DNA of 64,000 nucleotides, taken from contig SCRN01000040.1 in assembly GCA_004322045.1 (NCBI GenBank), forward strand, positions 434,001 to 498,000, written 5' to 3'. The notes beneath the pieces were generated by a model. That model ran no database searches. It had not been told where the DNA came from and saw nothing but the letters and a program-made list of their open reading frames with translations. The position numbers and the translations under genes are program-made. Origin of the DNA: Paraburkholderia sp. (lineage in GTDB: Bacteria > Pseudomonadota > Gammaproteobacteria > Burkholderiales > Burkholderiaceae). Every line of letters starts with the position of its first letter. Position 1 is the stretch's first letter. Below are positions 1 through 64,000 of the stretch, in pieces.

Positions 1-407
1 ATCGCGGCCCAAACCATGCCACCGAGGATGCCCGCACCCATCATCAAGAACAGGATCCAGCCGCCGCTCGCTTGGTCGAAGTGGATGGCGACGCCGCTCG
101 CGGCCATGCCACCCGCCAGCATTTGCCCTTCCGCGCCGATGTTCCAAACGTTCGCACGATAGCCGATGGCAAGGCCAAGACCGATCAGGCATAAGGGCGA
201 GGCTTTGAGCAGCAGTTCGGACCAGCCGTTGACATTCGCGAGCGGGTCGACGAAAAAGGCGCGCATCGCTTGCGCGGGGTCGCGCCCGACGATGCCGAAA
301 ATCACGAACCCGATAACGAGCGTCAAAAGGGCGGCGATCGCCGGCACGGCGAGCTGCATCGCTCGCGAGGGCGTTGGGCGAGCTTCGATTCGGTACGGAA
401 AATACAT
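1..407 (-). CDS. BMP-type nucleoside ABC transporter permease (partial, 3' end outside window)
   Basis: Inner-membrane permease of a purine-nucleoside type ABC importer (BPD_transp_2 family, YufP/NupP-like). The 135 visible N-terminal residues show one long hydrophobic segment at about residues 17-40 and then the family hallmark IGYRANVWNIGAEGQ at about 78-92, followed by another hydrophobic stretch. The ATG at 407 is the first start after an in-frame TAG at 413-411. It lies 55 bp after the ATPase gene on the same strand, so the two are probably one operon. The rest of the gene, and presumably a second permease and the lipoprotein, lie left of the window. The family assignment is firm; the substrate (purine nucleoside or base) is inferred from family and neighbours. 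Confidence 0.88.
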   Translation of the reverse strand, partial: MYFPYRIEARPTPSRAMQLAVPAIAALLTLVIGFVIFGIVGRDPAQAMRAFFVDPLANVNGWSELLLKASPLCLIGLGLAIGYRANVWNIGAEGQMLAGGMAASGVAIHFDQASGGWILFLMMGAGILGGMVWAA

Positions 408-462
408 GGTCTATACGAGCGTCGATGGTTCGAATGTAAAGGTCGGCATGGTGCGGGCGCCC

Positions 463-2055
463 TCAAGCATGGACGGCCTGCTGCGCGGGCGGCGCAGCCC
501 CGCTATCGCCGAAGAGCCCTGCCATCCACAAGCCGATCTCTTCAGCGTTGGTCTCGCCCGTCTTGCGCGAGGGCGATAAGCGTCCGCGCGCGAGCACCGC
601 GATCCGATCGCAAATGTCGAACAGCTCGTCGAGCTCCTCGGAGATGACCAGCACGGCCACACCCTTGGCCGATAGATCGAGCAGTTGCTGCCTAATGAAG
701 GCCGATGCGCCGACGTCCACGCCCCACGTCGGCTGCGCGACCACGAGCACCTTCGGCGCCTGCAGCAACTCGCGGCCGACGATGTACTTTTGCAAGTTCC
801 CGCCCGAGAGCGACTGTGCCAGCGCGTCGGGGCCGCCGCAGCGCACGTCGAACGCTTCGATGCAGCGCGTCGCGAATGCGCGGATCGCCCGCGCGCCGAT
901 CCAGCCGTGACGGACCATGCCCGGTTGCCGATGCGCGGTCAGCAAGGCATTTTCCGCGAGCGACATCGCGGGCACGGCTCCGCGCCCGAGCCGCTCCTCG
1001 GGCACGAAGGCGAAGCCGAGGCGGCGCCGTGCGCCGGCCGAGAGCCGGCCCGCGCTTTTGCCGCAGATCGTAACGGCATCGGCCGCGGCCGTGCTGCGCC
1101 TTTCGCCCGACAGCGCCGCGAGCAACTCCGCTTGCCCATTGCCCGATACGCCCGCGATGCCGAAAATTTCTCCGGCATGCACGTCGAACGTCACGTTCTC
1201 CAGCGAGGTGCCGAATGGGTCGTCGCTCGCCACCGACAATTGCTTGACGCTCAGCAAGGCCGCGCCCGGCACGTGCGCCCGGCGCGTGTAATCGGGCAGC
1301 GCATGGCCCACCATCAACTGCGCGAGCGAGGCATGCGTCTCGTCGCGAGGCCGGACTTGGCCCGTGACGCGCCCGCCGCGCATGACCGTCGCCGTATCGC
1401 AAAGCTCTTGAATTTCGTCCAACTTGTGGCTGATGTAGAGCACGCTGCAGCCCTGCTGCGCCAATCGCTTCAGCGTATCGAACAGCTTACGCACGGCCTG
1501 TGGCGTGAGCACCGAGGTCGGCTCGTCCATGATGAGCAGCCGCGGATGCTGCAGCAGGCACCGCACGATTTCAACGCGTTGGCGCTCGCCCACGGTCAGA
1601 CTGTGCACGTGCCGCTGCGGGTCGATATCGAGCCCGTACTCGCGCGATACCTCGCGAATGCGCTTGCCGAGCGCGCCGAGGTCGAAAGGCTCTTCGAGCG
1701 CGAGCGCAATGTTTTCGCCAACCGTCAGCGTCTCGAACAAAGAGAAGTGCTGGAAAACCATGCCGATACCGAGCTTGCGCGCCTGTGCGGGGCTGCCGAT
1801 CTCGACGGGATGGCCATCCCACCGAATCTCGCCCGCATCGGGGCGCACCGAGCCGTAGATGATCTTCATCAGCGTGCTCTTGCCGGCGCCGTTCTCGCCC
1901 AACACCGCGTGAATCTCGCCCGGCGCCACGGCCAGATGCACATCGTCGTTGGCACGCACCGACGGATATTGCTTGCTGATGCCTGCAAGCGCCAGCCGCG
2001 ACACGACGACTTGGCCCGCGCCCGCGGCATCGCGGAAAGTTGATTGATCGCTCAT
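463..2055 (-). CDS. BMP-type nucleoside/sugar ABC transporter, duplicated ATP-binding subunit
   Basis: Cytoplasmic ATPase with two fused ABC domains, 530 aa from the ATG at 2055, the usual length for the YufO/NupO/RbsA class. Domain 1 has Walker A GENGAGKSTLMK, a signature reading LTVGERQ and Walker B LLIMDEPTS. Domain 2 is the typical degenerate half: IAGVSGNGQ in place of a Walker A lysine motif, signature LSGGNLQK and a Walker B without the usual acidic pair (VVAQPTWGVDVG). The frame stays open upstream to 2289, but the aligned family start is at MSDQS. It precedes the permease gene in one operon, and its neighbours (8-oxoguanine deaminase, urate pathway) suggest purine uptake. The substrate is inferred. 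Confidence 0.9.
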   Translation of the reverse strand: MSDQSTFRDAAGAGQVVVSRLALAGISKQYPSVRANDDVHLAVAPGEIHAVLGENGAGKSTLMKIIYGSVRPDAGEIRWDGHPVEIGSPAQARKLGIGMVFQHFSLFETLTVGENIALALEEPFDLGALGKRIREVSREYGLDIDPQRHVHSLTVGERQRVEIVRCLLQHPRLLIMDEPTSVLTPQAVRKLFDTLKRLAQQGCSVLYISHKLDEIQELCDTATVMRGGRVTGQVRPRDETHASLAQLMVGHALPDYTRRAHVPGAALLSVKQLSVASDDPFGTSLENVTFDVHAGEIFGIAGVSGNGQAELLAALSGERRSTAAADAVTICGKSAGRLSAGARRRLGFAFVPEERLGRGAVPAMSLAENALLTAHRQPGMVRHGWIGARAIRAFATRCIEAFDVRCGGPDALAQSLSGGNLQKYIVGRELLQAPKVLVVAQPTWGVDVGASAFIRQQLLDLSAKGVAVLVISEELDELFDICDRIAVLARGRLSPSRKTGETNAEEIGLWMAGLFGDSGAAPPAQQAVHA

Positions 2056-2383
2056 GAAATCCGTCGCCGAACGTTCTTGCTGTCTGCCCCGCTCTTTCTG
2101 CCTCAACGCGATGCGCTCTGCGCCCATCGCCCCCGTTTCCGTCGTTGCCCCGCATGCGTGGTTCGCACCCGCTCGCCACCCGCCACCATCCGCCGCCATC
2201 CGCGCCGTGGGCCCGACGATACCCAAATCGCGCCCGAGCGTCGAGCCGACAATATCGTGTGGGCGCTCGATTTGACCTATGCGCCACACGGGTATATGCG
2301 ACCTTGACGCGTTTTAGCGAACATATTAAAAATCACATACCCAAACCCATGATCGATCAGCCTAACCATATATTGGAGCAACC
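2056..2383. promoter_or_regulatory. Divergent intergenic region between nucleoside ABC operon and lysR gene
   Basis: The 328 bp hold no convincing gene. They become AT-rich towards the lysR side (about 2310-2376), and a GGAG Shine-Dalgarno at 2375-2378 serves the lysR start. The divergent arrangement is typical of a LysR regulator controlling the opposite operon from this region, but no specific LysR box could be fixed by eye. Confidence 0.4.
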
Positions 2384-3316
2384 ATGAGCCAGCAACGCGA
2401 GGCGATCGACACGTACCTCTTGCGCGTTTTGCACACCCTCTTGATGGAGCGCAGCGTCACGCGCGCAGCCGTCAAGCTGAACCAATCGCAACCGGCCATC
2501 AGTGCCGCACTGCGCCGCTTGCGCGACATTACGGGCGACCCGCTGCTCGTGCGCGGCAAGTCGGGCATGGTGCCGACCGAATACGGCCTGCGCCTGCTCG
2601 AGCCCGTGCAAAACGCCTTGCGCGAAATCGAGCGCATCCGTTTCCAGCAGCACAACTTCGATCCGGCCACCTCGATTCGCTGCTACCGCATCGGGTGCCC
2701 CGACTATCTGAATGTCCTGTTCGTGCCGACCGTCGTCGAACGCTTCAGGCAAGCCGCGCCCAACGCTCAACTGGAATTCCATTCACTCGGCCCTTCTTTC
2801 GATTACGAGCTGGCGCTCGAGGACGGCAAGCTCGACGTCGTCGTCGGCAATTGGCCCGAGCCGCCCGAGCAGTTGCACCTGTCGAATCTGTTCGTCGACG
2901 AGATCGTCTGCCTCATGAGCAACACCCACCCGTTCGCCAAACGCGGCACGCTCACGCTCGATCAGTATCTGAACGCCCCGCACCTTGCGCCTTCCCCCTA
3001 CTCGGTCGGCCAGCGCGGCGCGATCGACGTGCACCTTGCACGCGAGCGGCTCAAGCGCCACGTTGTCGTCACGTTGCCGTATTTCAATCTCGCTCCGTAC
3101 GTGCTCGTCAAATCGGACCTCATCTTCACGACGACGCGTCTATTCGCCGACCACTACGCCAAATTCTTGCCGCTCACCGTGCTGCCCGCGCCCCTCGACT
3201 TCCCGCCGATGCAGTATTACCAGTTGTGGCACGAGCGCTGTCACTATTCCGACGAAGTCCGGTGGCTGCGCAGCCTCGTCGCCGAGGCAACGCATACGCT
3301 CGTCGATCGCCCGTAA
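2384..3316 (+). CDS. LysR-family transcriptional regulator
   Basis: A 310-aa DNA-binding regulator. The N-terminal winged helix-turn-helix is at about residues 8-67 (SVTRAAVKLNQSQPAISAALRRLRD), followed by a LysR substrate-binding domain to the C-terminus. Length is normal and the ATG has a GGAG ribosome site. It is divergent from the nucleoside ABC importer and convergent with the 8-oxoguanine deaminase gene, so control of purine uptake or breakdown is the natural guess. The effector is unknown. The recognition-helix segment resembles the NodD/NahR type of LysR protein, but this does not identify the ligand. Confidence 0.9.
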   Translation: MSQQREAIDTYLLRVLHTLLMERSVTRAAVKLNQSQPAISAALRRLRDITGDPLLVRGKSGMVPTEYGLRLLEPVQNALREIERIRFQQHNFDPATSIRCYRIGCPDYLNVLFVPTVVERFRQAAPNAQLEFHSLGPSFDYELALEDGKLDVVVGNWPEPPEQLHLSNLFVDEIVCLMSNTHPFAKRGTLTLDQYLNAPHLAPSPYSVGQRGAIDVHLARERLKRHVVVTLPYFNLAPYVLVKSDLIFTTTRLFADHYAKFLPLTVLPAPLDFPPMQYYQLWHERCHYSDEVRWLRSLVAEATHTLVDRP

Positions 3317-3368
3317 CGAGCGGCGGCCAAGCCCGCCGGCTCCGGCGCCGCCCGCCGAGCGGCTTGCA

Positions 3369-4775
3369 TCAAGCGGTGCGAGACGCTTCGCCCAGCAAGC
3401 GTGCAAGCCGGTTATGGCGCTCGAGCAGCGGCCGCAGTTCGAGCGTCGTTAGACGGCCCTCTTTCACAATGACCTCGCCGTTGATGACACTCACCGCCAC
3501 TTGAGATGGGGCGCAAAACACGAGCGCCGCGACCGGATCATGCAATGCGCCGGCAAAATTCGGCTGATTGAGATCGAATGCGACGAAATCGGCGGCCATT
3601 CCGGGCGCAAGCGCGCCGATATCGTTGCGCCCCAGCACAGCAGCGCCGCCGAGCGTAGCGATTTCGAGCGCTTCGCGCGCAGTCATCGCAGCAGGCCCGA
3701 ATCCCACGCGTTGCAGCAGCAGCGCCTGCCTCGCCTCGCCGACGAGATGCGCGCCGTCGTTCGACGCGGACCCATCCACGCCCAATCCAACGGGTACGCC
3801 CGCATCGCGCATGCGCCGGATTGGTGCAATGCCCGATGCGAGCCGCATGTTGGAACAGGGACAATGGGCCACCCCCGTGCGGGTACGGGCAAATAGCGCG
3901 ATGCCGGCCGGATCGAGTTGGACGCAGTGCGCATGCCAGACGTCGGCTCCGACCCAGCCCAGGTCCTCCGCGTATTCGGCTGGGGTCATCCCGAAGCGCT
4001 CGCGGCTGTAGGCGACGTCATTGACGTTCTCGGCTAGGTGCGTATGCATCGACACGCCGTACCGGCGGGCCAGCGCGGCCGACTCGCGCATCAAATCGCG
4101 GCTCACGGAGAACGGAGAGCACGGCGCCACGACCACCCGCAACATCGCGTAGCGGCCCTCATCGTGATAGGTTTCGATTAAGCGCTGCGTGTCAGCGAGA
4201 ATATCGGCCTCGCGCTCGACGAGCGAGTCGGGCGGTAGCCCGCCGTCCTTCTGCCCCACGCTCATGCTGCCGCGGCTCGCATGAAAACGCATGCCGATGC
4301 GTGCCGCTGCCGCGATGCTGTCGTCCAGCCGGCTGCCGTTCGGGTACAAATAGAGATGATCGCTCGAGGTCGTGCAGCCCGACAGCAGCAGTTCGGCCAT
4401 CGCCGTGAGCGTCGACACCTCGATCATCTCGGGTGTCAGATGCGCCCATACGCGATAGAGGTTCGTCAGCCATCCGAAAAGCTCGGCGTTCTGCGCTGCC
4501 GGCACCGCACGCGTCAAGCTTTGGTACATGTGGTGGTGGGTGTTCACGAGCCCCGGCATGACGAGGTGGCCGCGCAGATCGAAGACTTGGTCGGCCACGC
4601 TCGGCAGCTCGCTCGACGGGCCGACCGCCACGATACGATTGCCCTCGATGAACAGCCCCGCATCGCGCAGCTCGCGGCGCTCGCCGTCCATGGTAACGAG
4701 CACGTCGGCATGCTTGACGAGCATCGTTTTGGGGCGAGGAGCATTGGGCGTGCGCGGGAGCTGCTCAGCGTTCAT
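3369..4775 (-). CDS. 8-oxoguanine deaminase-like amidohydrolase
   Basis: Metal-dependent amidohydrolase of the ATZ/TRZ-guanine deaminase superfamily. The metal-binding motif LVNTHHHMYQS is near the N-terminus; HTHLAEN, WHAHCVQL and LGVDGSASND follow in family order, with a C-terminal composite domain carrying the usual GALAPGMAADFVAFDL segment. Overall it resembles 8-oxoguanine deaminase (EC 3.5.4.32), which yields urate from 8-oxoguanine, and that fits the adjacent urate genes. The start is uncertain: ATGs at 4805, 4775 and 4724 are in frame and none has a strong ribosome site. 4775 gives 468 aa; 4724 gives 451 aa, closer to the family. Other substrates (guanine, cytosine, s-triazines) cannot be excluded by eye. 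Confidence 0.82.
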   Translation of the reverse strand: MNAEQLPRTPNAPRPKTMLVKHADVLVTMDGERRELRDAGLFIEGNRIVAVGPSSELPSVADQVFDLRGHLVMPGLVNTHHHMYQSLTRAVPAAQNAELFGWLTNLYRVWAHLTPEMIEVSTLTAMAELLLSGCTTSSDHLYLYPNGSRLDDSIAAAARIGMRFHASRGSMSVGQKDGGLPPDSLVEREADILADTQRLIETYHDEGRYAMLRVVVAPCSPFSVSRDLMRESAALARRYGVSMHTHLAENVNDVAYSRERFGMTPAEYAEDLGWVGADVWHAHCVQLDPAGIALFARTRTGVAHCPCSNMRLASGIAPIRRMRDAGVPVGLGVDGSASNDGAHLVGEARQALLLQRVGFGPAAMTAREALEIATLGGAAVLGRNDIGALAPGMAADFVAFDLNQPNFAGALHDPVAALVFCAPSQVAVSVINGEVIVKEGRLTTLELRPLLERHNRLARLLGEASRTA

Positions 4776-5116
4776 TCGATGGGTCCGGGTTGAAACGATT
4801 GGCATAACGATGGGAAGCCAAAATAGCGCTGGCAATGCACACCGGTGCGATACTTGCCTTCACGGTTTCGATATATTGATTCAATTTCGCCGTCTTCGCG
4901 CTGGCGCGGCGCCTCGCCTCGCCTCATGCGGCCGCTCTTATCTTTCCTATCGCAAGCGCGCCGAGCGCCGCCGACTCCATAGAATGGCGATACGGCGCTC
5001 GCATCGAATCGCCGACGGGTATGTAGCCACGCGTCGTGGAGGCTCGATCCGCCGCCTGCGTATCGGATCGAGGCGCCCCCACCACTTTTCGCATTCATCA
5101 AAGAGGAAAACTGCGA
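4776..5116. promoter_or_regulatory. Divergent intergenic region between deaminase and uraH-puuD
   Basis: The stretch separates the minus-strand deaminase from plus-strand uraH. No convincing gene was found. An AT-rich patch at about 4867-4890 could hold promoter elements, and AAGAGGAAAA at 5101-5110 is the uraH ribosome site. Confidence 0.35.
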
Positions 5117-5470
5117 ATGGGCAAGCTCACCACCCACGTTCTGGACACGGCGCACGGCCGTCCCGGCGCCGGTATCGCGATCGAGCTGTTCAAGCTCGAC
5201 GGCGACGCACGACGCTCGCTCAAGCGGACCGTCACCAACGAGGATGGCCGCTGCGACGCACCGCTGCTCGAAGGCAACGCATTGACCGCGGGAGAATACG
5301 AGCTCGTCTTCGACGCCGGCGATTACTTCGCGGCCGCAGGGGTCGTCGTGCCCAAGCCGCGCTTCGTCGACCGCGTGGTCTTGCGCTTCGGGGTTGCCGA
5401 CGCCACTGCACACTATCACGTACCCCTCCTCGTCTCCCCCTGGGCTTACAGCACCTATCGCGGCAGCTGA
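5117..5470 (+). CDS. uraH: 5-hydroxyisourate hydrolase (transthyretin-like)
   Basis: Hydrolyses 5-hydroxyisourate, the product of urate oxidation, to OHCU. The 117 aa match the usual length. Both family signatures are present: the N-terminal block LTTHVLDTAHGRPGAGI with its active-site histidine and the C-terminal block HYHVPLLVSPWAYSTYRGS ending in the invariant YRGS. The ATG at 5117 is preceded by AAGAGGAAAA; the open frame extends further upstream but the family starts here. puuD follows 41 bp downstream, so the two consecutive urate-degradation steps are probably co-transcribed. The third step (uraD) is in the minus-strand cluster. Confidence 0.96.
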   Translation: MGKLTTHVLDTAHGRPGAGIAIELFKLDGDARRSLKRTVTNEDGRCDAPLLEGNALTAGEYELVFDAGDYFAAAGVVVPKPRFVDRVVLRFGVADATAHYHVPLLVSPWAYSTYRGS

Positions 5471-5511
5471 TCCCGCATACCAACGATTATCAGGAGCTTC
5501 GGAGGCGTTTC

Positions 5512-6705
5512 ATGGAAGGTTTCATCACGGACTGGCTGAATCTCGCGATTCGCTGGCTGCATGTGATCGTCGCAATTGCGTGGATCGGAGAATCGTTTTA
5601 TTTCGTTGCGCTGGACAATAGCTTGAGAAAGCCGAAGGACCAGACGCTCACGGAGCGCGGCGTATTCGGCGAGTTGTGGCATGTGCATGGCGGCGGCTTT
5701 TACCACATGCAAAAGTACATGGTCGCGCCCGCGCAAATGCCGGAGGACCTGCACTGGTCGAAATGGCCGTCTTATACGACCTGGATGTCGGGATTCGGTT
5801 TGTTCACCGTGCTCTACCTTGGTTCCCCTGAAACCTATCTCATCGACAAGAACGTACTCGATATGGGGCCTGTCGTCGCGATTGCGGCTGCACTCGGCTT
5901 CTTGGCCGCGGGCTGGATCGTCTACGACTCGCTTTGTCGGCTGCTCGGCCACAACGATCGCCTGCTCGGTGCGATCGTCGGCCTTTACGTGTTGGCTGCC
6001 GCATGGCTCGCCTGTCATGTCTTCGCCGGCCGGGCCGCATACCTGATCGTAGGCGCGATGCTGGCCACGATCATGTCGGCCAACGTGTTCTTCGTCATCA
6101 TCCCGGGGCAGCGCAAGATGGTGAACGCCATGCTCATGGGGGACGCGCCCAATCCGGTTTACGGCAAACGCGGTAAGCAGCGCTCCGTGCACAACACGTA
6201 CTTCACGCTTCCGGTGGTGTTCGCGATGCTGTCGAACCACTATGCGATGACGTACACGCACCCCTATAACTGGGCCGTGCTGGCCGTCATCATGCTCGCC
6301 GGTGCGCTGATTCGTCAGTTCTTCGTCATGCGTCATCGCGGACGAGTGCTGTGGTATCTCCCCGCGGGCGGCGTCGCCCTGCTGGCTGCGGCATTGGCCG
6401 TTACGCTGCCCAAGCCTATGGCCCAACAAGCGCAGGCGGCCCATATGCCAGCCGTCAAGCTCGCCGATATCGAACCGATCTTGCAGCAGCGCTGCGTCGC
6501 TTGCCACTCGGCGCACCCCACGATGATGGGCAGCGCGCCGGCGGGTGTCCTCTTGGATACGCCGGGCGAGATATCAAAGAACGCACAGCGGCTGTATCAG
6601 CAGGCGGTGGTGCTCAAAGCGATGCCGCTCGGCAACGTCACTCAAATGACGAGCGCGGAGCGCGAAAAGGTGGCCGCCTGGTTCAACGCACGTACGCAGA
6701 ACTAG
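5512..6705 (+). CDS. puuD: Urate hydroxylase PuuD, membrane protein with C-terminal cytochrome c domain
   Basis: Membrane-bound urate oxidase that replaces soluble cofactor-free uricase in many proteobacteria, oxidising urate to 5-hydroxyisourate and passing electrons to the respiratory chain. The 397 aa begin with the DUF989 membrane domain (about eight helices, early motif WLHVIVAIAWIGESFYF) and end with a small cytochrome c domain: haem motif CVACH at residues 328-332 and a likely axial methionine in LKAMPLGN. A strong GGAGG at 5501-5505 precedes the ATG. It is the partner of uraH immediately upstream. No xanthine dehydrogenase lies in the window, so urate must come from elsewhere or from the deaminase route. 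Confidence 0.95.
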   Translation: MEGFITDWLNLAIRWLHVIVAIAWIGESFYFVALDNSLRKPKDQTLTERGVFGELWHVHGGGFYHMQKYMVAPAQMPEDLHWSKWPSYTTWMSGFGLFTVLYLGSPETYLIDKNVLDMGPVVAIAAALGFLAAGWIVYDSLCRLLGHNDRLLGAIVGLYVLAAAWLACHVFAGRAAYLIVGAMLATIMSANVFFVIIPGQRKMVNAMLMGDAPNPVYGKRGKQRSVHNTYFTLPVVFAMLSNHYAMTYTHPYNWAVLAVIMLAGALIRQFFVMRHRGRVLWYLPAGGVALLAAALAVTLPKPMAQQAQAAHMPAVKLADIEPILQQRCVACHSAHPTMMGSAPAGVLLDTPGEISKNAQRLYQQAVVLKAMPLGNVTQMTSAEREKVAAWFNARTQN

Positions 6706-6766
6706 CCGTTTGAGCGCCGTCGTCGGGCTCGCGGTGCAACTGCGGCGAGCACACCGGACAGAAGAA

Positions 6767-6798
6767 AGCCCCTTGGGCCAACACAGGCCGAAGGGGCT
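6767..6798 (-). terminator. Rho-independent terminator, usable in both directions
   Basis: The arms AGCCCCTT and AAGGGGCT pair, extended by GGCC/GGCC across one mismatch around an AACACA loop. On the minus strand the stem is followed by TTTCTTCT, so it best fits termination of the short minus-strand ORF at 6856-6990. On the plus strand it lies 61 bp past puuD but lacks a T run. Confidence 0.75.
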
Positions 6799-6855
6799 GA
6801 AACGAGACGGACCGACGCAGCGAAAACGGGGGCGCTTATCGCTGCAGCGTTGCGC

Positions 6856-6990
6856 TTATTCGAAGAGCGCAACCGCTGCCAGTACAGCAGCCGTAGCTAC
6901 GGCAAAAATGGACACTCCCGCACTCCAACGGACGGCGAAGCGATCAATGTTCTCTTGGGACCCGACGAAATTAAGTAGCCTGTTCATCAT
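6856..6990 (-). CDS. Small single-helix membrane protein, 44 aa, unrecognised
   Basis: Short gene with a very strong translation signal: AAGGAGGA ends just before tandem ATG ATG (6990-6985). The predicted protein has a polar, charged first half (NFVGSQENIDRFAVRW) and one hydrophobic helix (about residues 24-42, rich in Ala and Val) ending in LFE. A good terminator lies 58 bp downstream on the same strand, making a self-contained unit between puuD and a four-helix membrane protein gene. No family is recognised. Possible roles such as a small subunit or regulator of a membrane complex are speculation. Confidence rests on the ribosome site, clean helix and terminator. Confidence 0.6.
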   Translation of the reverse strand: MMNRLLNFVGSQENIDRFAVRWSAGVSIFAVATAAVLAAVALFE

Positions 6991-7030
6991 TCCTCCTTCA
7001 AGGTGCCCAAGTGTAACACAATCCCTTCAA

Positions 7031-7498
7031 TCAGCTTACAATCATATGTAATGCCCCGAACAACAAAGCGGCGGCGCCGGTCAGCCATACGGACGTGCTC
7101 ACCGTTGCGTCCTCAGGTAGACGCATGCCCGGCGAAAGCGACCGTGGGGCGCCTTGCGTCCCGCGGCAGGCAAAGGCCAGGGCGCGGTCGTCGTGTTGCT
7201 TGAGCGTGACGAGCATCACGAGCATCGAGCATGTGAAGGCGATCATCAGAAACGCAGCGATCGCGAGTTCGAATATGGGAGCTGGCCCCGCGTGTCGTTC
7301 GAGAGCGGTTGCGCTCTCGTATATCGCCGTCGCCGAAATGGCGATGGCGGACCAAAGAAGTTGCCCACCCTTGAGCGACTCGTAAATCAAGAGGCGCGCC
7401 ATGCCTTTGCCGTGCGTGACGGAAAACAGGCCGAGCATGCATACGGGCCCGGCGATCGGCACGCCTATATTGAGAAGCCACCAGAAAAATGCATTCAT
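7031..7498 (-). CDS. Hypothetical multi-pass membrane protein
   Basis: A 155-aa protein with about four hydrophobic segments (roughly residues 5-27, 46-60, 72-98 and 134-153) separated by short charged loops. The loop before the last helix is Arg/Pro rich. No catalytic motif or family was recognised. The ATG at 7498 lacks a clear ribosome site, so the start is tentative. It stands between the small-membrane-protein unit and the flhD-like gene on the same strand. A link to purine metabolism is not shown by anything in the protein. Confidence 0.6.
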   Translation of the reverse strand: MNAFFWWLLNIGVPIAGPVCMLGLFSVTHGKGMARLLIYESLKGGQLLWSAIAISATAIYESATALERHAGPAPIFELAIAAFLMIAFTCSMLVMLVTLKQHDDRALAFACRGTQGAPRSLSPGMRLPEDATVSTSVWLTGAAALLFGALHMIVS

Positions 7499-7600
7499 CG
7501 GCCGAGCTTGCGAACGTTGTGGATCGAGCGTTCAATGTTACCGCCGATCATCGTTCCGGCACCGCGCGCGGGGCAATCGTTAGCTAGACGGCCGAGGAAA

Positions 7601-7625
7601 GCGCCGCGGTAACTGCTTGCGGCGC
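7601..7625 (-). terminator. Possible terminator after the flhD-like gene
   Basis: GCGCCGC (7601-7607) and GCGGCGC (7619-7625) can pair, and on the minus strand the stem is followed by TTTCCTC. It lies about 20 bp beyond the stop of the FlhD-like gene. The loop is long and the T run short, so this is tentative. Confidence 0.4.
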
Positions 7626-7645
7626 CGTACGGCACGCGGCACGCG

Positions 7646-7939
7646 TCATGCGGCCTGCGCGTCGACGAGCCCTTTCCCTTCCGGGACGCGTGCGGCCGGC
7701 GGCGTCAACGCAGAGAATATCGAGCGGTCGTTGAAGCGGAAGAAGCACACGAGTTGATCGCATCCGGCCAGCTTGAGCAGCTGCGGGCCTGATAAGTCCA
7801 CGATGATGTCGGCCACCTGGGTCGACAACCCCAGTCGTTGCACGCCCGTTTCTCGGTCCGCGCGCAGCAGGCGCTGGGCGAGCGAGAGATACGACAGGTT
7901 GATTTCGCGGATCGATTCGAAGGTCTCGCTACCGTTCAT
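7646..7939 (-). CDS. FlhD-family transcriptional regulator, orphan copy
   Basis: The 97-aa protein matches flagellar master regulator FlhD over almost its whole length: INLSYLSLAQRLLRADRE, then RLGLSTQVADIIVDLSGPQLLKLA and NQLVCFFRFNDRSIFSALT correspond block by block to FlhD. Canonical FlhD works as a heteromer with FlhC to activate class 2 flagellar promoters. Here no flhC is found on either side, and the C-terminal tail beyond the RFNDR block is short and Pro/Ala-rich. It is probably a paralogue of the main FlhD, with a separate partner or an FlhC-independent role. The ribosome site before the ATG is weak. Confidence 0.8.
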   Translation of the reverse strand: MNGSETFESIREINLSYLSLAQRLLRADRETGVQRLGLSTQVADIIVDLSGPQLLKLAGCDQLVCFFRFNDRSIFSALTPPAARVPEGKGLVDAQAA

Positions 7940-8042
7940 GACTGTCTCTGCCAGGGGCTTTGTGATTCGGATAAAAGGTCGACGGATCGTAGGGCAATCG
8001 CAAGCAAGGCTAACTGCGGTTCCATCGCGAAAGCTGTCGCGC

Positions 8043-8058
8043 GGGCAAACGTTTGCCC
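8043..8058. repeat. Perfect 16-bp palindrome GGGCAAACGTTTGCCC
   Basis: This exact inverted repeat without a spacer lies between the FlhD-like gene and the 46-codon ORF on the minus strand. It could be an operator for the FlhD-like gene (about 105 bp upstream of its start) or a hairpin ending the short ORF 17 bp before it. No T run follows, which favours a protein-binding site. Confidence 0.5.
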
Positions 8059-8074
8059 CTGCGGTCCGAACAGA

Positions 8075-8215
8075 TCAGCAACCGTCGCGCTCGTCGGCAA
8101 CGCCGGCGGCGATCAGGTTGCAAGCGATCTCGCGCAGCAGGTGTTGCGTGAGCGCACCTGACCCGCCAAGGCAAAGACGTTGCAGTTCGAGGAGGTCTTG
8201 GGCGAAGCGGCTCAT
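8075..8215 (-). CDS. Short hypothetical protein, 46 aa
   Basis: Starts at ATG 8215 with a well-placed GGAGAGAT ribosome site and runs 46 codons to TGA. The sequence is compact and mildly amphipathic (FAQDLLELQRLCL, then ALTQHLLREIACNLIAAG), consistent with two short helices, and has two to three cysteines. No family is recognised. It is upstream of and co-directional with the FlhD-like gene, with a 16-bp palindrome between them. It may be a regulatory leader or small partner protein. Short length and lack of a known homologue keep confidence low. Confidence 0.4.
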   Translation of the reverse strand: MSRFAQDLLELQRLCLGGSGALTQHLLREIACNLIAAGVADERDGC

Positions 8216-8432
8216 GGCGATCTCTCCGGTGATTCGAAGTCCGAAACGTCGGTGCCGGGATGCGTGGCGCGAAACGTTTTCCTGTGATCAAAGTATCGGC
8301 GGGCGCGGCATTAAAACAAATCAGCCTGCGCTGAACCTCGCGTAATACGTGGCAGTGCGCTTGTCAGCCTTTTCCTACGACCGATGTTCGGCAGGGCTAC
8401 GCCTCGAATGGCTCATGCCCCACGCATGTAAA

Positions 8433-8458
8433 AACGCCCGCATGGCAATGCGGGCGTT
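8433..8458 (-). terminator. Rho-independent terminator of the allantoin operon
   Basis: An 11-bp perfect stem (AACGCCCGCAT / ATGCGGGCGTT) with a GGCA loop is followed on the minus strand by TTTTTAC. It lies 25 bp after the allA stop and closes the minus-strand purine catabolic train. Confidence 0.9.
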
Positions 8459-8482
8459 ATGGGACGGGCCGACGCAGTCCTG

Positions 8483-9010
8483 TTATCGCAGAGCGGCCGC
8501 CATCCCCTCCTCGGTCAGCCACAGCGACTCGGGTAAAACCTGTTCGTCGCAGTTGGCTCCTTCGCCGCCTCGGTCGATGACGATGAAATCGCTGATCGTA
8601 TCGAGCGCAATCAACGGATGGTGCCAAACCCCTTTTGCGTAGTTGACCCCTTGCCATCCGCGGGTCAGGAAAGCGCGGACCGCTTCTGGCGCGAGCGGGC
8701 CCGCCGGTGCGACCACGACCAGATAAGGACGGTCCGTCATCGGCAAAAATGCCTGGGAGCCGAGGGGATGGCGCTCGAGCATCGTCACTTCGAACGGCAA
8801 AGTGCGCGGTTGGCCGCGAAACACGTTGACGAGGGGCCGCCCTCCGCCATCGCCCACGTCGACGTGGGCGAGATCGTGATAGCGCATCGTCGTGCCCGAG
8901 TTGATCGGAATTTGCCGCGCGCCCTCGAGCTCGATGACGTCGCCAAAGGGCGAGAACGCCGGCCGTGTCAGCGGCTCGATCGTCAGCGATTTCGTACGCG
9001 CGCCGTTCAT
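8483..9010 (-). CDS. allA: Ureidoglycolate lyase
   Basis: Splits ureidoglycolate into glyoxylate and urea, the last step of the allantoicase branch. The 175 aa are near the family length. Typical AllA segments are visible: a [12 protein letters not shown] opening, [32 protein letters not shown] (the cupin-like metal/substrate block) and [11 protein letters not shown] with its histidines. The ATG at 9010 overlaps the alc stop in an ATGA arrangement, so the two are translationally coupled. It is the last gene before the terminator at 8433-8458. Confidence 0.95.
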
Positions 9011-10020
9011 GCCAATTCGCCCCAAGCTCGCAGGCGCGACACGCCGCCATCGGGAATGATGTTCAAGCGAAGGTGGGTGACGGGGCCGATCGCAGCCAGT
9101 TCCGCTTCGAAGAAATGCTGCTTGTCCATCTGCAGCTTCTGCTCGCCGAGCAACGTCGGCCAAAACATGGATTGCGTCACGAGCGAGCTGTCGGTGCCGC
9201 CTTTGACGTATGCCGCCTGGATCGAGCAGCGATCGGGATAGTTGCCCTTGAAAAAGGCGGTGTCGACTTCGATCTTCGTAATCGTGCCGGGCTGGGCCAG
9301 CGCGACGATGGCCCAATCGTTGCCCGGATCGCGCCGCCGCCGCGTCTCCCAGCCGTCGCCCATATTCACGCCGCGGCCGGGCATCAACAGATTCGACGCC
9401 GCACCGAAATGTTGATTGTTCACGGCTACGATATACGCGCCATTCTCCATCGCCGCGAGATCCACCGGCGCGTTGCGCGCCGCCGCGGCCCAATCGACCT
9501 GGGGCTGCCCATACACGCGTAACCGCGCCACACCGCCGTCGGGGTACAGATTCAACCGCACGTGCGTATACGCGCGCGTGTCCGCGACCCCAAGGTAGTG
9601 GTGACTATTGCCCTGCAGCGTCGTCGAGGGCACGATCTCGCGCCACTCGGTGTCACCGTCCGGTTGCGCGCCGCCCGGCACATGGGCAGCCTCGACCGAC
9701 GCGGCCGGCGGGAAGTTGCCGGTGAAATGGCTGGTGTCGATGTCCAAGCCCATGACGATGCCTGCGCGCGCCAGTTTCACGATGCACCAGTCGTATCCCG
9801 TCGTGCGCTTGCGCCGCGTCTCCCACCCGTCCATCCATTTGCCGTGATCGTCGTATTTGCCCGGAATGAAGACAGCCGGCTCGGGATTGAGCATGCGCTC
9901 TTTCGGCGCAAAAAATTCGTCGCTTGCTTCGAGCGCCTGCGCACCTAGTCGCGGATCGGCCAGGTTGACGTAGCGACGGGTAAAGTCGGGCGCGTTAGGG
10001 TCGAGAATCGGAAGAGCCAT
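9007..10020 (-). CDS. alc: Allantoicase
   Basis: Hydrolyses allantoate to ureidoglycolate and urea. The 337 aa contain the family's internal duplication: two beta-sandwich repeats, each with a GWETRR block ([21 protein letters not shown] and [21 protein letters not shown]), then a GNFPP/GNYPD block and an [16 protein letters not shown] or [16 protein letters not shown] block. It overlaps allA by 4 bp and follows uraD after 144 bp on the same strand. With PuuE upstream this defines the allantoate to ureidoglycolate route that releases urea. Confidence 0.96.
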
Positions 10021-10164
10021 TGTTGTCGTCCTTCGTGTCTGTCATTGTGATCGTAGTGCCAATCGAAACGGCGCATCCACGCATCGGCAAGTGCGCTCGG
10101 GCACGGGGAACGGCCACCGGCTACAGCCGGCAGCTCGCCACAGGCCGTTCGCACGGTTGCGCGC

Positions 10165-10686
10165 TTACCCCGTTACGAGATCGTCGATACGAAAACGGGC
10201 GATGCTGTAAATCTGCTCCAAGCTCGTGCGCAATTCGTCCTCGGCGGCGTTGTTCAAGCGCGCCTCGAAATTCGCGATAATGCCGGCTCGATCGTAGCCG
10301 CGTACGGCCAAAATGAACGGAAAGCCGAATTTTTTGCGGTAGGCCTCGTTCAATCGCTGAAGCTTGTCGAACTCTTCTTGCGAGCACTGCGCGAGGCCCG
10401 CGCCGCTCTGCTCGCGCGTCGATTCCGCAGTCAACTCCCCTTGCACCGCCGCCTTGCCGGCCAGTTCCGGGTGTGCATCGATCAGGGCGAACTGGCGCTT
10501 GTCGCCCGCATTGGCGACGATCTCGCACATCGCCGCGTAAAGGGCATCGACGCTGGCAAACGGCCGCATGCGAGCTGCGCGCTCGGCCACCCATGGCGAA
10601 TGCTCGAAAATACCCGAGAGCGCGGCCTCGAACGCCTCGGGCGACATCGTATTGAGTTGTTCCAGCGTGTATTGCATCGGTTTCAT
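10165..10686 (-). CDS. uraD: OHCU decarboxylase
   Basis: Decarboxylates 2-oxo-4-hydroxy-4-carboxy-5-ureidoimidazoline to (S)-allantoin, following UraH. At 173 aa it has the family length; the catalytic histidine lies in DAHPELAGK (H72), and the FPFILAVRGYDRAGIIANFEARLNN-like segment and C-terminal IARFRIDDLV are typical. The ATG at 10686 overlaps the puuE stop (ATGA), indicating translational coupling. uraD and puuE in one transcript supply consecutive steps, while uraH and puuD are in a separate plus-strand transcript. Confidence 0.95.
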   Translation of the reverse strand: MKPMQYTLEQLNTMSPEAFEAALSGIFEHSPWVAERAARMRPFASVDALYAAMCEIVANAGDKRQFALIDAHPELAGKAAVQGELTAESTREQSGAGLAQCSQEEFDKLQRLNEAYRKKFGFPFILAVRGYDRAGIIANFEARLNNAAEDELRTSLEQIYSIARFRIDDLVTG

Positions 10687-11633
10687 TCGGCGCAGCGGTC
10701 GGTCTGTGGCTCAAAGGGATGGCGCCCACGCCAGTGGCGTGCAATGTCGACACGGCGGGCCACCCATACGCGATCATGCCTTTCGATATGGTCCAAAAAA
10801 CGCTGCAATGCCCGAAAGCGCCCGGGGCGGCCCAAGAGCCGGCAATGCATCCCAACCGACAGCATCTTCGGCGCTTCGTCGCCCTCTTCATAGAGCACAT
10901 CGAACGCGTCGCGCAGATAAGTAAAGAAGTGATCGGCCGTGTTGAACCCTTGCGGTGATGCGAAGCGCATATCGTTCGTATCGAGCGTATATGGCACGAT
11001 CAGCTGCGGCCGCCGTTCTCCGCCCGTCACTTCCACCTGCGTCCAAAACGGCAGATCGTCACCGTAATAGTCCGAGTCGTAAAGGAAGCCGCCGTATTCG
11101 GCGACCAGCCGGCGCGTGTTCGGACTATCTCGGCCCGTGTACCAGCCAAGCGGTCGAACGCCGGTGACACGCTCGATCGCCTGCATCCCCAGCCGCATGT
11201 GCTCGGCCTCGCGCTCGGGCGGCATATCTTGGTAGTGGATCCATCGCCACCCATGGCACGCGATCTCGTGGCCCAACTCGACAAATGCCCGCGCCACTTC
11301 CGGATTGCGTTCGATCGCCATGCCGACGCCAAACACCGTCAGCGGCAAGCGGCGCTTTTCGAACTCGCGCAGGATGCGCCACACCCCCGCGCGCGAGCCA
11401 TACTCGTAAATCGACTCCATGCTCATGTGCCGGGCGGGATACGCGGCGGCGCCAACGATCTCTGAGAGAAACTGCTCCGAACCGGGGTCGCCGTGCAAGA
11501 CGCAGTTCTCACCGCCCTCCTCGTAATTGAGCACGAACTGGACGGCGATGCGTGCACCTGCGGGCCAGTCGGCCTGAACCGGTTGACGGCCGTAGCCGAT
11601 CAAATCGCGTGGATAGCGGGTCTCGGATGTCAT
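10683..11633 (-). CDS. puuE: Allantoinase, PuuE (polysaccharide-deacetylase fold) type
   Basis: Converts allantoin to allantoate, using a NodB/polysaccharide deacetylase-like barrel instead of the amidohydrolase fold of AllB. The 316 aa from ATG 11633 show the PuuE start RYPRDLIGYGR, the block FVLNYEEGGENCVLHGD, then HEIACHGWRWIHYQDMP with metal-binding histidines, and YTGRDSPNTRRLV. The frame is open upstream to 11735, but the family starts here. It is coupled to uraD by a 4-bp overlap. Confidence 0.96.
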   Translation of the reverse strand: MTSETRYPRDLIGYGRQPVQADWPAGARIAVQFVLNYEEGGENCVLHGDPGSEQFLSEIVGAAAYPARHMSMESIYEYGSRAGVWRILREFEKRRLPLTVFGVGMAIERNPEVARAFVELGHEIACHGWRWIHYQDMPPEREAEHMRLGMQAIERVTGVRPLGWYTGRDSPNTRRLVAEYGGFLYDSDYYGDDLPFWTQVEVTGGERRPQLIVPYTLDTNDMRFASPQGFNTADHFFTYLRDAFDVLYEEGDEAPKMLSVGMHCRLLGRPGRFRALQRFLDHIERHDRVWVARRVDIARHWRGRHPFEPQTDRCAE

Positions 11634-11819
11634 AGCAAGGGCTCTTTGCAGGCGTGGTGAGACGGTGCCGCGACGCAGCGTGCAAGCCGCTTGCCGCACC
11701 GATACGTCTCGGTGGAATGAGTGTATATAAAACACCCGCTTGCGCCCATACGAGCGGGCCGATATTGAAGCTCACCACGCTCGTATGTCGTGCGGGGTCT
11801 GCGTGCGGCGGCGATCGAC

Positions 11820-12569
11820 TCAAGCGCCTCGCGCGTCGCGCGGTCCGAAATCGGCCAACGGCCCGTCATAGCGCTTGGGCAACGGGTGATCGTACTCGCC
11901 GCGCTTGGCCGTGCCGAGCCTCAAGGAAACGAGCGCCTCGACCCACTTGAGCGCCGCCGTCACACCCTCTACGACGGGCGCGCCGATCTCGCGCTCGACG
12001 GCATGGCATAGGTCGGCCATGCCCGCACACCCGAGGACGATGGCATCGGCGCCATCGTGTTCGAGCGCTTTTCGGCATTCCTCGACGATCAATTGCCGAG
12101 CCGCGCTGCCGGGCCGATCGAGTTCGAGCACGGGGACGTCGGTCGCGCGCACGGAGCGGCAGAAGCGCTTCATCCCATAGCGCTCGGCGAGATGCCACGC
12201 CATACCGGTCGTGCGAGCGAGCGTCGTCACCACGGAAAAGCCTGGCGCGATCACGCTGGCCGCATGCATGGCCGCTTCCGCGATGCCGATGACGGGGCCG
12301 CGAGCTAGCTCGCGCGCCGCGAACAAGCCCGGATCGCCGAAGCACGCGATCACGTAACCGTCGACGCCTTCGCGCTCGCCCGCCGCGACTTCGGCGAGCA
12401 GACCCGGCAGCGCAAGCGACTCGTCATACCAGCTTTCGATCGATGGCGGTCCCATAGCCGATGTCGCTGCGACGATCTCGGTACCGGTGGCCGCGACGGC
12501 CCGTGCGCAGTGAGCCATCGTTTCGGTCATGCGCGCGGTGGTGTTTGGATTGATGAGCTTGATTTTCAT
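11820..12569 (-). CDS. Asp/Glu/hydantoin racemase family protein, probable allantoin racemase
   Basis: The 249-aa protein has the pseudo-symmetric racemase fold with two catalytic cysteines: ACFGDPG in the first half and LGCAGM in the second. The opening KLINPNTTARMTETM is typical of hydantoin/allantoin racemases (HyuE/HpxA-like). Between an NCS1 permease and puuE, the likely role is interconverting allantoin enantiomers so that a stereospecific allantoinase can use both. GGAGGAGC before the ATG is a strong ribosome site. A hydantoin role is the main alternative. Confidence 0.85.
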   Translation of the reverse strand: MKIKLINPNTTARMTETMAHCARAVAATGTEIVAATSAMGPPSIESWYDESLALPGLLAEVAAGEREGVDGYVIACFGDPGLFAARELARGPVIGIAEAAMHAASVIAPGFSVVTTLARTTGMAWHLAERYGMKRFCRSVRATDVPVLELDRPGSAARQLIVEECRKALEHDGADAIVLGCAGMADLCHAVEREIGAPVVEGVTAALKWVEALVSLRLGTAKRGEYDHPLPKRYDGPLADFGPRDARGA

Positions 12570-12602
12570 CGCGCTGCTCCTCCAAGGGCGGAATGTGTTG
12601 TC

Positions 12603-14087
12603 TCAGCGGCCGACAGTGCGTGCCGCGAACGCATAGAAAATGGCGGCAAGCGCAACCCCGATGAACCAAGAGAAGTTGGCGAGCGGCGCGAGCGCCGGCG
12701 TCATCACGCACAGCACGGCGATGGCGGCTGCAGGCAGCACGGCTGCCACGGCGCTCCAATTGACGCCGCCTCGATACCAGTAGGCGCCCGATTCCGACAT
12801 CGAATAGAGATCGTCGAGCACGACGCGTTCTCGCTTGACGAGGTAGTAATCGACGATCAGCACGCCGTACAGCGGGCCGATGAACGAGCCGAGCACGTCG
12901 AGCGTGTAGTGGATCACCGCCGGATTATTGAAAAGGTTCCACGGCGTGATGAAGACCGAGGCGGTCGCGGCCACCATGCCGCCCGCGCGCCAACTGATGT
13001 GCTTGGGTGCGACGTTGGAAAAGTCGAACGCGGGAGAAACGAAGTTCGCGACGATGTTGATGCCGATGGTCGCGATCATGAACGTCAGCGCGCCCAGCAC
13101 CACGGCGAACGGCTGGTCGATGCGCCCCACCGTGGTGACGGGGTCGGTGATCAACTCGCCGAAGACGGGCAGCGTGGCTGAAGTCGTGACGACCGTCACC
13201 AGCGAGAACGCCAGAAAGTTGACGGGGAGCCCCCAGAAATTGCCTCGCTTCACGCTCGCATAGCTTTTGCAGTACCGGGAAAAATCGCCGAAGTTCAGCA
13301 TCGGCCCGGAGAAGTACGACACGACGAGCGAAATCGCGGTGACCGTGACGGGCAGAGCCTCCCAACCGTGGTATTTCACCGTGCCGAGATTGAGGCTGAT
13401 ATGGGAGATGCCAGCACGCGCGACCATGTAGCCGGCCAAGATGAACATCACCACATAGACGGCGGGGCCCGCGAAGTCGATGAATTTCTTGATCGTCTCC
13501 ATGCCGTTCCAAAACACGAGCGCTTGCAGCACCCAAAGCGTCATGAATCCGGCCCACCCGAGCGCCGACAATCCCAGCCACCCATGGTGATGGACATCGG
13601 CATACGGCATGAGCTGCGGAGCGAATTTAAGCAGAACGATGACGAAGGCGCTCGACGCGAGGTAAGTTTGAATGCCATACCATGCGACGGCGATCAGGCC
13701 GCGGATCACAGCCGGGATGTTCGCGCCGAGCACGCCAAACGTCGCGCGGCAAATAACAGGATAAGGCACGCCGCTGCGTTGGCTCGATTTCGCGATCAGG
13801 TTGGCGAACACGTTCACGATGCCGATGCCCACGAGCAGCGCAATCAGCACTTGCCAGCTCGTCAAGCCGAGGGCGAACAAGCTGCCCGCGAAGACATAGC
13901 CGCCCACGCTATGCACATCCGACATCCAGAACGCGAAGATGTTGTAGGTGCCCCAATGCTGATCGCGAAGCGGCGCTAGGTCCGCATTGCACAGGCGTTC
14001 GCTGTAGCCGGCGGGCAGGCCGGTGGCGCTGGTCGAGGGCGATGGGCCGACGGCGCCGGCATCGGTGGGTATGGTCAGGTCAGGCAT
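12603..14087 (-). CDS. NCS1-family purine/allantoin permease
   Basis: Sodium- or proton-coupled transporter of the nucleobase:cation symporter-1 family with about 12 membrane helices in 494 aa. Family markers are present: the N-terminal NADLAPLRDQHWGTYNIFAFWMSDVHSVGGY block, the SGVPYPVICRATFGVLGANIPA segment and GVLIVDYYLVKRERVVLDDL near the C-terminus. Start is ATG 14087 with CCGGAGACGC; the frame opens further upstream. It heads the racemase-puuE-uraD-alc-allA series, suggesting uptake of allantoin or urate. The exact substrate cannot be read from sequence. Confidence 0.93.
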   Translation of the reverse strand: MPDLTIPTDAGAVGPSPSTSATGLPAGYSERLCNADLAPLRDQHWGTYNIFAFWMSDVHSVGGYVFAGSLFALGLTSWQVLIALLVGIGIVNVFANLIAKSSQRSGVPYPVICRATFGVLGANIPAVIRGLIAVAWYGIQTYLASSAFVIVLLKFAPQLMPYADVHHHGWLGLSALGWAGFMTLWVLQALVFWNGMETIKKFIDFAGPAVYVVMFILAGYMVARAGISHISLNLGTVKYHGWEALPVTVTAISLVVSYFSGPMLNFGDFSRYCKSYASVKRGNFWGLPVNFLAFSLVTVVTTSATLPVFGELITDPVTTVGRIDQPFAVVLGALTFMIATIGINIVANFVSPAFDFSNVAPKHISWRAGGMVAATASVFITPWNLFNNPAVIHYTLDVLGSFIGPLYGVLIVDYYLVKRERVVLDDLYSMSESGAYWYRGGVNWSAVAAVLPAAAIAVLCVMTPALAPLANFSWFIGVALAAIFYAFAARTVGR

Positions 14088-14271
14088 GAGCGTCTCCGGT
14101 GAAGAGAAAGAGCATTGCCGCGCAGCGCGAAGGCGCCGCACACGTGACGAAGCGCCTCGTTCAACCGGTCGCAGTCGGCGCAACCCGCGACCTTCGCCCC
14201 AAGGTAGTTAGTTATCCTAAATAAATTTTTTGATTTTTCGCGCTACGTACAGCGCACCGTGAAACGCGCGC

Positions 14272-14967
14272 CTAAAAGCCGAAGACTTCGTGCAGATCGG
14301 CCGCGCCTCGTGCAGGCCGATCGAGCATCTTCAATTCCACCGTCTCCAAATGCCGCACCATCAGGTCCGATGCATGCGCCGTATCGCCGGCTTCTATTGC
14401 AGCGACGATTTGCGCATGCTCGTCGAACGAGCATGGACTGCGTCCGAGCGATTCATACAGCGCCGAGATCAACGTCGAGCGCGCAACGAGCCCCGTCAAG
14501 CAATTGCACAGCACGCGGTTGCCCGTTAGCCCAGCCAACTCCGTATGAAATTCTCCCGACAGGCGAATCCATGAACGGAAATCGCGACGCTCGAATGCCA
14601 AACGTTCGCGCTCGATCATCTTCGCGATCGACTTCAAGTGCGCCGCGCCTTGGACGCCCTGATTGCGGCATACGCGCTCGATTACAGCCGCCTCGATGAT
14701 GCGGCGCATTTCGAACACTTCATGAACTTCCTGAAGCGACGGACTCGCCACGAACGCGCCGCGATTCGGCTCCAGATCGACGAGATGCTCGGTGGCCAGC
14801 AACGACAAGGCTTGGCGCACGCTCCCTCGCTTGACGCCGAACACGTCGCACAATTGCGCTTCCGTCAGCTTGGCTCCGGGCTCCAGCCTGTGCTCGAGAA
14901 TCGCGTCGCGAATACGTTCGGCGATCGCCGCGGGCGTTGCCGGCTCGCATGATTTCGCTGTCGACAT
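14272..14967 (-). CDS. GntR-family (FCD domain) transcriptional regulator
   Basis: The 231-aa protein has an N-terminal winged helix (IRDAILEHRLEPGAKLTEAQLCDVFGVKRGSVRQAL, about residues 18-54) and a C-terminal all-helical FCD ligand domain whose metal-binding type residues appear in EFHTELAGLTGN, DEHAQIVAAIE and VRHLETVE. It lies immediately upstream of the permease and allantoin genes and likely represses them in response to a purine-derived ligand. The start has no ribosome site, and a predicted promoter ends only a few bases before it, so the message may be leaderless. The upstream palindromes are probably its own operators. Confidence 0.92.
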   Translation of the reverse strand: MSTAKSCEPATPAAIAERIRDAILEHRLEPGAKLTEAQLCDVFGVKRGSVRQALSLLATEHLVDLEPNRGAFVASPSLQEVHEVFEMRRIIEAAVIERVCRNQGVQGAAHLKSIAKMIERERLAFERRDFRSWIRLSGEFHTELAGLTGNRVLCNCLTGLVARSTLISALYESLGRSPCSFDEHAQIVAAIEAGDTAHASDLMVRHLETVELKMLDRPARGAADLHEVFGF

Positions 14968-14974
14968 GTTGGGT

Positions 14975-15002
14975 ATAGTAGATTCAACATAAAGATTGTC
15001 AA
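14975..15002 (-). promoter_or_regulatory. Predicted sigma-70 promoter of gntR overlapping an operator
   Basis: On the minus strand, TTGACA (15002-14997) is followed after 16 bp by TACTAT (14980-14975). The -35 box is embedded in the 12-bp palindrome at 14995-15006, the layout expected for autorepression. Transcription should begin at about 14968, next to the ATG at 14967. Confidence 0.65.
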
Positions 15003-15006
15003 CAAT
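14995..15006. promoter_or_regulatory. Palindromic operator candidate 1 (ATTGTCAACAAT)
   Basis: Perfect inverted repeat ATTGT-N2-ACAAT, 28 bp upstream of the gntR start and covering its -35 box. The same 12 bases recur at 15139-15150. FCD-type GntR proteins bind short palindromes of this style; binding by this regulator is inferred. Confidence 0.65.
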
Positions 15007-15138
15007 TTATTTGATGCAGGTCGAACCGGAGATGCCGTCAAACTTCCGATTTATCCGCAACTTGGTGCACGGCGCCACGACAGATTGCATGAACTGCGTG
15101 CCCAATGCACCGCTACATGGCATCGAATTGCACTCCGG

Positions 15139-15150
15139 ATTGTCAACAAT
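15139..15150. promoter_or_regulatory. Palindromic operator candidate 2 (ATTGTCAACAAT)
   Basis: Exact second copy of the site at 14995-15006, centred 144 bp further upstream, just past the 3' end of ldcA. Two identical sites about 14 helical turns apart could allow DNA looping. Confidence 0.6.
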
Positions 15151-15154
15151 CTAC

Positions 15155-16117
15155 TCATCCGATGACCGGAGCGCCTCGTCCCGCCTCGCCTCCACTTAGC
15201 GTAGGGTGTCCGCTGACGGTTAGCGCGAAACCATCTTGCCCGGCTTGTAGCCGAGCGCGCGCACCAAAAGGAAGCGTGAGAATGTCCGGGCCATGGCCGA
15301 ATCGCAGCCCCGTCACGATTGGCAATCCAGTGAGGCTACCGATCTGCTCGATTACCGACGACAAATCGAAACCGTTGTCGTACGGCGAGAGCTTGCCCCC
15401 TGTGAAGTCGCCGAGCACGAGGGCGCGCTGACGAGCGAGGATGCCGGCCAAATGCAGTTGATAAAGCATGCGCTCGATGCGATAAGGATGCTCGTTCACG
15501 TCCTCGATGAATAAAATGCCGCCCTCGATGCGCGGCATATAAGGCGTACCGACGAGCGCGGCGATCATCGCCAAATTGCCGCCCCACAGCGTGCCGCTGA
15601 CATCGACTTCGCGCGCTTGAGCAATCGTTTCTCGCACCGTGAATTCGGGTGATTCGAGCGCCCGCCAAAAATGCTCCAGGGTGAAAGCGCTTTCATCCTG
15701 AGCACCGAAATTGGCGGTGAGCATGGGGCCGCCGAACGTCACCAGTCCCGCACGAGCGAACAGCGCCAACTGAATCGCCGTGAAATCGCTGTGCCCGCAA
15801 ATCGCAATGCATTGGCCGGCGAGGCGGCGCGCGAGCCCCGCGTAATCGAGTGCATCAAGAACGCGAACGGCCCCGTAACCTCCGCGCAACGCCAAGACGA
15901 TGTCGGGCAAGTCTTGGGCCGGATCGGCGAGACGATTCAAATCCTGTGCTCGCTCGGCGTCGGTGCCGCCGAAACGTAGGTGGCGGCGCAAGGCCGCTTC
16001 CCCGCCTCGGACCTCGTGACCCTGCGCTCGCAGTCGAGCCATGCCGCGCTCGGCGGCGAGGGCGTCGGGCGGATAGCCAGAAGGAGAGACGATCTCTATG
16101 ATGCGGGAGCGGGCCAT
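15155..16117 (-). CDS. ldcA: LD-carboxypeptidase (S66 family)
   Basis: Cytoplasmic murein tetrapeptide carboxypeptidase of peptidoglycan recycling, removing the terminal D-alanine. The catalytic triad of family S66 is in place in the 320-aa protein: nucleophile S110 in CGHSDFTA, E209 in VNEHPYRIE and H275 in LRFGHGPD. The family opening IIEIVSPSGYPPD fixes the start at ATG 16117; the upstream extension would overlap tadA. It lies downstream of tadA on the same strand. Confidence 0.93.
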   Translation of the reverse strand: MARSRIIEIVSPSGYPPDALAAERGMARLRAQGHEVRGGEAALRRHLRFGGTDAERAQDLNRLADPAQDLPDIVLALRGGYGAVRVLDALDYAGLARRLAGQCIAICGHSDFTAIQLALFARAGLVTFGGPMLTANFGAQDESAFTLEHFWRALESPEFTVRETIAQAREVDVSGTLWGGNLAMIAALVGTPYMPRIEGGILFIEDVNEHPYRIERMLYQLHLAGILARQRALVLGDFTGGKLSPYDNGFDLSSVIEQIGSLTGLPIVTGLRFGHGPDILTLPFGARARLQAGQDGFALTVSGHPTLSGGEAGRGAPVIG

Positions 16118-16175
16118 GGTCGGTTTATTCGGGGGTAAGAAGTCGCGCACCGCGCATTCGCGCGACTCGGTGGAC

Positions 16176-17203
<1,028 letters not shown>

Positions 17204-17376
17204 CTGCGATCCACTACATTGCGGCGAGCGCATTTTAGCAGGGAGTCGACGCCTGCTTTCTGGAGCAATCGCTCGAGGGCATCGTCGGCACGAGCCTCGG
17301 ACCGCTACAAAGTGCCGCAGGAGGGCCGCCGGGGACGGGTGCCCTTGGTCCCCCGCAACCGCGCGCTGGCATCGGG

Positions 17377-17637
17377 CTACTTGCCGATTTTGGCGCGCAG
17401 CTCGCGCGCAGTCTCCAGCAAGCCTTCGTAGCCTGCGCGGCTATGCTCGGGCAGATCGGGATCGCCGACGAGTGCGCCGAGCGTCTCGATCAGGCTGTAG
17501 AGAATGCCCTTGGCCGCGCTTAAGGCGATATTGCCTGAGGAGAGCAGCGTATCGACGTGGTCGAGGGCGTCGTGCAGGTGATCGAGCTCGGGAGAGGCAG
17601 GCTCTTGCTTCGGCTTGGTCGGATCGGGATTCGTCAT
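17377..17637 (-). CDS. Conserved small hypothetical protein, 86 aa
   Basis: An acidic, soluble, largely helical small protein: a Pro/Lys-rich opening (NPDPTKPKQEPASPE), then LDHLHDALDHVDTLLSSGNIALSAAKGILYSLIETLGAL, which would form amphipathic helices, and a C-terminal LLETARELRAKIG. ATG 17637 has AGGA upstream. No domain is recognised. It stands alone between the DUF1992 gene and the oxidoreductase, on the minus strand. Composition and codon use look like a genuine gene. Confidence 0.6.
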   Translation of the reverse strand: MTNPDPTKPKQEPASPELDHLHDALDHVDTLLSSGNIALSAAKGILYSLIETLGALVGDPDLPEHSRAGYEGLLETARELRAKIGK

Positions 17638-17787
17638 GGCAGTCCTATGAGTCTGTCGGTCGATGCCGCGACTTGCTTGCGGCGACCTCATTCGACTCTT
17701 ATATACCGGGCGGCGGGTATCGTCTACTGCCAATCGGCCGCCACGCGGACGTCATCTTGCAGGACTCCTTGGCGCACTACGCGGCCG

Positions 17788-18795
17788 CTAGCCGCACGTA
17801 ATCGCAATCTTGCCGAAGTGCTGGCCGCCCTGTGCAAGGTAAGCGTATGCCTGCGGCGTTTCGTCGATTCCGAAGGTCCTGTCGATCACGGGCGTCATTT
17901 TGCTCGCTGCCACGGCGCGCGCGGCGTCTCGCAAATCCGCAACCGAGCCGGTCGTGTTGCCTTGCACGTTGAGTTCCTTCCTCATGATCGCGAACAGATC
18001 GGCCTCTGCCGTTGTGCCGGTGACGAAGCCGATGACGAAGACGGTGGCGCCAAGCGCCGCCGCATTGATCGAACGGCCGAACGTTTGCGTGCCGCCCGTT
18101 TCGACGATGAGATCCGCCCCGACGCCTCCGGTCATCTCGAGAACCGCCTCGTCCCACGCCGGCGTGCGCCGGTAGTTGATGGTGAAGTCGGCGCCAAGCG
18201 CCTTTGCCCGTTCCAGCTTCTCGTCGGAGGACGACGTGATGATCACCGTCGCGCCGACCGCCTTGGCCAATTGCAAGGCCATGACGCTCACCCCGCCCGT
18301 ACCGATTAGCGCAACCACGGACCCGGCACGTACGCCGGCCGTGCGCAGCCCGCGCCAAGCCGTCGTCGCGGCGATTGGTAGCGTGGCGGCGGCTTCGTCG
18401 GTCAGATGGGCGGGCGTCGGCACGAGCGCGCTCGCCGGCAATACGGCGTACTCGACCAAGGACCCGGGCAGTACCACGCCCCGCGTGGCCGCGCTGATTT
18501 CGGCGCGAGCTGGGCCACCCACCCAAAGCGGCTTCGAATGCGCAATCACGCGCTGGCCTACGACGAATTCCGTCACGCCCGGACCGATGGCGGCGACTTC
18601 GCCCGCACCATCCGCCACTGGAATCAGTGGAAATCGCGGAACGGGATACCGGCCGGTGGCGACCGCGAGGTCCACGAAATTCAGGCTCGCCGCCCGCATG
18701 GCGACCAGCGCTTCACCGGGGCCGGGCTCCGGTTGCGGCAATGTCACGCGGCGGAAAGCATCGAGAGAAGGTGCGGAAAGTTCGACGGCGTGCAT
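17788..18795 (-). CDS. NAD(P)-dependent MDR-superfamily alcohol dehydrogenase/quinone reductase
   Basis: The 335-aa medium-chain dehydrogenase/reductase has an N-terminal GroES-like domain (SLNFVDLAVATGRYPVPRFPLIPVADGAGEV) and a C-terminal Rossmann fold with ALIGTGGVSVMALQLAKAVGATVI. The cysteine/histidine set for catalytic and structural zinc is not seen (NFVDLA replaces the usual zinc Cys region), so it is more like the zinc-free reductases. It is divergent from a LysR regulator 80 bp away, a common pairing in which the LysR protein controls the reductase. The substrate is unknown. Confidence 0.85.
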   Translation of the reverse strand: MHAVELSAPSLDAFRRVTLPQPEPGPGEALVAMRAASLNFVDLAVATGRYPVPRFPLIPVADGAGEVAAIGPGVTEFVVGQRVIAHSKPLWVGGPARAEISAATRGVVLPGSLVEYAVLPASALVPTPAHLTDEAAATLPIAATTAWRGLRTAGVRAGSVVALIGTGGVSVMALQLAKAVGATVIITSSSDEKLERAKALGADFTINYRRTPAWDEAVLEMTGGVGADLIVETGGTQTFGRSINAAALGATVFVIGFVTGTTAEADLFAIMRKELNVQGNTTGSVADLRDAARAVAASKMTPVIDRTFGIDETPQAYAYLAQGGQHFGKIAITCG

Positions 18796-18875
18796 GGCTT
18801 TTCTCCTCGGGTTGAATGGAGAGAAGCTTACTGATGCACAAAGATCCGATAAACTGATTGGATCACACGATAATC

Positions 18876-19817
18876 ATGCATCCCATGCAGCAATGGCCCG
18901 ACGGAAACCACATTGCCGAGATGGCGGCTTTTGCCGCCGTAGCCGAGCTCGGTTCGTTCACGAAGGCCGCTTCGGCGCTCAGCCGCGATGCGACGGTTCT
19001 CTCGCGCCGCGTGCAGTCGTTGGAGCGGCGGCTTGGCGTCAGGCTTCTGACGCGCACGACGCGTCACGTCGCGATGACCGAGGCAGGCGCGGGCTTTCTG
19101 GTTCAAGTGCAAGCGATCATGGCGGCATTGGCCGAAGCGCAGGAGGCGGCCGCGGCGCACGGAAGCGGCGAGGCGCGCGGCACGCTACGTCTCGCGCTGC
19201 CCGCCACGTTCGGCCGCATGTGGATCGCACCGTCGCTCCCCGACTTCATGGCCGCATACCCGCAAGTGCGCATCGATGCCTCTTACGCAAATCGATTCGT
19301 CGATCTCGTCGCGGAAGGATTCGACGCGGCCGTGCGGCTCGGGGAACTCGCCGATTCGCGACTGGTGGCGCGGCGCATCGCCCCGCGTCGGCGCTTGTTG
19401 TGTGTGGCGCCGTCGTTTCTCGCGCGCCATGGTGCGCCCGCGCGCCCCGAAGATTTGGCGCGGCTGCCCTGCCTCGCCTTCACGGGACTCGCCTCGCACC
19501 CTAACTGGACCTTCGGCAATGCCGGCGGCGAGCGCGTGACGGTACGCGTGGATGGGCCGCTCGTTTCGGACGACGCAGAAGCGATCGTTCACGCCGCGGT
19601 GCAAGGTCTGGGGATCATGCTCAGCACGGATTGGCTGGTCGGCCGCGAACTGGCGGCGGGCACGCTCGTGCCCACGCTCGCACAATGGTTGCCGCAAGAC
19701 GAAGGCGCCATCTACGCCGTCGTGCCGTCGAACCGCCTGCTACCGGCAAAAACCCGCGCGTTCGTGGACTGGATCGCGCAACGCTTTTCGCCGTCGCCGC
19801 CGTGGCGCGTCGCGTAG
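18876..19817 (+). CDS. LysR-family transcriptional regulator
   Basis: A 313-aa regulator of the CrgA/DsdC-like LysR subgroup: helix-turn-helix at about residues 15-60 (LGSFTKAASALSRDATVLSRRVQSLERRLGVRLLTRTTRHVAMTEAG), then the effector domain with GRMWIAPSLPDFMAAYPQVRID and FDAAVRLGELADSRLVARRI. Starts at TTG 18858, ATG 18876 and ATG 18885 are possible; ATG 18876 is chosen. It is divergent from the MDR oxidoreductase gene, which is its likely target. Confidence 0.9.
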   Translation: MHPMQQWPDGNHIAEMAAFAAVAELGSFTKAASALSRDATVLSRRVQSLERRLGVRLLTRTTRHVAMTEAGAGFLVQVQAIMAALAEAQEAAAAHGSGEARGTLRLALPATFGRMWIAPSLPDFMAAYPQVRIDASYANRFVDLVAEGFDAAVRLGELADSRLVARRIAPRRRLLCVAPSFLARHGAPARPEDLARLPCLAFTGLASHPNWTFGNAGGERVTVRVDGPLVSDDAEAIVHAAVQGLGIMLSTDWLVGRELAAGTLVPTLAQWLPQDEGAIYAVVPSNRLLPAKTRAFVDWIAQRFSPSPPWRVA

Positions 19818-19995
19818 CTCGACTGCGCGCGTCATGACGGGCCGCCGCGGCCTGCCGCGGCTTTGCGACGCGCGCGCAGCTTGGCACCGGTCAGTCGTCG
19901 GTATCATTGGCACGGCGCACTTGCTGCGCTTGCGCCTGAGCCTCCCTCAACTTGATAAAAGCCGCGCCTGCATGGGCGGTTGCGATCCTAAGGCC

Positions 19996-20730
19996 ATGAA
20001 CATCGACCCTTCTCTTGCGAGCGCATTCGCGCCGACCGGCAAGCTGCGCGCTTCGATCAATCTCGGCAACCCCATCCTCGCCAATCGGCACGCTCAGTCG
20101 GGCGAACCCTACGGCGTATCGATCGACCTCGCGCGGGCGCTTGCCCAAAGGCTGAACGTCGAGCTCGAGTGGATGATCTTCGACACGGCTGCCAAATCGG
20201 TCGAAGCCGTGGGCGAGGAACGCGCAGACTTCGGCTTTTTTGCCATCGATCCCGTGCGCGGCGAGAAAATCGCCTTCACCGCGCCCTACGTATTGATCGA
20301 AGGCTTTTATCTCGTGCGCAACGACTCGCCCATCAAGACGAACCAAGACGTCGATCGACCGCACAACCGGGTCGCGGTCGGCAAAGGCAGTGCATACGAC
20401 CTCTTCCTGACGCGCGAACTCAAACAAGCGCAAATCGTTCGCGCGCCAAGTTCGCCCGCCGTCGTCCCGACCTTCATGGAGCAAGGGCTGGAAGTGGCGG
20501 CGGGCGTGAAGCAGCAGCTCGAGGCAGATGCCCGCACGATCGAGGGCCTTCGCATGCTCGACGAGCGGTTCATGGTCATCCAGCAGGCCATGGGCATTCA
20601 CAAACGCCGAGGCGCCGCCGTTGCCACAGCGCTCTGCGCCTTCGTCGAAGAAATGAAAACATCGGGCTTCGTTGCGCAAGCGCTCGAGCGGCATGGGATC
20701 ACCGGCGCGTCGGTGGCACCAAGCGTTTGA
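19996..20730 (+). CDS. Solute-binding-protein-fold (SBP_bac_3) protein without signal peptide
   Basis: Resembles amino-acid ABC transporter binding proteins: GEPYGVSIDLARALAQRLNVELEWM, ADFGFFAIDPVRGEKIAFTAPYVLIEGFYLV and VAVGKGSAYDLFL match the bilobal fold. The 244-aa protein begins MNIDPSLASAFAPTGKLRAS, without the usual cleavable signal, and the upstream sequence gives no better secretory start. It is isolated, with no permease or ATPase nearby. It may be a cytoplasmic binding or enzymatic derivative (the cyclohexadienyl dehydratase fold is one precedent) or have a missed start. The fold is solid, the function open. Confidence 0.75.
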   Translation: MNIDPSLASAFAPTGKLRASINLGNPILANRHAQSGEPYGVSIDLARALAQRLNVELEWMIFDTAAKSVEAVGEERADFGFFAIDPVRGEKIAFTAPYVLIEGFYLVRNDSPIKTNQDVDRPHNRVAVGKGSAYDLFLTRELKQAQIVRAPSSPAVVPTFMEQGLEVAAGVKQQLEADARTIEGLRMLDERFMVIQQAMGIHKRRGAAVATALCAFVEEMKTSGFVAQALERHGITGASVAPSV

Positions 20731-20750
20731 GCGGCAGAGCGCGTTGAACC

Positions 20751-21044
20751 CTACTCGACGCGCACCTGCGTATGAACGACCTCGGGAGGCTTGGCAAAGA
20801 AGGCGCCAACCAAGCCGCGCCACACCTGGAAGTCCTCCGATTGCCGGAAATGAACCATGTGGTCTTCAATGGTCTCCCATCGCACGACCAACACATAGCG
20901 GGCATCGTGTTCCACGACACGATGTAGTTGCGCTCCGCCACAGCCTTTCGCGCGAGCGAACAGCGGTAAGGCCTCTTTGACGCGAGCCTCGAAGTCCGCG
21001 TTCGTCCCCGGCAGCACTTCGATGTGAGCCATTTCCAGTACCAC
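20751..21044 (-). CDS. Antibiotic biosynthesis monooxygenase (ABM) domain protein
   Basis: The 97-aa dimeric ferredoxin-like alpha+beta barrel protein has an IEVLPGTNADFEARVKEA opening, GCGGAQLHRVVEHDARYVLVVRWETIEDHMVHFRQSEDFQVWRG as the core and a short tail, matching ABM/YgiN-type quinol monooxygenases. Start ATG 21044 or the internal ATG at 21032. It is convergent with the binding-protein gene, 20 bp from its stop. The substrate is unknown. Confidence 0.85.
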   Translation of the reverse strand: MVLEMAHIEVLPGTNADFEARVKEALPLFARAKGCGGAQLHRVVEHDARYVLVVRWETIEDHMVHFRQSEDFQVWRGLVGAFFAKPPEVVHTQVRVE

Positions 21045-21178
21045 GTTTCCTCCAGTGAGTGTCTCGATGAAAGGCGTTCGCCCGTGCGCCGATGATTGGG
21101 CGCTCGCCTGGAACGCAACGTTACAACGCGCGCCGTCGCGAAGCTAGCATCGCCCACGACGAACGCGGGTATCGGCAT

Positions 21179-21235
21179 GTTTATGAAATGCGCGTTTATG
21201 CACGTTTATGCACGTTTACATTCTCGTTTATGCAC
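21179..21235 (+). repeat. GTTTATG(CAC) direct repeats upstream of deoR
   Basis: GTTTATG or GTTTACA occurs at about 21179, 21194, 21204, 21214 and 21226. The central copies are spaced exactly 10 bp apart, one helical turn, and two are extended to GTTTATGCAC. They lie 16-72 bp upstream of the deoR start and could be its operator iterons. Confidence 0.6.
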
Positions 21236-21250
21236 GATATGATGAGCCGC

Positions 21251-22033
21251 ATGACTGAAGACATCCCACTCGCTCGACGCGAGGCGATCGCAATCCGGCT
21301 TGCCCAGGGCCAGCCGGTGGTTGCCGCAGCGCTCGCGACCGAATATGACGTATCGGAAGACGCGATTCGGCGCGACTTGCGCGCGCTGGCTGCGCAAGGC
21401 CGCTGCCGCCGCGTCTACGGCGGCGCATTACCGATTGCGCCGGGTTCTGCCCCGATGGCAGCACGCCTCGATGAAGGCCTAGCGCAAAAGGCTGCATTGG
21501 CGCGCGCGGCCGTGCCGTTGATCGAGCCCGGCGAATTGCTGTTCCTCGATAGCGGCAGCACGAATTTGGCGCTCGTCGAGTTGTTGCCGGAAGATCGCGA
21601 CCTCACCGTGGCGACCAATTCGATCGACATTGCAGCCGCCGTGCTGCGACGACCCGATTTGCAACTGATCATGATCGGCGGAACGGTCGATCCCGTGGTC
21701 GGAGGCTGCATCGACGCGAGCGCGGTCCAGGCCGTCGCACAGTTTGATTTCGATCGATGCTTCCTCGGTGCGTGCGCGTTGTCGCCGAAAACCGGCGTCG
21801 GTGCAACGAACATCGCAGATGCGACTTTCAAGCGCGCGGTTCTCGCGGCCAGCCGCAACAGCGTAGCGCTTGCAACGGCCGACAAGTTTGCCGCGCGCGC
21901 ACCCTATCGCGTCGCGCCGATCAAGGCCATCGGTCATGTCATCGTCGAATACGAGGTTTCGGACGCGCAGTGCGCGAGCCTTTCGAAAGCGGGTACGTCG
22001 GTCGTCAAGGCCGAACGTCCCGAGCACGAATGA
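21251..22033 (+). CDS. DeoR-family transcriptional regulator
   Basis: The 260-aa protein has an N-terminal DeoR helix-turn-helix (VVAAALATEYDVSEDAIRRDLRALAAQGRCRRVYGGAL) and the DeoR sensor domain, a ribose-5-phosphate-isomerase-like fold with LFLDSGSTNLALVELLP, VATNSIDIAAAVL and MIGGTVDPVVGGCID. These proteins usually sense sugar phosphates. In-frame ATGs at 21239, 21242 and 21251 are all possible; 21251 fits the family start best. The stop overlaps the MFS start (ATGA), so it probably controls this transporter. Confidence 0.9.
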   Translation: MTEDIPLARREAIAIRLAQGQPVVAAALATEYDVSEDAIRRDLRALAAQGRCRRVYGGALPIAPGSAPMAARLDEGLAQKAALARAAVPLIEPGELLFLDSGSTNLALVELLPEDRDLTVATNSIDIAAAVLRRPDLQLIMIGGTVDPVVGGCIDASAVQAVAQFDFDRCFLGACALSPKTGVGATNIADATFKRAVLAASRNSVALATADKFAARAPYRVAPIKAIGHVIVEYEVSDAQCASLSKAGTSVVKAERPEHE

Positions 22034-23199
22034 GCACGCGCACCTCGCAAGCGCGCGGCGCAACGCCTGCCGACACACCCGCCACGCGTCTGGCGACGCG
22101 CTTGGCCTTCCTCGTGGCGGGGTTCGGCGTGGCGTGTTGGGCGCCGCTCGTTCCCTTCGCCAAGCAGCGCCTCGGCGTCGACGAGGGCGTGCTCGGTCTC
22201 TTGCTGCTTTGCCTCGGCCTGGGTTCCGTGATCGCAATGACGCTCACGGGTGCGCTTAGCGCGCGCTATGGCAGCAAGCCGATCATCGTGACCGGCGGCA
22301 TCGGGCTTGCCGTGCTCCTGCCTTTGTTGAGCATCGCCGGCACCCCTCTTACGCTCGGCCTCACGCTATTGGCCTTCGGGGCATCGCTCGGCTCGCTCGA
22401 CGTAGCGATGAACGTTCATGCCGTCGAAGTCGAACGCGCCGCCGGTCGGCCGTTGATGTCGGGGTTCCACGGGCTATTCAGCGTTGGGGGATTCGCCGGG
22501 TCGGGCTTGATGACGTTGCTGCTTTCCTTGCACATCGGGACGCAGGCAAGCACAGCGTTGTGCGCCGTGCTGATGCTGGTCGCAATCGCGATCGCGCAGC
22601 CTCGCCTGCTCGAACGGGTTCAGCGCAACGGCGGCCCGCTGTTCGCCGCGCCGCGAGGCATCGTACTGCTGCTGGCAAGCCTCACCGCAATTACCTTCCT
22701 GGTGGAGGGCGCGCTGCTCGATTGGAGTGCGCTGCTCGTGACCGAGAAAGGATTGATGGTCGCCAGTCGAGGCGGTTTGGGCTATTTGCTTTTCTCCGTC
22801 GCCATGACGGCGGGACGGCTCGGGGGCGACGCGATCACGGCGCGCTTCGGCGATCGATCGACGATGCTGTGGGGCGGCGTCCTTGCCATGGCCGGCTTCG
22901 CGACACTGCTCACCGCACCCATGGCCTTGGTTGCGATGACGGGCTTTCTGCTGATCGGTCTGGGCGCATCGAACATCGTCCCCGTGCTCTTTCGCCGGGC
23001 GGGATCGCAACGGGCGATGCCCTCCGCACTGGCCGTCGCCGCCATCACGACCACCGGCTATGCGGGCAATCTCGTAGGACCGGCTGGCGTGGGTTTCGTC
23101 GCCAAGGCTGTCGGCCTACCTTGCGCGTTCTGGCTATTGGCCGCCCTGTTTTGCCTCGTTCCGTGTTGCGCGCACGTGGTCACGGCGAAGCGGTCCTGA
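22030..23199 (+). CDS. MFS transporter (YbjJ-like)
   Basis: The 389-aa inner-membrane major facilitator protein has about 12 helices. It shows RLAFLVAGFGVACWAPLVPFAKQRLGVDEGVLGLLLL, a helix 2-3 loop GALSARYGSKPII, and the LDVAMNVHAVEVERAAGRPLMSGFHGLFSVGG segment typical of the fucose-permease/YbjJ branch. The ATG overlaps the deoR stop. Substrates of this branch are largely unknown; the DeoR partner hints at a carbohydrate or derivative. Confidence 0.88.
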   Translation: MSTRTSQARGATPADTPATRLATRLAFLVAGFGVACWAPLVPFAKQRLGVDEGVLGLLLLCLGLGSVIAMTLTGALSARYGSKPIIVTGGIGLAVLLPLLSIAGTPLTLGLTLLAFGASLGSLDVAMNVHAVEVERAAGRPLMSGFHGLFSVGGFAGSGLMTLLLSLHIGTQASTALCAVLMLVAIAIAQPRLLERVQRNGGPLFAAPRGIVLLLASLTAITFLVEGALLDWSALLVTEKGLMVASRGGLGYLLFSVAMTAGRLGGDAITARFGDRSTMLWGGVLAMAGFATLLTAPMALVAMTGFLLIGLGASNIVPVLFRRAGSQRAMPSALAVAAITTTGYAGNLVGPAGVGFVAKAVGLPCAFWLLAALFCLVPCCAHVVTAKRS

Positions 23200-23368
23200 G
23201 CAGACCAACGACTGTCTCTGCTTGAGGCGCCGATCGACGTTTGCGGCAGTCGCTGCGGCGCCGTTGCCTTCACCCGCGCCCTTTCCTCGTCCTTCGCCGA
23301 GACCGTCACGCACCTTCGAACGCAGTCGTCGATATCGTGACACAGCAGCGCAAAGGTGCCGTTATCGA

Positions 23369-24121
23369 CTACCCATCCGATCCGTCCGCCGCGACGCAAG
23401 AGCGCAGTGCCGCCATGACGTCGCGATCGAGCCGGTCGGCCGGGGCTAGACCCAACCCCGCCGCGCAAAGCGCTTGCTGGACGCTGATCACCCGGCCGGC
23501 GAGGTAGTGCTTGCCGCTCCCGATAGCGGCTTCGAACGCATTCGCGCGTTGATTGATTTCCTCGGGATCGGCGCTGACCAGCAACACCGCGTGCGCCAGC
23601 ACCGCGTGCAGCGGCGGCGACGTTCCGTCCGCTGCCGCCTCGAGACGACGCCAATATTGGGCGGTGCCGGCGATCTTGCGAACGTCATCGGGTGGTCCCC
23701 AAGCCAGATTGAAGCGGCCGTCGCAGAAAGAGCCCTCCACCGTCTGCCAATGCGTTTCCAATCCCAACGCCCGAAGCGCCCTTTGCAACAGTTCGCAAAG
23801 ATCGCGGTATACGGCCTCGGAAAGCTCGCCCACCGTCCCCCGTACTTGATATGCAAGGCTCACATTGACGATGCCCGGCCCCTGTGGAACGAGCCCGCCC
23901 CCTGACATGCGCAAAAAAACCGGACAACCGTGCCGCGCGAACTCGGCCCGCGCCTGATCGAGCGCCGCGTAGCGCCGGTAGCTGCGCGGAACCACGAGCG
24001 AGCGCGGAGCCTGCCAAAGATGCGCAACGCGCCGCCCCTGCGCAGCCAGCGACAGCAACGCCTGCTCCGAGGCGAGCGGGTCGTCCGAACCGATTGCGAA
24101 ATCGATGATATCGAATGACAT
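23369..24121 (-). CDS. Lipoate-protein ligase A-like (BPL/LplA/LipB fold) protein of the acetoin cluster
   Basis: The 250 aa carry the biotin/lipoate ligase fold: SLVVPRSYRRYAALDQARAEFARHGCPVFLRMSGGGLVPQGPGIVNVSLAY corresponds to the lipoate/ATP binding core of LplA, and VRKIAGTAQYWRR contains the lysine of the KIxGxAQ motif. Start ATG 24121 (MSFDIIDF). It follows acoC on the same strand, and AcoC contains a lipoyl domain, so it probably lipoylates that E2 or transfers octanoyl groups. Ligase versus amidotransferase activity cannot be decided here. Confidence 0.82.
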   Translation of the reverse strand: MSFDIIDFAIGSDDPLASEQALLSLAAQGRRVAHLWQAPRSLVVPRSYRRYAALDQARAEFARHGCPVFLRMSGGGLVPQGPGIVNVSLAYQVRGTVGELSEAVYRDLCELLQRALRALGLETHWQTVEGSFCDGRFNLAWGPPDDVRKIAGTAQYWRRLEAAADGTSPPLHAVLAHAVLLVSADPEEINQRANAFEAAIGSGKHYLAGRVISVQQALCAAGLGLAPADRLDRDVMAALRSCVAADGSDG

Positions 24122-24298
24122 AGGCATCTGGATCGAGTGGCACTCCGAGCGACGCTCACACACTCGTTAGCTCCCCCGGCGACACGATGATCTTCACGTT
24201 GTCTTCCTTATGGTGCACCAACATTATTGCCGCACGAGGGCATGGCGGTAAAAACACACGCCGCAAGCCGATTCGAACGACAAAAAGGGAATCGAGGC

Positions 24299-24320
24299 CC
24301 GGCCGCTTTGCAGCGGCCGG
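24299..24320 (-). terminator. Hairpin after acoC
   Basis: A 9-bp perfect stem (CCGGCCGCT / AGCGGCCGG) with a 4-base loop sits 13 bp beyond the acoC stop. On the minus strand a TTTTT run appears about 12 bases later. It may partly terminate the aco transcript before the ligase gene. Confidence 0.5.
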
Positions 24321-24332
24321 AAGGACAAGACA

Positions 24333-25454
24333 TCAACCGCCGGACAGATGGCGCTGCAATGCGGCGTTCACTTCGCTGGCTTTCTCGAGCATGGCCATGT
24401 GACCTGCAGCGTCGAATCGAATCACCTTCGCATGCGGCGGCGCATTGGCGGCCTGCTCGGCTGGAATCACGCGGTCCTCGTTCCCCCAGAACACGAGCAC
24501 CGGCTTATCCAATGCTGCAAGGTCATCGGCGAGCACCGCCGATTGCCTGCCACCGCCGAACAGTGCGGCCCCCAGTTCCGCGAGCAACGGTTCGACACCG
24601 TCCATGCGCTTGAACTTGAGCATGTCGTCGATCATCTGACGGCTCACCAAATCCGGATCGGCAAATAACTGCTCCAATACCGGCTTGAGTTCGCGCCTCG
24701 ATTGCGCCTGCACGAAGCCGTCGGTATAGCCGCCGTTGATCTTGGTATCGAAGCCGGCGGGGCTGACCAGTGCCAAGCTGGCCACGCGCTCCGGTGAGCT
24801 GACCGCCATCTGGATCGCAATGGCGCCCCCCATCGAATGTCCCACGAGGTGAGCCGGTCCCGTCACCTCGGCGGCAAGCAGGAATTTCAGAACGAACTCG
24901 GCCAGCGCGGCGATCGACGCACCGGGCAGTTTGGCTTGGCTCTGTCCATGCCCGGGGAGGTCGAGTGCGATGACAGGATGTTTATCGGCCACGGCATCGA
25001 GGTTGAACAGCCAATTGTTCAGGTCGCCTCCGAAGCCGTGAATGAACACCACCGGCGCGCCCTGCTCCGGTCCGCGCCTTGCGTAGCGAATACGGATTCC
25101 GTCGACGTCGGCATACTCGAATGAAGGCCCCGTCTCGTCGTCATCGCCTTCTGCGGCCGGCACCTCGTATGCTGCGACGTAGGCCTCGATTTGCGCATCG
25201 CTCACTTCGCTGTCGGCCAGCACGCCGAGCAGCGCCTTGACAGGAAGCGTCTCGCCGCTTTGCGCGACGATTCGGCGCAGCAGCCCGGCATCCGTGGCTT
25301 CGACGGCATTGGAGATCTTGTCGGTCTCCACATCGACGAGCGCCTCGCCCACTTCGATGCGCTCGCCTTCCTTCACGAGCCAGTCCTGCACGGTGCCTTC
25401 GCGCATTTCCAAGCCCCACTTGGGCATGACGATAGGAATGATCTGTGCGGCCAT
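24333..25454 (-). CDS. acoC: Acetoin dehydrogenase E2 (dihydrolipoyllysine acetyltransferase), alpha/beta-hydrolase type
   Basis: E2 subunit of the acetoin cleavage complex. The 373-aa protein has an N-terminal lipoyl domain with the modified lysine K46 in ETDKISN, an acidic linker near residues 100-108 (AEGDDDETG), and a C-terminal alpha/beta-hydrolase domain with nucleophile S207 in GHSMGG, an Asp in FWGNEDRVIP and a His in DAAGHMAM. This architecture is specific to AcoC rather than pyruvate E2. It overlaps the acoB stop by one base (TGATG). The lipoyl lysine requires the neighbouring ligase or a housekeeping LipB. Confidence 0.96.
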   Translation of the reverse strand: MAAQIIPIVMPKWGLEMREGTVQDWLVKEGERIEVGEALVDVETDKISNAVEATDAGLLRRIVAQSGETLPVKALLGVLADSEVSDAQIEAYVAAYEVPAAEGDDDETGPSFEYADVDGIRIRYARRGPEQGAPVVFIHGFGGDLNNWLFNLDAVADKHPVIALDLPGHGQSQAKLPGASIAALAEFVLKFLLAAEVTGPAHLVGHSMGGAIAIQMAVSSPERVASLALVSPAGFDTKINGGYTDGFVQAQSRRELKPVLEQLFADPDLVSRQMIDDMLKFKRMDGVEPLLAELGAALFGGGRQSAVLADDLAALDKPVLVFWGNEDRVIPAEQAANAPPHAKVIRFDAAGHMAMLEKASEVNAALQRHLSGG

Positions 25455-26473
25455 CAGTGCTTCCCTCCCTTGCCCAGCGTGCGGCGCGCCGCCTCGGCGA
25501 TCTGCGCGCCGCTCGGGATGTATAGATCTTCGAGCGTCGGAGAGAACGGTACCGGCACGTGGGGCGGCGCGACCATCTCGATGGGCCCCTTGAGCGCGCC
25601 GAAAATGCGCTGCGCCACTTGCGCGGAAATGTCGGTTGCGATGTTGCAGCGCGGACTGGCCTCGTCGACCACTACCAGGTGGCCGGTGTTCTCCACCGAT
25701 TCGAGCACCGTGTCGATATCGAGCGGCGACAGCGTGCGCAAGTCGATCACCTCCGCGTCGATACCTTCCTTTGCCAACTGCGCGGCCGCCTCGAGCGCGC
25801 GATGCACCATCAACCCGTACGTCACGATCGATACGTGCTTGCCGTCGCGCACGACGTTGGCCTCGCCGAATGGGATGGCATAGGAGTTCTCCGGTACGTC
25901 GCCTTCGAATCCGTAAAGGTTCTTGTGCTCGCAGAAAATCACCGGGTCGTCGTCGCGGATCGATTGGATCAAGAGCCCCTTAGTGTCATACGGCGTGCTC
26001 GGGCAAACCACTTTCAACCCGGGGATATGCGTGAACAGCGGAGTCAGCATCTGCGAGTGCTGCGCGGCCGCGCGAAAACCCGCACCGACCATGCAGCGGA
26101 TCACCACCGGCGTCTGCGCTTTACCGCCGAACATATAGCGGAACTTGGCCGCCTGATTGAAGATCTGGTCGAAACACACGCCCATGAAATCGATGAACAT
26201 CAGTTCTGCGATCGGACGCATGCCGCACGCCGCGGCGCCGATCGCCGCGCCCACGTAAGCGCTCTCGCTCAACGGCGTATCGAGCAAGCGGTTGCCGTGC
26301 TTCGCGTACAAGCCTTTGGTCACGCCGAGCACGCCGCCCCAGGCGTCTTTCTCGCCCTCGGCGCCGGCGCCGCCGACAATGTCTTCGCCGAGCATGATTA
26401 CACTCGGATCGCGCGTCATTTCCTGGTCGATCGCTTCGTTGATCGCCATCTTCATGCTGAGTTTGCGGGCCAT
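25454..26473 (-). CDS. acoB: Acetoin dehydrogenase E1 beta subunit
   Basis: The 339-aa transketolase-like subunit contains MARKLSMKMAINEAIDQEMTRDPSVIMLGEDI, GLYAKHGNRLLDTPLSESAYVGAAIGAA and a C-terminal transketolase domain (HVSIVTYGLMVHRALEAA, EVIDLRTLSPLDIDTV, VDEASPRC). With AcoA it forms the thiamine diphosphate E1 that splits acetoin. Start ATG 26473; an upstream extension to 26512 overlaps acoA. It lies 35 bp after acoA. Confidence 0.95.
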   Translation of the reverse strand: MARKLSMKMAINEAIDQEMTRDPSVIMLGEDIVGGAGAEGEKDAWGGVLGVTKGLYAKHGNRLLDTPLSESAYVGAAIGAAACGMRPIAELMFIDFMGVCFDQIFNQAAKFRYMFGGKAQTPVVIRCMVGAGFRAAAQHSQMLTPLFTHIPGLKVVCPSTPYDTKGLLIQSIRDDDPVIFCEHKNLYGFEGDVPENSYAIPFGEANVVRDGKHVSIVTYGLMVHRALEAAAQLAKEGIDAEVIDLRTLSPLDIDTVLESVENTGHLVVVDEASPRCNIATDISAQVAQRIFGALKGPIEMVAPPHVPVPFSPTLEDLYIPSGAQIAEAARRTLGKGGKH

Positions 26474-26508
26474 GATGCGTATTTCCTTTGATTCGTCGGG
26501 TTCGCGGT

Positions 26509-27498
26509 TCAATACTTCACGTAGACGTCGGTCAGCAGATCGGCAGGCTTGGGATGCTCTGCGGTCTTCGCTTCCTGCACCGCACGCTCGATGAGCGCGG
26601 CGATCTCGCTATCGATATCGTCGAGGTCGCCCTTCGTCAGCACGCCGGCTTCGCTGACGCGCGCCGCGAAAATCTTCAAGCAGTCGCGATGGGCGCGGAT
26701 GTCGTCTAGCTCGCCGGGCGCACGGTAAGTCTGTGCGTCGCCTTCGAAGTGGCCGTAAAAGCGCACCATCTTGCATTCGAGCAGCGACGGGCCGCCGCCC
26801 TCGCGAGCGCGGCGAATCACTTCGCCCGCCGCTTCGTGCACGGCAAAAAAGTCGGTGCCGTCCACCGTGACGCCCGGAATGCCGAAGCCGGCCGCACGAT
26901 CGACATAGCTATCGACGGCGGTGCCATACTCGCGCGCCGTCGCTTCCGCATAGCCGTTGTTTTCGATGACGAAGATGACGGGCAGATTCCAGACCGCCGC
27001 GAGGTTCAGGCTTTCGAGAAAGGTGCCCTGATTCGAGGCCCCATCCCCCGCGAAGGTGATTCCGACTTCGCCCTTCCCGCGGAATTTCGCTGCCAAGGCA
27101 GCGCCGCAAATCAAGGGTGCGCCCGCGCCCAGAATGCCGTTCGCGCCCATCATCCCTTTGGACAGATCGGCGATATGCATCGAGCCGCCCTTACCGTTGC
27201 AGGAGCCGCCGGTCTTGCCGTAGATCTCCTTCATCATGCCGATCACGTCCACGCCCTTTGCGATGCAATGGCCGTGGCCGCGGTGCGTGCTGGCGATGCG
27301 GTCGCCGTCGTGCAGGTGGTGCAAGATGCCCACGCCGGCCGCTTCCTCTCCGGCGTAGAGATGGACGAAGCCGGGGATGTCGCCGCGCGAGAAATCGACG
27401 TGCAGCCGCTCCTCGAACTCGCGAATCGTGCGCATCTTGCGATAGCAGTCGAGCAGTTCTTTACGGCCCAGCGGCAGGGCTGCGGGGTTCGCTGTCAT
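26509..27498 (-). CDS. acoA: Acetoin dehydrogenase E1 alpha subunit
   Basis: The 329-aa thiamine diphosphate-dependent E1 alpha carries the ThDP motif from GDG (151-153) to NN (180-181), plus PGFVHLYAGEEAAGVGI and THRGHGHCIAKG of the dehydrogenase E1 family. Start ATG 27498 is preceded by AAGGAGAC. Distinction from pyruvate or branched-chain E1 comes mainly from the neighbours acoX, acoC and acoR. First structural subunit of the aco operon after acoX. Confidence 0.95.
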   Translation of the reverse strand: MTANPAALPLGRKELLDCYRKMRTIREFEERLHVDFSRGDIPGFVHLYAGEEAAGVGILHHLHDGDRIASTHRGHGHCIAKGVDVIGMMKEIYGKTGGSCNGKGGSMHIADLSKGMMGANGILGAGAPLICGAALAAKFRGKGEVGITFAGDGASNQGTFLESLNLAAVWNLPVIFVIENNGYAEATAREYGTAVDSYVDRAAGFGIPGVTVDGTDFFAVHEAAGEVIRRAREGGGPSLLECKMVRFYGHFEGDAQTYRAPGELDDIRAHRDCLKIFAARVSEAGVLTKGDLDDIDSEIAALIERAVQEAKTAEHPKPADLLTDVYVKY

Positions 27499-27541
27499 GC
27501 GTGTCTCCTTTGGTGTGTGTCGTTTCAGGGTGCAAAAAAGT

Positions 27542-28663
27542 TCAGAAGGCTGGCTCGGCCGCGCCCGACGTCGCCGAAAGTTGCGCGCGCAACAAACCGT
27601 GCGTGGCGGCGTAACGAAGGCAATCGGCCACCGCGATGGAACGGAACGCGCGCTCGCGTAAGGTGATTGCCAACCGATCGTTCGGCCCGAACGTGATCTC
27701 GCGCTCACCGTCCAAGGCGACGACACCGGCGCGTTGGCTGACCATTACCGGCTCGCCGTCGACTAGGCGATGCCAGCCGTACACCGGCACGGGTTGCAAA
27801 AGACCCGGTGCAATCGGTGCATGAAGATGGAAAAGCGGATCGGCTGGCTCGCTTAGCGTCGCGTGCGGCTCGGGCGGCGCCACTTGCACGTGTAAGCCAC
27901 CGGGTTCGCGCCGGCCCACCGGGTCGAGCATGCTGCCGATCGCCGACAGGCCGATCGCCTCGGGATCGGCAAAGGCCATATAGATGGCAGCGAGCGAATC
28001 GGTCCGCCATAGCGCCTTTGCGCCGATGTAATGTTCGTGTGCGATCGCGATGTCCACAAGCGCAATGTCGTGGCGAACGGCACCGCCGCTCGCATTCAGC
28101 GTGACGTCGAGCCGCTTGTTGTAGACGAGCGCCACATCAGCCGCGATGCGGCCCATCGCATAAAGCCCCACCGCGAGCCCCGCCGACGTGGCCTCGCGTA
28201 GCTCGGGAAAAGCGTTATTGGTCCCGGTCGATAAACCGGCGATAGGAACCTGCCCGCACTCGCGCACGACGGCGCGATGCGTGCCGTCGCCGCCCAGCAC
28301 GACGATGGCCGAGACAGCCGCCTCGCGCATCAGCCACGCGGCAAGAAACGTATCGTCGACGCGGCCCGTCGCGGGCATCGCGAGCCACTCCAATCGCGGC
28401 CATACTTGGCTGCCGCTCGACGCCGCGCGTTCACGTTTCAGATGCCGTTCTAGCATCGGCATCAAGCCCTCGCGGTCCGGCATCATCAATACGCGCGTCA
28501 CGCCGCAAGCGCCGAGCGCCGCCATGGCGCGCAGCACGATATTGACGCGGTCGGCCAATTGCAGACTGTTCGCGTTGGCCACGACACGGCGGATGTCGCG
28601 AGCCGAAACGGGATTGGCAATAATGCCGACCGCTGGCGAACGAACCGATGAAGGTTCGCGCAT
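27542..28663 (-). CDS. acoX: AcoX, ATP-NAD kinase-like protein of the acetoin operon
   Basis: The 373-aa protein has an NAD-kinase/diacylglycerol-kinase-like N-terminal fold: VGIIANPVSARDIRR at the start and AIVVLGGDGTHRAVV with the GGDGT motif, then AGLSTGTNNAFPE. AcoX accompanies acetoin dehydrogenase genes in several bacteria but has no established biochemical role; its fold suggests phosphorylation of a nucleotide or related substrate. The start has AGGAGA upstream and lies 27 nt after the predicted sigma-54 transcription start. First gene of the acoXABC operon. Confidence 0.93.
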   Translation of the reverse strand: MREPSSVRSPAVGIIANPVSARDIRRVVANANSLQLADRVNIVLRAMAALGACGVTRVLMMPDREGLMPMLERHLKRERAASSGSQVWPRLEWLAMPATGRVDDTFLAAWLMREAAVSAIVVLGGDGTHRAVVRECGQVPIAGLSTGTNNAFPELREATSAGLAVGLYAMGRIAADVALVYNKRLDVTLNASGGAVRHDIALVDIAIAHEHYIGAKALWRTDSLAAIYMAFADPEAIGLSAIGSMLDPVGRREPGGLHVQVAPPEPHATLSEPADPLFHLHAPIAPGLLQPVPVYGWHRLVDGEPVMVSQRAGVVALDGEREITFGPNDRLAITLRERAFRSIAVADCLRYAATHGLLRAQLSATSGAAEPAF

Positions 28664-28700
28664 GCCTGTCTCCTAATGTATTGGTGTCGACAGGCTTAAC

Positions 28701-28716
28701 TGCAATAGGTATGCCA
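28701..28716 (-). promoter_or_regulatory. Sigma-54 (-24/-12) promoter of acoXABC
   Basis: Read on the minus strand, the site is TGGCATACCTATTGCA, which fits the consensus TGGCAYRNNNNTTGCW at every defined position. It predicts a start at about 28690, 27 nt before acoX. The presence of an NtrC-type activator gene (acoR) next door supports it. Confidence 0.92.
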
Positions 28717-28790
28717 TGTGGATCCCAGCCAAAAATTCCGGGATTACCCCGAAAATTCAGTGCAGGAATATGTGGTTTTCGGCGAAGACC

Positions 28791-28804
28791 GTGACAGCTG
28801 TCAC
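28791..28804. promoter_or_regulatory. Palindromic enhancer candidate for AcoR (GTGACAGCTGTCAC)
   Basis: A perfect 14-bp palindrome lies about 75 bp upstream of the -24 element, at roughly -107 from the predicted acoX start. This is the usual distance for an upstream activating sequence of a sigma-54 activator. It sits 63 bp after the acoR stop. Confidence 0.75.
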
Positions 28805-28866
28805 AGCATCAGATGTATCGCGATTGACAGGCGTATCGTTGACCCGGGCAGGCGGCCGGGGCACCG

Positions 28867-30891
28867 CTAAGATCGTTCATCGTCCGAGTTGCCCGCGTTG
28901 CGTGACGAAACGGCATCGCTACGGTTCGGCGACTGGATGCCGTGGCGCGCCATGCGCCGATACAGCGTCATGCGGCTAATCCCCAATTCGCGTGCGACGG
29001 CGCTCAGGTTCCAGCCATGGGCACGCAGGTGCTGCGTGAGAAGCGCGCATTCGGGTTCGCGCGCGTTCCGTTCGATGCCGGCGGTTAGTCCGTGCTCGGC
29101 CGTGCCGGGCGCCGAGGCATCCGGCAGAGTCGAGACGCGCGGCCCGCCGACGCCATCAGGCAGATCGCTCGTTTCGATATGTTTGTCGTTGCAGACTGCG
29201 CGGGCATATTCGAGCGCGTTGCGCAGTTCGCGCAGGTTGCCCGGCCAGCGATGCCTATGCAGTTGCGAGCGGGCCGATTCGGACAGTGTGAATCGCTGCG
29301 AGCCGTCGGCTCCGGCGAGAAACTTGTCGACCAACCAATCGAGATCGCTACGTTCGCGCAGCGGCGGCAGAACGAGCCGGGCGCCGTTCAGGCGGTAATA
29401 GAGGTCTTCGCGGAATCGTCCGTCACCGATCAGCCGGTCGAGCGGATGGTGCGTCGCCGAGATCACGCGGATGTTGACCGGAACGGGACGCGAAGCGCCG
29501 ATCGCGAGCACTTCCCCTTCGGCGAGCACGCGCAGCAGGCGCGACTGCAGATCTCTGGGCATGTCGCCGATCTCGTCCAGGAACAACGTGCCGCCATCGG
29601 CCTCTTGGATCAATCCGCGCTTCGCCTTTGACCCCGCGCCCGAAAAGCTATTGGGCAAGTGTCCGAACAGTTCACTCTCGATCAGCGTTTCTGGAATCGC
29701 GGCGCAATTGACGGCGATGAACGGGCCGCCGCGACGCGCGCTTGCTCGATGCAAGGCTCGCGCAAGGTACTCTTTGCCGCTCCCCGTTTCGCCATTGATG
29801 AGCAAATTGATGGGCGCATCGACAAGCCTCGCGGCTAGTTGCAATTGACGCTGCAGTGCCGCGTCGTCGCCGCACAGTGCGGCCAATTCGCGCGGCAACG
29901 GCGCTTGTGCATCGTCTGCCGTGCCCGCCGGCACAGGCAACATCGGCGGCATGGCGCTCAGATACAGGCGCTTGCCGCTCCTCGCCAAGCGGACGACGCG
30001 CTCCTCGCTCGGACGCGAATACACGAAACGCCCCAATTGCTCGAGCCGCAATTCGAACAATGCGTCGAACCGCATGCCTAGCAGCGGCGAACCCGCCGAA
30101 TCCAAGCTGGCATCGGCCGTCATCATTTGCTGCGCGCGGCGGTTATGGCCGACGATACGGCCGCTCGCATCGAGCGCGATCAGATACTCGGGATTGACGT
30201 CGATGAATTCCGGTGCGGGACTTAGTTTGAGGATCCAGTCACGCCTGTGACGCCTGAGGAAATAGGCATCTTCAATTCGACTCGCATAGGTTCTCACGAG
30301 GTAGAGCGCAAAGGTCTGACTATCTTTTGTAAGCGGCGAACTCAGCGCCGATATGTCCAAGATCGCATGAAGCTGGCCGTGCGAATCGAACAGCGGCGCT
30401 GCGGTACAGGTCAGAGGAATGTGTGTGGCATCGAAGTGATCGTCCCGATGCACAGTGAGGGCATGTCCCGTTGCCAGCGCCGTGCCGACTGCGCAGGTCC
30501 CCGCCCCGTCTTCGCTCCATTCCGCACCCAGATAGAGGCCGGCGCGGCGCAATCCGGCGTCGGCGCCCTCGTCGCCGAGGTAGTCGACAGCGACACCGTC
30601 CGAGTCTGTCAGCAGTACGACGTAACCCGTGCCAGCCACCTGGCTGTAGAGGGTTTCCAGGCCATACCGTGCGATGCGTGCGAAATCGTCGATACGCTGC
30701 TGATGCTCGCGCAGCCGCTGCGCCGGAACGATGCGAGCCTCCTGCATCCGGCTCGGATCGAGACCGTACTGATGGACGCAACGCTGCCACGAGCTTTGGA
30801 TGATGGCATCGTGCATCCGCGCCGCTACGGGGGGCTGGCCGGTGGTCGTTAGCACCACCGTTTCGATGTGATCGCGCTGCCGGACGTCCAT
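28867..30891 (-). CDS. acoR: Sigma-54-dependent acetoin catabolism activator
   Basis: The 674-aa enhancer-binding protein has an N-terminal GAF-type sensor (about residues 80-220), a linker, a central AAA+ domain with Walker A GETGSGKEYLARAL and Walker B GGTLFLDEIGDMP, and a C-terminal Fis-type helix-turn-helix (WNLSAVARELGISRMTLYRRMARHGI). It should bind upstream of acoX and activate the sigma-54 promoter in response to acetoin. The GAFTGA loop that contacts sigma-54 reads NSFSGA here (about residues 413-418), an unusual variant. ATG 30891 has a strong CAGGAGAC ribosome site. Confidence 0.94.
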   Translation of the reverse strand: MDVRQRDHIETVVLTTTGQPPVAARMHDAIIQSSWQRCVHQYGLDPSRMQEARIVPAQRLREHQQRIDDFARIARYGLETLYSQVAGTGYVVLLTDSDGVAVDYLGDEGADAGLRRAGLYLGAEWSEDGAGTCAVGTALATGHALTVHRDDHFDATHIPLTCTAAPLFDSHGQLHAILDISALSSPLTKDSQTFALYLVRTYASRIEDAYFLRRHRRDWILKLSPAPEFIDVNPEYLIALDASGRIVGHNRRAQQMMTADASLDSAGSPLLGMRFDALFELRLEQLGRFVYSRPSEERVVRLARSGKRLYLSAMPPMLPVPAGTADDAQAPLPRELAALCGDDAALQRQLQLAARLVDAPINLLINGETGSGKEYLARALHRASARRGGPFIAVNCAAIPETLIESELFGHLPNSFSGAGSKAKRGLIQEADGGTLFLDEIGDMPRDLQSRLLRVLAEGEVLAIGASRPVPVNIRVISATHHPLDRLIGDGRFREDLYYRLNGARLVLPPLRERSDLDWLVDKFLAGADGSQRFTLSESARSQLHRHRWPGNLRELRNALEYARAVCNDKHIETSDLPDGVGGPRVSTLPDASAPGTAEHGLTAGIERNAREPECALLTQHLRAHGWNLSAVARELGISRMTLYRRMARHGIQSPNRSDAVSSRNAGNSDDERS

Positions 30892-31220
30892 GGTTGTCTC
30901 CTGTGTCCGGACGTACGTTGCTGGACACAATGGCACCGGCTCACAAGCCGATGACCTCTCGGGCGGCGCCTCGGGGCGCACGGATGTTTAGAGTTCGAGC
31001 GCCTAATGTACCACCGCCGAGGGGCGAGTTGAGTCCACTTCGATCGCGGCGCTTTGGGCGTCCGTCGATGGCCGTTGTCGAAGCCCACTGCAGGATCAGC
31101 GCCCGCTTTGTTTGCGAATTCCTGGAGGCCGACCGAACACGTTCCCATGCCTTGAGCGCTGGCGTGGACCGGAGTCGCCACGGTGAGTGTAGTTGGGACG
31201 ACTCCTCCAGCAGGCGCGGC
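30892..31220. other. Non-coding gap between acoR and the GlcG/HbpS gene
   Basis: No supportable gene. Bases about 31063-31105 are a degenerate match to segments at 34611-34653 and around 37563 near the guaA-like att copies: shared blocks include GCCGTTGT, CACTG, AGGATCA and CGCTTTGTT. This may mark old integration debris on the left of the accessory region. Confidence 0.4.
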
Positions 31221-31646
31221 TTACAGCGCTAGCCCTACGCGACGCAGAGCCTCCTCCGCGGCCTCATGGTCTTGAACCGATGTTCCACCAGAAATACCGA
31301 TGCCACCTACGAGGCGCCCTTCATGGAAGATCGGTATGCCACCGCCGACCGGCATGAGCCGTGGATGGTTTGCCAGCGGGGCGACGGCAGGCTCGGCCAT
31401 GTACTCGTTCCATTGCTGCGTGGCCATGCCGAACGACGCGGCGGTCCATGCCTTGTCGATGGCTACGTCAACGGTCAGGAACGGGACGGAATCCGAGCGC
31501 TCGAACGCACGCAGGTGGCCGCCCGCATCGGTAATCGCGATTGTCGCGGCGAACCCGCGCGCGGCGCACGCTCGGCGTGCTTCTGCCAGCAGTTCTTGCG
31601 CGGCTTCCAGGCTGATCGTGGCCGTGCTGATGATTGGCGATTTCAT
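31221..31646 (-). CDS. GlcG/HbpS-family protein
   Basis: The 141-aa small protein of the haem-degrading/GlcG family (PF03928) has SLEAAQELLAEARRACAARGFAATIAITDAGGHLRAFERSD, DVAIDKAWTAASFGMATQQWNEYM and the Gly-rich end GGGIPIFHEGRLVGGIGISGGTSVQDHEAAEEAL. Members bind cofactors or small ligands; no firm enzyme role is known. It lies 22 bp from the zinc-free oxidoreductase stop, on the same strand and downstream of it, so probably in one transcript with it. Confidence 0.87.
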   Translation of the reverse strand: MKSPIISTATISLEAAQELLAEARRACAARGFAATIAITDAGGHLRAFERSDSVPFLTVDVAIDKAWTAASFGMATQQWNEYMAEPAVAPLANHPRLMPVGGGIPIFHEGRLVGGIGISGGTSVQDHEAAEEALRRVGLAL

Positions 31647-31668
31647 ATCGGTGCTCTCTCAAACGGGT

Positions 31669-32682
31669 TCAGCGGTTGGCAACGACGACCTTGCCGATCA
31701 TGTTGCCGGCCTCGACCAGCGCATGCGCTTCGATGAGATTTGCGGCGTTGATGCCGTCAATGCGGCGGGTCAGGGTGTGCTTGAGGCGGCCCTGATCAAC
31801 GAGTTGCGCCGCGCGACGCAGCAAGGCGTGTTGCCGTGCGATGGTGTCGGTGGTGAACATCGCGCGGGTGAACATCAGTTCCCAGTGAATCGAGATGGAT
31901 TTCCCCTTGAACGGACCGATGTCCAGACCGACCGGGTCGTCGATGAGTGCGAATTGGCCCTCCGGGCGCAGCACGGCGGCGATCTGAGGCACATAGGCGG
32001 CGCTGTTGTTCAACCCGGCAACGTGGGTGACGTGCTCGATACCGAGCGCGGCCAACTGGGCTGCCCAGGGCTGGTGGTGATCGAGGACGTAATGCGCGCC
32101 ATGAGCCAGCACCCACTCGCGGGTTTCCGGCCGCGAGGCCGTGCCGACGACGGTCATACCCGTCAGCTCACGTGCCAGTTGGGTAAGAATCGAGCCGACG
32201 CCGCCCGCCGCTCCGATTACGAGCAGCACGTTGCTGTCGGTCGGATCCGCTGCCTGAACGTGCAGGCGGTCGAACAGCAGTTCCCACGCAGTGATTGTCG
32301 TCAGCGGCAATGACGCCGCTTCCGCGAAGTCCAGTGACGTCGGCATGGGGCCTACGATGCGTTCGTCGACGGCGTGCAGTTCGCTGTTGCTGCCGGGCCG
32401 CGTGATGTCACCGGCGTACCAGACACGGTCGCCCGGCTTGAAGCGTGTGGCCAGCGGGCCAGTTGCGCGGACGATTCCCGCCGCGTCCCAACCGGCGATA
32501 CGCGCCGCCCTTTCTGGAATATCGCCACCGCGCCGGATTTTGGTGTCGACCGGGTTAACCGACACCGCTTTCACCTCCACCAGCAGATCGTGGTCGCGCA
32601 ATTCCGGCGTCGGCAGCTCGATATCTCGCAGCGCCTCCGGGTGGGTGATGGGATGGTTCTGATAGAAGCCGATGGCTTTCAT
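31669..32682 (-). CDS. Zinc-type alcohol dehydrogenase-like MDR protein (quinone oxidoreductase branch)
   Basis: The 337-aa MDR enzyme has a GroES-like N-terminus (VKAVSVNPVDTKIRRGGDIPERAARIAGWDAAGIV) and a Rossmann domain with LLVIGAAGGVGSILTQLAREL. The AAGGVGS motif and missing zinc ligands place it with NADPH quinone/enone reductases (YhdH/QOR-like; ZAD family). It is divergent from a LysR regulator across 91 bp and followed by the GlcG/HbpS gene. Start ATG 32682. Confidence 0.88.
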   Translation of the reverse strand: MKAIGFYQNHPITHPEALRDIELPTPELRDHDLLVEVKAVSVNPVDTKIRRGGDIPERAARIAGWDAAGIVRATGPLATRFKPGDRVWYAGDITRPGSNSELHAVDERIVGPMPTSLDFAEAASLPLTTITAWELLFDRLHVQAADPTDSNVLLVIGAAGGVGSILTQLARELTGMTVVGTASRPETREWVLAHGAHYVLDHHQPWAAQLAALGIEHVTHVAGLNNSAAYVPQIAAVLRPEGQFALIDDPVGLDIGPFKGKSISIHWELMFTRAMFTTDTIARQHALLRRAAQLVDQGRLKHTLTRRIDGINAANLIEAHALVEAGNMIGKVVVANR

Positions 32683-32773
32683 ACGCGTGCTCTCCAAGAG
32701 GGTTTGAGACCATGGTATCTTTCATCGAAACGCAGATAAATATCCATCGAACTCAAACACTTTCGGTGTTTCA

Positions 32774-33709
32774 ATGAAAATGGTTCGACTCGATGACCTC
32801 CAGATCTTCGTGTACACGGTGGACTACGGAAGTTTCTCGGAGGCGGCACGTCAGTTGAATATCGCGCCCGCACATGCGAGTGCGTCAGTACAGCGGCTCG
32901 AAAGGGCGCTGGACACGCGTCTGTTCACGCGTTCGACGCGAAGCATGCAACTGTCGGAGGCCGGCGAGCGTTACCTGCCGCATGCGCGGGTCATGATTGG
33001 CGCGCTTGTGCAAGGCGAGCAGGCCCTGGCGAGCGGCCGGGGGGCGCTGTCCGGCCCACTACGGCTGTCGGCTCCGTCTGACTTTGGGCGAAACCTGCTG
33101 TTGCCGTGGCTGGATGAATTTCAGCACCAGCACCCGGGCTTGTCGCTGCACCTCAAAATGAGCGATCGCGCGGCCGACCTCATGCGCCAACCGCTGGATG
33201 CTGTCGTGCGCTACGGGGCGCTACCTGATTCGTCTCTTCTGGCCATGAGACTAGTCGAGAACAACCGGCGGGCATTGTGTGCCGCGCCGTCATACCTCCA
33301 ACGACATGGCGCACCGGCCAAAGTCGAGGACTTGCGGCGACACAATTGTCTTCGGTACGTCTGGAGCGAGCAGATACATGAACGCTGGCGCTTTACGCCG
33401 CCGGGCGGCGAGCGCACCGTGGCAGTCACGGGCAATCGTATCAGCGATGACGCCGATGCAGTTCGTCGCTGGGCAATAGCCGGGGAAGGCCTGGTCTACA
33501 AGTCGCGACTGGACCTCATCGACGATCTGAAGGCAGGCCGACTCGTGGAGTTATTTCCCCAGGAGTATTGCGAGCCTTCGCCGTTGCACTTGATTTGTGC
33601 TCACCGTGCGCAACTGTCGCCGGCGATCATCGAGTTGCATGCCTTCCTGAGCGAGCGCTGCTCGGCATTGCTTGCCAGCCATCCGTCGGGAAGCGCCCGT
33701 TTTGCGTAA
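32774..33709 (+). CDS. LysR-family transcriptional regulator
   Basis: A 311-aa regulator. The helix-turn-helix is at about residues 5-62 (YGSFSEAARQLNIAPAHASASVQRLERALDTRLFTRSTRSMQLSEAG), followed by the effector domain (GPLRLSAPSDFGRNLLLPWLDEFQ, LDAVVRYGALPDSSLLAMRL). It is divergent from the MDR oxidoreductase gene, its likely target. The start ATG 32774 precedes a second ATG at 32780. The intact core sequence ends here; the next 300 bp are mobile-element debris. Confidence 0.9.
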   Translation: MKMVRLDDLQIFVYTVDYGSFSEAARQLNIAPAHASASVQRLERALDTRLFTRSTRSMQLSEAGERYLPHARVMIGALVQGEQALASGRGALSGPLRLSAPSDFGRNLLLPWLDEFQHQHPGLSLHLKMSDRAADLMRQPLDAVVRYGALPDSSLLAMRLVENNRRALCAAPSYLQRHGAPAKVEDLRRHNCLRYVWSEQIHERWRFTPPGGERTVAVTGNRISDDADAVRRWAIAGEGLVYKSRLDLIDDLKAGRLVELFPQEYCEPSPLHLICAHRAQLSPAIIELHAFLSERCSALLASHPSGSARFA

Positions 33710-33722
33710 CGAAGGTTTATAC

Positions 33723-33740
33723 CTTCCATACAATCAATGA
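33723..33740 (+). repeat. 18-bp direct repeat, copy A (CTTCCATACAATCAATGA)
   Basis: Identical to 37340-37357 in the same orientation. It starts 14 bp after the lysR stop, just before the IS66 scrap, so it may mark a junction where accessory DNA begins. Confidence 0.6.
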
Positions 33741-33743
33741 GAA

Positions 33744-33899
33744 GTGCGTCAGGCGCGTGCTCGGTCGATTGCCGATACGTTACGTGAATGGATGATCGCC
33801 CAGCGTAAGCTGGTCTTCGAGGGCTCTCCGATCGCCAAGGCGCTCGACTACAGTCTCAGGCGCTGGGAGGCGTTCACGCGTTATCTGGACGACGGGCTT
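33744..33899 (+). pseudogene. IS66-family transposase (TnpC) fragment
   Basis: About 52 codons match the C-terminal part of IS66 transposases: REWMIAQRKLVFEG, then AKALDYSLRRWEAFTRYLDDG, the segment that normally precedes the catalytic PIDNN motif. Here the match stops at GLP and the next codons are unrelated. No start, catalytic residues or inverted repeats remain, so it is a dead remnant. Confidence 0.85.
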
Positions 33900-33904
33900 C
33901 CCGG

Positions 33905-34336
33905 ATGGTGGGCCTGTGTCGCGAGAGCATTATCTGCGGCACAGTCCCTTCCGCGCTGACGATGAAGCTCGCTGTCAATCTGTACGTCATCACGATGGTC
34001 ACCGGCCTGGCGGAAGCCGCTCACTTCGCCCAGCGCCACGGCATGGATCTCGCGCAATTTACCAGCGTACTGAATAACGGCCAGATGGCCAGCGATATTT
34101 CGCGCGTGAAACTGGATAAGCTCACGACGCAGGACTTCACTGTGCAAGCCGCCATCACCGACGTGCTGAAAAACAGCCGTCTGGTAGCAGAGTCTGCGAG
34201 AAGCGCCGGTCTCGCCTCGCCTTTGCTTGACGTCTGCCACACACTTTATGGTGAAACCGAGGCCTTGGAGCATGGTTCATTGGACATGGCGGCGGTCATC
34301 CGTGCGATTGAGCAGCGAACCGAAACGGTGCGATAG
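33905..34336 (+). pseudogene. 3' part of a 3-hydroxyisobutyrate dehydrogenase-family gene
   Basis: The C-terminal NAD_binding_11 domain of the beta-hydroxyacid dehydrogenase family is intact: MKLAVNLYVITMVTGLAEAAHFAQRHGMDL with the catalytic-lysine-type K in MKLAVN, then ISRVKLDKLTTQDFTVQAAITDVLKNSRLVAESARSAGLASPLLDV. The N-terminal NAD-binding Rossmann domain is missing and its place is taken by the IS66 scrap. The match begins near 33940. The product cannot be a working dehydrogenase. Confidence 0.82.
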
Positions 34337-34736
34337 CCATTCTCGATCAATTGCGTTGGCGATTCCCGCACTGAGCGCGCGGCCTTTGGCTGCCGGCGCC
34401 TTGCCGGTCCGTTTCACGACGGCAGCTTTCGTTTGAGTGGGCTTAGGCACAACAATCTCCGAAGCACTTAAAAAGGAATTTCAACAGCCCCCTCTACTCC
34501 CACTCGATTGTCAATCCAGTGGCTAGTGCCTTGCGGGGACGGCGTCTCTACCGGGTCACGCTGCGTCAATACCGCCAGCGATACCGAATGCCATGCCCAG
34601 CAGTTGGCTGCCGTTGTTGGACTGCACTGGAGGATCAATGCTCGCTTTGTTGAAAACATCGAAGACATCCGTGTCGCCGGGCAATTGGGGGTGACCCGTT
34701 TCCGTGGAGAATGCGTCATTGGCGAGACCATCACCG
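34337..34736. other. Integration debris with first guaA-like att copy
   Basis: No well-supported gene. A GTG-started 57-codon frame (34450-34277, minus) with GGAG upstream and a Lys/Ala/Pro-rich product (PKPTQTKAAVVKRTGK) overlaps the dehydrogenase remnant and is doubtful. To the right of the att copy, 34515-34660 resembles 37470-37610 (shared TTGCGGGGACG, GATACCG, and a degenerate CACTGGAGGATCA block). This suggests both are the same kind of island end. Confidence 0.5.
34494..34512 (-). repeat. guaA 3'-end att-like repeat, copy 1
   Basis: CTACTCCCACTCGATTGTC matches the end of guaA at 45015-45033 with three differences. Read on the minus strand it encodes L-T-I-E-W-E followed by TAG. The differences are at synonymous or stop positions, as expected for an attachment site derived from another guaA. 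Confidence 0.8.
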
Positions 34737-35168
34737 TCAATGAGAGATCTGTTCAGAGGTGGGACCAAATTGGACTGGATGACCGTGGGTATCGAACGGA
34801 ATAAACATCCCGACAGAACCAGTCTTGATCGATTCCACCATCCTGTTCAACGCCGCTTCGGCATCCTCAGTTCGCGGCACACACCCGTTTTTACCCGAGA
34901 GTGCCGCGACGAAGACGATTGCCCATTCCTGGAGCATCTGTCGTGATTCCGCGACCAGATCGCTAAACGTACCAAGTTCCTCAGGTGTTTTGTCCACGCA
35001 CATCAGTGGCGTCAACGCGCCACCCTGACCCGCTTCGAAGCGGGTCAGTTGGTCTGGCGTGCAATCATCGGGCAACTCAACTGAGGTAAATACGAATAGC
35101 AGACGCTGTGGCTCCGGTTGTTGCCGTGCGAGGCGAAGAAGTTCATCAAAACTCGAAATACTTATCAT
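34737..35168 (-). CDS. Hypothetical protein of the type annotated 'ribonucleotide reductase subunit alpha' in Burkholderia
   Basis: The 143-aa soluble protein starts MISISSFDELLRLARQQPEPQRLLFVF and contains ELPDDCTPDQLTRFEAGQGGALTPLMCVDKTPEEL, AIVFVAALSGKNG and LNRMVESIKTGSVGMFIPFD. From memory, proteins with this pattern are widespread in Burkholderiales and carry a misleading 'ribonucleotide reductase alpha' name; they lack the domains of that enzyme. Function unknown. It sits in the first island stretch, with lower GC than the core genes. An upstream extension to 35327 is not supported. Confidence 0.65.
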   Translation of the reverse strand: MISISSFDELLRLARQQPEPQRLLFVFTSVELPDDCTPDQLTRFEAGQGGALTPLMCVDKTPEELGTFSDLVAESRQMLQEWAIVFVAALSGKNGCVPRTEDAEAALNRMVESIKTGSVGMFIPFDTHGHPVQFGPTSEQISH

Positions 35169-35871
35169 CAATCGTCCGTGTGGTGTCGTGAAGGCAAGGC
35201 AGTACGTCGGCTGTGGAATCCGACACATAATCCGCTCGTCCTGCCTGGGGGAATTTAGCCGCCCACAAGTGGATGAGTTTGAACTGCCCATCGGAGAACA
35301 TGGAGGGAAACTGGCCGGTCTCGTCAATGTGATGTGATTTGCTCTGGCGGCTTATATGTCCACTATACCCTGAGAACTCTAACACCTCCCCGGAGTCGAT
35401 CCATTCTCCATGACTGCTCCCTTCTACGAAGCCGGCGCGCCTCACCTCCATGGAGGCGTTGGCACCTCATCGCGCCACGACCAGTGGTGAACGGCCGCAA
35501 GGGAGGGAGTCGACTGTCCGCGTCGGGTTGCGGATTCAACCGGCGGATGCAATAGGTTTCTCGAATCGTTCGGCCGCTTCTTGGGGTGGAGCCGACGTCT
35601 CAATGTCCGGGCGTCGCCTCGGGCGAATGATACTTCCTGGCCGATCCCGGAAATCCTGGCAAGGTCGACGCCCCCGACGACGACGCGTCACACGTGATCA
35701 ACCTATGCGGGGATCAGCTGATCTGCGCCGCGGATACCTGTCGCGTTTGAAAGGTCGGACCAGGCTCTACCGTCCCACAGGCGATTTTTCGCGTTACTCC
35801 GTGACCGCCAGCAGCAAACTGTGATATCCACACCCATTACGGCTCCAATCGCGCCTGTGGAGGAATCAAAG
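35169..35871. other. 703-bp degraded stretch with one gene-tail remnant
   Basis: No intact gene. On the plus strand, 35631-35750 is an open frame reading DPGNPGKVDAPDDDASHVIN and then LCGDQLICAADTCRV before TGA; it looks like the Cys-containing C-terminus of a lost protein, family not recognised. A minus-strand frame at 35146-35451 is judged spurious. The right end carries the ribosome site GGAGG of the next gene. Confidence 0.45.
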
Positions 35872-36420
35872 ATGACATGCGTTGCGCAGTGGGTCCCGGA
35901 AGAGGGTGTGGGCGCCGAGCATCTGGTGTTGAACGAATGGCCGGATCGCGTGATCGGCGAGGCGGTGGTCGTCGGCACGCGCTTCGGCTCGCCGTATGGA
36001 GCGCACTACCGGGTTGACATGGCGCCCGACTGGACGGTGCGCCGCGTACTGGTCGCGCTTACCGACGGGCGCACACTGGTCGTATCGGCTGACGGCAACG
36101 GCCATTGGCACGACATTGACGGCAAGCCACTGGCGGCGCTCGACGGCTGCATCGACGTCGACATTTCGGCCACACCATTCACGAATACCCTGCCAATCCG
36201 CCGGCTCGGGCTGATGAAGGGCGAGCGGCGCGAAATCCGCGTCGCCTATCTGGCGCTGCCGGCGTTGACGGTCGAGCCTGCCGATCAGGCGTACACGTGC
36301 GTCGAGCCGCGGCGGCGCTATCTGTACGAGGGGCTGTTCCGGCAATTTAAGGCGGAGCTGGCGATCGATACAAATTGGCTGGTCGAAGACTATCCGACGC
36401 TGTTCAAACGGATCGCGTAG
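35872..36420 (+). CDS. Putative glycolipid-binding domain protein (DUF1089 family)
   Basis: The 182-aa protein matches the putative glycolipid-binding family (PF06475): EHLVLNEWPDRVIGEAVVVGTRFGSPYGAHYRVDMAPDWTVRRV, LVVSADGNGHWHDIDGKPLAALDGCIDVDISATPFTNTLPIRRLGL and a C-terminal YLYEGLFRQFKAELAIDTNWLVEDYPTLFKRIA. The name comes from structural-genomics inference; biological role unknown. ATG 35872 has GGAGG nine bases upstream, better than the GTG at 35821. It is the most intact gene of the first island stretch. Confidence 0.82.
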   Translation: MTCVAQWVPEEGVGAEHLVLNEWPDRVIGEAVVVGTRFGSPYGAHYRVDMAPDWTVRRVLVALTDGRTLVVSADGNGHWHDIDGKPLAALDGCIDVDISATPFTNTLPIRRLGLMKGERREIRVAYLALPALTVEPADQAYTCVEPRRRYLYEGLFRQFKAELAIDTNWLVEDYPTLFKRIA

Positions 36421-36700
36421 TCCGCGCGGCACTCGCCGCGCGCCAGCAACTCCGTCGAAGTCTGCGTCGGCTATTCCCACTTCGGTACTCAGCAACCAGT
36501 CCTCTGGTTCCGGGGTTGCGCTCTTGGGGCGCATTAACGCGCAAGATCCGGAGGCATGCCAACGAGTGAATGCCTACGAGCGACTCTCGCGACATGCCGC
36601 GACGAGCCACCAGAGCACCGCTGTTGTCGCTCGTCGACCCGGAAGGGACCTTCGAAATACCCAGCAACGGCCATTCAATGATCTGCGCTGGCAACGCTGG

Positions 36701-36919
36701 CTAATTACCTACGTCGCTGGAAATCCACGCTCTAACCACGACGTTGACAGTGGCCACTACAGTTTCCCAATCATCAGGATCGAGTCCGTGCGCATCAATC
36801 CCGTCAAGCAATTGGGCAGCTAGTTCTTTCGAGCGCTCGGTCGACGTGTGAAAACGCTCTTGGATTAGCGTTGCCGTCCTCTGCAACGTACCGTGGCTGT
36901 AACGCGCATTCATTGGCAT
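36701..36919 (-). CDS. Small hypothetical protein, 72 aa
   Basis: Open frame with a sensible product: a helical, acidic segment TLIQERFHTSTERSKELAAQLLDGIDAHGLDPDDWETVVATVNVVVRAWI. In-frame ATGs are at 36919 and 36913 without a clear ribosome site. No family is recognised. It is surrounded by non-coding island debris (36421-36700 shows nothing), so it may be an island passenger or a remnant. Confidence 0.35.
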   Translation of the reverse strand: MPMNARYSHGTLQRTATLIQERFHTSTERSKELAAQLLDGIDAHGLDPDDWETVVATVNVVVRAWISSDVGN

Positions 36920-37339
36920 TCGCCCATTCGGTTGGTTTTAGTCGAGGCGTGTTGTAATTCTCGCGCCGGAGACCGATTGTCAATGAATTGAAGGAGGCTG
37001 TCGAATGTCCGAACCTGGCCGATTTCTGCCCCATGCCAAAAGACGACTCGAACGCGGGATGCGGCGCAATGCGATCGCCGAACGAGAAGTCCCCATCGCA
37101 CAGCAATTCCGGCTACCCGCTAGTTGACGTCCTGACCGAGCTCCCGAGCGCCGCTGCAACTTCCGCCTCCCTAAGTCATCCCGAAGAGACCAAGCGCCTT
37201 TCTCACCGCTCGCCGATACCATCGACGTCGCTGACGGTATCAAGCGAGTCTCTACGCATGCCGCCCATCGATACCGTCAGAAATACCGTCAAACTGCGGC
37301 GACTCCGGACTTTATGCAAGCACCGAAACAGGGCTATAA

Positions 37340-37357
37340 CTTCCATACAATCAATGA
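37340..37357 (+). repeat. 18-bp direct repeat, copy B
   Basis: Exact copy of 33723-33740, same orientation, 3,617 bp apart. The bases before also agree loosely (TATAC / TATAA). It may be a duplication made when the intervening accessory segment was inserted. Confidence 0.6.
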
Positions 37358-37449
37358 CTTACGGACCCACGTCGTGCAATTTAGAATCGGAGGCACGTAA
37401 TTTATTGATCACCGTAAGCCATTGATTCAAAAGAGAATTTAAAAAATAC

Positions 37450-37468
37450 TCACTCCCACTCGATTGTC
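37450..37468 (-). repeat. guaA 3'-end att-like repeat, copy 2
   Basis: TCACTCCCACTCGATTGTC; minus-strand reading encodes L-T-I-E-W-E then TGA. It shares 17 bases exactly with copy 1 and differs from native guaA at synonymous/stop positions. It divides the island into a 2.9-kb and a 7.5-kb stretch. Confidence 0.8.
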
Positions 37469-37882
37469 AACCCGGTGCTTACATCCTTGCGGGGACGCGG
37501 CTCTGGCCAGCGCGTGTGTCGACGATACCGTCACCGATACCGAAAAACCTAGTCGGCAGTTAACGGCTGTCGATAGACTGCATCGGAGATTCAACCCGTG
37601 CTTTCGTCGATGGATCAGGAACACTACGCATTTGAGGGCGATTTCTCCAAGGATATCGTCATCGATACCGTCAGACACCTTCCAAGGTAATCCTGGCAGA
37701 GCTTGCTGAAGCCATGATTTCAACCCCGGCAACGATCCCTGGCAGACTTCATTCGCTCCAGAGCTAGACGCACGCGTCGTCATGGAGTTCAGCACCGTGA
37801 ACGATAGGCCTTCCTTATAAACTATCGGGGAACCCCACAGTCAAGTGGTACGTATGGCTTACGAAAGAAGGAACATGACTTC

Positions 37883-38068
37883 GTGCTGATCAGCAAGCTT
37901 GCAACGTTATCGGGCCTGTCCAAGGACGGCATCCGTCATTATGAAGAATTGGGGCTTATCCGATCGACTGCGCGACAGGCGGGAAGCCGCACTTACCGGG
38001 AATATGACACCGATGCCCTGGCTGCGATTGCTGAAGGGGCGGCGCGACCGATAAGTTCGGGCCGATAA
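37883..38068 (+). pseudogene. MerR-family regulator, N-terminal fragment
   Basis: GTG-started frame of 61 codons. LISKLATLSGLSKDGIRHYEELGLI and SRTYREYDTDALAAI are the first helix-turn-helix and wing of MerR proteins. The sequence then leaves the family (EGAARPISSGR) and stops, with no dimerisation helix or effector domain. GAAGGAAC lies 10-17 bases upstream. Probably a truncated gene facing the 3' end of the cyclase gene; a DNA-binding stub is possible but unlikely. Confidence 0.7.
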
Positions 38069-38085
38069 AAGACAACGTATTGCGG

Positions 38086-38841
38086 TTACGGCACAATCGC
38101 AAAAACACGCGCCGGAAATCCGGAACCACGCTTCGGCTTTGGCCACGTTGCGACGATAAGCGCCCCCACCTCGGGTACTGCGTCGAGGTTGGCCAGCAGC
38201 TCAATCTGCCATCGATCCTGATCGAGCACATAGCGTTCGAGCGAACCATCGCCACGACTGATCGCGAGGCCGCCGTCGGTATCCAGCGTCTCATGTCCGC
38301 AGGCCGTAGCGCCGCGTACCTCGAAGATATAGCGTAGCGCTTCGAGCGTCCAGCCGGGGAAATGCGCCACGCCCTCCGGGTCGCGATTCGATATCTTCTC
38401 GCGATCCGGCCAGCGCGACGACCAACCGCTGTGCTTAGCGACGAATGACCCGTGCGGCATCGGACCGTGACGCGTTTCCCAATGCAGTATGTCGTTGGTC
38501 GTCAAGCAATAGTCCGCATTGGCGGCCACCTGCTCGCGGATGTCGATGACGACAAGCGGCAGAATCATTTCGCTCACCGGGATCTCGTCGAGAAACCTGC
38601 GGCCTGCCACGAAGTGCACGCCCGGATCGACGTGCGTACCCCACTGGCCAACGAAGCTGTAGCGATGCGCAAGGAACCCCTGCCCCATCGCGCCGCGCGC
38701 AGGCGCGTGATCGTACAAGACCGTACGCGTCTCGGGCTCGAAGAACGGCGAATGCGGAATCGACGCGTCGAACGCATGGGTCAGGTCCACGAACCGGCAC
38801 TCATGCAACTGCCCCAGGAGTGCCCAGAGGTCGAGCGCCAT
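38086..38841 (-). CDS. Cyclase-family metal hydrolase (kynurenine formamidase-like fold)
   Basis: The 251-aa protein of the cyclase family (PF04199) has CRFVDLTHAFDASIPHSPFF at the start and the metal motif in SFVGQWGTHVDPGVHF, with Gln where the family consensus HxGTHxDxxxH has its first His; then LPLVVIDIREQVAANADYCLT and SFVAKHSGWSSRWPD. Such enzymes hydrolyse amides, lactones or related bonds. Last gene of the island operon, 5 bp after the cupin. Start ATG 38841. The substrate is unknown; the operon suggests a sugar-acid or amide precursor. Confidence 0.85.
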   Translation of the reverse strand: MALDLWALLGQLHECRFVDLTHAFDASIPHSPFFEPETRTVLYDHAPARGAMGQGFLAHRYSFVGQWGTHVDPGVHFVAGRRFLDEIPVSEMILPLVVIDIREQVAANADYCLTTNDILHWETRHGPMPHGSFVAKHSGWSSRWPDREKISNRDPEGVAHFPGWTLEALRYIFEVRGATACGHETLDTDGGLAISRGDGSLERYVLDQDRWQIELLANLDAVPEVGALIVATWPKPKRGSGFPARVFAIVP

Positions 38842-38846
38842 ACGGT

Positions 38847-39224
38847 TCAGATGCGCTCGAGGTTCGTGCGCGTGCGCTCGTTGACGACATTGCCGGTATT
38901 GACCGTCGTCTTCGGCTCGAGCAGCAGGCAATGCACTTCGGCCGTCACGGCTTCCGGGCAGTGCTCGGTACCCTTCGGCACGATAAGGTATTCACCCTCC
39001 TCGATCAGGACATCGCCGCCATTCTCGGCCCGCAGCTTCATGCGCAGCGTGCCCTTCACCACGAAGAACAGCTCGTCTTCGTGATCGTGATGATGCCAGT
39101 TGAACGTACCGCTGAACTTGGCGAACTTGATCTGCGAATCATTGATGTCGCCACCGATCTTGGGCGACCAGTATTCGCTGACGGCCGAGAATGCTGCCGT
39201 GACATTAACCTTGTTGAGCTTCAT
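38847..39224 (-). CDS. Cupin-domain protein
   Basis: The 125-aa single-domain cupin shows motif 1 FNWHHHDHEDELFFVVKGTLRMKL (His cluster and Glu, the metal site) and motif 2 LIEEGEYLIVPKGTEHCPEA with the second His. Cytoplasmic; could act as an isomerase, dioxygenase or lyase. It overlaps the TIM-barrel gene by 4 bp (ATGA) and precedes the cyclase by 5 bp, so it is firmly embedded in the operon. Reaction unknown. Confidence 0.88.
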   Translation of the reverse strand: MKLNKVNVTAAFSAVSEYWSPKIGGDINDSQIKFAKFSGTFNWHHHDHEDELFFVVKGTLRMKLRAENGGDVLIEEGEYLIVPKGTEHCPEAVTAEVHCLLLEPKTTVNTGNVVNERTRTNLERI

Positions 39225-39901
39225 GCCGTCACTCCTTCGATCTGGAAAATGGTGTCGATCTGCGTCGGCAGCAGACGCTTGACGAACGTACCCTGAAACA
39301 ACGCGCTGCCGACTGTGAAACCCCAGGTCCTAGCATCGATCATAGCCTTGACGCGCACCTCGCCGTCGATACTGCCGGCTGCAATGACGGGGACCTGCAC
39401 GGCTTCCGTGACGCGCCGCGTCAGTTCGGCCGGATCGCCTTCGCCCGCGAAGCGGTAGGCGAGCAGATCGAGCCCATGTATGCCAGGCATGGCCGCAATG
39501 CGACGCGCGTCCTCCACTATCTCGTCCATCGTACCTTCTAGTACCGTCGGGTGCCCGATCGTGCGACCAGCAAACGGGAAATACTGGACCGAAGAGCCGC
39601 GCAGCATGGCAAGCGCGTCTTCGACGTGGCGACCGCCGAGCAGATAGTCGACGCCAATATCGAGCGCGGCCTGAATCGATTCAAGTTCGCTTTCGCGGCT
39701 CGTCGCGACGACCTCGAGCATGACCTTGCGGCCGTCGGCCCGGATGCGTTGAGCCAGTTGCTTGAGCGAGGCGACCGGCAGACCGATATCCTTGAAGCCG
39801 ACATAGTGAACGGGGCCGTCGCGCAGGCTGTCGTAGACCGCTAACGCATCGGGAACCGTAGCGTCGTTCTCCGTCAGCATCAGAATGAAATGGGAGGACA
39901 C
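39221..39901 (-). CDS. Phosphate-binding TIM-barrel protein of unknown reaction
   Basis: A 226-aa alpha/beta barrel. The C-terminal VPVIAAGSIDGEVRVKAMIDARTWGFTVGSALFQG contains two Gly-rich phosphate-binding strands of the kind in HisA/TrpC/ThiE barrels; the early part has VHYVGFKDIGLPVASLKQLAQRI, with KDIG on beta-2, and VMLEVVATSRESELESIQAALDIGVDYLLGG. The phosphate site fits a phosphorylated intermediate from the kinase and PdxA2 upstream. A decarboxylase, aldolase or isomerase is possible. No named family could be assigned with confidence. Confidence 0.72.
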   Translation of the reverse strand: MSSHFILMLTENDATVPDALAVYDSLRDGPVHYVGFKDIGLPVASLKQLAQRIRADGRKVMLEVVATSRESELESIQAALDIGVDYLLGGRHVEDALAMLRGSSVQYFPFAGRTIGHPTVLEGTMDEIVEDARRIAAMPGIHGLDLLAYRFAGEGDPAELTRRVTEAVQVPVIAAGSIDGEVRVKAMIDARTWGFTVGSALFQGTFVKRLLPTQIDTIFQIEGVTA

Positions 39902-39928
39902 GTTAGACTCCTTGAGTATATGGGTGAC

Positions 39929-40930
39929 TCACGCCCGGGAACGGGTGAATTGATGGGCTGTTTGAAGTGCGACTTGCAGACTGGCGGGGTCTGCAATACC
40001 CTTGCCAGCGATATCGAACGCCGTACCGTGATCCGGACTCGTCCGCACGAAAGGCAGGCCGACGGTAATGTTCACGCCGTCTTCGACGCCGGCAAGCTTG
40101 ACCGGAATAAGCCCCTGGTCGTGGTACTGCGCCACCACAATGTCGAAGCGGCCACGGCGTGCGTTCATGAACACGGTGTCGCCGGGCCACGGACCACTAG
40201 CATCGATGCCTTCCGCCCGGGCACGCTGGATGGCCGGCGCGACGATGTCGAGGTCTTCCCGACCAAACAGCCCTCCCTCGCCGGCATGAGGATTCAGACC
40301 CGCCACGGCCACGCGCGGATTCTCGATGCCAAGTTCTTTCATCGCACGATGGGCGAGTCGGACAACGCGCAGTTCGCCCTCGACGGACAGCTTAGCGATC
40401 GCGTCACGCATTGAGCAGTGAACCGTCACAAGAATCGTGCGTAACGTAGGGTTCACGAGCATCATCGCGTAGTCTCGCGTGTCGGAAAGATCCGCGAGCA
40501 TCTCCGTGTGGCCCGGATAAGGCACGTGGGCAGCAGCAAGCGCCTCCTTGTGAATCGGAGCGGTGCAGATGCCTGCGATCTCGTGCTTCATCGCCAGATC
40601 AATCGCGGTACTGATCGCGCCAAATGCCGCTTCGCCAGCCAGCGCGCTGATTGCACCAATCGGCAAATCGGCAGGCAACGGCTCGGCACCCGGCACGCGC
40701 AGCACGTCGAGCGTGCCCGGGCGTGGTGCGATATCCGAAACCGTATCCGTCTCGCGGATCTCGAGTGGCAAATTGAGCGCGGCGGCCGCACGCCGCAGCA
40801 CGCCGGCATCGCCGATGGCGAACGACGGATAGTCGGCGATAAACAAGGCGTTCGAGAATGTCTTGACGACGATTTCCGGCCCGATGCCGGCCGCGTCACC
40901 CATCGTCACGGCGATCAGTTTCTGTTTCAT
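39929..40930 (-). CDS. pdxA2: PdxA2-type 4-phosphate dehydrogenase (D-threonate 4-phosphate dehydrogenase-like)
   Basis: The 333-aa PdxA-family NAD-dependent oxidative decarboxylase has MGDAAGIGPEIVVK, the metal/substrate histidines in YPGHTEMLADL and VTVHCSMRDA, GLNPHAGEGGLFG and YHDQGLIPVKL, all family motifs. PdxA2 enzymes paired with DUF1537 kinases oxidise D-threonate (or a stereoisomer) 4-phosphate, giving dihydroxyacetone phosphate and CO2. The kinase gene overlaps its start by 4 bp, strongly supporting this over vitamin B6 synthesis. Confidence 0.93.
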   Translation of the reverse strand: MKQKLIAVTMGDAAGIGPEIVVKTFSNALFIADYPSFAIGDAGVLRRAAAALNLPLEIRETDTVSDIAPRPGTLDVLRVPGAEPLPADLPIGAISALAGEAAFGAISTAIDLAMKHEIAGICTAPIHKEALAAAHVPYPGHTEMLADLSDTRDYAMMLVNPTLRTILVTVHCSMRDAIAKLSVEGELRVVRLAHRAMKELGIENPRVAVAGLNPHAGEGGLFGREDLDIVAPAIQRARAEGIDASGPWPGDTVFMNARRGRFDIVVAQYHDQGLIPVKLAGVEDGVNITVGLPFVRTSPDHGTAFDIAGKGIADPASLQVALQTAHQFTRSRA

Positions 40931-42018
40931 GGTTTTACTCCAGTCAATACGTCGAGACAGGTCAGTAGCGCGTCGTCGTCGCCAAAGCCACCGGCCTTCG
41001 TGATCATCGGGAAGCTACCTTTCGAAGTGCGGACCTCGAAAAGCGGCACCCCCGGCAGGATTTCTCGATGGACGTGCAACGACACGCCAGGCAGTGCGTC
41101 GACGATGCGTCTGGCGGTCTCGCCGCCTGTGACGACAAGGCCGTCACATGCACCGCTGGCTATGAGGTTGGTGACCTGCATCACCAGGTCACGCAGTGCC
41201 GCTTCCGTTAAAGCTTCGTCAAGCAGGCGATCGCTGCCGGTAGCCAGCACGTTGATCCGGCAGTTCTCGCGTGCCACGTCTAACTGGCGACGCGACCTCG
41301 GATTGAGGCTGCCCACAACGAGCCAAGGAGCACGACAGGACAAGGCCGCTGGTTGGGGAGCCGGGTCAGGCTGCGACAACGCGCGAGCAAGCGCGCGCAG
41401 CAACCCCGTGGAACCAGCCAGCACCAGATCTCTCGAACCGGCGAACAGACCCACCAGTGCGTCGAGATCATCCTCAGTACGCGCATCCATGACGACAGCA
41501 TCATGCTCTTCGAGCAGGACTTTCGCGTGCGTTGCATCTTGTGCGACGGCGACCTGCACACCCTGCGCGAGAAACAACACGGGTACGCTCGATTCACGTA
41601 CCGGCAACGTAGGATCGCCACCGAATGCTGTTTCATGCACAGGAACACCATCGACAAGCACACAGCCAGCCTCGGTCGTCCGCCCACCCGCAGGAAAGGC
41701 CGGCGCGATCAGCAACTTACGACGACCGGACGCGGTAAGGACACTCATGCAATCGTTGGCGACGCGCCCTCGCAAAGTCGAGTCGAACTGCAGGACGAGG
41801 ATGTCAGCATCGCCCCAGGCACGCGCAGCACCCGCCACCCGTTCGCCAGTCACGGCATGCTCGCGTGTATCCGTGTCGAGGCTTACTACGGCTATTGCCG
41901 CGACATTCGTGGCATCTTCCGGTCGAAGCAGCGCAGCCGTATCCCAGCCGCGCTCGGCAAAACAGGCAGTGCCGTCAAGTGCACTCGTGAAGTCGTCAGT
42001 GATGATGCGAATACGCAT
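40927..42018 (-). CDS. Four-carbon acid sugar kinase (DUF1537, DtnK/OtnK-like)
   Basis: The 363-aa ATP-dependent kinase of the DUF1537 family has the N-terminal sugar-acid site RIITDDFTSALDGTACFAERGW, then LQFDSTLRG (the K/R-STLRG-like block), and a C-terminal nucleotide domain with SLNPRSRRQ, ACDGLVVTGGETARRIVDAL and ITKAGGFGDDDALL. Shorter than most members (about 400-430 aa). It should phosphorylate a C4 aldonate (threonate/erythronate type) for PdxA2, with which it overlaps by ATGA. First gene of the operon; start ATG 42018. Confidence 0.9.
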   Translation of the reverse strand: MRIRIITDDFTSALDGTACFAERGWDTAALLRPEDATNVAAIAVVSLDTDTREHAVTGERVAGAARAWGDADILVLQFDSTLRGRVANDCMSVLTASGRRKLLIAPAFPAGGRTTEAGCVLVDGVPVHETAFGGDPTLPVRESSVPVLFLAQGVQVAVAQDATHAKVLLEEHDAVVMDARTEDDLDALVGLFAGSRDLVLAGSTGLLRALARALSQPDPAPQPAALSCRAPWLVVGSLNPRSRRQLDVARENCRINVLATGSDRLLDEALTEAALRDLVMQVTNLIASGACDGLVVTGGETARRIVDALPGVSLHVHREILPGVPLFEVRTSKGSFPMITKAGGFGDDDALLTCLDVLTGVKP

Positions 42019-42035
42019 GGAAGGTCCGCGCTGTC

Positions 42036-42083
42036 TTTGGTTCTTGAATTTTGACGTTTTTCGTGTATTTTTTAAGAACCAAA
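42036..42083. promoter_or_regulatory. Inverted repeat TTTGGTTCTT...AAGAACCAAA in the mocR/kinase divergent promoter
   Basis: Exact 10-bp arms at 42036-42045 and 42074-42083 around a 28-bp AT-rich spacer; arm centres are 38 bp apart. Within it, TTGACG (42051-42056) is a candidate -35 box for mocR, and the right arm overlaps its -10 region. Likely operator of the MocR regulator, controlling both directions. Confidence 0.7.
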
Positions 42084-42105
42084 AAAATGGAATTTCATCG
42101 CGTCT

Positions 42106-43575
42106 ATGGTTCGCCCAGCCGTATCGAAACAATCCCATCCTGCTTTGGTCGACCTTGAGATCGACCGGTATGCAAGCGGACCGGTGTTCCGTCAAATCAT
42201 CAGACAATTACGTGAGCGGATCGACAATGCGGTCCTGCCATGCGGAACTCGCCTTCCACCGACACGCGACCTAGCGCAGCAACTGGGTATCGCGCGTAAT
42301 TGCGTGGTAGAGGCCTATGACGAATTGATTGCCGATGGCGCCTTGGAAGGACGCGGCCGAAGTGGGACCTTCGTGGCCGCAAGCAGAGCATTTGCCGCTC
42401 CTCGTCGAGAAGCCATCATCCGGCAATCGTCTGTTTTGCGACGTATCGATAATGAGAACAGCGATGCGCCGCCGCAACCGGTCGCCGCATTCGACTGGCG
42501 ACTTGGGCAGGTCAATGTGCGGGCACTGCCGTTGGAGGCATGGCGCAACGCATGCCGTGAAGCCGGGCGGCATCTTCCACCGGCAGGATATGGCGACCCA
42601 CGCGGAGAATCAGGATTACGCCATGCCATTGCGCACTGGCTGCATGAACATCGTTCAGTGTCGGTCGATCCCAATCAGATTGTTGTTACCCACGGAACTG
42701 GGCAAGCACTGCATCTCGTATCCCGCACATTCTTGCGCGATGGCGACATGTGTGCGGTCGAAGACCCTGGATATTTGGGGGCCAACTGGGCATTCGCGCG
42801 CGCAGGAGCGACGCTGCACCACGTGCCCGTCGATGACGAAGGAGTGTTGGTTGAACGGATCATTGATTCGCTGACAACTCCAGCGTTGATACACGTGACG
42901 CCAGCGCACCAATACCCGCTTGGCGGTCGTCTGTCCGGACCGCGGCGTCGTTCGCTCATTGACCTCGCTCGCACACACGGGACAATGATTGTCGAGAACG
43001 AGTACGACTGCGAATTCCATTACGCAGGCACGCGCTATCCGCCGTTGTTTGCGAGCGCACCGGAAAATACGCTACTCCTGAGCACGTTTGCGAAAGCAGT
43101 CAGCCCCTCCCTGCGGCTCGGCTTTATTGCGGCACCTAGGGCTGCAGCAACCGCCCTGGCCGCACACATCGAACGCGAACGTGTCCATGTCTCCTGGCCG
43201 GTCCAGAAAATTATCGAGACCCTGTTGGTCTCAGGAGAGCTCGACAAGCATCTGCGCAGAGTACGACGCCACTATGGCGCGATGCGCGACTTGGTCCGCA
43301 GACGCTTGGCCGACTACTTCGGCGAAATCGACTTGAGAGGCGATGAAGGGGGGTTGCACGTTGTTGTGGCCGGCCGTGAGCGGGCATTTGATCTCGAATT
43401 GCGAAAGGCCTTGAATTCACGCGGCATCGTCTTCAACGAAGTGCGGGAATTTGCAAGTTCGACTATGGAAGAGTCGAATGGCTTTTTGCTTGGATACGCG
43501 CATATGGATCTGAGCGATCTGTCGGCTGCGCTGGATGAATTGACCACTTGCATCCAGCGATGTTATTCACGTTAG
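42106..43575 (+). CDS. MocR/PdxR-type transcriptional regulator (GntR HTH fused to aminotransferase fold)
   Basis: The 489-aa protein combines an N-terminal GntR winged helix (FRQIIRQLRERIDNAVLPCGTRLPPTRDLAQQLGIARNCVVEAYDEL, about residues 28-74) and a fold type I aminotransferase domain. The PLP lysine is K330 in LLSTFAKAVSPSLRLGF; the VTPAHQYPLGGRLS and NEYDCEFHYAG blocks are typical of MocR. Divergent from the kinase-pdxA2 operon by 87 bp. MocR proteins often respond to PLP plus an amino compound, so the inducer may carry an amino group. Confidence 0.93.
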   Translation: MVRPAVSKQSHPALVDLEIDRYASGPVFRQIIRQLRERIDNAVLPCGTRLPPTRDLAQQLGIARNCVVEAYDELIADGALEGRGRSGTFVAASRAFAAPRREAIIRQSSVLRRIDNENSDAPPQPVAAFDWRLGQVNVRALPLEAWRNACREAGRHLPPAGYGDPRGESGLRHAIAHWLHEHRSVSVDPNQIVVTHGTGQALHLVSRTFLRDGDMCAVEDPGYLGANWAFARAGATLHHVPVDDEGVLVERIIDSLTTPALIHVTPAHQYPLGGRLSGPRRRSLIDLARTHGTMIVENEYDCEFHYAGTRYPPLFASAPENTLLLSTFAKAVSPSLRLGFIAAPRAAATALAAHIERERVHVSWPVQKIIETLLVSGELDKHLRRVRRHYGAMRDLVRRRLADYFGEIDLRGDEGGLHVVVAGRERAFDLELRKALNSRGIVFNEVREFASSTMEESNGFLLGYAHMDLSDLSAALDELTTCIQRCYSR

Positions 43576-43773
43576 GCATGCACAGCATGCGCGAACTAGC
43601 TTGGTCGAGTAGAAAATTCCTCCGCGGGTCCCGCGAATGCCGTCCCTCGTATTGGGAAAACGTGGGAGCAAAGTCCGCCCCAATCGGCATATGGGGTATG
43701 TGTCGAGATGCTCGGAAGACCGCGAAGCAAATCAAAAAATTATCGATTGAATTTGTCTCTTCAAGCTTCCGTT

Positions 43774-44792
43774 CTAGAGCACTTTTGACATGGATGCCTT
43801 AGCAGTGCTATCAGATTCAGGGTTCTTCACTATCCCCCCCTCAAGCATATCTGCCCAAGTCTGTAGCATCGCTCTTCGCTGCTCGGCATATTCAGCCTTG
43901 TTGTATACCGCGCGTCCCCCACGACAAGACGTTGTGCGCACGCCCTGCCTTCATGCGGTCTTTCGGGATGGTCCAGACCGCCGAATTAAAATCCACCTCG
44001 CTCCAGTTGAGCGAGAATAAATTCTGACTTGCGCACCATTATAAGCAACATGAACTTGATGGCCAGACGCAATGTTGGCAAGGTCGCTGTGCGCTCCAAT
44101 CCTTTGAAAAACACGTGAATCTCCCCGGGTGTCAGTGCCCGGTCCCGCGGCTTGAAGGTAGCAATAGCGGAAGGCCGTATGTCTTCTGCAGGATTGGCTA
44201 CCTTCAGCCCTCTTGCCTGCACGAAACGGTAGACCTGTAGGACGATGTCGCGCGCCTGAACGGAGGGCGCGGCCGCACCCCGCTCCTTGATCTTCTCGCA
44301 CCTCGTTAGGAGTCTTGAAGGTGTGATCTCTTCGAGCTTCAGTCGCCCGAACTCCGCTGCAAGATTCCGGTCGTAAACGGATTTCCTCATCGCGCGGGTC
44401 GATTCCGCGAGCGTGGCTTCCGCGTAGTATTTTTCGGCCCACTTCCCGAACGTCATCGCTTCGGCCGCTTCTACACGCTTTTCAACCTTGTTTCTCGACG
44501 GACTGACGCCGTGTTCCACTTCCCGACGAGCCCGCTCAAGGAGCAGCCTTGCTTCCGCAAGACGCAGCGACATGCCAAAGGAAAGTTCGTCAGCAGCGCG
44601 TGCGCCGCGTGCTGGTAGCCCGGGATCGTAGCGGCCTATGACCAAGGTCTCCCGGCGCCCATTCAGACGATAGTCGAAGCGGAAACTCACCGCTCCGGAC
44701 GGGGTAACCGCCACATACAGGCCACGCTGGTCAGCAACCTTGTATATCCTGCCGGTGGGCTTGAGCGCCCGCAATTCGAGGTCCGTAAGCAT
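43774..44792 (-). pseudogene. Tyrosine recombinase (P4-type, guaA-targeting) with frameshift and internal deletion
   Basis: Starts intact: MLTDLELRALKPTGRIYKVADQRGLYVAV with the DUF4102 arm-binding domain and the SAM-like core-binding domain, and ribosome site CACGGAG. Near 44010 a one-base shift breaks the frame (VRKSEFILAQ, then continuing as WSEVDFNSAVWTIPKDRMKAGRAHNV in another frame, to about 43926). The next residues jump to the protein's tail, RAVYNKAEYAEQRRAMLQTWADMLEG, ending at TAG 43776-43774. The section with the catalytic HxxR and Tyr is deleted, so no active integrase. The stretch 43576-43773 to its left shows nothing else. Confidence 0.88.
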
Positions 44793-44818
44793 GCAATACT
44801 CCGTGAACTGATACCGTG

Positions 44819-44851
44819 TTTGATACCGTCACGCGCCGTGACGGTATCAAA
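44819..44851. repeat. 15-bp perfect inverted repeat with GATACCGTC motifs upstream of the integrase
   Basis: TTTGATACCGTCACG (44819-44833), spacer CGC, then its exact complement (44837-44851). A further GATACCGTG lies at 44810-44817. It is 27-59 bp upstream of the integrase ATG, between integrase and guaA, where arm-type binding sites or an integrase operator would be expected. Confidence 0.7.
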
Positions 44852-44984
44852 ATGGATAGTCTGCAGAGAAAGATGCCATCCCGTCGCTCATGCCGTCGGC
44901 GACGCGGCGCTGCCGACGGACGGCAGCGGACCAAAATAGTCGATAAACCCTTGTTTTTGTGTGGGAAACCAAGGAGTCGACGGA

Positions 44985-45006
44985 CCTCTGCAGACCACTG
45001 CAGAGG
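44985..45006 (-). terminator. Hairpin 8 bp after guaA
   Basis: Perfect 9-bp stem CCTCTGCAG / CTGCAGAGG with ACCA loop, immediately downstream of the guaA stop on the minus strand. No T run follows. It could be a weak terminator or part of the attachment site. Confidence 0.45.
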
Positions 45007-45014
45007 ATCCTAAA

Positions 45015-45033
45015 TTACTCCCACTCAATCGTC
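45015..45033 (-). repeat. Native guaA 3' end, attachment-site copy 3
   Basis: TTACTCCCACTCAATCGTC encodes the final A-T-I-E-W-E and stop of guaA. Two diverged copies lie at 34494 and 37450. Accessory DNA with an integrase relic abuts it on the left, so this is where the island integrated. Confidence 0.85.
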
Positions 45034-46598
45034 GCCGGCGGCTTCCCCGAGATGTCATAAACGACGCGATTGATCCCCCGCACTTCGTTGATGATGCGGT
45101 TCGACACCTGCCCGAGCAGCTCGTGCGGCAGATGCGCCCAATGCGCCGTCATGAAATCGAGCGTCTGCACCGCGCGCAGCGCAACCACATATTCGTACGT
45201 GCGCCCGTCGCCCATCACGCCCACGCTCTTCACCGGCAGGAACACCGCAAACGCTTGGCTCGTCAGGTCGTACCACGACTTGCCCGTTTCCTTGTCGATC
45301 GTGTCGCGCAGCGTCTCGATGAAAATCGCATCGGCACGGCGCAGCAAGTCCGCGAAGTCGCGTCGCACCTCGCCCAGAATCCGCACGCCCAAGCCCGGCC
45401 CAGGGAACGGATGGCGATACACCATCTCATGCGGCAAACCGAGCTTCACGCCCAACTCGCGCACCTCGTCCTTGAAAAGCTCGCGCAGCGGTTCGAGCAA
45501 CTTCAGATTCAACGTCTCGGGCAAACCGCCGACGTTATGGTGGCTCTTGATCGTATGCGTCGCCTTCTTGCCCTTCCCGGCCGATTCGATCACGTCCGGG
45601 TAGATGGTGCCCTGCGCTAGCCACTTGGCATCGGTCAGCTTGCCCGCCTCGGTTTGGAACACCTCGACGAACTCGGCGCCGATGATCTTGCGCTTCTGTT
45701 CAGGGTCCGTCACGCCTGCAAGCTTGGAGAGGAACGCTTCGCTCGCGTCGACGTGGATCACGCGCACACCCAGGTGATCGCCGAAAGTCGCCATCACCTG
45801 CTCGGCTTCGTTCAGCCGCAGCAGGCCATGATCGACGAACACGCAGGTGAGTTGATCGCCGATCGCACGATGGAGCAACGCCGCCGCCACCGACGAATCG
45901 ACACCGCCGGACAAGCCCAAGATGACATGCTCACTGCCGACTTGCTCGCGAATCTTCTCCACGGCTTCGTCGATGTAATGCCCCATCTCCCAATCGGGCT
46001 TCGCGCCGCAAATCTGCAATACGAAGCGCTCGAGCATCGCGCGCCCCTTGGCGGTGTGCGTCACTTCCGGGTGCCACTGCAAGCCGTAGAAATGGCGCGC
46101 CTCGTCGGCCATCGCCGCAATCGGACACGACTCGGTCGACGCCATCAGCGCAAACCCGTCCGGCATCTGCGTGACCTTATCGCCGTGGCTCATCCACACC
46201 TTCAGCATCCCATGACCTTCCGCCGTGCGGAAATCCTCGATGCCTTTGAGCAGACTCGTATGATTGCGCGCACGCACTTCGGCATAGCCGAACTCGCGCA
46301 CGTGGCCAAGATCCACCTTGCCGCCGAGCTGCTCCGCCATCGCCTGCATGCCGTAGCAAATGCCCAGCACCGGCACGCCCGATTCGAACACCGCTTGCGG
46401 CGCGCGCGGCGTCTCAGCGTCCGTGACCGAACTCGGGCCGCCCGAAAGAATGATGCCCTTCGGCGCGAACTCGCGGATGAATGCGTCGTCGACGTCGTAC
46501 GGATGGATTTCCGAATAGACGTGCGCTTCGCGGATGCGGCGTGCGATCAGTTGGGTAACTTGCGAACCGAAGTCGAGTATCAGGATCTTGTCATGCAT
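45015..46598 (-). CDS. guaA: GMP synthase (glutamine-hydrolysing)
   Basis: Converts XMP to GMP. The 527-aa protein has the class I glutamine amidotransferase domain (catalytic Cys in LGICYGMQ, His and Glu in WHPEVTHT), the ATP pyrophosphatase P-loop [10 protein letters not shown] and the dimerisation domain ending [11 protein letters not shown] 46598 ([13 protein letters not shown]) is the conserved start. It is separated from guaB by one membrane-protein gene. Its last codons act as an integration target yet remain intact. Confidence 0.98.
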
Positions 46599-46744
46599 GG
46601 CAGGCACGGTCGATAGTGGACGAATGCAACGTACAGCGCGCGCGGCGCTGCACATGAACGGTCAAACAAAGCGCGCCGCGCACCCGCAGGGCGCGAACGC
46701 AAGATATGAGCGGGGCGAAAGCGCCGATGCGAACGATCGCGCGC

Positions 46745-47455
46745 TCAACCATGAAACGGCGGCCGTGGCGCGGACGTGCTCTGGCCCGAACGCACGTCGT
46801 CGCTGCCGCTGGCCGCGCCCGCCGAAGCAGCGGCCCCGCGGGCCGTCGCCTCCGAGCGCAGCGCGGCATCGCGCTCGGCGGTTGCGGCAGGCGTCGAAGG
46901 CGGTACGGCCGAGGGCACAGCGGGCGCCGCCGCCGGGGTGCCGCGTTCCGGCGCGGGCCGAAGCACCGGTTCGACCGGCACCGACGCAGCCGCGGCAGGC
47001 ACGTCGGCCGGCACTCGGCTCTTGGCGCCAGCCGCCTGCGCCGCCTTGGCGATTTCACGCCGGCGTACCGCTTGCGCGAAGCGAGCCCCCCCGAGGCCGA
47101 TCAAGACCAGCAAAGCGCCGACGAGCAGATTCGGCACGATCCCGAGCGCGGGAAACCACAAGGTATGCGGCGGCACTAGCGTCCAAACGAGCACGAGCGC
47201 GCCGGCGAGCCAGGTCACGTGGCCGACGATCTTGGCGACGCCGATCGTCATCGCGCCATCAACAGCGCCGCGCAACGACAACCACGCAAGCCCCAACAGT
47301 GCCAACCCCAACATCTGCCCGACCATCGCCGGTTCGATCGCCGTCAATTGCAGTGCGCGCTGCACACCCGCGAGCGGCGTAAGCAGCAGCACGGCACCCG
47401 AACTCAGGTAGAGCCCGGCGTCGAGGATGAGAACAGCGCGCAGCAGCGGTTTCAT
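46745..47455 (-). CDS. Membrane protein with long Ala/Pro-rich C-terminal tail
   Basis: The 236-aa protein has four hydrophobic helices in the first 130 residues (about 5-28, 43-62, 72-92 and 99-122), then a low-complexity Ala/Pro/Arg tail (VPADVPAAAASVPVEP and similar). No family recognised. It begins 6 bp after guaB on the same strand and lies between guaB and guaA, so it is transcribed with GMP biosynthesis. The tail is shadowed by open frames on the other strand because of composition; the membrane half makes this frame the convincing one. Confidence 0.75.
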   Translation of the reverse strand: MKPLLRAVLILDAGLYLSSGAVLLLTPLAGVQRALQLTAIEPAMVGQMLGLALLGLAWLSLRGAVDGAMTIGVAKIVGHVTWLAGALVLVWTLVPPHTLWFPALGIVPNLLVGALLVLIGLGGARFAQAVRRREIAKAAQAAGAKSRVPADVPAAAASVPVEPVLRPAPERGTPAAAPAVPSAVPPSTPAATAERDAALRSEATARGAAASAGAASGSDDVRSGQSTSAPRPPFHG

Positions 47456-47461
47456 GGGCGG

Positions 47462-48922
47462 TTAGTCAACGTGATAGTTCGGCGCTTCTTTCGTGATCTG
47501 CACGTCATGCACGTGCGACTCGCGAATGCCGGCCGCCGTGATTTCGACGAATTGCGCCTTCTCGTGCATTTCGTCGATCGTGCTGCAGCCGCAGTAGCCC
47601 ATGCTGGCACGCACGCCGCCGATCAGTTGGAAGATGATTGCGCCCACCGAGCCCTTGTAAGCCACCCGGCCTTCGATGCCTTCGGGCACGAGCTTATCGA
47701 TGTTCGCCGAATTGTCTTGGAAGTAGCGATCGGCGGCACCGTCCTTCATTGCACCGACCGAGCCCATGCCACGATAGGACTTGTACTGGCGGCCTTGGTA
47801 GAGGAATACGTCGCCCGGCGACTCTTCCGTGCCGGCGAACATGCTACCCATCATGACCGCGTTGGCTCCGGCTGCCAGCGCCTTGCTGACGTCGCCCGAG
47901 AAACGCACGCCGCCATCGGCGATGACCGGCACGCCCGTGCCCTTCAGCGCTTCGGCGACATTGGCGATGGCCGTGATTTGCGGCACGCCCACGCCCGCCA
48001 CGATTCGCGTCGTGCAGATCGAGCCCGGCCCGATCCCGACCTTGACGCCGTCCGCGCCATATTCGACGAGCGCTCGCGCCGCATCCGCGGTGGCGATGTT
48101 GCCGCCGATGACTTCGACGTGCGGGAAATGCTTCTTGACCCAGCGTACGCGCTCGAGCACACCCTTGCTATGACCGTGCGCCGTATCGACGACGATCACG
48201 TCCACGCCGGCGCCGGCCAGTGCCGCCACGCGCTCTTCGTTCTCGGGGCCGACGCCGACCGCTGCACCCACGCGCAGCTTGCCATGCTCGTCCTTGCAGG
48301 CGTCGGGGTGCTCTGTTTGCTTCGTGATGTCCTTCACGGTCATCAGGCCGCGCAACTCGAACGCATCGTTGACGACGAGCACGCGCTCCAGGCGATGGCT
48401 GTGCATCAGCGCTTTGGCGTCGGCGAGCGCCGTGCCTTCCTTGACCGTGACGAGCCGCTCGCGCGGCGTCATGATCGTGCGCACCGGCTCATCGAGCCGC
48501 GTTTCGAAACGCAGGTCGCGGTTCGTGACGATGCCCATCAACTGCGCGCCTTCGACAACCGGAAAGCCCGAAATGCCATGCTGCAGCGACAGCGCAATGA
48601 CATCGCGCACCTTCATGTGCGGCGGAACGGTGATCGGATCGCGCACGACACCCGATTCGAAACGCTTGACCTTCGCCACCTCGCGCGCCTGCTCGGCAGC
48701 CGTCAGGTTCTTGTGAATGATGCCGACGCCGCCTTGCTGCGCCATCGCAATCGCAAGCCGCGCCTCGGTGACGGTATCCATCGCCGCCGAGACGAGCGGC
48801 ATATTCACGGAAATGTTGCGGGTCAGCCGGGTTTTGAGGCTGGTGTCGCGCGGCAGAACTTCGGAGAACGCCGGGACGAGGAGCACGTCATCGAACGTGA
48901 GTGCTTTTTGGATCAGACGCAT
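47462..48922 (-). CDS. guaB: Inosine-5'-monophosphate dehydrogenase
   Basis: Oxidises IMP to XMP with NAD. The 486-aa TIM barrel has an inserted pair of CBS domains (about residues 92-205), the catalytic Cys loop [28 protein letters not shown] and the flap [13 protein letters not shown]. Length equals E. coli GuaB (488 aa). First gene of the guaB-(membrane protein)-guaA set. ATG 48922 matches the conserved N-terminus. Confidence 0.98.
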
Positions 48923-49250
48923 GGCAAATCCTATAGGCGCAAAAGCGAATTATACGCGATACCTCCCTGCTTTTCACTGCGCGAACAGTAAGTTACGCGT
49001 TTTTCTGCGTCGTCCGCAGTCGCGCGTTTCGGTTTTTGGTTCGACCCGCGTTCGCGCGAGTTTCGTTTGCTCGCGGCGCGCGTTCGCAGTCACGAACGCA
49101 AGAAATGGGGGAGAAAAGCGGGCGGCACACCGGACGTGTCGCAAGCGCCGCGTCTCCCCCTTTCGCGGTTCGCTATTGCAGAATCGAACAAGACCGATCC
49201 GCGCCCCGCAAGTAATCTGCCTCCTCGACTGACGAAACGAAAGGGCAAGC
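48923..49250. promoter_or_regulatory. Divergent promoter region between guaB and an EamA transporter
   Basis: 328 bp without a convincing gene. Several short GC-rich inverted segments occur (around 49040-49090). No specific regulator site could be assigned. Confidence 0.3.
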
Positions 49251-50231
49251 ATGAGGCGCGGCGTGATGTACGGGGTGCTCGCGGGAGCGATATGGGGCAC
49301 GGTCTTTCTGGTGCCGCGCCTGCTGCCCGATTTTCCGCCGATGATGCTGGGCGCGGCTCGCTGTATGATGTACGGCCTCGTGTCGCTGGCGGCCGCTCTG
49401 CCGATGGCGCGCCGGCTCGCAGCCAAGCTCACGCGTGCCGATCTCGTCGCCGTGGGCAAGCTCGCGCTCGTCGGCAATTTGGTCTATTACGTTTTCCTGA
49501 CCGCGGGCGTGCATCGCATCGGCATCGGGCCGACCTCGCTCGTGGTTGGGGTGCTGCCGGTCACCGTGACGCTTGCCGGCAGGCGCGACGCCGGAGCCGT
49601 CGCGCTCGAGCGGCTGCTTTGGCCTTTGCTGCTCGTCGTCGCCGGCATCGTTTGCATCAACGTCGATGTTTTTGCGGCCGGGCCCTCGCCGCGCGGCGCA
49701 GCTGGGGTGGCTGACAAGCTCGTGGGGGTGCTTTGCGCTGCCGGCGCGTTGGCGAGTTGGACTTGGTTCGCTGTCGAAAACGCACGCTACCTGCGGCGCA
49801 ACCCGCATTTCGACGGCAACGAGTGGTCGGTCCTGCTCGGACTAGCGACGGGGATACTTGGCGCGCTGCTCTGGAGCGCCTGCCCGATCATCCCCGGCGC
49901 CATGCTGCCGACGCCGCCCGCGCAAACCCGCTGGCACGCGTTCTGGCTGCTCAATCTGGGGCTCGCTTTCGGTGCGTCATGGCTGGGCACGGGCCTGTGG
50001 AACGCAGCCTCCAAGCGCGTGCCGCTTACGCTGTCCGGACAGTTGATCGTCTTCGAGACGCTTTTCGCCCTGCTTTATGGCTTTATCCACGATGCGCGGC
50101 TGCCGCGACCGCTCGAAGCTGCCGCAATCGTGCTATTGCTGGCGGGGGTCACCTGGTCGGTACGACGTCACGATGATGGCTCGGGCCATGCGGCGCCGCT
50201 CCCGGCAAACGTCAAAACGCCTGCATCATAG
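49251..50231 (+). CDS. DMT-superfamily (EamA-like) transporter
   Basis: The 326-aa inner-membrane protein has about ten hydrophobic helices in two halves. It opens MYGVLAGAIWGTVFLVPRLLPDFPPMMLGAARCMMYGL, where the GAIWGTVFLVP block is EamA-like, with VYYVFLTAGVHRIGIGPTSLVVGVLPV in the first half and LLNLGLAFGASWLGTGLWNAASKRVPLTLSGQLIVFETLFALLYG in the second. The substrate is unknown; members export amino acids or metabolites. It is a single-gene unit, convergent with rnfH. Confidence 0.85.
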   Translation: MRRGVMYGVLAGAIWGTVFLVPRLLPDFPPMMLGAARCMMYGLVSLAAALPMARRLAAKLTRADLVAVGKLALVGNLVYYVFLTAGVHRIGIGPTSLVVGVLPVTVTLAGRRDAGAVALERLLWPLLLVVAGIVCINVDVFAAGPSPRGAAGVADKLVGVLCAAGALASWTWFAVENARYLRRNPHFDGNEWSVLLGLATGILGALLWSACPIIPGAMLPTPPAQTRWHAFWLLNLGLAFGASWLGTGLWNAASKRVPLTLSGQLIVFETLFALLYGFIHDARLPRPLEAAAIVLLLAGVTWSVRRHDDGSGHAAPLPANVKTPAS

Positions 50232-50243
50232 GGGCGGCGGGGC

Positions 50244-50576
50244 TCAGCGCGAATCCTTGTGCAGCCATTTACGGCCTTCGACCGACCCGGCGCGGCGAGT
50301 CTTTTCCACGCGGCGCTGCCGCGCGAGCTTCGGGTCGACGATGAGGGGCCGATAGATCTCGACGCGATCGTGGTCGGCAAGCGGCGTATCGAGCGTTGCG
50401 AGCTTGCCGAAAACGCCGACCTTCGCGGTAGCCGGATCGATTTCGGGGTGGCGAGCGGACATGCCGCTGGCGGCAAGCGCGTCGCCCACCGTCGCGCCGG
50501 CCGGCAGCGACAGCGCAACCAACGTCTGCGCTTCGGGGCGCGCGTAGCAAACCTCGATCGAAAGCATGGCGCTCAT
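50244..50576 (-). CDS. rnfH: RnfH-family ubiquitin-like-fold protein
   Basis: The 110-aa beta-grasp protein contains MLSIEVCYARPEAQTLVALSLPAGATVGDAL, VGVFGKLATLDTPLADHDRVEIYRPLIVDPKLARQRRVEKTR, the UPF0125/RnfH signature. It overlaps ratA by 4 bp, the conserved ratA-rnfH (YfjG-YfjF) pair next to smpB. Function is not firmly established; co-occurrence with RatA is its main clue. Confidence 0.93.
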   Translation of the reverse strand: MSAMLSIEVCYARPEAQTLVALSLPAGATVGDALAASGMSARHPEIDPATAKVGVFGKLATLDTPLADHDRVEIYRPLIVDPKLARQRRVEKTRRAGSVEGRKWLHKDSR

Positions 50577-51010
50577 GATCTGCCGTAGCGCTCGTCGGCG
50601 CGCTTGACGAATGATTCGACGAACGTGTTGGCGATGTGATGGAACACGGGCCCAATGAGCTTTTCGAGGATCAAACTCGAAAATTCATAGTGCAAGGCGA
50701 ACTCGATCTTGCAGGCGTCGGTGCGCAGCGGCGTAAAGCGCCAGTACCCGGTAAACTTGCGAAACGGGCCGTCGGCGAACCGCATGTCGATGCGCGTGGG
50801 CCGCTCTTGCGTATTGTGCGTGGCAAAGTGCTGCTTGATGCCCTTGAAGTTGATGTCGATGCGCGCTTCCATCTCGTGCGCCTCCTGCCGGCGGATATCG
50901 ACGCCGCCGCACCAGGGCAGGAAGTTGGGATAGTCGGCCACGTCCGTGACGAGATCGAACATTTGCTCCGCCGAGTGGCGAATGAGGACGGTTTTCTGAA
51001 CATCAGCCAT
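50573..51010 (-). CDS. ratA: RatA/COQ10-like START-domain protein
   Basis: The 145-aa protein with a START/polyketide cyclase fold (PF03364) has SAEQMFDLVTDVADYPNFLPWCGGVDI, the diagnostic block, and a C-terminal GPVFHHIANTFVESFVKRADERYG. E. coli RatA was reported as a ribosome-association toxin; homology to COQ10 suggests a ubiquinone-related role. Divergent from smpB, as in many beta- and gammaproteobacteria. Start ATG 51010. Confidence 0.93.
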   Translation of the reverse strand: MADVQKTVLIRHSAEQMFDLVTDVADYPNFLPWCGGVDIRRQEAHEMEARIDINFKGIKQHFATHNTQERPTRIDMRFADGPFRKFTGYWRFTPLRTDACKIEFALHYEFSSLILEKLIGPVFHHIANTFVESFVKRADERYGRS

Positions 51011-51113
51011 AAAAAGCACGACGCGCGGCGAAAAAGGGGCGAGCTTGGCGGGATCGAGAGGCGCCGCTTTGCTAAAATCGTGATTTTAAACGAGTTGGGC
51101 GCTGTCCATATCC

Positions 51114-51560
51114 ATGAGCATCATCGACAACAGAAAGGCGTTCTTCGATTACTTCATCGAGGAACGCTATGAAGCGGGGCTCGTGCTCGAAGGATGGGAA
51201 GTGAAGGCGCTGCGCGCCGGACGCGGTCAAATCAAAGAAGGCTACGTCGTGGTACGCAACGGCGAACTGTTCCTGATCGGCGCGCACATCAGTCCCCTAC
51301 CCGAAGCATCGACGCACATCAACCCCGACCCGGTCCGCACGCGCAAGCTGCTCCTGCACGGGGACGAAATCAAGAAGCTGATCGGCAAGGTCGAACAGCG
51401 CGGCTATACGCTCGTCCCCTTGAACTTCCACTACAAGGACGGCCGCGTCAAATGCGAAATCGGTCTCGCCAAGGGCAAGAAGCTGCACGATAAGCGCGAG
51501 ACCGAAAAGAAGCGCGACTGGCAGCGCGAGAAAGCGCGCATTATGCGCACCGCGAGTTAA
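51114..51560 (+). CDS. smpB: SsrA-binding protein
   Basis: The 148-aa partner of tmRNA in trans-translation shows an OB-fold core with [43 protein letters not shown] and the Lys/Arg-rich C-terminal tail [28 protein letters not shown] that inserts in the ribosome. ATG 51114 fits the family start. Divergent from ratA-rnfH. Confidence 0.98.
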
Positions 51561-51573
51561 GCCGAGGGCACAA

Positions 51574-52512
51574 TCAACGCATCTCCGCCGCGGCGGGGCT
51601 CTTGCCGCGGTTGACGATCGCAAGGGCCGACGCGACCATCGAACCCAGATCGGACAGATTGCCCGGCACGATCAAGGTGTTGCCCGCCTTCGCCAGATTG
51701 CCGAACGCGCTCACGTACTGCTCGGCCACCTTCAGGTTCACGGCATCCATGCCCCCGGTGGATTGGATTGCTTGCGCGATCTTCTGAATCGCTTGGGCAT
51801 TGGCTTCGGCCACGGCCAGGATCGCCGCGGCCTGGCCCTGGGCCTGGTTGATCGCCGCCTGCTTTTCCCCCTCGGATTTCTGGATCGCCGCCTCGCGCCC
51901 GCCCGAGGCGATGTTGATCTGTTCCTGCCTGCGGCCTTCCGAGGCCGCGATCAACGCCCGCTTCTCGCGTTCGGCCGTGATTTGCGCCTGCATGGCGTGC
52001 AAAATCTCCTTGGGCGGCGTCAGGTCTTTGATTTCGTAGCGCAGCACCTTGACGCCCCAGCTCGACGCGGCTTCGTCGAGCGCCGAGACGACGCTGTGGT
52101 TGATGAGATCGCGCTCTTCGAAGGTTTTGTCCAATTCGAGCTTGCCGATGACCGAACGCAGCGTCGTTTGCGACAGCTGCGTAATCGCGAACACGTAGTT
52201 GCTCGAACCGTACGAGGCCTTCATCGCGTCGGTCACCTGGAAGTACAGCACGCCGTCGACCTGCAACTGAGTGTTGTCGCGCGTAATGCAGACCTGCCCC
52301 GGCACGTCCAGCGGGATTTCTTTCAGCACGTGGCGATAGGCGACGCGATCGGCGAACGGAAGCACGATGTTGAGGCCGGGCGCCAGCGTGGCGTGATAGC
52401 GGCCGAAGCGCTCCACGACCCACGCGTGCTGCTGCGGGACGATCTTGACCGTTTGCGCGGCGATCACGATGACGACGATGAGCAGCACGGCCCCGACGAT
52501 TGTCATATCCAT
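51574..52512 (-). CDS. SPFH-domain (stomatin/QmcA-like) membrane protein
   Basis: The 312-aa protein has an N-terminal membrane anchor (about residues 3-22), SPFH/band 7 domain (VPQQHAWVVERFGRYHATLAPGLNIVLPFADRVAY, TRDNTQLQVDGVLYFQVTDAMKASYG) and a coiled-coil Ala/Glu/Gln-rich region (EREKRALIAASEGRRQ, EGEKQAAINQAQGQAAAILAVAEA). Forms microdomain scaffolds, possibly regulating proteases. It is 3 bp after the NfeD gene, the classic SPFH-NfeD pair. Confidence 0.93.
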   Translation of the reverse strand: MDMTIVGAVLLIVVIVIAAQTVKIVPQQHAWVVERFGRYHATLAPGLNIVLPFADRVAYRHVLKEIPLDVPGQVCITRDNTQLQVDGVLYFQVTDAMKASYGSSNYVFAITQLSQTTLRSVIGKLELDKTFEERDLINHSVVSALDEAASSWGVKVLRYEIKDLTPPKEILHAMQAQITAEREKRALIAASEGRRQEQINIASGGREAAIQKSEGEKQAAINQAQGQAAAILAVAEANAQAIQKIAQAIQSTGGMDAVNLKVAEQYVSAFGNLAKAGNTLIVPGNLSDLGSMVASALAIVNRGKSPAAAEMR

Positions 52513-52515
52513 CGA

Positions 52516-52992
52516 TTACTCCTTTGTTGTTGACACCGAATGATGCGTACGTTTTGAGGCATGGCCCTTCTCGACCAGCACGAGACGATTGGCGCGCACG
52601 GCTGCGATCTCGTAGAAGCGAGCGTCTTCGCGCTCGCCCGGCGCGAGTTCGGCATCCCATTGCGAGCCGCGATAAGGCACGCGCGCGCTGCGGTCGCGCC
52701 AGCCTACGACTTCCAGCGTGGTCCCCACGTCGAGGACGACATCAGGATTGGTCGATGCATCGCGGCGCTCGCGGCGCCGCCCGAACCGCGAGCGCCGCAG
52801 CAGCACGACCGCGGCCAAGGCGACGAGCGCTGCGGATAGATACTGCACGGCTAAGCTCGCCCCGCCCCACTTCGCCAATGCACCCGCAATGAAGCCGAGC
52901 GCGATCATCAGCAAGTAGAACGTGCCCGTCAGCAGCTCCGCGACGATCAGCGCTCCGGCGCCGATCCACCAGAGAAAATCGTTCGGCGTCAT
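52516..52992 (-). CDS. NfeD-family membrane protein (short form)
   Basis: The 158-aa protein has two to three hydrophobic segments (about residues 5-35 and 47-64) and a C-terminal OB-fold (DVVLDVGTTLEVVGWRDRSARVPYRGSQWDAELAP, FYEIAAVRANRLVLVEKG). Short NfeD proteins partner SPFH proteins encoded next door, here the following gene. Start ATG 52992; the upstream extension has no support. Confidence 0.9.
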   Translation of the reverse strand: MTPNDFLWWIGAGALIVAELLTGTFYLLMIALGFIAGALAKWGGASLAVQYLSAALVALAAVVLLRRSRFGRRRERRDASTNPDVVLDVGTTLEVVGWRDRSARVPYRGSQWDAELAPGEREDARFYEIAAVRANRLVLVEKGHASKRTHHSVSTTKE

Positions 52993-53013
52993 GCTTGGTC
53001 TCCCCAAAATAGA

Positions 53014-53038
53014 AACGCCCCGGATACACCGGGGCGTT
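53014..53038 (-). terminator. Rho-independent terminator of ppsA
   Basis: Ten-base stem AACGCCCCGG / CCGGGGCGTT with ATACA loop; on the minus strand it is followed by TCTATTTT. It lies about 50 bp after the ppsA stop and 22 bp before the NfeD start, separating the two units. Confidence 0.88.
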
Positions 53039-53089
53039 ATAGCACGAAGCAGGGTCCGCATTCGTGGGCGGACCCTCAAGCGGACGCGA

Positions 53090-55492
53090 TTACTTCGCCG
53101 CCTTGGCCAAAGCTTGCCAAGTTTCGATGATCGTGTCGGGATTGAGCGAAATCGAAGCGATCCCTTCGTCGGCCAGCCATTGCGCGAAATCGGGATGGTC
53201 CGACGGGCCCTGACCGCAGATGCCGACGTACTTGTTCAAACGGCGGCACGCTTCAATTGCACGCTTGAGCAGGAACTTGACGGCTTCGTCGCGCTCGTCG
53301 AAGTCGACCGCCAAGAGCTCCATGCCGGAATCGCGATCGAGGCCGAGCGTGAGCTGCGTCAAATCGTTCGAGCCGATCGAGAAACCATCGAAGTGTTGCA
53401 GGAACTCATCGGCCAGAATGGCATTCGACGGCACCTCGCACATCATGATGAGCCGCAGGCCGTTTTCGCCGCGCTTCAGGCCGAACTTGTCGAGCAAGCC
53501 GACGACGCGCTCCGCTTGTTTGACCGTACGCACGAACGGCACCATGATCTCGACGTTCGTCAAGCCCATATCTTCGCGCACGCGCTTGAGCGCCAAGCAT
53601 TCCATCTCGAACGCCTGCGCGAAATCTTGCGCGATGTAGCGCGACGCGCCACGGAAGCCCAGCATCGGGTTTTCCTCGTCGGGCTCGTAACGCGAGCCGC
53701 CGATGAGCTTCTTGTATTCGTTCGACTTGAAGTCGGACAGACGCACGATCACAGGCCGCGGATAGAAAGCCGCCGCGATCGTCGCGATGCCTTCGGTCAG
53801 CTTGTCGACATAGAACGCTCGCGGCGACGCATGCCCGCGAGCGACGCTCTCGACCGCCTTCTTCAGATCCTGATCGACGTTCGGATACTCGAGAATCGCC
53901 TTCGGGTGCACGCCGATGTTGTTGTTGATGATGAACTCGAGCCGCGCAAGGCCGACGCCGGCGTTCGGCAATTGCGAGAAGTCGAACGCGAGCTGCGGGT
54001 TGCCGACGTTCATCATGATCTTGACGGGAATAGGCGGCAATTCGCCGCGCGACACTTCCGTCACTTCCGTTTCGAGCAGGCCGTCGTAGATCTTGCCTTC
54101 GTCGCCTTCGGCGCACGAAACCGTCACGAGCGCACCGTCCTTCAAAACGTCGGTGGCGTCGCCGCAACCCACGACCGCGGGCACGCCCAACTCACGCGCG
54201 ATGATCGCAGCGTGGCAGGTACGGCCGCCGCGGTTCGTGACGATGGCCGACGCGCGCTTCATCACCGGCTCCCAGTTCGGATCCGTCATGTCCGCCACCA
54301 GGACGTCGCCCGGTTGCACGCGCTCCATCTCCGACGGATCGTGGATCACGCGCACGCGGCCCGCACCGATCTTTTGCCCGATCGCACGTCCCGTGGCCAG
54401 CACCTGCGATTGGCCGCGCAGCTTGAACCGCTGCTCGACCTTGCCCGCGCCTTGGCTCTTCACCGTTTCGGGACGCGCCTGCAGGATGAAGATCTTGCCA
54501 TCGCGGCCGTCCTTGCCCCACTCGATGTCCATCGGACGCTGGTAATGCTTCTCGATGATGACGGCGTACTTGGCCAGCTCGATCACGTCTTCGTCGGTGA
54601 TGGAGAAACGGTTGCGCTGCTCGTGCGCCACGTCGACCGTCTTCACGCGGCCCGGCTCGCCCGGCTTCGTGAACTCCATCTTGATCAGCTTCGAGCCGAT
54701 CGAACGGCGGATGATCGGATACTTGCCCTGTTCGAGCGTGGTCTTGAAGACGTAGAACTCGTCCGGATTCACGGCGCCCTGCACGACGGTCTCACCCAGA
54801 CCGTAGCTGGACGTAATGAACACGGCGTCCTTGAAGCCCGATTCGGTATCGAGCGTGAACATGACACCCGCGGCGCCCACGTCGGAACGCACCATGCGCT
54901 GCACGCCGGCCGACAGCGCGACTTCCGCATGCGTGAAGCCTTTGTGGACGCGATAGGAGATCGCGCGGTCGTTGTAGAGCGACGCGAACACGTGCTTCAT
55001 GCGATCGAGCACGTCATCGATGCCGACGACGTTCAAATAGCTCTCTTGCTGACCGGCGAACGAAGCGTCCGGCAAATCTTCGGCTGTCGCCGATGAACGC
55101 ACGGCAAACGAAAGCTCCTCGGGCGAGCTCTTTTGCAGCGTCTCGAACTGGGCACGGATTTCGGCTTCCAGGCGCGGCTGCATCGGCGCGTCGACGATCC
55201 ACGCGCGAATTTCCTTGCCGGCGGCTGCGAGCGCCTTGACGTCGTCGATATCGAGCGTCTCGAGCCGAGCGGCGATCCGTTCGGTCAGATTGTTGTGCGT
55301 GAGGAAATCGCGAAATGCCAATGCCGTGGTGGCGAAGCCCGTGGGCACGCGCACGCCGGCCTCTGCCAGTTGGCTGATCATCTCGCCGAGCGACGCATTC
55401 TTGCCGCCCACGATTTCCACATCGGTCATCCGTAGCAGTTCGAACGGAATTACATACGCCTGATCCTTCGTGAAGTTTGCAGCGTTAGTCAT
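53090..55492 (-). CDS. ppsA: Phosphoenolpyruvate synthase
   Basis: Makes PEP from pyruvate and ATP for gluconeogenesis. The 800 aa comprise the N-terminal ATP-grasp domain ([40 protein letters not shown]), the central phosphohistidine swivelling domain with [21 protein letters not shown], and the C-terminal PEP-binding barrel ([34 protein letters not shown]). ATG 55492 is the conserved start. Divergent from its regulator ppsR, with a large inverted repeat between them. Confidence 0.98.
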
Positions 55493-55579
55493 ACAAGCCC
55501 CTAAGTGTGAAAAAAATACTCGGTCGCGCGTGTGGGCTTGGTGCGCGCGGGCCATTGGGACCCGGGACGCGCAGCACGC

Positions 55580-55642
55580 GCAACCTGTTGGAGAAGCAAT
55601 CGCTTCGCTTAGCCGATTGCAATTGCTTCTCCAACAGGTTGC
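55580..55642. repeat. 21-bp perfect inverted repeat between ppsA and ppsR
   Basis: Arms 55580-55600 (ending GTTGGAGAAGCAAT) and 55622-55642 (beginning ATTGCTTCTCCAAC) are exact complements around a 21-nt spacer. The spacer itself contains CGATTGC, able to pair with GCAATCG in the left part, giving an alternative hairpin. Distance to ppsA start is 88 bp and to ppsR start 139 bp. It could be a shared operator, a structured leader or a small repeat element. Confidence 0.85.
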
Positions 55643-55780
55643 CGCTATTCTACCCTGCTTCTAACCGGCCGCCCGCTCTGCTGCTGCGGTCGCATGTCAA
55701 ACGCCGGCACACTGCTCGCGAAAACGCGCGAAAATCGCGTTTCCTCCCGCAGCGCCCGCTGCTTTCTGAAGCGTTAGCCG

Positions 55781-56596
55781 ATGCCGCCTACCGTATTTAT
55801 CGTCTCCGACGGAACGGGAATCACCGCCGAAACGTTCGCGCACTCGATCCTGTCCCAATTCGATCAAAAATTCCGCCTCGTCCGAGTGCCGTTCGTCGAT
55901 TCGATCGACAAGGCGTATGCCACGATCGAAAAGATCAGCGAATCGGCCGAACTCGACGGCCGCCGCCCGATTGTTTTCACGACGCTCGTCGATAGCGCGT
56001 CCAACGCGGTCGTCAAGCACTCGAACGCCCTCGTGCTCGACATCTTCCAGCAGTTCGTCGAACCGCTCGAGCAAGAGCTCGAAATGAAGTCGACGCACGC
56101 TATCGGGCGCGGGCACCAGAATGCCGACACCGAGGAATACAAGACGCGGATCGAGGCGATCAACTTTTCGCTTGCGCACGACGACGGGCAGTCCAACCGC
56201 AATCTCGCCGGCGCCGACGTCATTCTCGTGGGCGTCTCGCGCAGCGGCAAGACGCCTACGAGTCTCTATCTCGCCATGCAATACGGCGTCAAGGCAGCCA
56301 ACTATCCGCTCATTCCCGAAGATTTCGAGCGCGGCAAACTGCCCACCCCGCTGCTCGCGCATCGGGACAAGTTGTTCGGCTTGTCGATCGACCCGCAACG
56401 GCTATCGGAAATCCGCAACGAACGGCGCCCCGGCAGCAAGTACGCTGCGCCCGAAAATTGCCGTTACGAGATCAACGAGGCCGAAACGCTGATGCGGCGA
56501 GAAGGAATCAAATGGCTGTCCTCGACGCATAAGTCGATCGAGGAAATCGCAACAACGATCCTGCAGGAAGTCAAGCTCGACCGGCCGACTTATTGA
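55781..56596 (+). CDS. ppsR: PEP synthetase regulatory protein (bifunctional kinase/pyrophosphorylase)
   Basis: The 271-aa DUF299 protein phosphorylates PEP synthase with ADP as donor and reverses this with inorganic phosphate, controlling its activity. The P-loop GVSRSGKTPTS is at residues 151-161; the N-terminus VFIVSDGTGITAETFAHSIL and the segment YPLIPEDF are family hallmarks. It is divergent from its target gene ppsA, a conserved neighbourhood. Confidence 0.97.
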   Translation: MPPTVFIVSDGTGITAETFAHSILSQFDQKFRLVRVPFVDSIDKAYATIEKISESAELDGRRPIVFTTLVDSASNAVVKHSNALVLDIFQQFVEPLEQELEMKSTHAIGRGHQNADTEEYKTRIEAINFSLAHDDGQSNRNLAGADVILVGVSRSGKTPTSLYLAMQYGVKAANYPLIPEDFERGKLPTPLLAHRDKLFGLSIDPQRLSEIRNERRPGSKYAAPENCRYEINEAETLMRREGIKWLSSTHKSIEEIATTILQEVKLDRPTY

Positions 56597-56683
56597 GATT
56601 AAGCGGCGACAGCGCGTGCCGAGTCCGGGTTCGCGCCTAGGGGTCCAGCGCCGGCCGGGCCGCACACCGGGAGCGCGGGTCGA

Positions 56684-57469
56684 TCAGCGGGAGATGCGTT
56701 GCTGGCGGCACTGCTCGAACAGACAAATCGCCGCGGCCGCCGCCACATTGAGCGACTCCATGCCGCCGGGCTGGGGAATCGTCAGGCGATAAGCGACTGC
56801 GGAGCGCCACGCCGCCGAGACGCCCGAGCCTTCATTACCGAAAATCCACGCGATCGGGCCGGCCAAATCGCAATCGTAAAGCGCCTGCGGCGCGTGAGAA
56901 TCGGTCATGGCCGCCGGTACGGCCAGGCGAGGCACCAGCGTTGCCGCATCGACGTCTTCATGCACATCGAGCAGGAAATGAGCGCCCATCCCCGAGCGCA
57001 GCACCTTCGACGACCATACATAGGCCGTTCCCGGCGCGCAAAACACCTGCTTGACGCCCGCGGCCGCGGCGCTGCGCAGAATCGACCCCACGTTGCCCGC
57101 GTCCTGCACGCCGTCCAGCACGATGCAGGTCGTGTCCACGCGCTCGGGTAGCGGCGCGCAGAGCTTGCTGACGACGAAAAGCATGCCGACGCCATTGACC
57201 ACGTTCGATAACTGCCCGAATAGCGCGTCGGGCAGCGTGACGATGCGCTCGGCATCGACACGCGCGACGATCGCCTGCGCCTCGTCGTGCCGCAATGCCC
57301 CATCGGTGACGACGCAGGTTTCAGGCTGGCCGGCGACGTCCAGGTATGCCGACGCAAGATGAAAGCCTTCCAGCAGCGCCTGGCCGCTCTTTTTCTGATG
57401 ATGTGTCGAAGCAGCCAGCGCTTTGAGGCGCTTATAGAGCGGGTTGTCGCGCGAGGTGATCGCTTTCAC
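56684..57469 (-). CDS. TrmH/SpoU-family RNA 2'-O-methyltransferase
   Basis: The 261-aa SPOUT methyltransferase has an N-terminal substrate domain (ITSRDNPLYKRLKALAASTHHQKKSGQALLEGFHL) and catalytic knot motifs 1-3: LDGVQDAGNVGSILRSAAAAGV, WIFGNEGSGVS and IPQPGGMESLNVAAAAAICLFE. Likely modifies 23S rRNA (RlmB/YsgA-like); the exact site is unknown. It is 82 bp downstream of rnhB on the same strand and probably the last gene of the lpx operon. Confidence 0.92.
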   Translation of the reverse strand: MKAITSRDNPLYKRLKALAASTHHQKKSGQALLEGFHLASAYLDVAGQPETCVVTDGALRHDEAQAIVARVDAERIVTLPDALFGQLSNVVNGVGMLFVVSKLCAPLPERVDTTCIVLDGVQDAGNVGSILRSAAAAGVKQVFCAPGTAYVWSSKVLRSGMGAHFLLDVHEDVDAATLVPRLAVPAAMTDSHAPQALYDCDLAGPIAWIFGNEGSGVSAAWRSAVAYRLTIPQPGGMESLNVAAAAAICLFEQCRQQRISR

Positions 57470-57551
57470 GAGATTGACAGCCAGAGAGACGGCCTTGCAG
57501 GCCTAAGAACTTGAAACGTGCTCGCTGTCATTCTAAGGCGAGCACGGCGAC

Positions 57552-58382
57552 TCATTGGTCGGCGCCCGCGCCTTTGATATCGGCGCTAAACGCTTGGTCG
57601 TACAACGCCGTTTCGTCGAAGGCGTCACTGTCGACAACCGCCTCGATCGCTGCCACGCTCACTTTGCTCGGCAGCGTCACGCGGATGCCCCGCTGTTCGA
57701 ACGCGGCGCGCACCGGGGCGAACGAGCGCCGATGATGCTCGCACGGTCCATGTTCGTCGAGGGCGGCCAAATGCCGAGGGGTGCCATACCCGACGTGCGC
57801 ATCGAAACCGTACATCGGAAACTGAGCGTGCAGCTCCTGCAACATCCGATCGCGCGTGACTTTCGCCAATATCGACGCGGCTGAAATGGCCGGCACGAGC
57901 GCGTCGCCACCGATCACCGCTTCGCTGCGCACGGCGAGCACCGGACAGCGATTGCCGTCGATGCGGGCGAGCGTCGGCACGATCGACAGGCCCTCGACGG
58001 CCCGTTTCATCGCCAGCATCGTCGCATGCAGGATATTGAGCCGGTCGATTTCCTCGACGCTCGCCGAAGCCACGCAAAAAGCCAGCGAACGCTCGACGAT
58101 CTTCTCGTAAAGCGCCTCACGCTTTTTCGCCGTCAACGCTTTGGAATCGTCGAGCCCTCGGATGCGGCGCTTCGGATCCAAGATGACCGCCGCGGCAACG
58201 ACGGGCCCGGCCAGTGGCCCCCGCCCGGCTTCATCCACGCCGCAGACGATGTCGAGGGGCGAATCGAAATCGAGCGCGCTTTGCGTCAACGCGATGCGAG
58301 GCTTGCCGCGCGGCCGCACACTGGCCGGCGCATCGGCAATCTCGCTCCCCTGCTTTGCGCGCGATGGTCGCGAAGTCGTCAT
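57552..58382 (-). CDS. rnhB: Ribonuclease HII
   Basis: Removes RNA from RNA-DNA hybrids and misincorporated ribonucleotides. The active-site block [16 protein letters not shown] (D50, E51) is present, followed by [28 protein letters not shown] and [15 protein letters not shown]. The 276 aa are longer than typical (about 200-215), with roughly 40 extra N-terminal and 40 C-terminal residues. It overlaps lpxB by 4 bp, in the conserved lpxA-lpxB-rnhB order. Confidence 0.96.
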
Positions 58383-59548
58383 AGCCGCGGCTTCCTCGCT
58401 TCAATGACACGCGCGACGGCTTCGGCCGCACATTCGGCCGTGTTCCTGCGCAGCGTCAAATGCATCTGCGTGAAGATGTCGGTCAGCGTGCGCCGATTCG
58501 CATCGTCGTGCAACTGGACGAGCACGGCGTCCGCGAGCGCCTCGGGCGTAGCGAAATGCTGCAGCAGTTCCGGGACCACGAAGCGGCCCGCCAAAATATT
58601 CGGCAAGCCGACGTACGGCAAATATCCTTGCCGGCGCATGATCTGTCCCGTCAGCCAGGGCACCTTGTACGAGATGACCATCGGCTTCTTCAGCAGCGCA
58701 GCTTCCAGCGTGACCGTCCCGCTCTTGACGAGCACGGCGTCGGCAGCGGTCATCGCGCGTTGCGCGTCGCCGTCGGTGATCGTCAGGGCCAGTTCGGGAT
58801 GCGCCGCCACGAGCGGTTGCAGCAGCGCTCGCAGCGCGGGCGTGGCCGCCGGCATGACGAACCTCAAACCCGGCTCGCGACGCTGCATGATCGCCATCGC
58901 CTCGAAGAACGTGGGGCCGATCAGGCCGATCTCCGAGCGTCGACTGCCCGGCAGCACCGCCACGACAGGCCCCGCCGCGGGCAGACCCAGCATAGCGCGC
59001 GCACCGGCGACATCGGGTTCGAGCGGGATTTCATCCGCGAGAGGGTGACCGACGTAGGTGGCCGGCACGTGCGCTTTTTCGAGCAACGACGTCTCGAACG
59101 GAAATACGCAAAGCATGTGATCGACCGCCCTCGCGATCGTCTTGATGCGCCCCCCGCGCCATGCCCAGAACGACGGGCAAACGAAATGAATCGTTGGAAT
59201 TCCCGCGCGGCGCAGCGCTTGCTCGAGCCCGAAGTTGAAATCGGGCGCATCGACACCGATGAACGCGTGCGGCGGCTCAGCCAGCAATTGGCGCTTCAGT
59301 TCGTTGCGGATGCCGAGAATTTCGGGGATATGGCGCAGCGCTTCGACGTAGCCCCGAACGGAAAGCTTTTCCATCGGCCAATGCGCTTCGAAGCCCTGCG
59401 CTGCCATGCGCGGGCCGCCGATGCCGAAGTAGCGCGTGCCCTCTGGCAACCGGCGCGCGAGCCCCCCCAGCAGCGAGGCCGCCAACAAATCGCCCGACGG
59501 CTCGCCGGCAACCATGGCGATGCGCGGCGCATTCGATTGAGGCGTCAT
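58379..59548 (-). CDS. lpxB: Lipid-A-disaccharide synthase
   Basis: Condenses UDP-2,3-diacylglucosamine with lipid X, forming the lipid A disaccharide at the inner membrane. The 389-aa GT-B glycosyltransferase (GT19) has [50 protein letters not shown] and [15 protein letters not shown], plus a [22 protein letters not shown] nucleotide site. Three bp after lpxA; overlaps rnhB. Confidence 0.98.
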
Positions 59549-59551
59549 CGC

Positions 59552-60340
59552 CTAGCGAATGATGCCGCGCTGCGACGATTCGATGAACGTGATGAGCTTG
59601 CGCACAGGCTCGTCGCCGTCCCCGCCCGCCGATGCGAGTTCCGTGAGCTGCACCTTCGCCTCTTCGAGCGACAGGCCGTTCTTGTAAAGCAGCCTGTAGG
59701 CACTGCGCAATGCGGAGATCGCATCGGCCGAGAAACCGCGTCGCCGCAGCCCCTCGACGTTGATGCCATGCGGTTCGGCCTTGTTGCCCGCGGCGATCAC
59801 GAAAGGCGGAATGTCCTGCACCAGCGCCGATGCGCCGCCGAGCATCGAGTGCTCGCCGATCTTCACGAACTGATGGACGCCCGACATGCCGCCCACGATC
59901 GCCCAGTCGCCGATGATGACGTGCCCCGCCATCTGCGCGTTGCTGGACAAGATCACGTTGCTGCCGACGTGGCAATCGTGCCCGACGTGGACATACGCCA
60001 TGATCCAGTTGTCGTCGCCGAGCGTCGTCACTCCACCGTCCTGCACGGTGCCCGTGTGGATGGTAGTGAACTCGCGAATCGTGTTGCGATCGCCAATCAC
60101 GAGCCGAGTCGGTTCGCCCTGGTACTTCATGTCTTGCGGGCGGCCGCCGACGGACGCGTAGTGCCCGATCCGGTTATCGGCGCCGATCGTCGTGTGACCT
60201 TCGATGACACTATGCGATCCGACGGCGGTACGCGCGCCAATCGTCACGTTGGCGCCGACGATCGCATACGGGCCGATCTCGACGTCTTCTCCGAGTTGCG
60301 CGCCCGGCTCGATGATCGCGGTAGGATGAATCCTGCTCAT
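59552..60340 (-). CDS. lpxA: UDP-N-acetylglucosamine acyltransferase
   Basis: First enzyme of lipid A synthesis, transferring a 3-hydroxyacyl group from ACP. The 262-aa left-handed beta-helix protein has hexapeptide repeats ([32 protein letters not shown] onwards), the catalytic-His region [12 protein letters not shown] / [11 protein letters not shown] and the C-terminal helical domain. In order with fabZ (16 bp upstream) and lpxB. Confidence 0.98.
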
Positions 60341-60356
60341 GCGTTCTTGGCCCTTC

Positions 60357-60815
60357 TCACTCGTCCGCGTGCTTGACCGTACACATCAACTCGGCTTCGG
60401 CGGCGATCACGCCGTCGACTTCCGCGTGGGCTTTGAATTTCCAGATGTTGCGCATGCGGCGCTCGAACGTCGCGTTGAGAATCAGTTGATCGCCGGGCTC
60501 GACGACTCGCTTGAAGCGCGCTTTATCGATGCCGACGAAGTAGTACAACGTCGTTTCGGGATCGTGCGGTTCTTCGGCGAAGGTCAGAAGCGCCGCCGTC
60601 TGTGCAAGCGCCTCCATGATCAGCACGCCGGGCATCACGGGACGCTGCGGGAAATGCCCCGTGAAGTAGGGTTCGTTGATCGACACGTTCTTGAGCGCCT
60701 TGATGCGCGTGTGCGGCTCGAGTTCCAGCACCCGGTCCACTAGCAGGATCGGATAGCGATGCGGCAGCAGCTTAAGAATCTGGTGAATGTCGAGATTGAT
60801 TTTTTCAGTGCTCAT
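60357..60815 (-). CDS. fabZ: 3-hydroxyacyl-[ACP] dehydratase
   Basis: The 152-aa hot-dog-fold dehydratase of fatty acid elongation has [42 protein letters not shown] with catalytic His and Glu, and [14 protein letters not shown]. Between lpxD and lpxA, as in most proteobacteria, balancing fatty acid and lipid A acyl supply. Confidence 0.98.
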
Positions 60816-60932
60816 GATGTGTCTGCTCCACGCAAGCTGCCTCGCGCGGGTAATTACTACGGATGCGGATCGCGGCGAACTAAGCCGGCTTGCCGGCGCT
60901 CGCGCTTGCCAAGCGCGGCGCGCCGGTGGGTC

Positions 60933-62006
60933 TCAACCCTCGCCCCCTTGCTGGGCAAGCGTGGTTTCGAGCACTTTGATGCGTTCGCGCAGCTTATCGA
61001 GATTGCGCATCAACGCCGCGCTCTTGTTCCACTGCGCATGGTCGACAGCCGGGAATGCGCTTGTGTAGATGCCCGGCTTGAGCAGCGACTTCGATACGCC
61101 CGATTTGGCCGTGACGATTACGTAATCGGCAAGCGTCACGTGCCCTGCAATGCCCACCGCGCCGCCGATCATACAGTGACGGCCGATCGTCGTGCTGCCC
61201 GCGATGCCGGCGCAACCCGCGATCACGGTGTAAGCGCCGATCTTGCAGTTATGGCCGATCTGCACCAGGTTGTCGATCTTCACGCAGGCTTCGATCGTCG
61301 TATCGGCCATCGCGCCGCGGTCGATCGTCGTGTTGGCGCCGATTTCGACATCCGCGCCGATCGTCACGCCGCCCACTTGCGGAATCTTGACCCAGCTTCC
61401 GGTGCGTTCATCGCCTTCGCCGACGAAGTCCGGGGCGAACCCGAAGCCATCGGAACCGATGACCGCACCCGCGTGCACGATGGCGCGCGCACCGATGTTG
61501 CAACCGTGATAAACGGTCACGTTCGGATAAAGATGCGAGCCCTCGCCGATGCGCGTGCCGCGGCCGATCGTGACGTTGGCGTCGAGGCGTACATCCTCGC
61601 CCACCACGGCCGACGCCTCGATCACCACATGCGGGCCGATCACGGCGCTGGCCGCAACCCGCGCGCTCGGATCCACGACGGCGCTCGGATGCACGCCTGC
61701 GGGCGTTTTCGGCGCAGCCAAATCGATGAACAGTTGAGCGACTCGCGCAAAATAGGCGTAAGGATTCGCCGTGACGATGAAGGTGCGTCCCGCGCGCGAG
61801 GCCAGCTTCTCGAGATCGCCAGGGGCGATCAACACCGCGCCGGCCTGCGTCGTATCGACCTGGGAGAGGTACTTGGGATTGGCGATAAACGCCAGTTGAT
61901 GCGGCTGAGCCTGATCGAGCGGAGCCAGGCCCGCCACCTCCAGGGTCGCATCGCCCACGACTTCACCGCCTAAGCGTTGGGCGATCTGCCCGAGCGTCAA
62001 TGCCAT
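60933..62006 (-). CDS. lpxD: UDP-3-O-acylglucosamine N-acyltransferase
   Basis: Third lipid A enzyme, N-acylating UDP-3-O-acylglucosamine. The 357 aa contain an N-terminal uridine-binding domain ([44 protein letters not shown]), then a hexapeptide-repeat helix with the catalytic-His type segment [16 protein letters not shown], and a C-terminal helix. It is 19 bp after skp and 117 bp before fabZ. Confidence 0.98.
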
Positions 62007-62025
62007 TACCGTGCTGCTCCGTCGT

Positions 62026-62541
62026 TCAGTTCGTCCCGTTCGAGCCCGCCAGCGCCTTGATCACCTGATCCGTGATGTCGATACGCGGGCTCACGTAGAC
62101 GGCTTCCTGCACGATCAAATCGTAATGCTGCTGCTCGGCAATTTGCTTGATGACCTTGTTGGCCTTCTCCAAGACGGCCGCCAACTCCTCGTTGCGACGC
62201 TGGTTCAAATCTTCACGGAACTCGCGCTGTTTGCGCTGAAGATCCGTATCGAGTTGCGCCAAGTCCTTCTGCTTTTGCGCGCGATCCGTTGCGGACATCG
62301 AGTTGCCGCTCGAGTCGATCTGATCGGATAGCTTCTTCATCTTTGCCGCGAGCGCTTGCAAGTCTTTGTCTCGCGCGGCGAATTCCGCCTCGAGCTTGGC
62401 TTGGGCGGCTTTTGCGGCACCGGATTCGCGCAGAATGCGGTCCGAGTTGACAGCGGCGATGCGGGCCTCCTGCGCTTGCGCGACGCCGCCCAAGAGCGCC
62501 CCCGTCAGTGCCACCACACCCAACACGCGTTTGATAAACAT
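62026..62541 (-). CDS. skp: Periplasmic OmpH/Skp-family chaperone
   Basis: The 171-aa protein has a signal peptide ([18 protein letters not shown]..., cleavage after AQA near residue 23) and a long coiled-coil (about 45-130: [40 protein letters not shown]) forming the tentacles that hold unfolded outer-membrane proteins for BamA. ATG 62541 fixed by the signal peptide. It is 50 bp after bamA and before lpxD. Confidence 0.96.
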
Positions 62542-62591
62542 ACCGGTTTGCAAAATCGTCCTCTCGTTGCTGGACAGAGCGCGGCGCGCTG

Positions 62592-64000
62592 TTAGAACGC
62601 CGTCCCGATCTGGAATTGGAATTTCTGGTACTGGTCGCCGTTGTGCTTCTGCACCGGGAAACCCAAGCTGAGCTTGAGCGGCCCGATCGGCGAAATCCAT
62701 GCGAGACCCACGCCATAGCCGTAACGCAAGCCGTTCGACCCGGTCGTGCTGATACCCGGAGCGGTATCGCCCCACACGTTGCCGCCATCGAAGAACGTGA
62801 ACACGCGCAGCGTGCGATCGTACCCCGTGCCCGGCAGCGGGAATGTGAGTTCGATATTGCCGACGACCATTTTCGAGCCGCCGATCGGGTCGTTCGTCGA
62901 CGTATCCCGCGGACCAAGCGAACTCGGCTCATAGCCGCGCACCGAACCGATACCGCCCGCGAAGTAGTTCTTGAAGATCGGGAACGGCTTGCCGCCGAGG
63001 CCGTTGCCGTAACCGCCCTGGACGTTCAATCCCAGCACGAAGCCGCGCGCGAACGAGTAGTAATACTGCGCTTGCAGGTCGGCCTTGTAGTACTGCGTCG
63101 CACCCACTGGCGTGCCGTACTCGGCGTTCGCCTGCGTGAAATAGCCGCGGCTCGGTACGAGCGCACTATCGCGGGCGTCGCGCGACCAGCCCACCGTCAG
63201 CGGGATGTTGTTCGATACACGACCGAATTCGTTGACGTAGTTCTTATAGCTTTGCGGCGTGGTCGAATCGACATCGAGCTTGTTCTGCTCGAAGCCCGCG
63301 CCGAAGAACACCGTATCGACTTCCGAGAACGGAATCCCGAACTTCAGGTCGCCGCCCGCGGTGATGATGCGGAAACTCGAGTTGGTCGAGTAGTAAAGCG
63401 GCTGCGTCGTACGGTAGTAGACGTCGGTGATCCGCTTGATGCCGTCGACCGTGAAGTACGGATCCACCTGCGTGACGGTAAGGGTGCGGTAGGTCCGCGC
63501 CGTGTTCACGTTGACGGACAAGCTCGTGCCGGAACCGAACACGTTGTCTTGCGAAATACCGGCCGAGAGCACGACCTTGTCGGTGGACGAGAAACCTGCG
63601 CCGAGCGTAATTGCGCCCGTCGGTTTTTCCGTGACCTTGACGTCGACGTCGACCTGGTCGGCCGTGCCTGCCACGGGCACCGTCGTCACGTCGACGTCGG
63701 TGAAGTAGCCGAGGCGGTTGATCCGATCCTTCGACAACGCGAGGCGGCTCGAATCGAACCACGAGCTTTCGAGCTGACGCATTTCGCGGCGAACGACCTC
63801 GTCGCGCGTGCGCGTATTGCCGACGACGTTGATGTGCCGGACATAGACGCGACGGCTGGGATCGACCTGCAACGTCAGCGCGACCTTGTGATGCACTTGG
63901 TCGATCTCGGGCTGCGCGTTGACATTGGCGAACGCGTAACCGTACTCACCGAGCTTATCGACGATCGCTTTCGTCGTGGCTTGCAGCTTGGCGGCCGAGA
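62592..64000 (-). CDS. bamA: Outer-membrane assembly factor BamA (partial, 5' end outside window)
   Basis: The window contains the last ~469 residues. These include the end of the POTRA region (YVRHINVVGNTRTRDEVVRREMRQLESSWFD is POTRA5) and the 16-strand beta-barrel, with the loop-6 motif IGSVRGYEPSSLGPRD and the terminal strand FQFQIGTAF ending in Phe, the outer-membrane insertion signal. The frame remains open to base 64000. It catalyses insertion of beta-barrel proteins, and is followed by skp, lpxD, fabZ, lpxA and lpxB in conserved order. Confidence 0.98.
   Translation of the reverse strand, partial: SAAKLQATTKAIVDKLGEYGYAFANVNAQPEIDQVHHKVALTLQVDPSRRVYVRHINVVGNTRTRDEVVRREMRQLESSWFDSSRLALSKDRINRLGYFTDVDVTTVPVAGTADQVDVDVKVTEKPTGAITLGAGFSSTDKVVLSAGISQDNVFGSGTSLSVNVNTARTYRTLTVTQVDPYFTVDGIKRITDVYYRTTQPLYYSTNSSFRIITAGGDLKFGIPFSEVDTVFFGAGFEQNKLDVDSTTPQSYKNYVNEFGRVSNNIPLTVGWSRDARDSALVPSRGYFTQANAEYGTPVGATQYYKADLQAQYYYSFARGFVLGLNVQGGYGNGLGGKPFPIFKNYFAGGIGSVRGYEPSSLGPRDTSTNDPIGGSKMVVGNIELTFPLPGTGYDRTLRVFTFFDGGNVWGDTAPGISTTGSNGLRYGYGVGLAWISPIGPLKLSLGFPVQKHNGDQYQKFQFQIGTAF

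Follow-up and report, generated by a model that had tools for sequence, protein, structure and literature searches.

The window analyzed here is a stretch of 64,000 nucleotides from a Paraburkholderia sp. contig (SCRN01000040.1). It carries a compact unit of five minus-strand genes with a divergent regulatory gene, close to a truncated integrase gene and att-like repeats. The features of the locus are the following:

42106..43575, plus strand: mocR, MocR-type regulator gene (GntR HTH and aminotransferase-like domain according to Pfam), divergent from the kinase gene
42039..42081, no strand: inverted repeat GGTTCTT...AAGAACC between mocR and the kinase gene, probable MocR operator
40927..42018, minus strand: DUF1537 family acid kinase (PF07005, 1e-29; PF17042, 4e-18)
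39929..40930, minus strand: pdxA2, PdxA2-type dehydrogenase/decarboxylase (PF04166, 2e-105)
39221..39901, minus strand: predicted HisA-like phosphate-binding TIM barrel of an unnamed family, GTG start, below Pfam/NCBIfam cut-offs
38847..39224, minus strand: small Cupin_2 protein (PF07883, 1e-11)
38086..38841, minus strand: PF04199 "cyclase", isatin-hydrolase-like amidohydrolase, ATG start (PF04199, 5e-33)
43986..44792, minus strand: truncated tyrosine integrase (Arm-DNA-bind_3, Phage_int_M, weak SAM-like domain)
37452..37497, no strand: att-like repeat similar to the 3' end of guaA, marking the far border of the putative inner island; second copy at 34496-34541

The initial annotation had described five packed minus-strand genes facing a MocR gene, and both the open reading frames and their spacings bear this out. 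The kinase and pdxA2 genes overlap by 4 bp, as do the barrel and cupin genes, with a gap of 27 bp between pdxA2 and the barrel and of 5 bp between the cupin and the cyclase. The kinase starts with the ATG at 42018, making the longer listed TTG frame unnecessary. As also proposed initially, no transporter was found among the genes scanned in the inner island (approximately 37.45-45.0 kb).

The unit is island-borne, as the same annotation had held, and lies at a guaA site, as is supported by guaA-like repeats, a truncated integrase and a drop in GC content. The two 46-nt repeats, at 34496 and 37452, are 85% identical to each other and match the guaA 3' end at 15 of the 17 bases of 45017-45033 (compared by eye). 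In 2-kb blocks, GC content is 0.56-0.62 between 34 and 46 kb vs. 0.60-0.67 elsewhere in the window. Genomic islands at the guaA site are a known kind of element, and this one shares with them the insertion at the guaA 3' end, the att-like repeats of that end and an integrase adjoining guaA. Unlike them, it is very small, its integrase is truncated (268 aa, without catalytic domain according to Pfam) and apparently two elements lie in tandem. The two repeat copies suggest this tandem arrangement, with the operon alone in the inner element, at about 37.45-45.0 kb.

The same gene order was then found in other genomes, as the initial annotation had advised checking. All six genes occur in identical order in three of the eight relatives found in genome contigs (L002, L003, and L007), and mocR-kinase-pdxA2-barrel is kept in seven of them. 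Because of this recurrence, the six-gene unit is not a chance assembly. No relatives were found in viral contigs. MocR is 61-82% identical in seven relatives, and the inverted repeat, with TGGTTC/GAACC arms whose starts are 38 bp apart, is present in seven of the eight aligned mocR-kinase regions, window included; the second arm is off by one base in L009.

The kinase carries both DUF1537 domains, PF07005 and PF17042, its nearest solved sequence being 4xfm, named "uncharacterized protein." PdxA2 scores 352.7 bits against PF04166 (cut-off 27) and its nearest solved sequences are 4jqp, named 4-hydroxythreonine-4-phosphate dehydrogenase, and then 6e85, a D-threonate 4-phosphate dehydrogenase. MocR reaches 361 bits against NCBIfam PLP_TF_PdxR (cut-off 320), and the nearest solved sequence to the cupin is 3d82. 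The cyclase (114.8 bits against PF04199) matches the solved structures 8f9x and isatin hydrolase. The PF04199 metal motif is HxGTHxD; all four aligned cyclases read QWGTHVD, i.e., the first His is replaced by Gln.

The barrel had no match above the cut-off in Pfam or NCBIfam. HisA models scored below their thresholds (TIGR00007, 16.6 of 229 bits; PRK13585, 23.7 of 243; PF00977, 18.9 of 23.6), and profile similarity to phosphoribosyl isomerase A, an Amadori isomerase of HisA type, covered part of the barrel only (3e-8). The structure prediction recommended initially gave a TIM barrel model (AF2 pLDDT 83, pTM 0.84). Fold similarity is modest: Foldseek gave TM values of 0.53-0.68 and 10-20% identity among the best 50 matches listed, in which NanE was the top fold match and HisA was not singled out. 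Across 49 barrel sequences, 26 columns are invariant, including D13, K37, D38, E63, Y107, and R150, with H117 nearly so. Judged from profiles and the predicted fold, the protein is a distant HisA/NanE-type phosphate barrel: like HisA and NanE it would be a phosphate-binding TIM barrel, whereas it differs from them by its low identity, its own invariant residues and its operon. A PdxJ-like role was considered and dropped, PdxJ giving no match up to an E-value of 0.01 in Pfam/NCBIfam, nor in the profile search. In three records (L011, L014, and L016), the barrel is annotated as "4-hydroxythreonine-4-phosphate dehydrogenase."

Fifty-eight barrel loci were counted, after removal of copies (L001, L090, and L094-L096) and of shorter loci of the same places (L017-L027 and L049-L073). 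The barrel is fused to PdxA in L041, to a cupin in 11 of the 58 loci and to a methylglyoxal synthase (MGS) in 15. The fused MGS domains match solved MgsA at 1e-27 and display the HD..K motif in 14 of 15 cases and GGDQQ in all 15. These three kinds of partner point to a three-carbon keto-phosphate as the putative ligand of the barrel. The initial idea of a C4-C5 acid rearranged by the cupin and the barrel is not supported in that form: the PdxA and MGS fusions suggest that the barrel acts on the C3 keto-phosphate, after PdxA2. The unit of the window has no methylglyoxal synthase, and neither kinase nor PdxA2 was found within 6 kb of the barrel-MGS loci. MgsA acts on DHAP. In 30 of the 58 loci, the barrel occurs without intact PdxA2 and kinase, a number that includes L008, whose kinase and pdxA genes are broken, the fragmentary L032, and L034, where the frame is disrupted. 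Some of these barrel-only loci adjoin kinases of polyol type, as judged by eye (L087, L092, and L093), or an annotated dihydroxyacetone kinase (L034). Given these barrel-only loci, the kinases near them and the substrate of MgsA, plain triose-phosphate chemistry is possible for the barrel.

Gene neighborhoods were compared by tblastn with annotated or NCBIfam-named representatives, because our own gene calls miss or mis-start genes; the representatives came from counted loci (L014 and L028 for the amino-acid set, and controls L103 and L105 for the sugar-acid genes). Of the 28 barrel + PdxA2 loci, 16 have one or more of nine threonine/homoserine/racemase/RidA/cyclodeaminase families nearby; several rhizobial loci are near-copies, so that the number of independent cases is far below 16, and L006 and L009 enter the count through RidA only. 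None of the four sugar-acid genes sought was found near these 28 loci, window included. In ten PdxA2 loci without barrel, hand-picked from 60 listed of 516 records, the proportions were reversed, i.e., 0/10 for the amino-acid set and 10/10 for the sugar-acid genes, although amino-acid genes outside the nine families lie near some of them (e.g., L103, L104, L105, and L107). The association is illustrated by L028, where the unit adjoins annotated LtaE, Tdh, Kbl, ThrB, and ThrC, and by the close relatives L004 and L005, which hold ThrB and ThrC, with LtaE in L005. The amino-acid set is not represented near the other 12 of the 28 loci, to which the window and the three other cyclase loci belong. 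The neighborhoods of many relatives fit an amino-containing substrate, in line with the amino-containing inducer that the initial annotation had proposed from MocR. Its statement that barrel, cupin and cyclase are foreign to the D-threonate and erythronate routes agrees with the ten controls, in which the barrel was absent, no PF04199 cyclase was annotated and an annotated cupin occurred only once (L107), more than 6 kb from pdxA.

In a first PdxA tree of 38 rows, the barrel-linked PdxAs formed one clade (96/93). The barrel as marker of a single PdxA clade had to be abandoned in a 55-row tree, to which five lone PdxAs and twelve others were added (hand-picked from L122-L142; the partial L037 was omitted), as four changes were obtained rather than one. 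Likewise, the kinase tree (24 barrel-linked and nine other rows) shows two changes, and the barrel-linked kinases are not one clade. In the 55-row tree, the sugar-acid controls and seven others group together with support (98/89), to the exclusion of the barrel-linked PdxAs. L146 falls inside a barrel-linked group (100/99), as sister to L011 (99/92), and is the sole PdxA of a genome (G371) with one PdxJ. Given this nested sole copy, the barrel-linked PdxA type may accept 4-phosphohydroxythreonine. The lone PdxAs L145 and L147, also sole copies, lie at an unresolved base; the genomes of L143 and L144 hold two and three PdxA copies, so that two of the five such genomes have extra copies. A kinase match within 6 kb is lacking in three of the 28 barrel + PdxA2 loci (L011, L041, and L091).

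Taken at even odds, the locus is a mobile unit that degrades a beta,gamma-dihydroxy-alpha-amino acid, the likeliest candidate being 4-hydroxy-L-threonine or its lactone or N-acyl form. The cyclase, where present, would unmask the acid, and the DUF1537 kinase would yield 4-phosphohydroxythreonine. Oxidative decarboxylation is known PdxA chemistry; applied to this substrate, which tree and context suggest, it would give 1-amino-propan-2-one 3-phosphate and CO2. The barrel, assisted by the cupin, could then shift the carbonyl through an enolisation of reverse-Amadori type toward the imine of glyceraldehyde 3-phosphate, whose hydrolysis would release triose phosphate and ammonia. The divergent MocR would respond to the amino compound, or to an adduct of it with PLP, and act at the conserved inverted repeat. 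Because the cyclase was found in only four of the 58 barrel loci, it seems dispensable for the core pathway. Passages of two papers report 4-hydroxythreonine kinase activity for some DUF1537 members (PMC7954711; PMC10971088), and PdxA2 is said in part of another to catalyze the PdxA reaction (PMC9997740). These three sources relay, in the same passages, that DUF1537-PdxA2 can act on 4-hydroxythreonine (Thiaville et al., 2016), and our prediction shares this substrate and the first two steps. That activity, as relayed there, is promiscuous or serves repair and feeds B6 synthesis, whereas we propose a unit dedicated to catabolism and equipped with an additional enzyme. A literature search, with most subscription papers outside its coverage, found neither a catabolic 4-hydroxythreonine pathway nor the barrel family, and neither barrel nor cyclase was met in any characterized pathway.

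Among the closest known systems is that of D-threonate, which is reportedly degraded by a DUF1537 kinase and PdxA2 (DtnK/PdxA2; Zhang et al., 2016). Both families recur here in adjacent genes, and phosphorylation and oxidative decarboxylation presumably proceed in the same way. These families, and 6e85 as second-best solved PdxA match, would be accounted for by an ordinary sugar-acid pathway of D-threonate/tetronate type that ends in DHAP and in which the barrel is an additional isomerase of triose or tetrulose phosphates. DHAP-type ligands would also fit the barrel-MGS fusions and the polyol-kinase-like and dihydroxyacetone-kinase neighbors of distant barrels, and work cited in part of one source places DUF1537 kinases in sugar-acid catabolism as well (PMC7954711). 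However, the unit adds barrel, cupin and cyclase, and with DHAP as the product no further dedicated enzyme would be necessary. Its kinase and PdxA2 stay far below the D-threonate equivalog cut-offs (159.8 of 450 and 331.7 of 583 bits, respectively), its PdxA lies outside the sugar-acid control group, and the neighbors of its relatives are often amino-acid genes and never the sugar-acid genes that all barrel-less controls have. Such a pathway is unlikely.

Detoxification or salvage, by which harmful 4-hydroxythreonine or 1-amino-propan-2-one 3-phosphate would be removed or fed to B6 synthesis without growth benefit, seems improbable. A passage calling 4-hydroxythreonine toxic and describing its conversion to the PdxA substrate (PMC7954711) would agree with it, as would a MocR above the PdxR cut-off and barrel-MGS loci devoid of nearby kinase and PdxA2. 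On the other hand, a PdxJ-like barrel is unsupported, and genes for an FAD oxidase (near 15 of the 28 barrel + PdxA2 loci) and for a peptide ABC binding protein (near 11) look catabolic. Finally, as the initial annotation had proposed, the cyclase could open some other C4-C5 acid, either amino-containing or branched (e.g., an N-acyl, lactam or methylated aldonate), on which barrel and cupin would act. The resemblance of the cyclase to isatin hydrolase and the M20 deacylases near three of the 28 loci (ArgE-type annotated in L010 and L013) are in line with this, whereas 54 of the 58 barrel loci gave no cyclase match and the fusion of PdxA with the barrel points to a barrel working beside PdxA2; this option is improbable.

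A broader and rather doubtful reading is that the undescribed barrel family, on its own or as a fusion with PdxA, a cupin or methylglyoxal synthase, removes the reactive B6 precursor 1-amino-propan-2-one 3-phosphate by deaminating isomerisation. With a DUF1537 kinase and a PdxA, it would constitute a mobile route for breaking down 4-hydroxythreonine and comparable amino acids from plants or microbes, metabolite repair being possible in Rhodobacterales-like genomes. Judged from the relatives, the barrel may mark the amino-acid branch of a system described to date for sugar acids, and a first functional proposal is thereby provided for this conserved family. If true, the pairs of "four-carbon acid kinase" and PdxA2, annotated alike in the records compared here, could be sorted by one gene into two branches, one for sugar acids and one for amino acids, and 4-hydroxythreonine, otherwise discussed in the passages cited above for its toxicity and its link to B6 metabolism, would have a natural catabolic role.

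The five operon genes lie tightly packed on the minus strand, and the overlaps and gaps described in the initial annotation were reproduced when the open reading frames of the window were read.

42106-43575, plus strand: mocR, divergent from the five-gene unit
Five packed genes, minus strand: DUF1537 kinase, pdxA2, TIM barrel, cupin and PF04199 cyclase
35821-36420: PF06475 gene, carried by the probable outer island (34.5-37.45 kb)

The same gene set was found elsewhere: among eight relatives, identified by the presence of the barrel in genome contigs, all six genes were kept in three (L002, L003 and L007), and the order mocR-kinase-pdxA2-barrel was retained in seven. In L008 (8209-8921, a Candidimonas relative), a full-length barrel, 78% identical to that of the window, adjoins remnants of the kinase and pdxA genes. 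Between mocR and the kinase, the arms of an inverted repeat (TGGTTC/GAACC, starts 38 bp apart) are conserved in seven of the eight regions aligned, one of which is the window; the eighth, L009, is one base off. The gene cluster is real, and the conservation of gene order and repeat among relatives supports a probable co-regulated unit.

By eye, the repeats at 34496 and 37452 of the window look like the guaA 3′ end at 45015, and because of these three guaA-end-like sites the region 34496-45033 probably comprises two islands in tandem. The integrase frame (268 aa) has arm-binding and core-binding domains and lacks the catalytic domain; no integrase was seen in the outer island. Since neither guaA nor this frame gave a tblastn match in the L002-L009 stretches examined, location at guaA may be a peculiarity of the window's genome. 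Just outside the outer att-like site, a 143-aa frame (33905-34336) is possibly a relic: its matches to 3-hydroxyisobutyrate/tartronate-semialdehyde/L-threonate dehydrogenase-type models are confined to their C-terminal part. A short MerR-like regulator fragment, read by eye, lies just downstream of the cyclase (37884-38069). At E 1e-10, the barrel is rare and patchily distributed. Counting the window's own genome each time, it occurred in 6 of 299 sampled family genomes, 4 of 250 sampled from the order and 12 of 398 from the phylum; in the order of genome G333 it occurred in 21 of 292.

DUF1537 kinases were placed in sugar-acid catabolism by work cited in PMC7954711. Here, 28 loci with barrel and PdxA2 were compared with 10 control PdxA2 loci giving no barrel match, all varying in length from 11.5 to 25 kb. 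At least one gene of an amino set (LtaE, ThrC, ThrB, Tdh, Kbl, Alr/DSD1, RidA, cyclodeaminase, threonine dehydratase) was present in 16 of the 28 (several rhizobial loci being near-copies, the query sources L014 and L028 being counted, and L006 and L009 scoring through RidA alone) and in none of the controls. Conversely, at least one gene of a sugar-acid set (KDG permease, DHDPS-family, Fe-alcohol dehydrogenase, sialidase-like gene) was present in none of the 28 and in all 10 controls, the query sources L103 and L105 being counted. The amino set was absent from all 30 loci having the barrel but no intact PdxA2, and no such gene lay near the four cyclase-bearing loci, window included. The 28 loci also carried FAD oxidases (15) and a peptide ABC binding protein (11), and three (L011, L041 and L091) had no kinase within 6 kb. 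Some controls carry amino-acid genes beyond the nine families; in L106, an oxidase/aminotransferase group lies past a small transposase-like frame.

In a 38-row PdxA tree, barrel-linked PdxAs formed one clade (96/93). The outgroup was the second PdxA of the window's genome, 39% identical to the operon PdxA2; this genome also holds one further DUF1537 kinase. The tree was enlarged with twelve other PdxAs and five lone ones (54-62% identity), each with neither kinase nor barrel in the 20 kb examined around it. The lone genes were interspersed among barrel-linked PdxAs: L146 fell inside a barrel-linked group, beside Gluconobacter L011 (99/92), and L143 and L144 adjoined L041, where barrel and PdxA are joined in a single 603-aa frame. 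The ten control PdxAs and seven relatives remained separate (98/89). G371 (L146), G297 (L145) and G012 (L147) each hold one PdxA and one PdxJ; as the sole copy alongside PdxJ, this PdxA presumably acts on 4-phosphohydroxythreonine in B6 synthesis. G354 and G046 hold two and three PdxA copies. Hence the tree, in which L146 alone of these three sole copies is firmly placed and the base is poorly supported, links the barrel-type PdxA to a putative amino substrate.

The barrel reached the cut-off of no Pfam or NCBIfam model, and a 49-sequence profile aligned only part of the barrel with HisA-type phosphoribosyl isomerase A (3e-8). The structure prediction proposed in the initial annotation, an AlphaFold model built from nine close sequences (pLDDT 83, pTM 0.84), came closest to NanE, with HisA/HisF, OMP decarboxylase, ribulose-phosphate epimerase and further barrels behind it; TM was 0.53-0.68 and identity 10-20% among the best 50 matches. 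Invariant residues include T10, D13, T15, K37, D38, E63, Y107, R150, G176 and G198, H117 being nearly invariant. TIM-barrel active sites sit at the C-terminal ends of strands, and the conserved residues fall in or after these ends in the predicted model. Among 58 barrel loci, 11 encode a fusion of the barrel with a cupin and 15 a fusion with a methylglyoxal synthase domain (L075, 9664-10740, and 14 similar loci from genomes of the order of G333); in these 15, neither kinase nor PdxA2 was seen within 6 kb. Because a phosphorylated three-carbon ketone is both the product of PdxA and the substrate of methylglyoxal synthase, it would be the simplest common ligand for the barrel family. On a Staphylococcus warneri plasmid, L015 (10519-11181) encodes a distant barrel with 31-33% identity; a HAD IIIA-type phosphatase and putP are annotated nearby, and the locus gave no PdxA match. 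Other distant barrels (L092, L093, L097, L098 and L087) lie near genes that by eye look like FGGY/glycerol-type kinases, FAD polyol dehydrogenases or sugar ABC transporters; such polyol/sugar-type neighbours suggest other keto-phosphate roles.

As 4-hydroxy-L-threonine is the 2-amino counterpart of D-threonate, a single kinase/PdxA2 pair can, by analogy, serve both. The products would differ, the sugar acid giving DHAP and 4-hydroxy-L-threonine its amino analogue; a further enzyme would be required for the amino ketone and none for DHAP, which would explain the presence of the barrel. The HisA reaction is an Amadori rearrangement. The barrel would perform the reverse on 1-amino-propan-2-one 3-phosphate, yielding the imine of glyceraldehyde 3-phosphate, which would give triose phosphate and ammonia. 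The cupin, fused to or adjoining the barrel in 14 of the 28 barrel and PdxA2 loci, is for this reason probably a partner in the barrel's step. The cyclase, isatin-hydrolase-like with Gln replacing the first His of the metal motif, would open the substrate where it occurs as a lactone or amide.

The title of a 1988 paper cited in PMC5827301 and PMC6337347 reports hydroxythreonine production by Pseudomonas andropogonis; going by this title, a plant-associated bacterium is a reported source of the compound, separately from the window's operon. Gene context, fusions and phylogeny moderately support an amino-acid branch of the DUF1537-PdxA2 system, with 4-hydroxythreonine as putative substrate and the barrel chemistry as a proposal.
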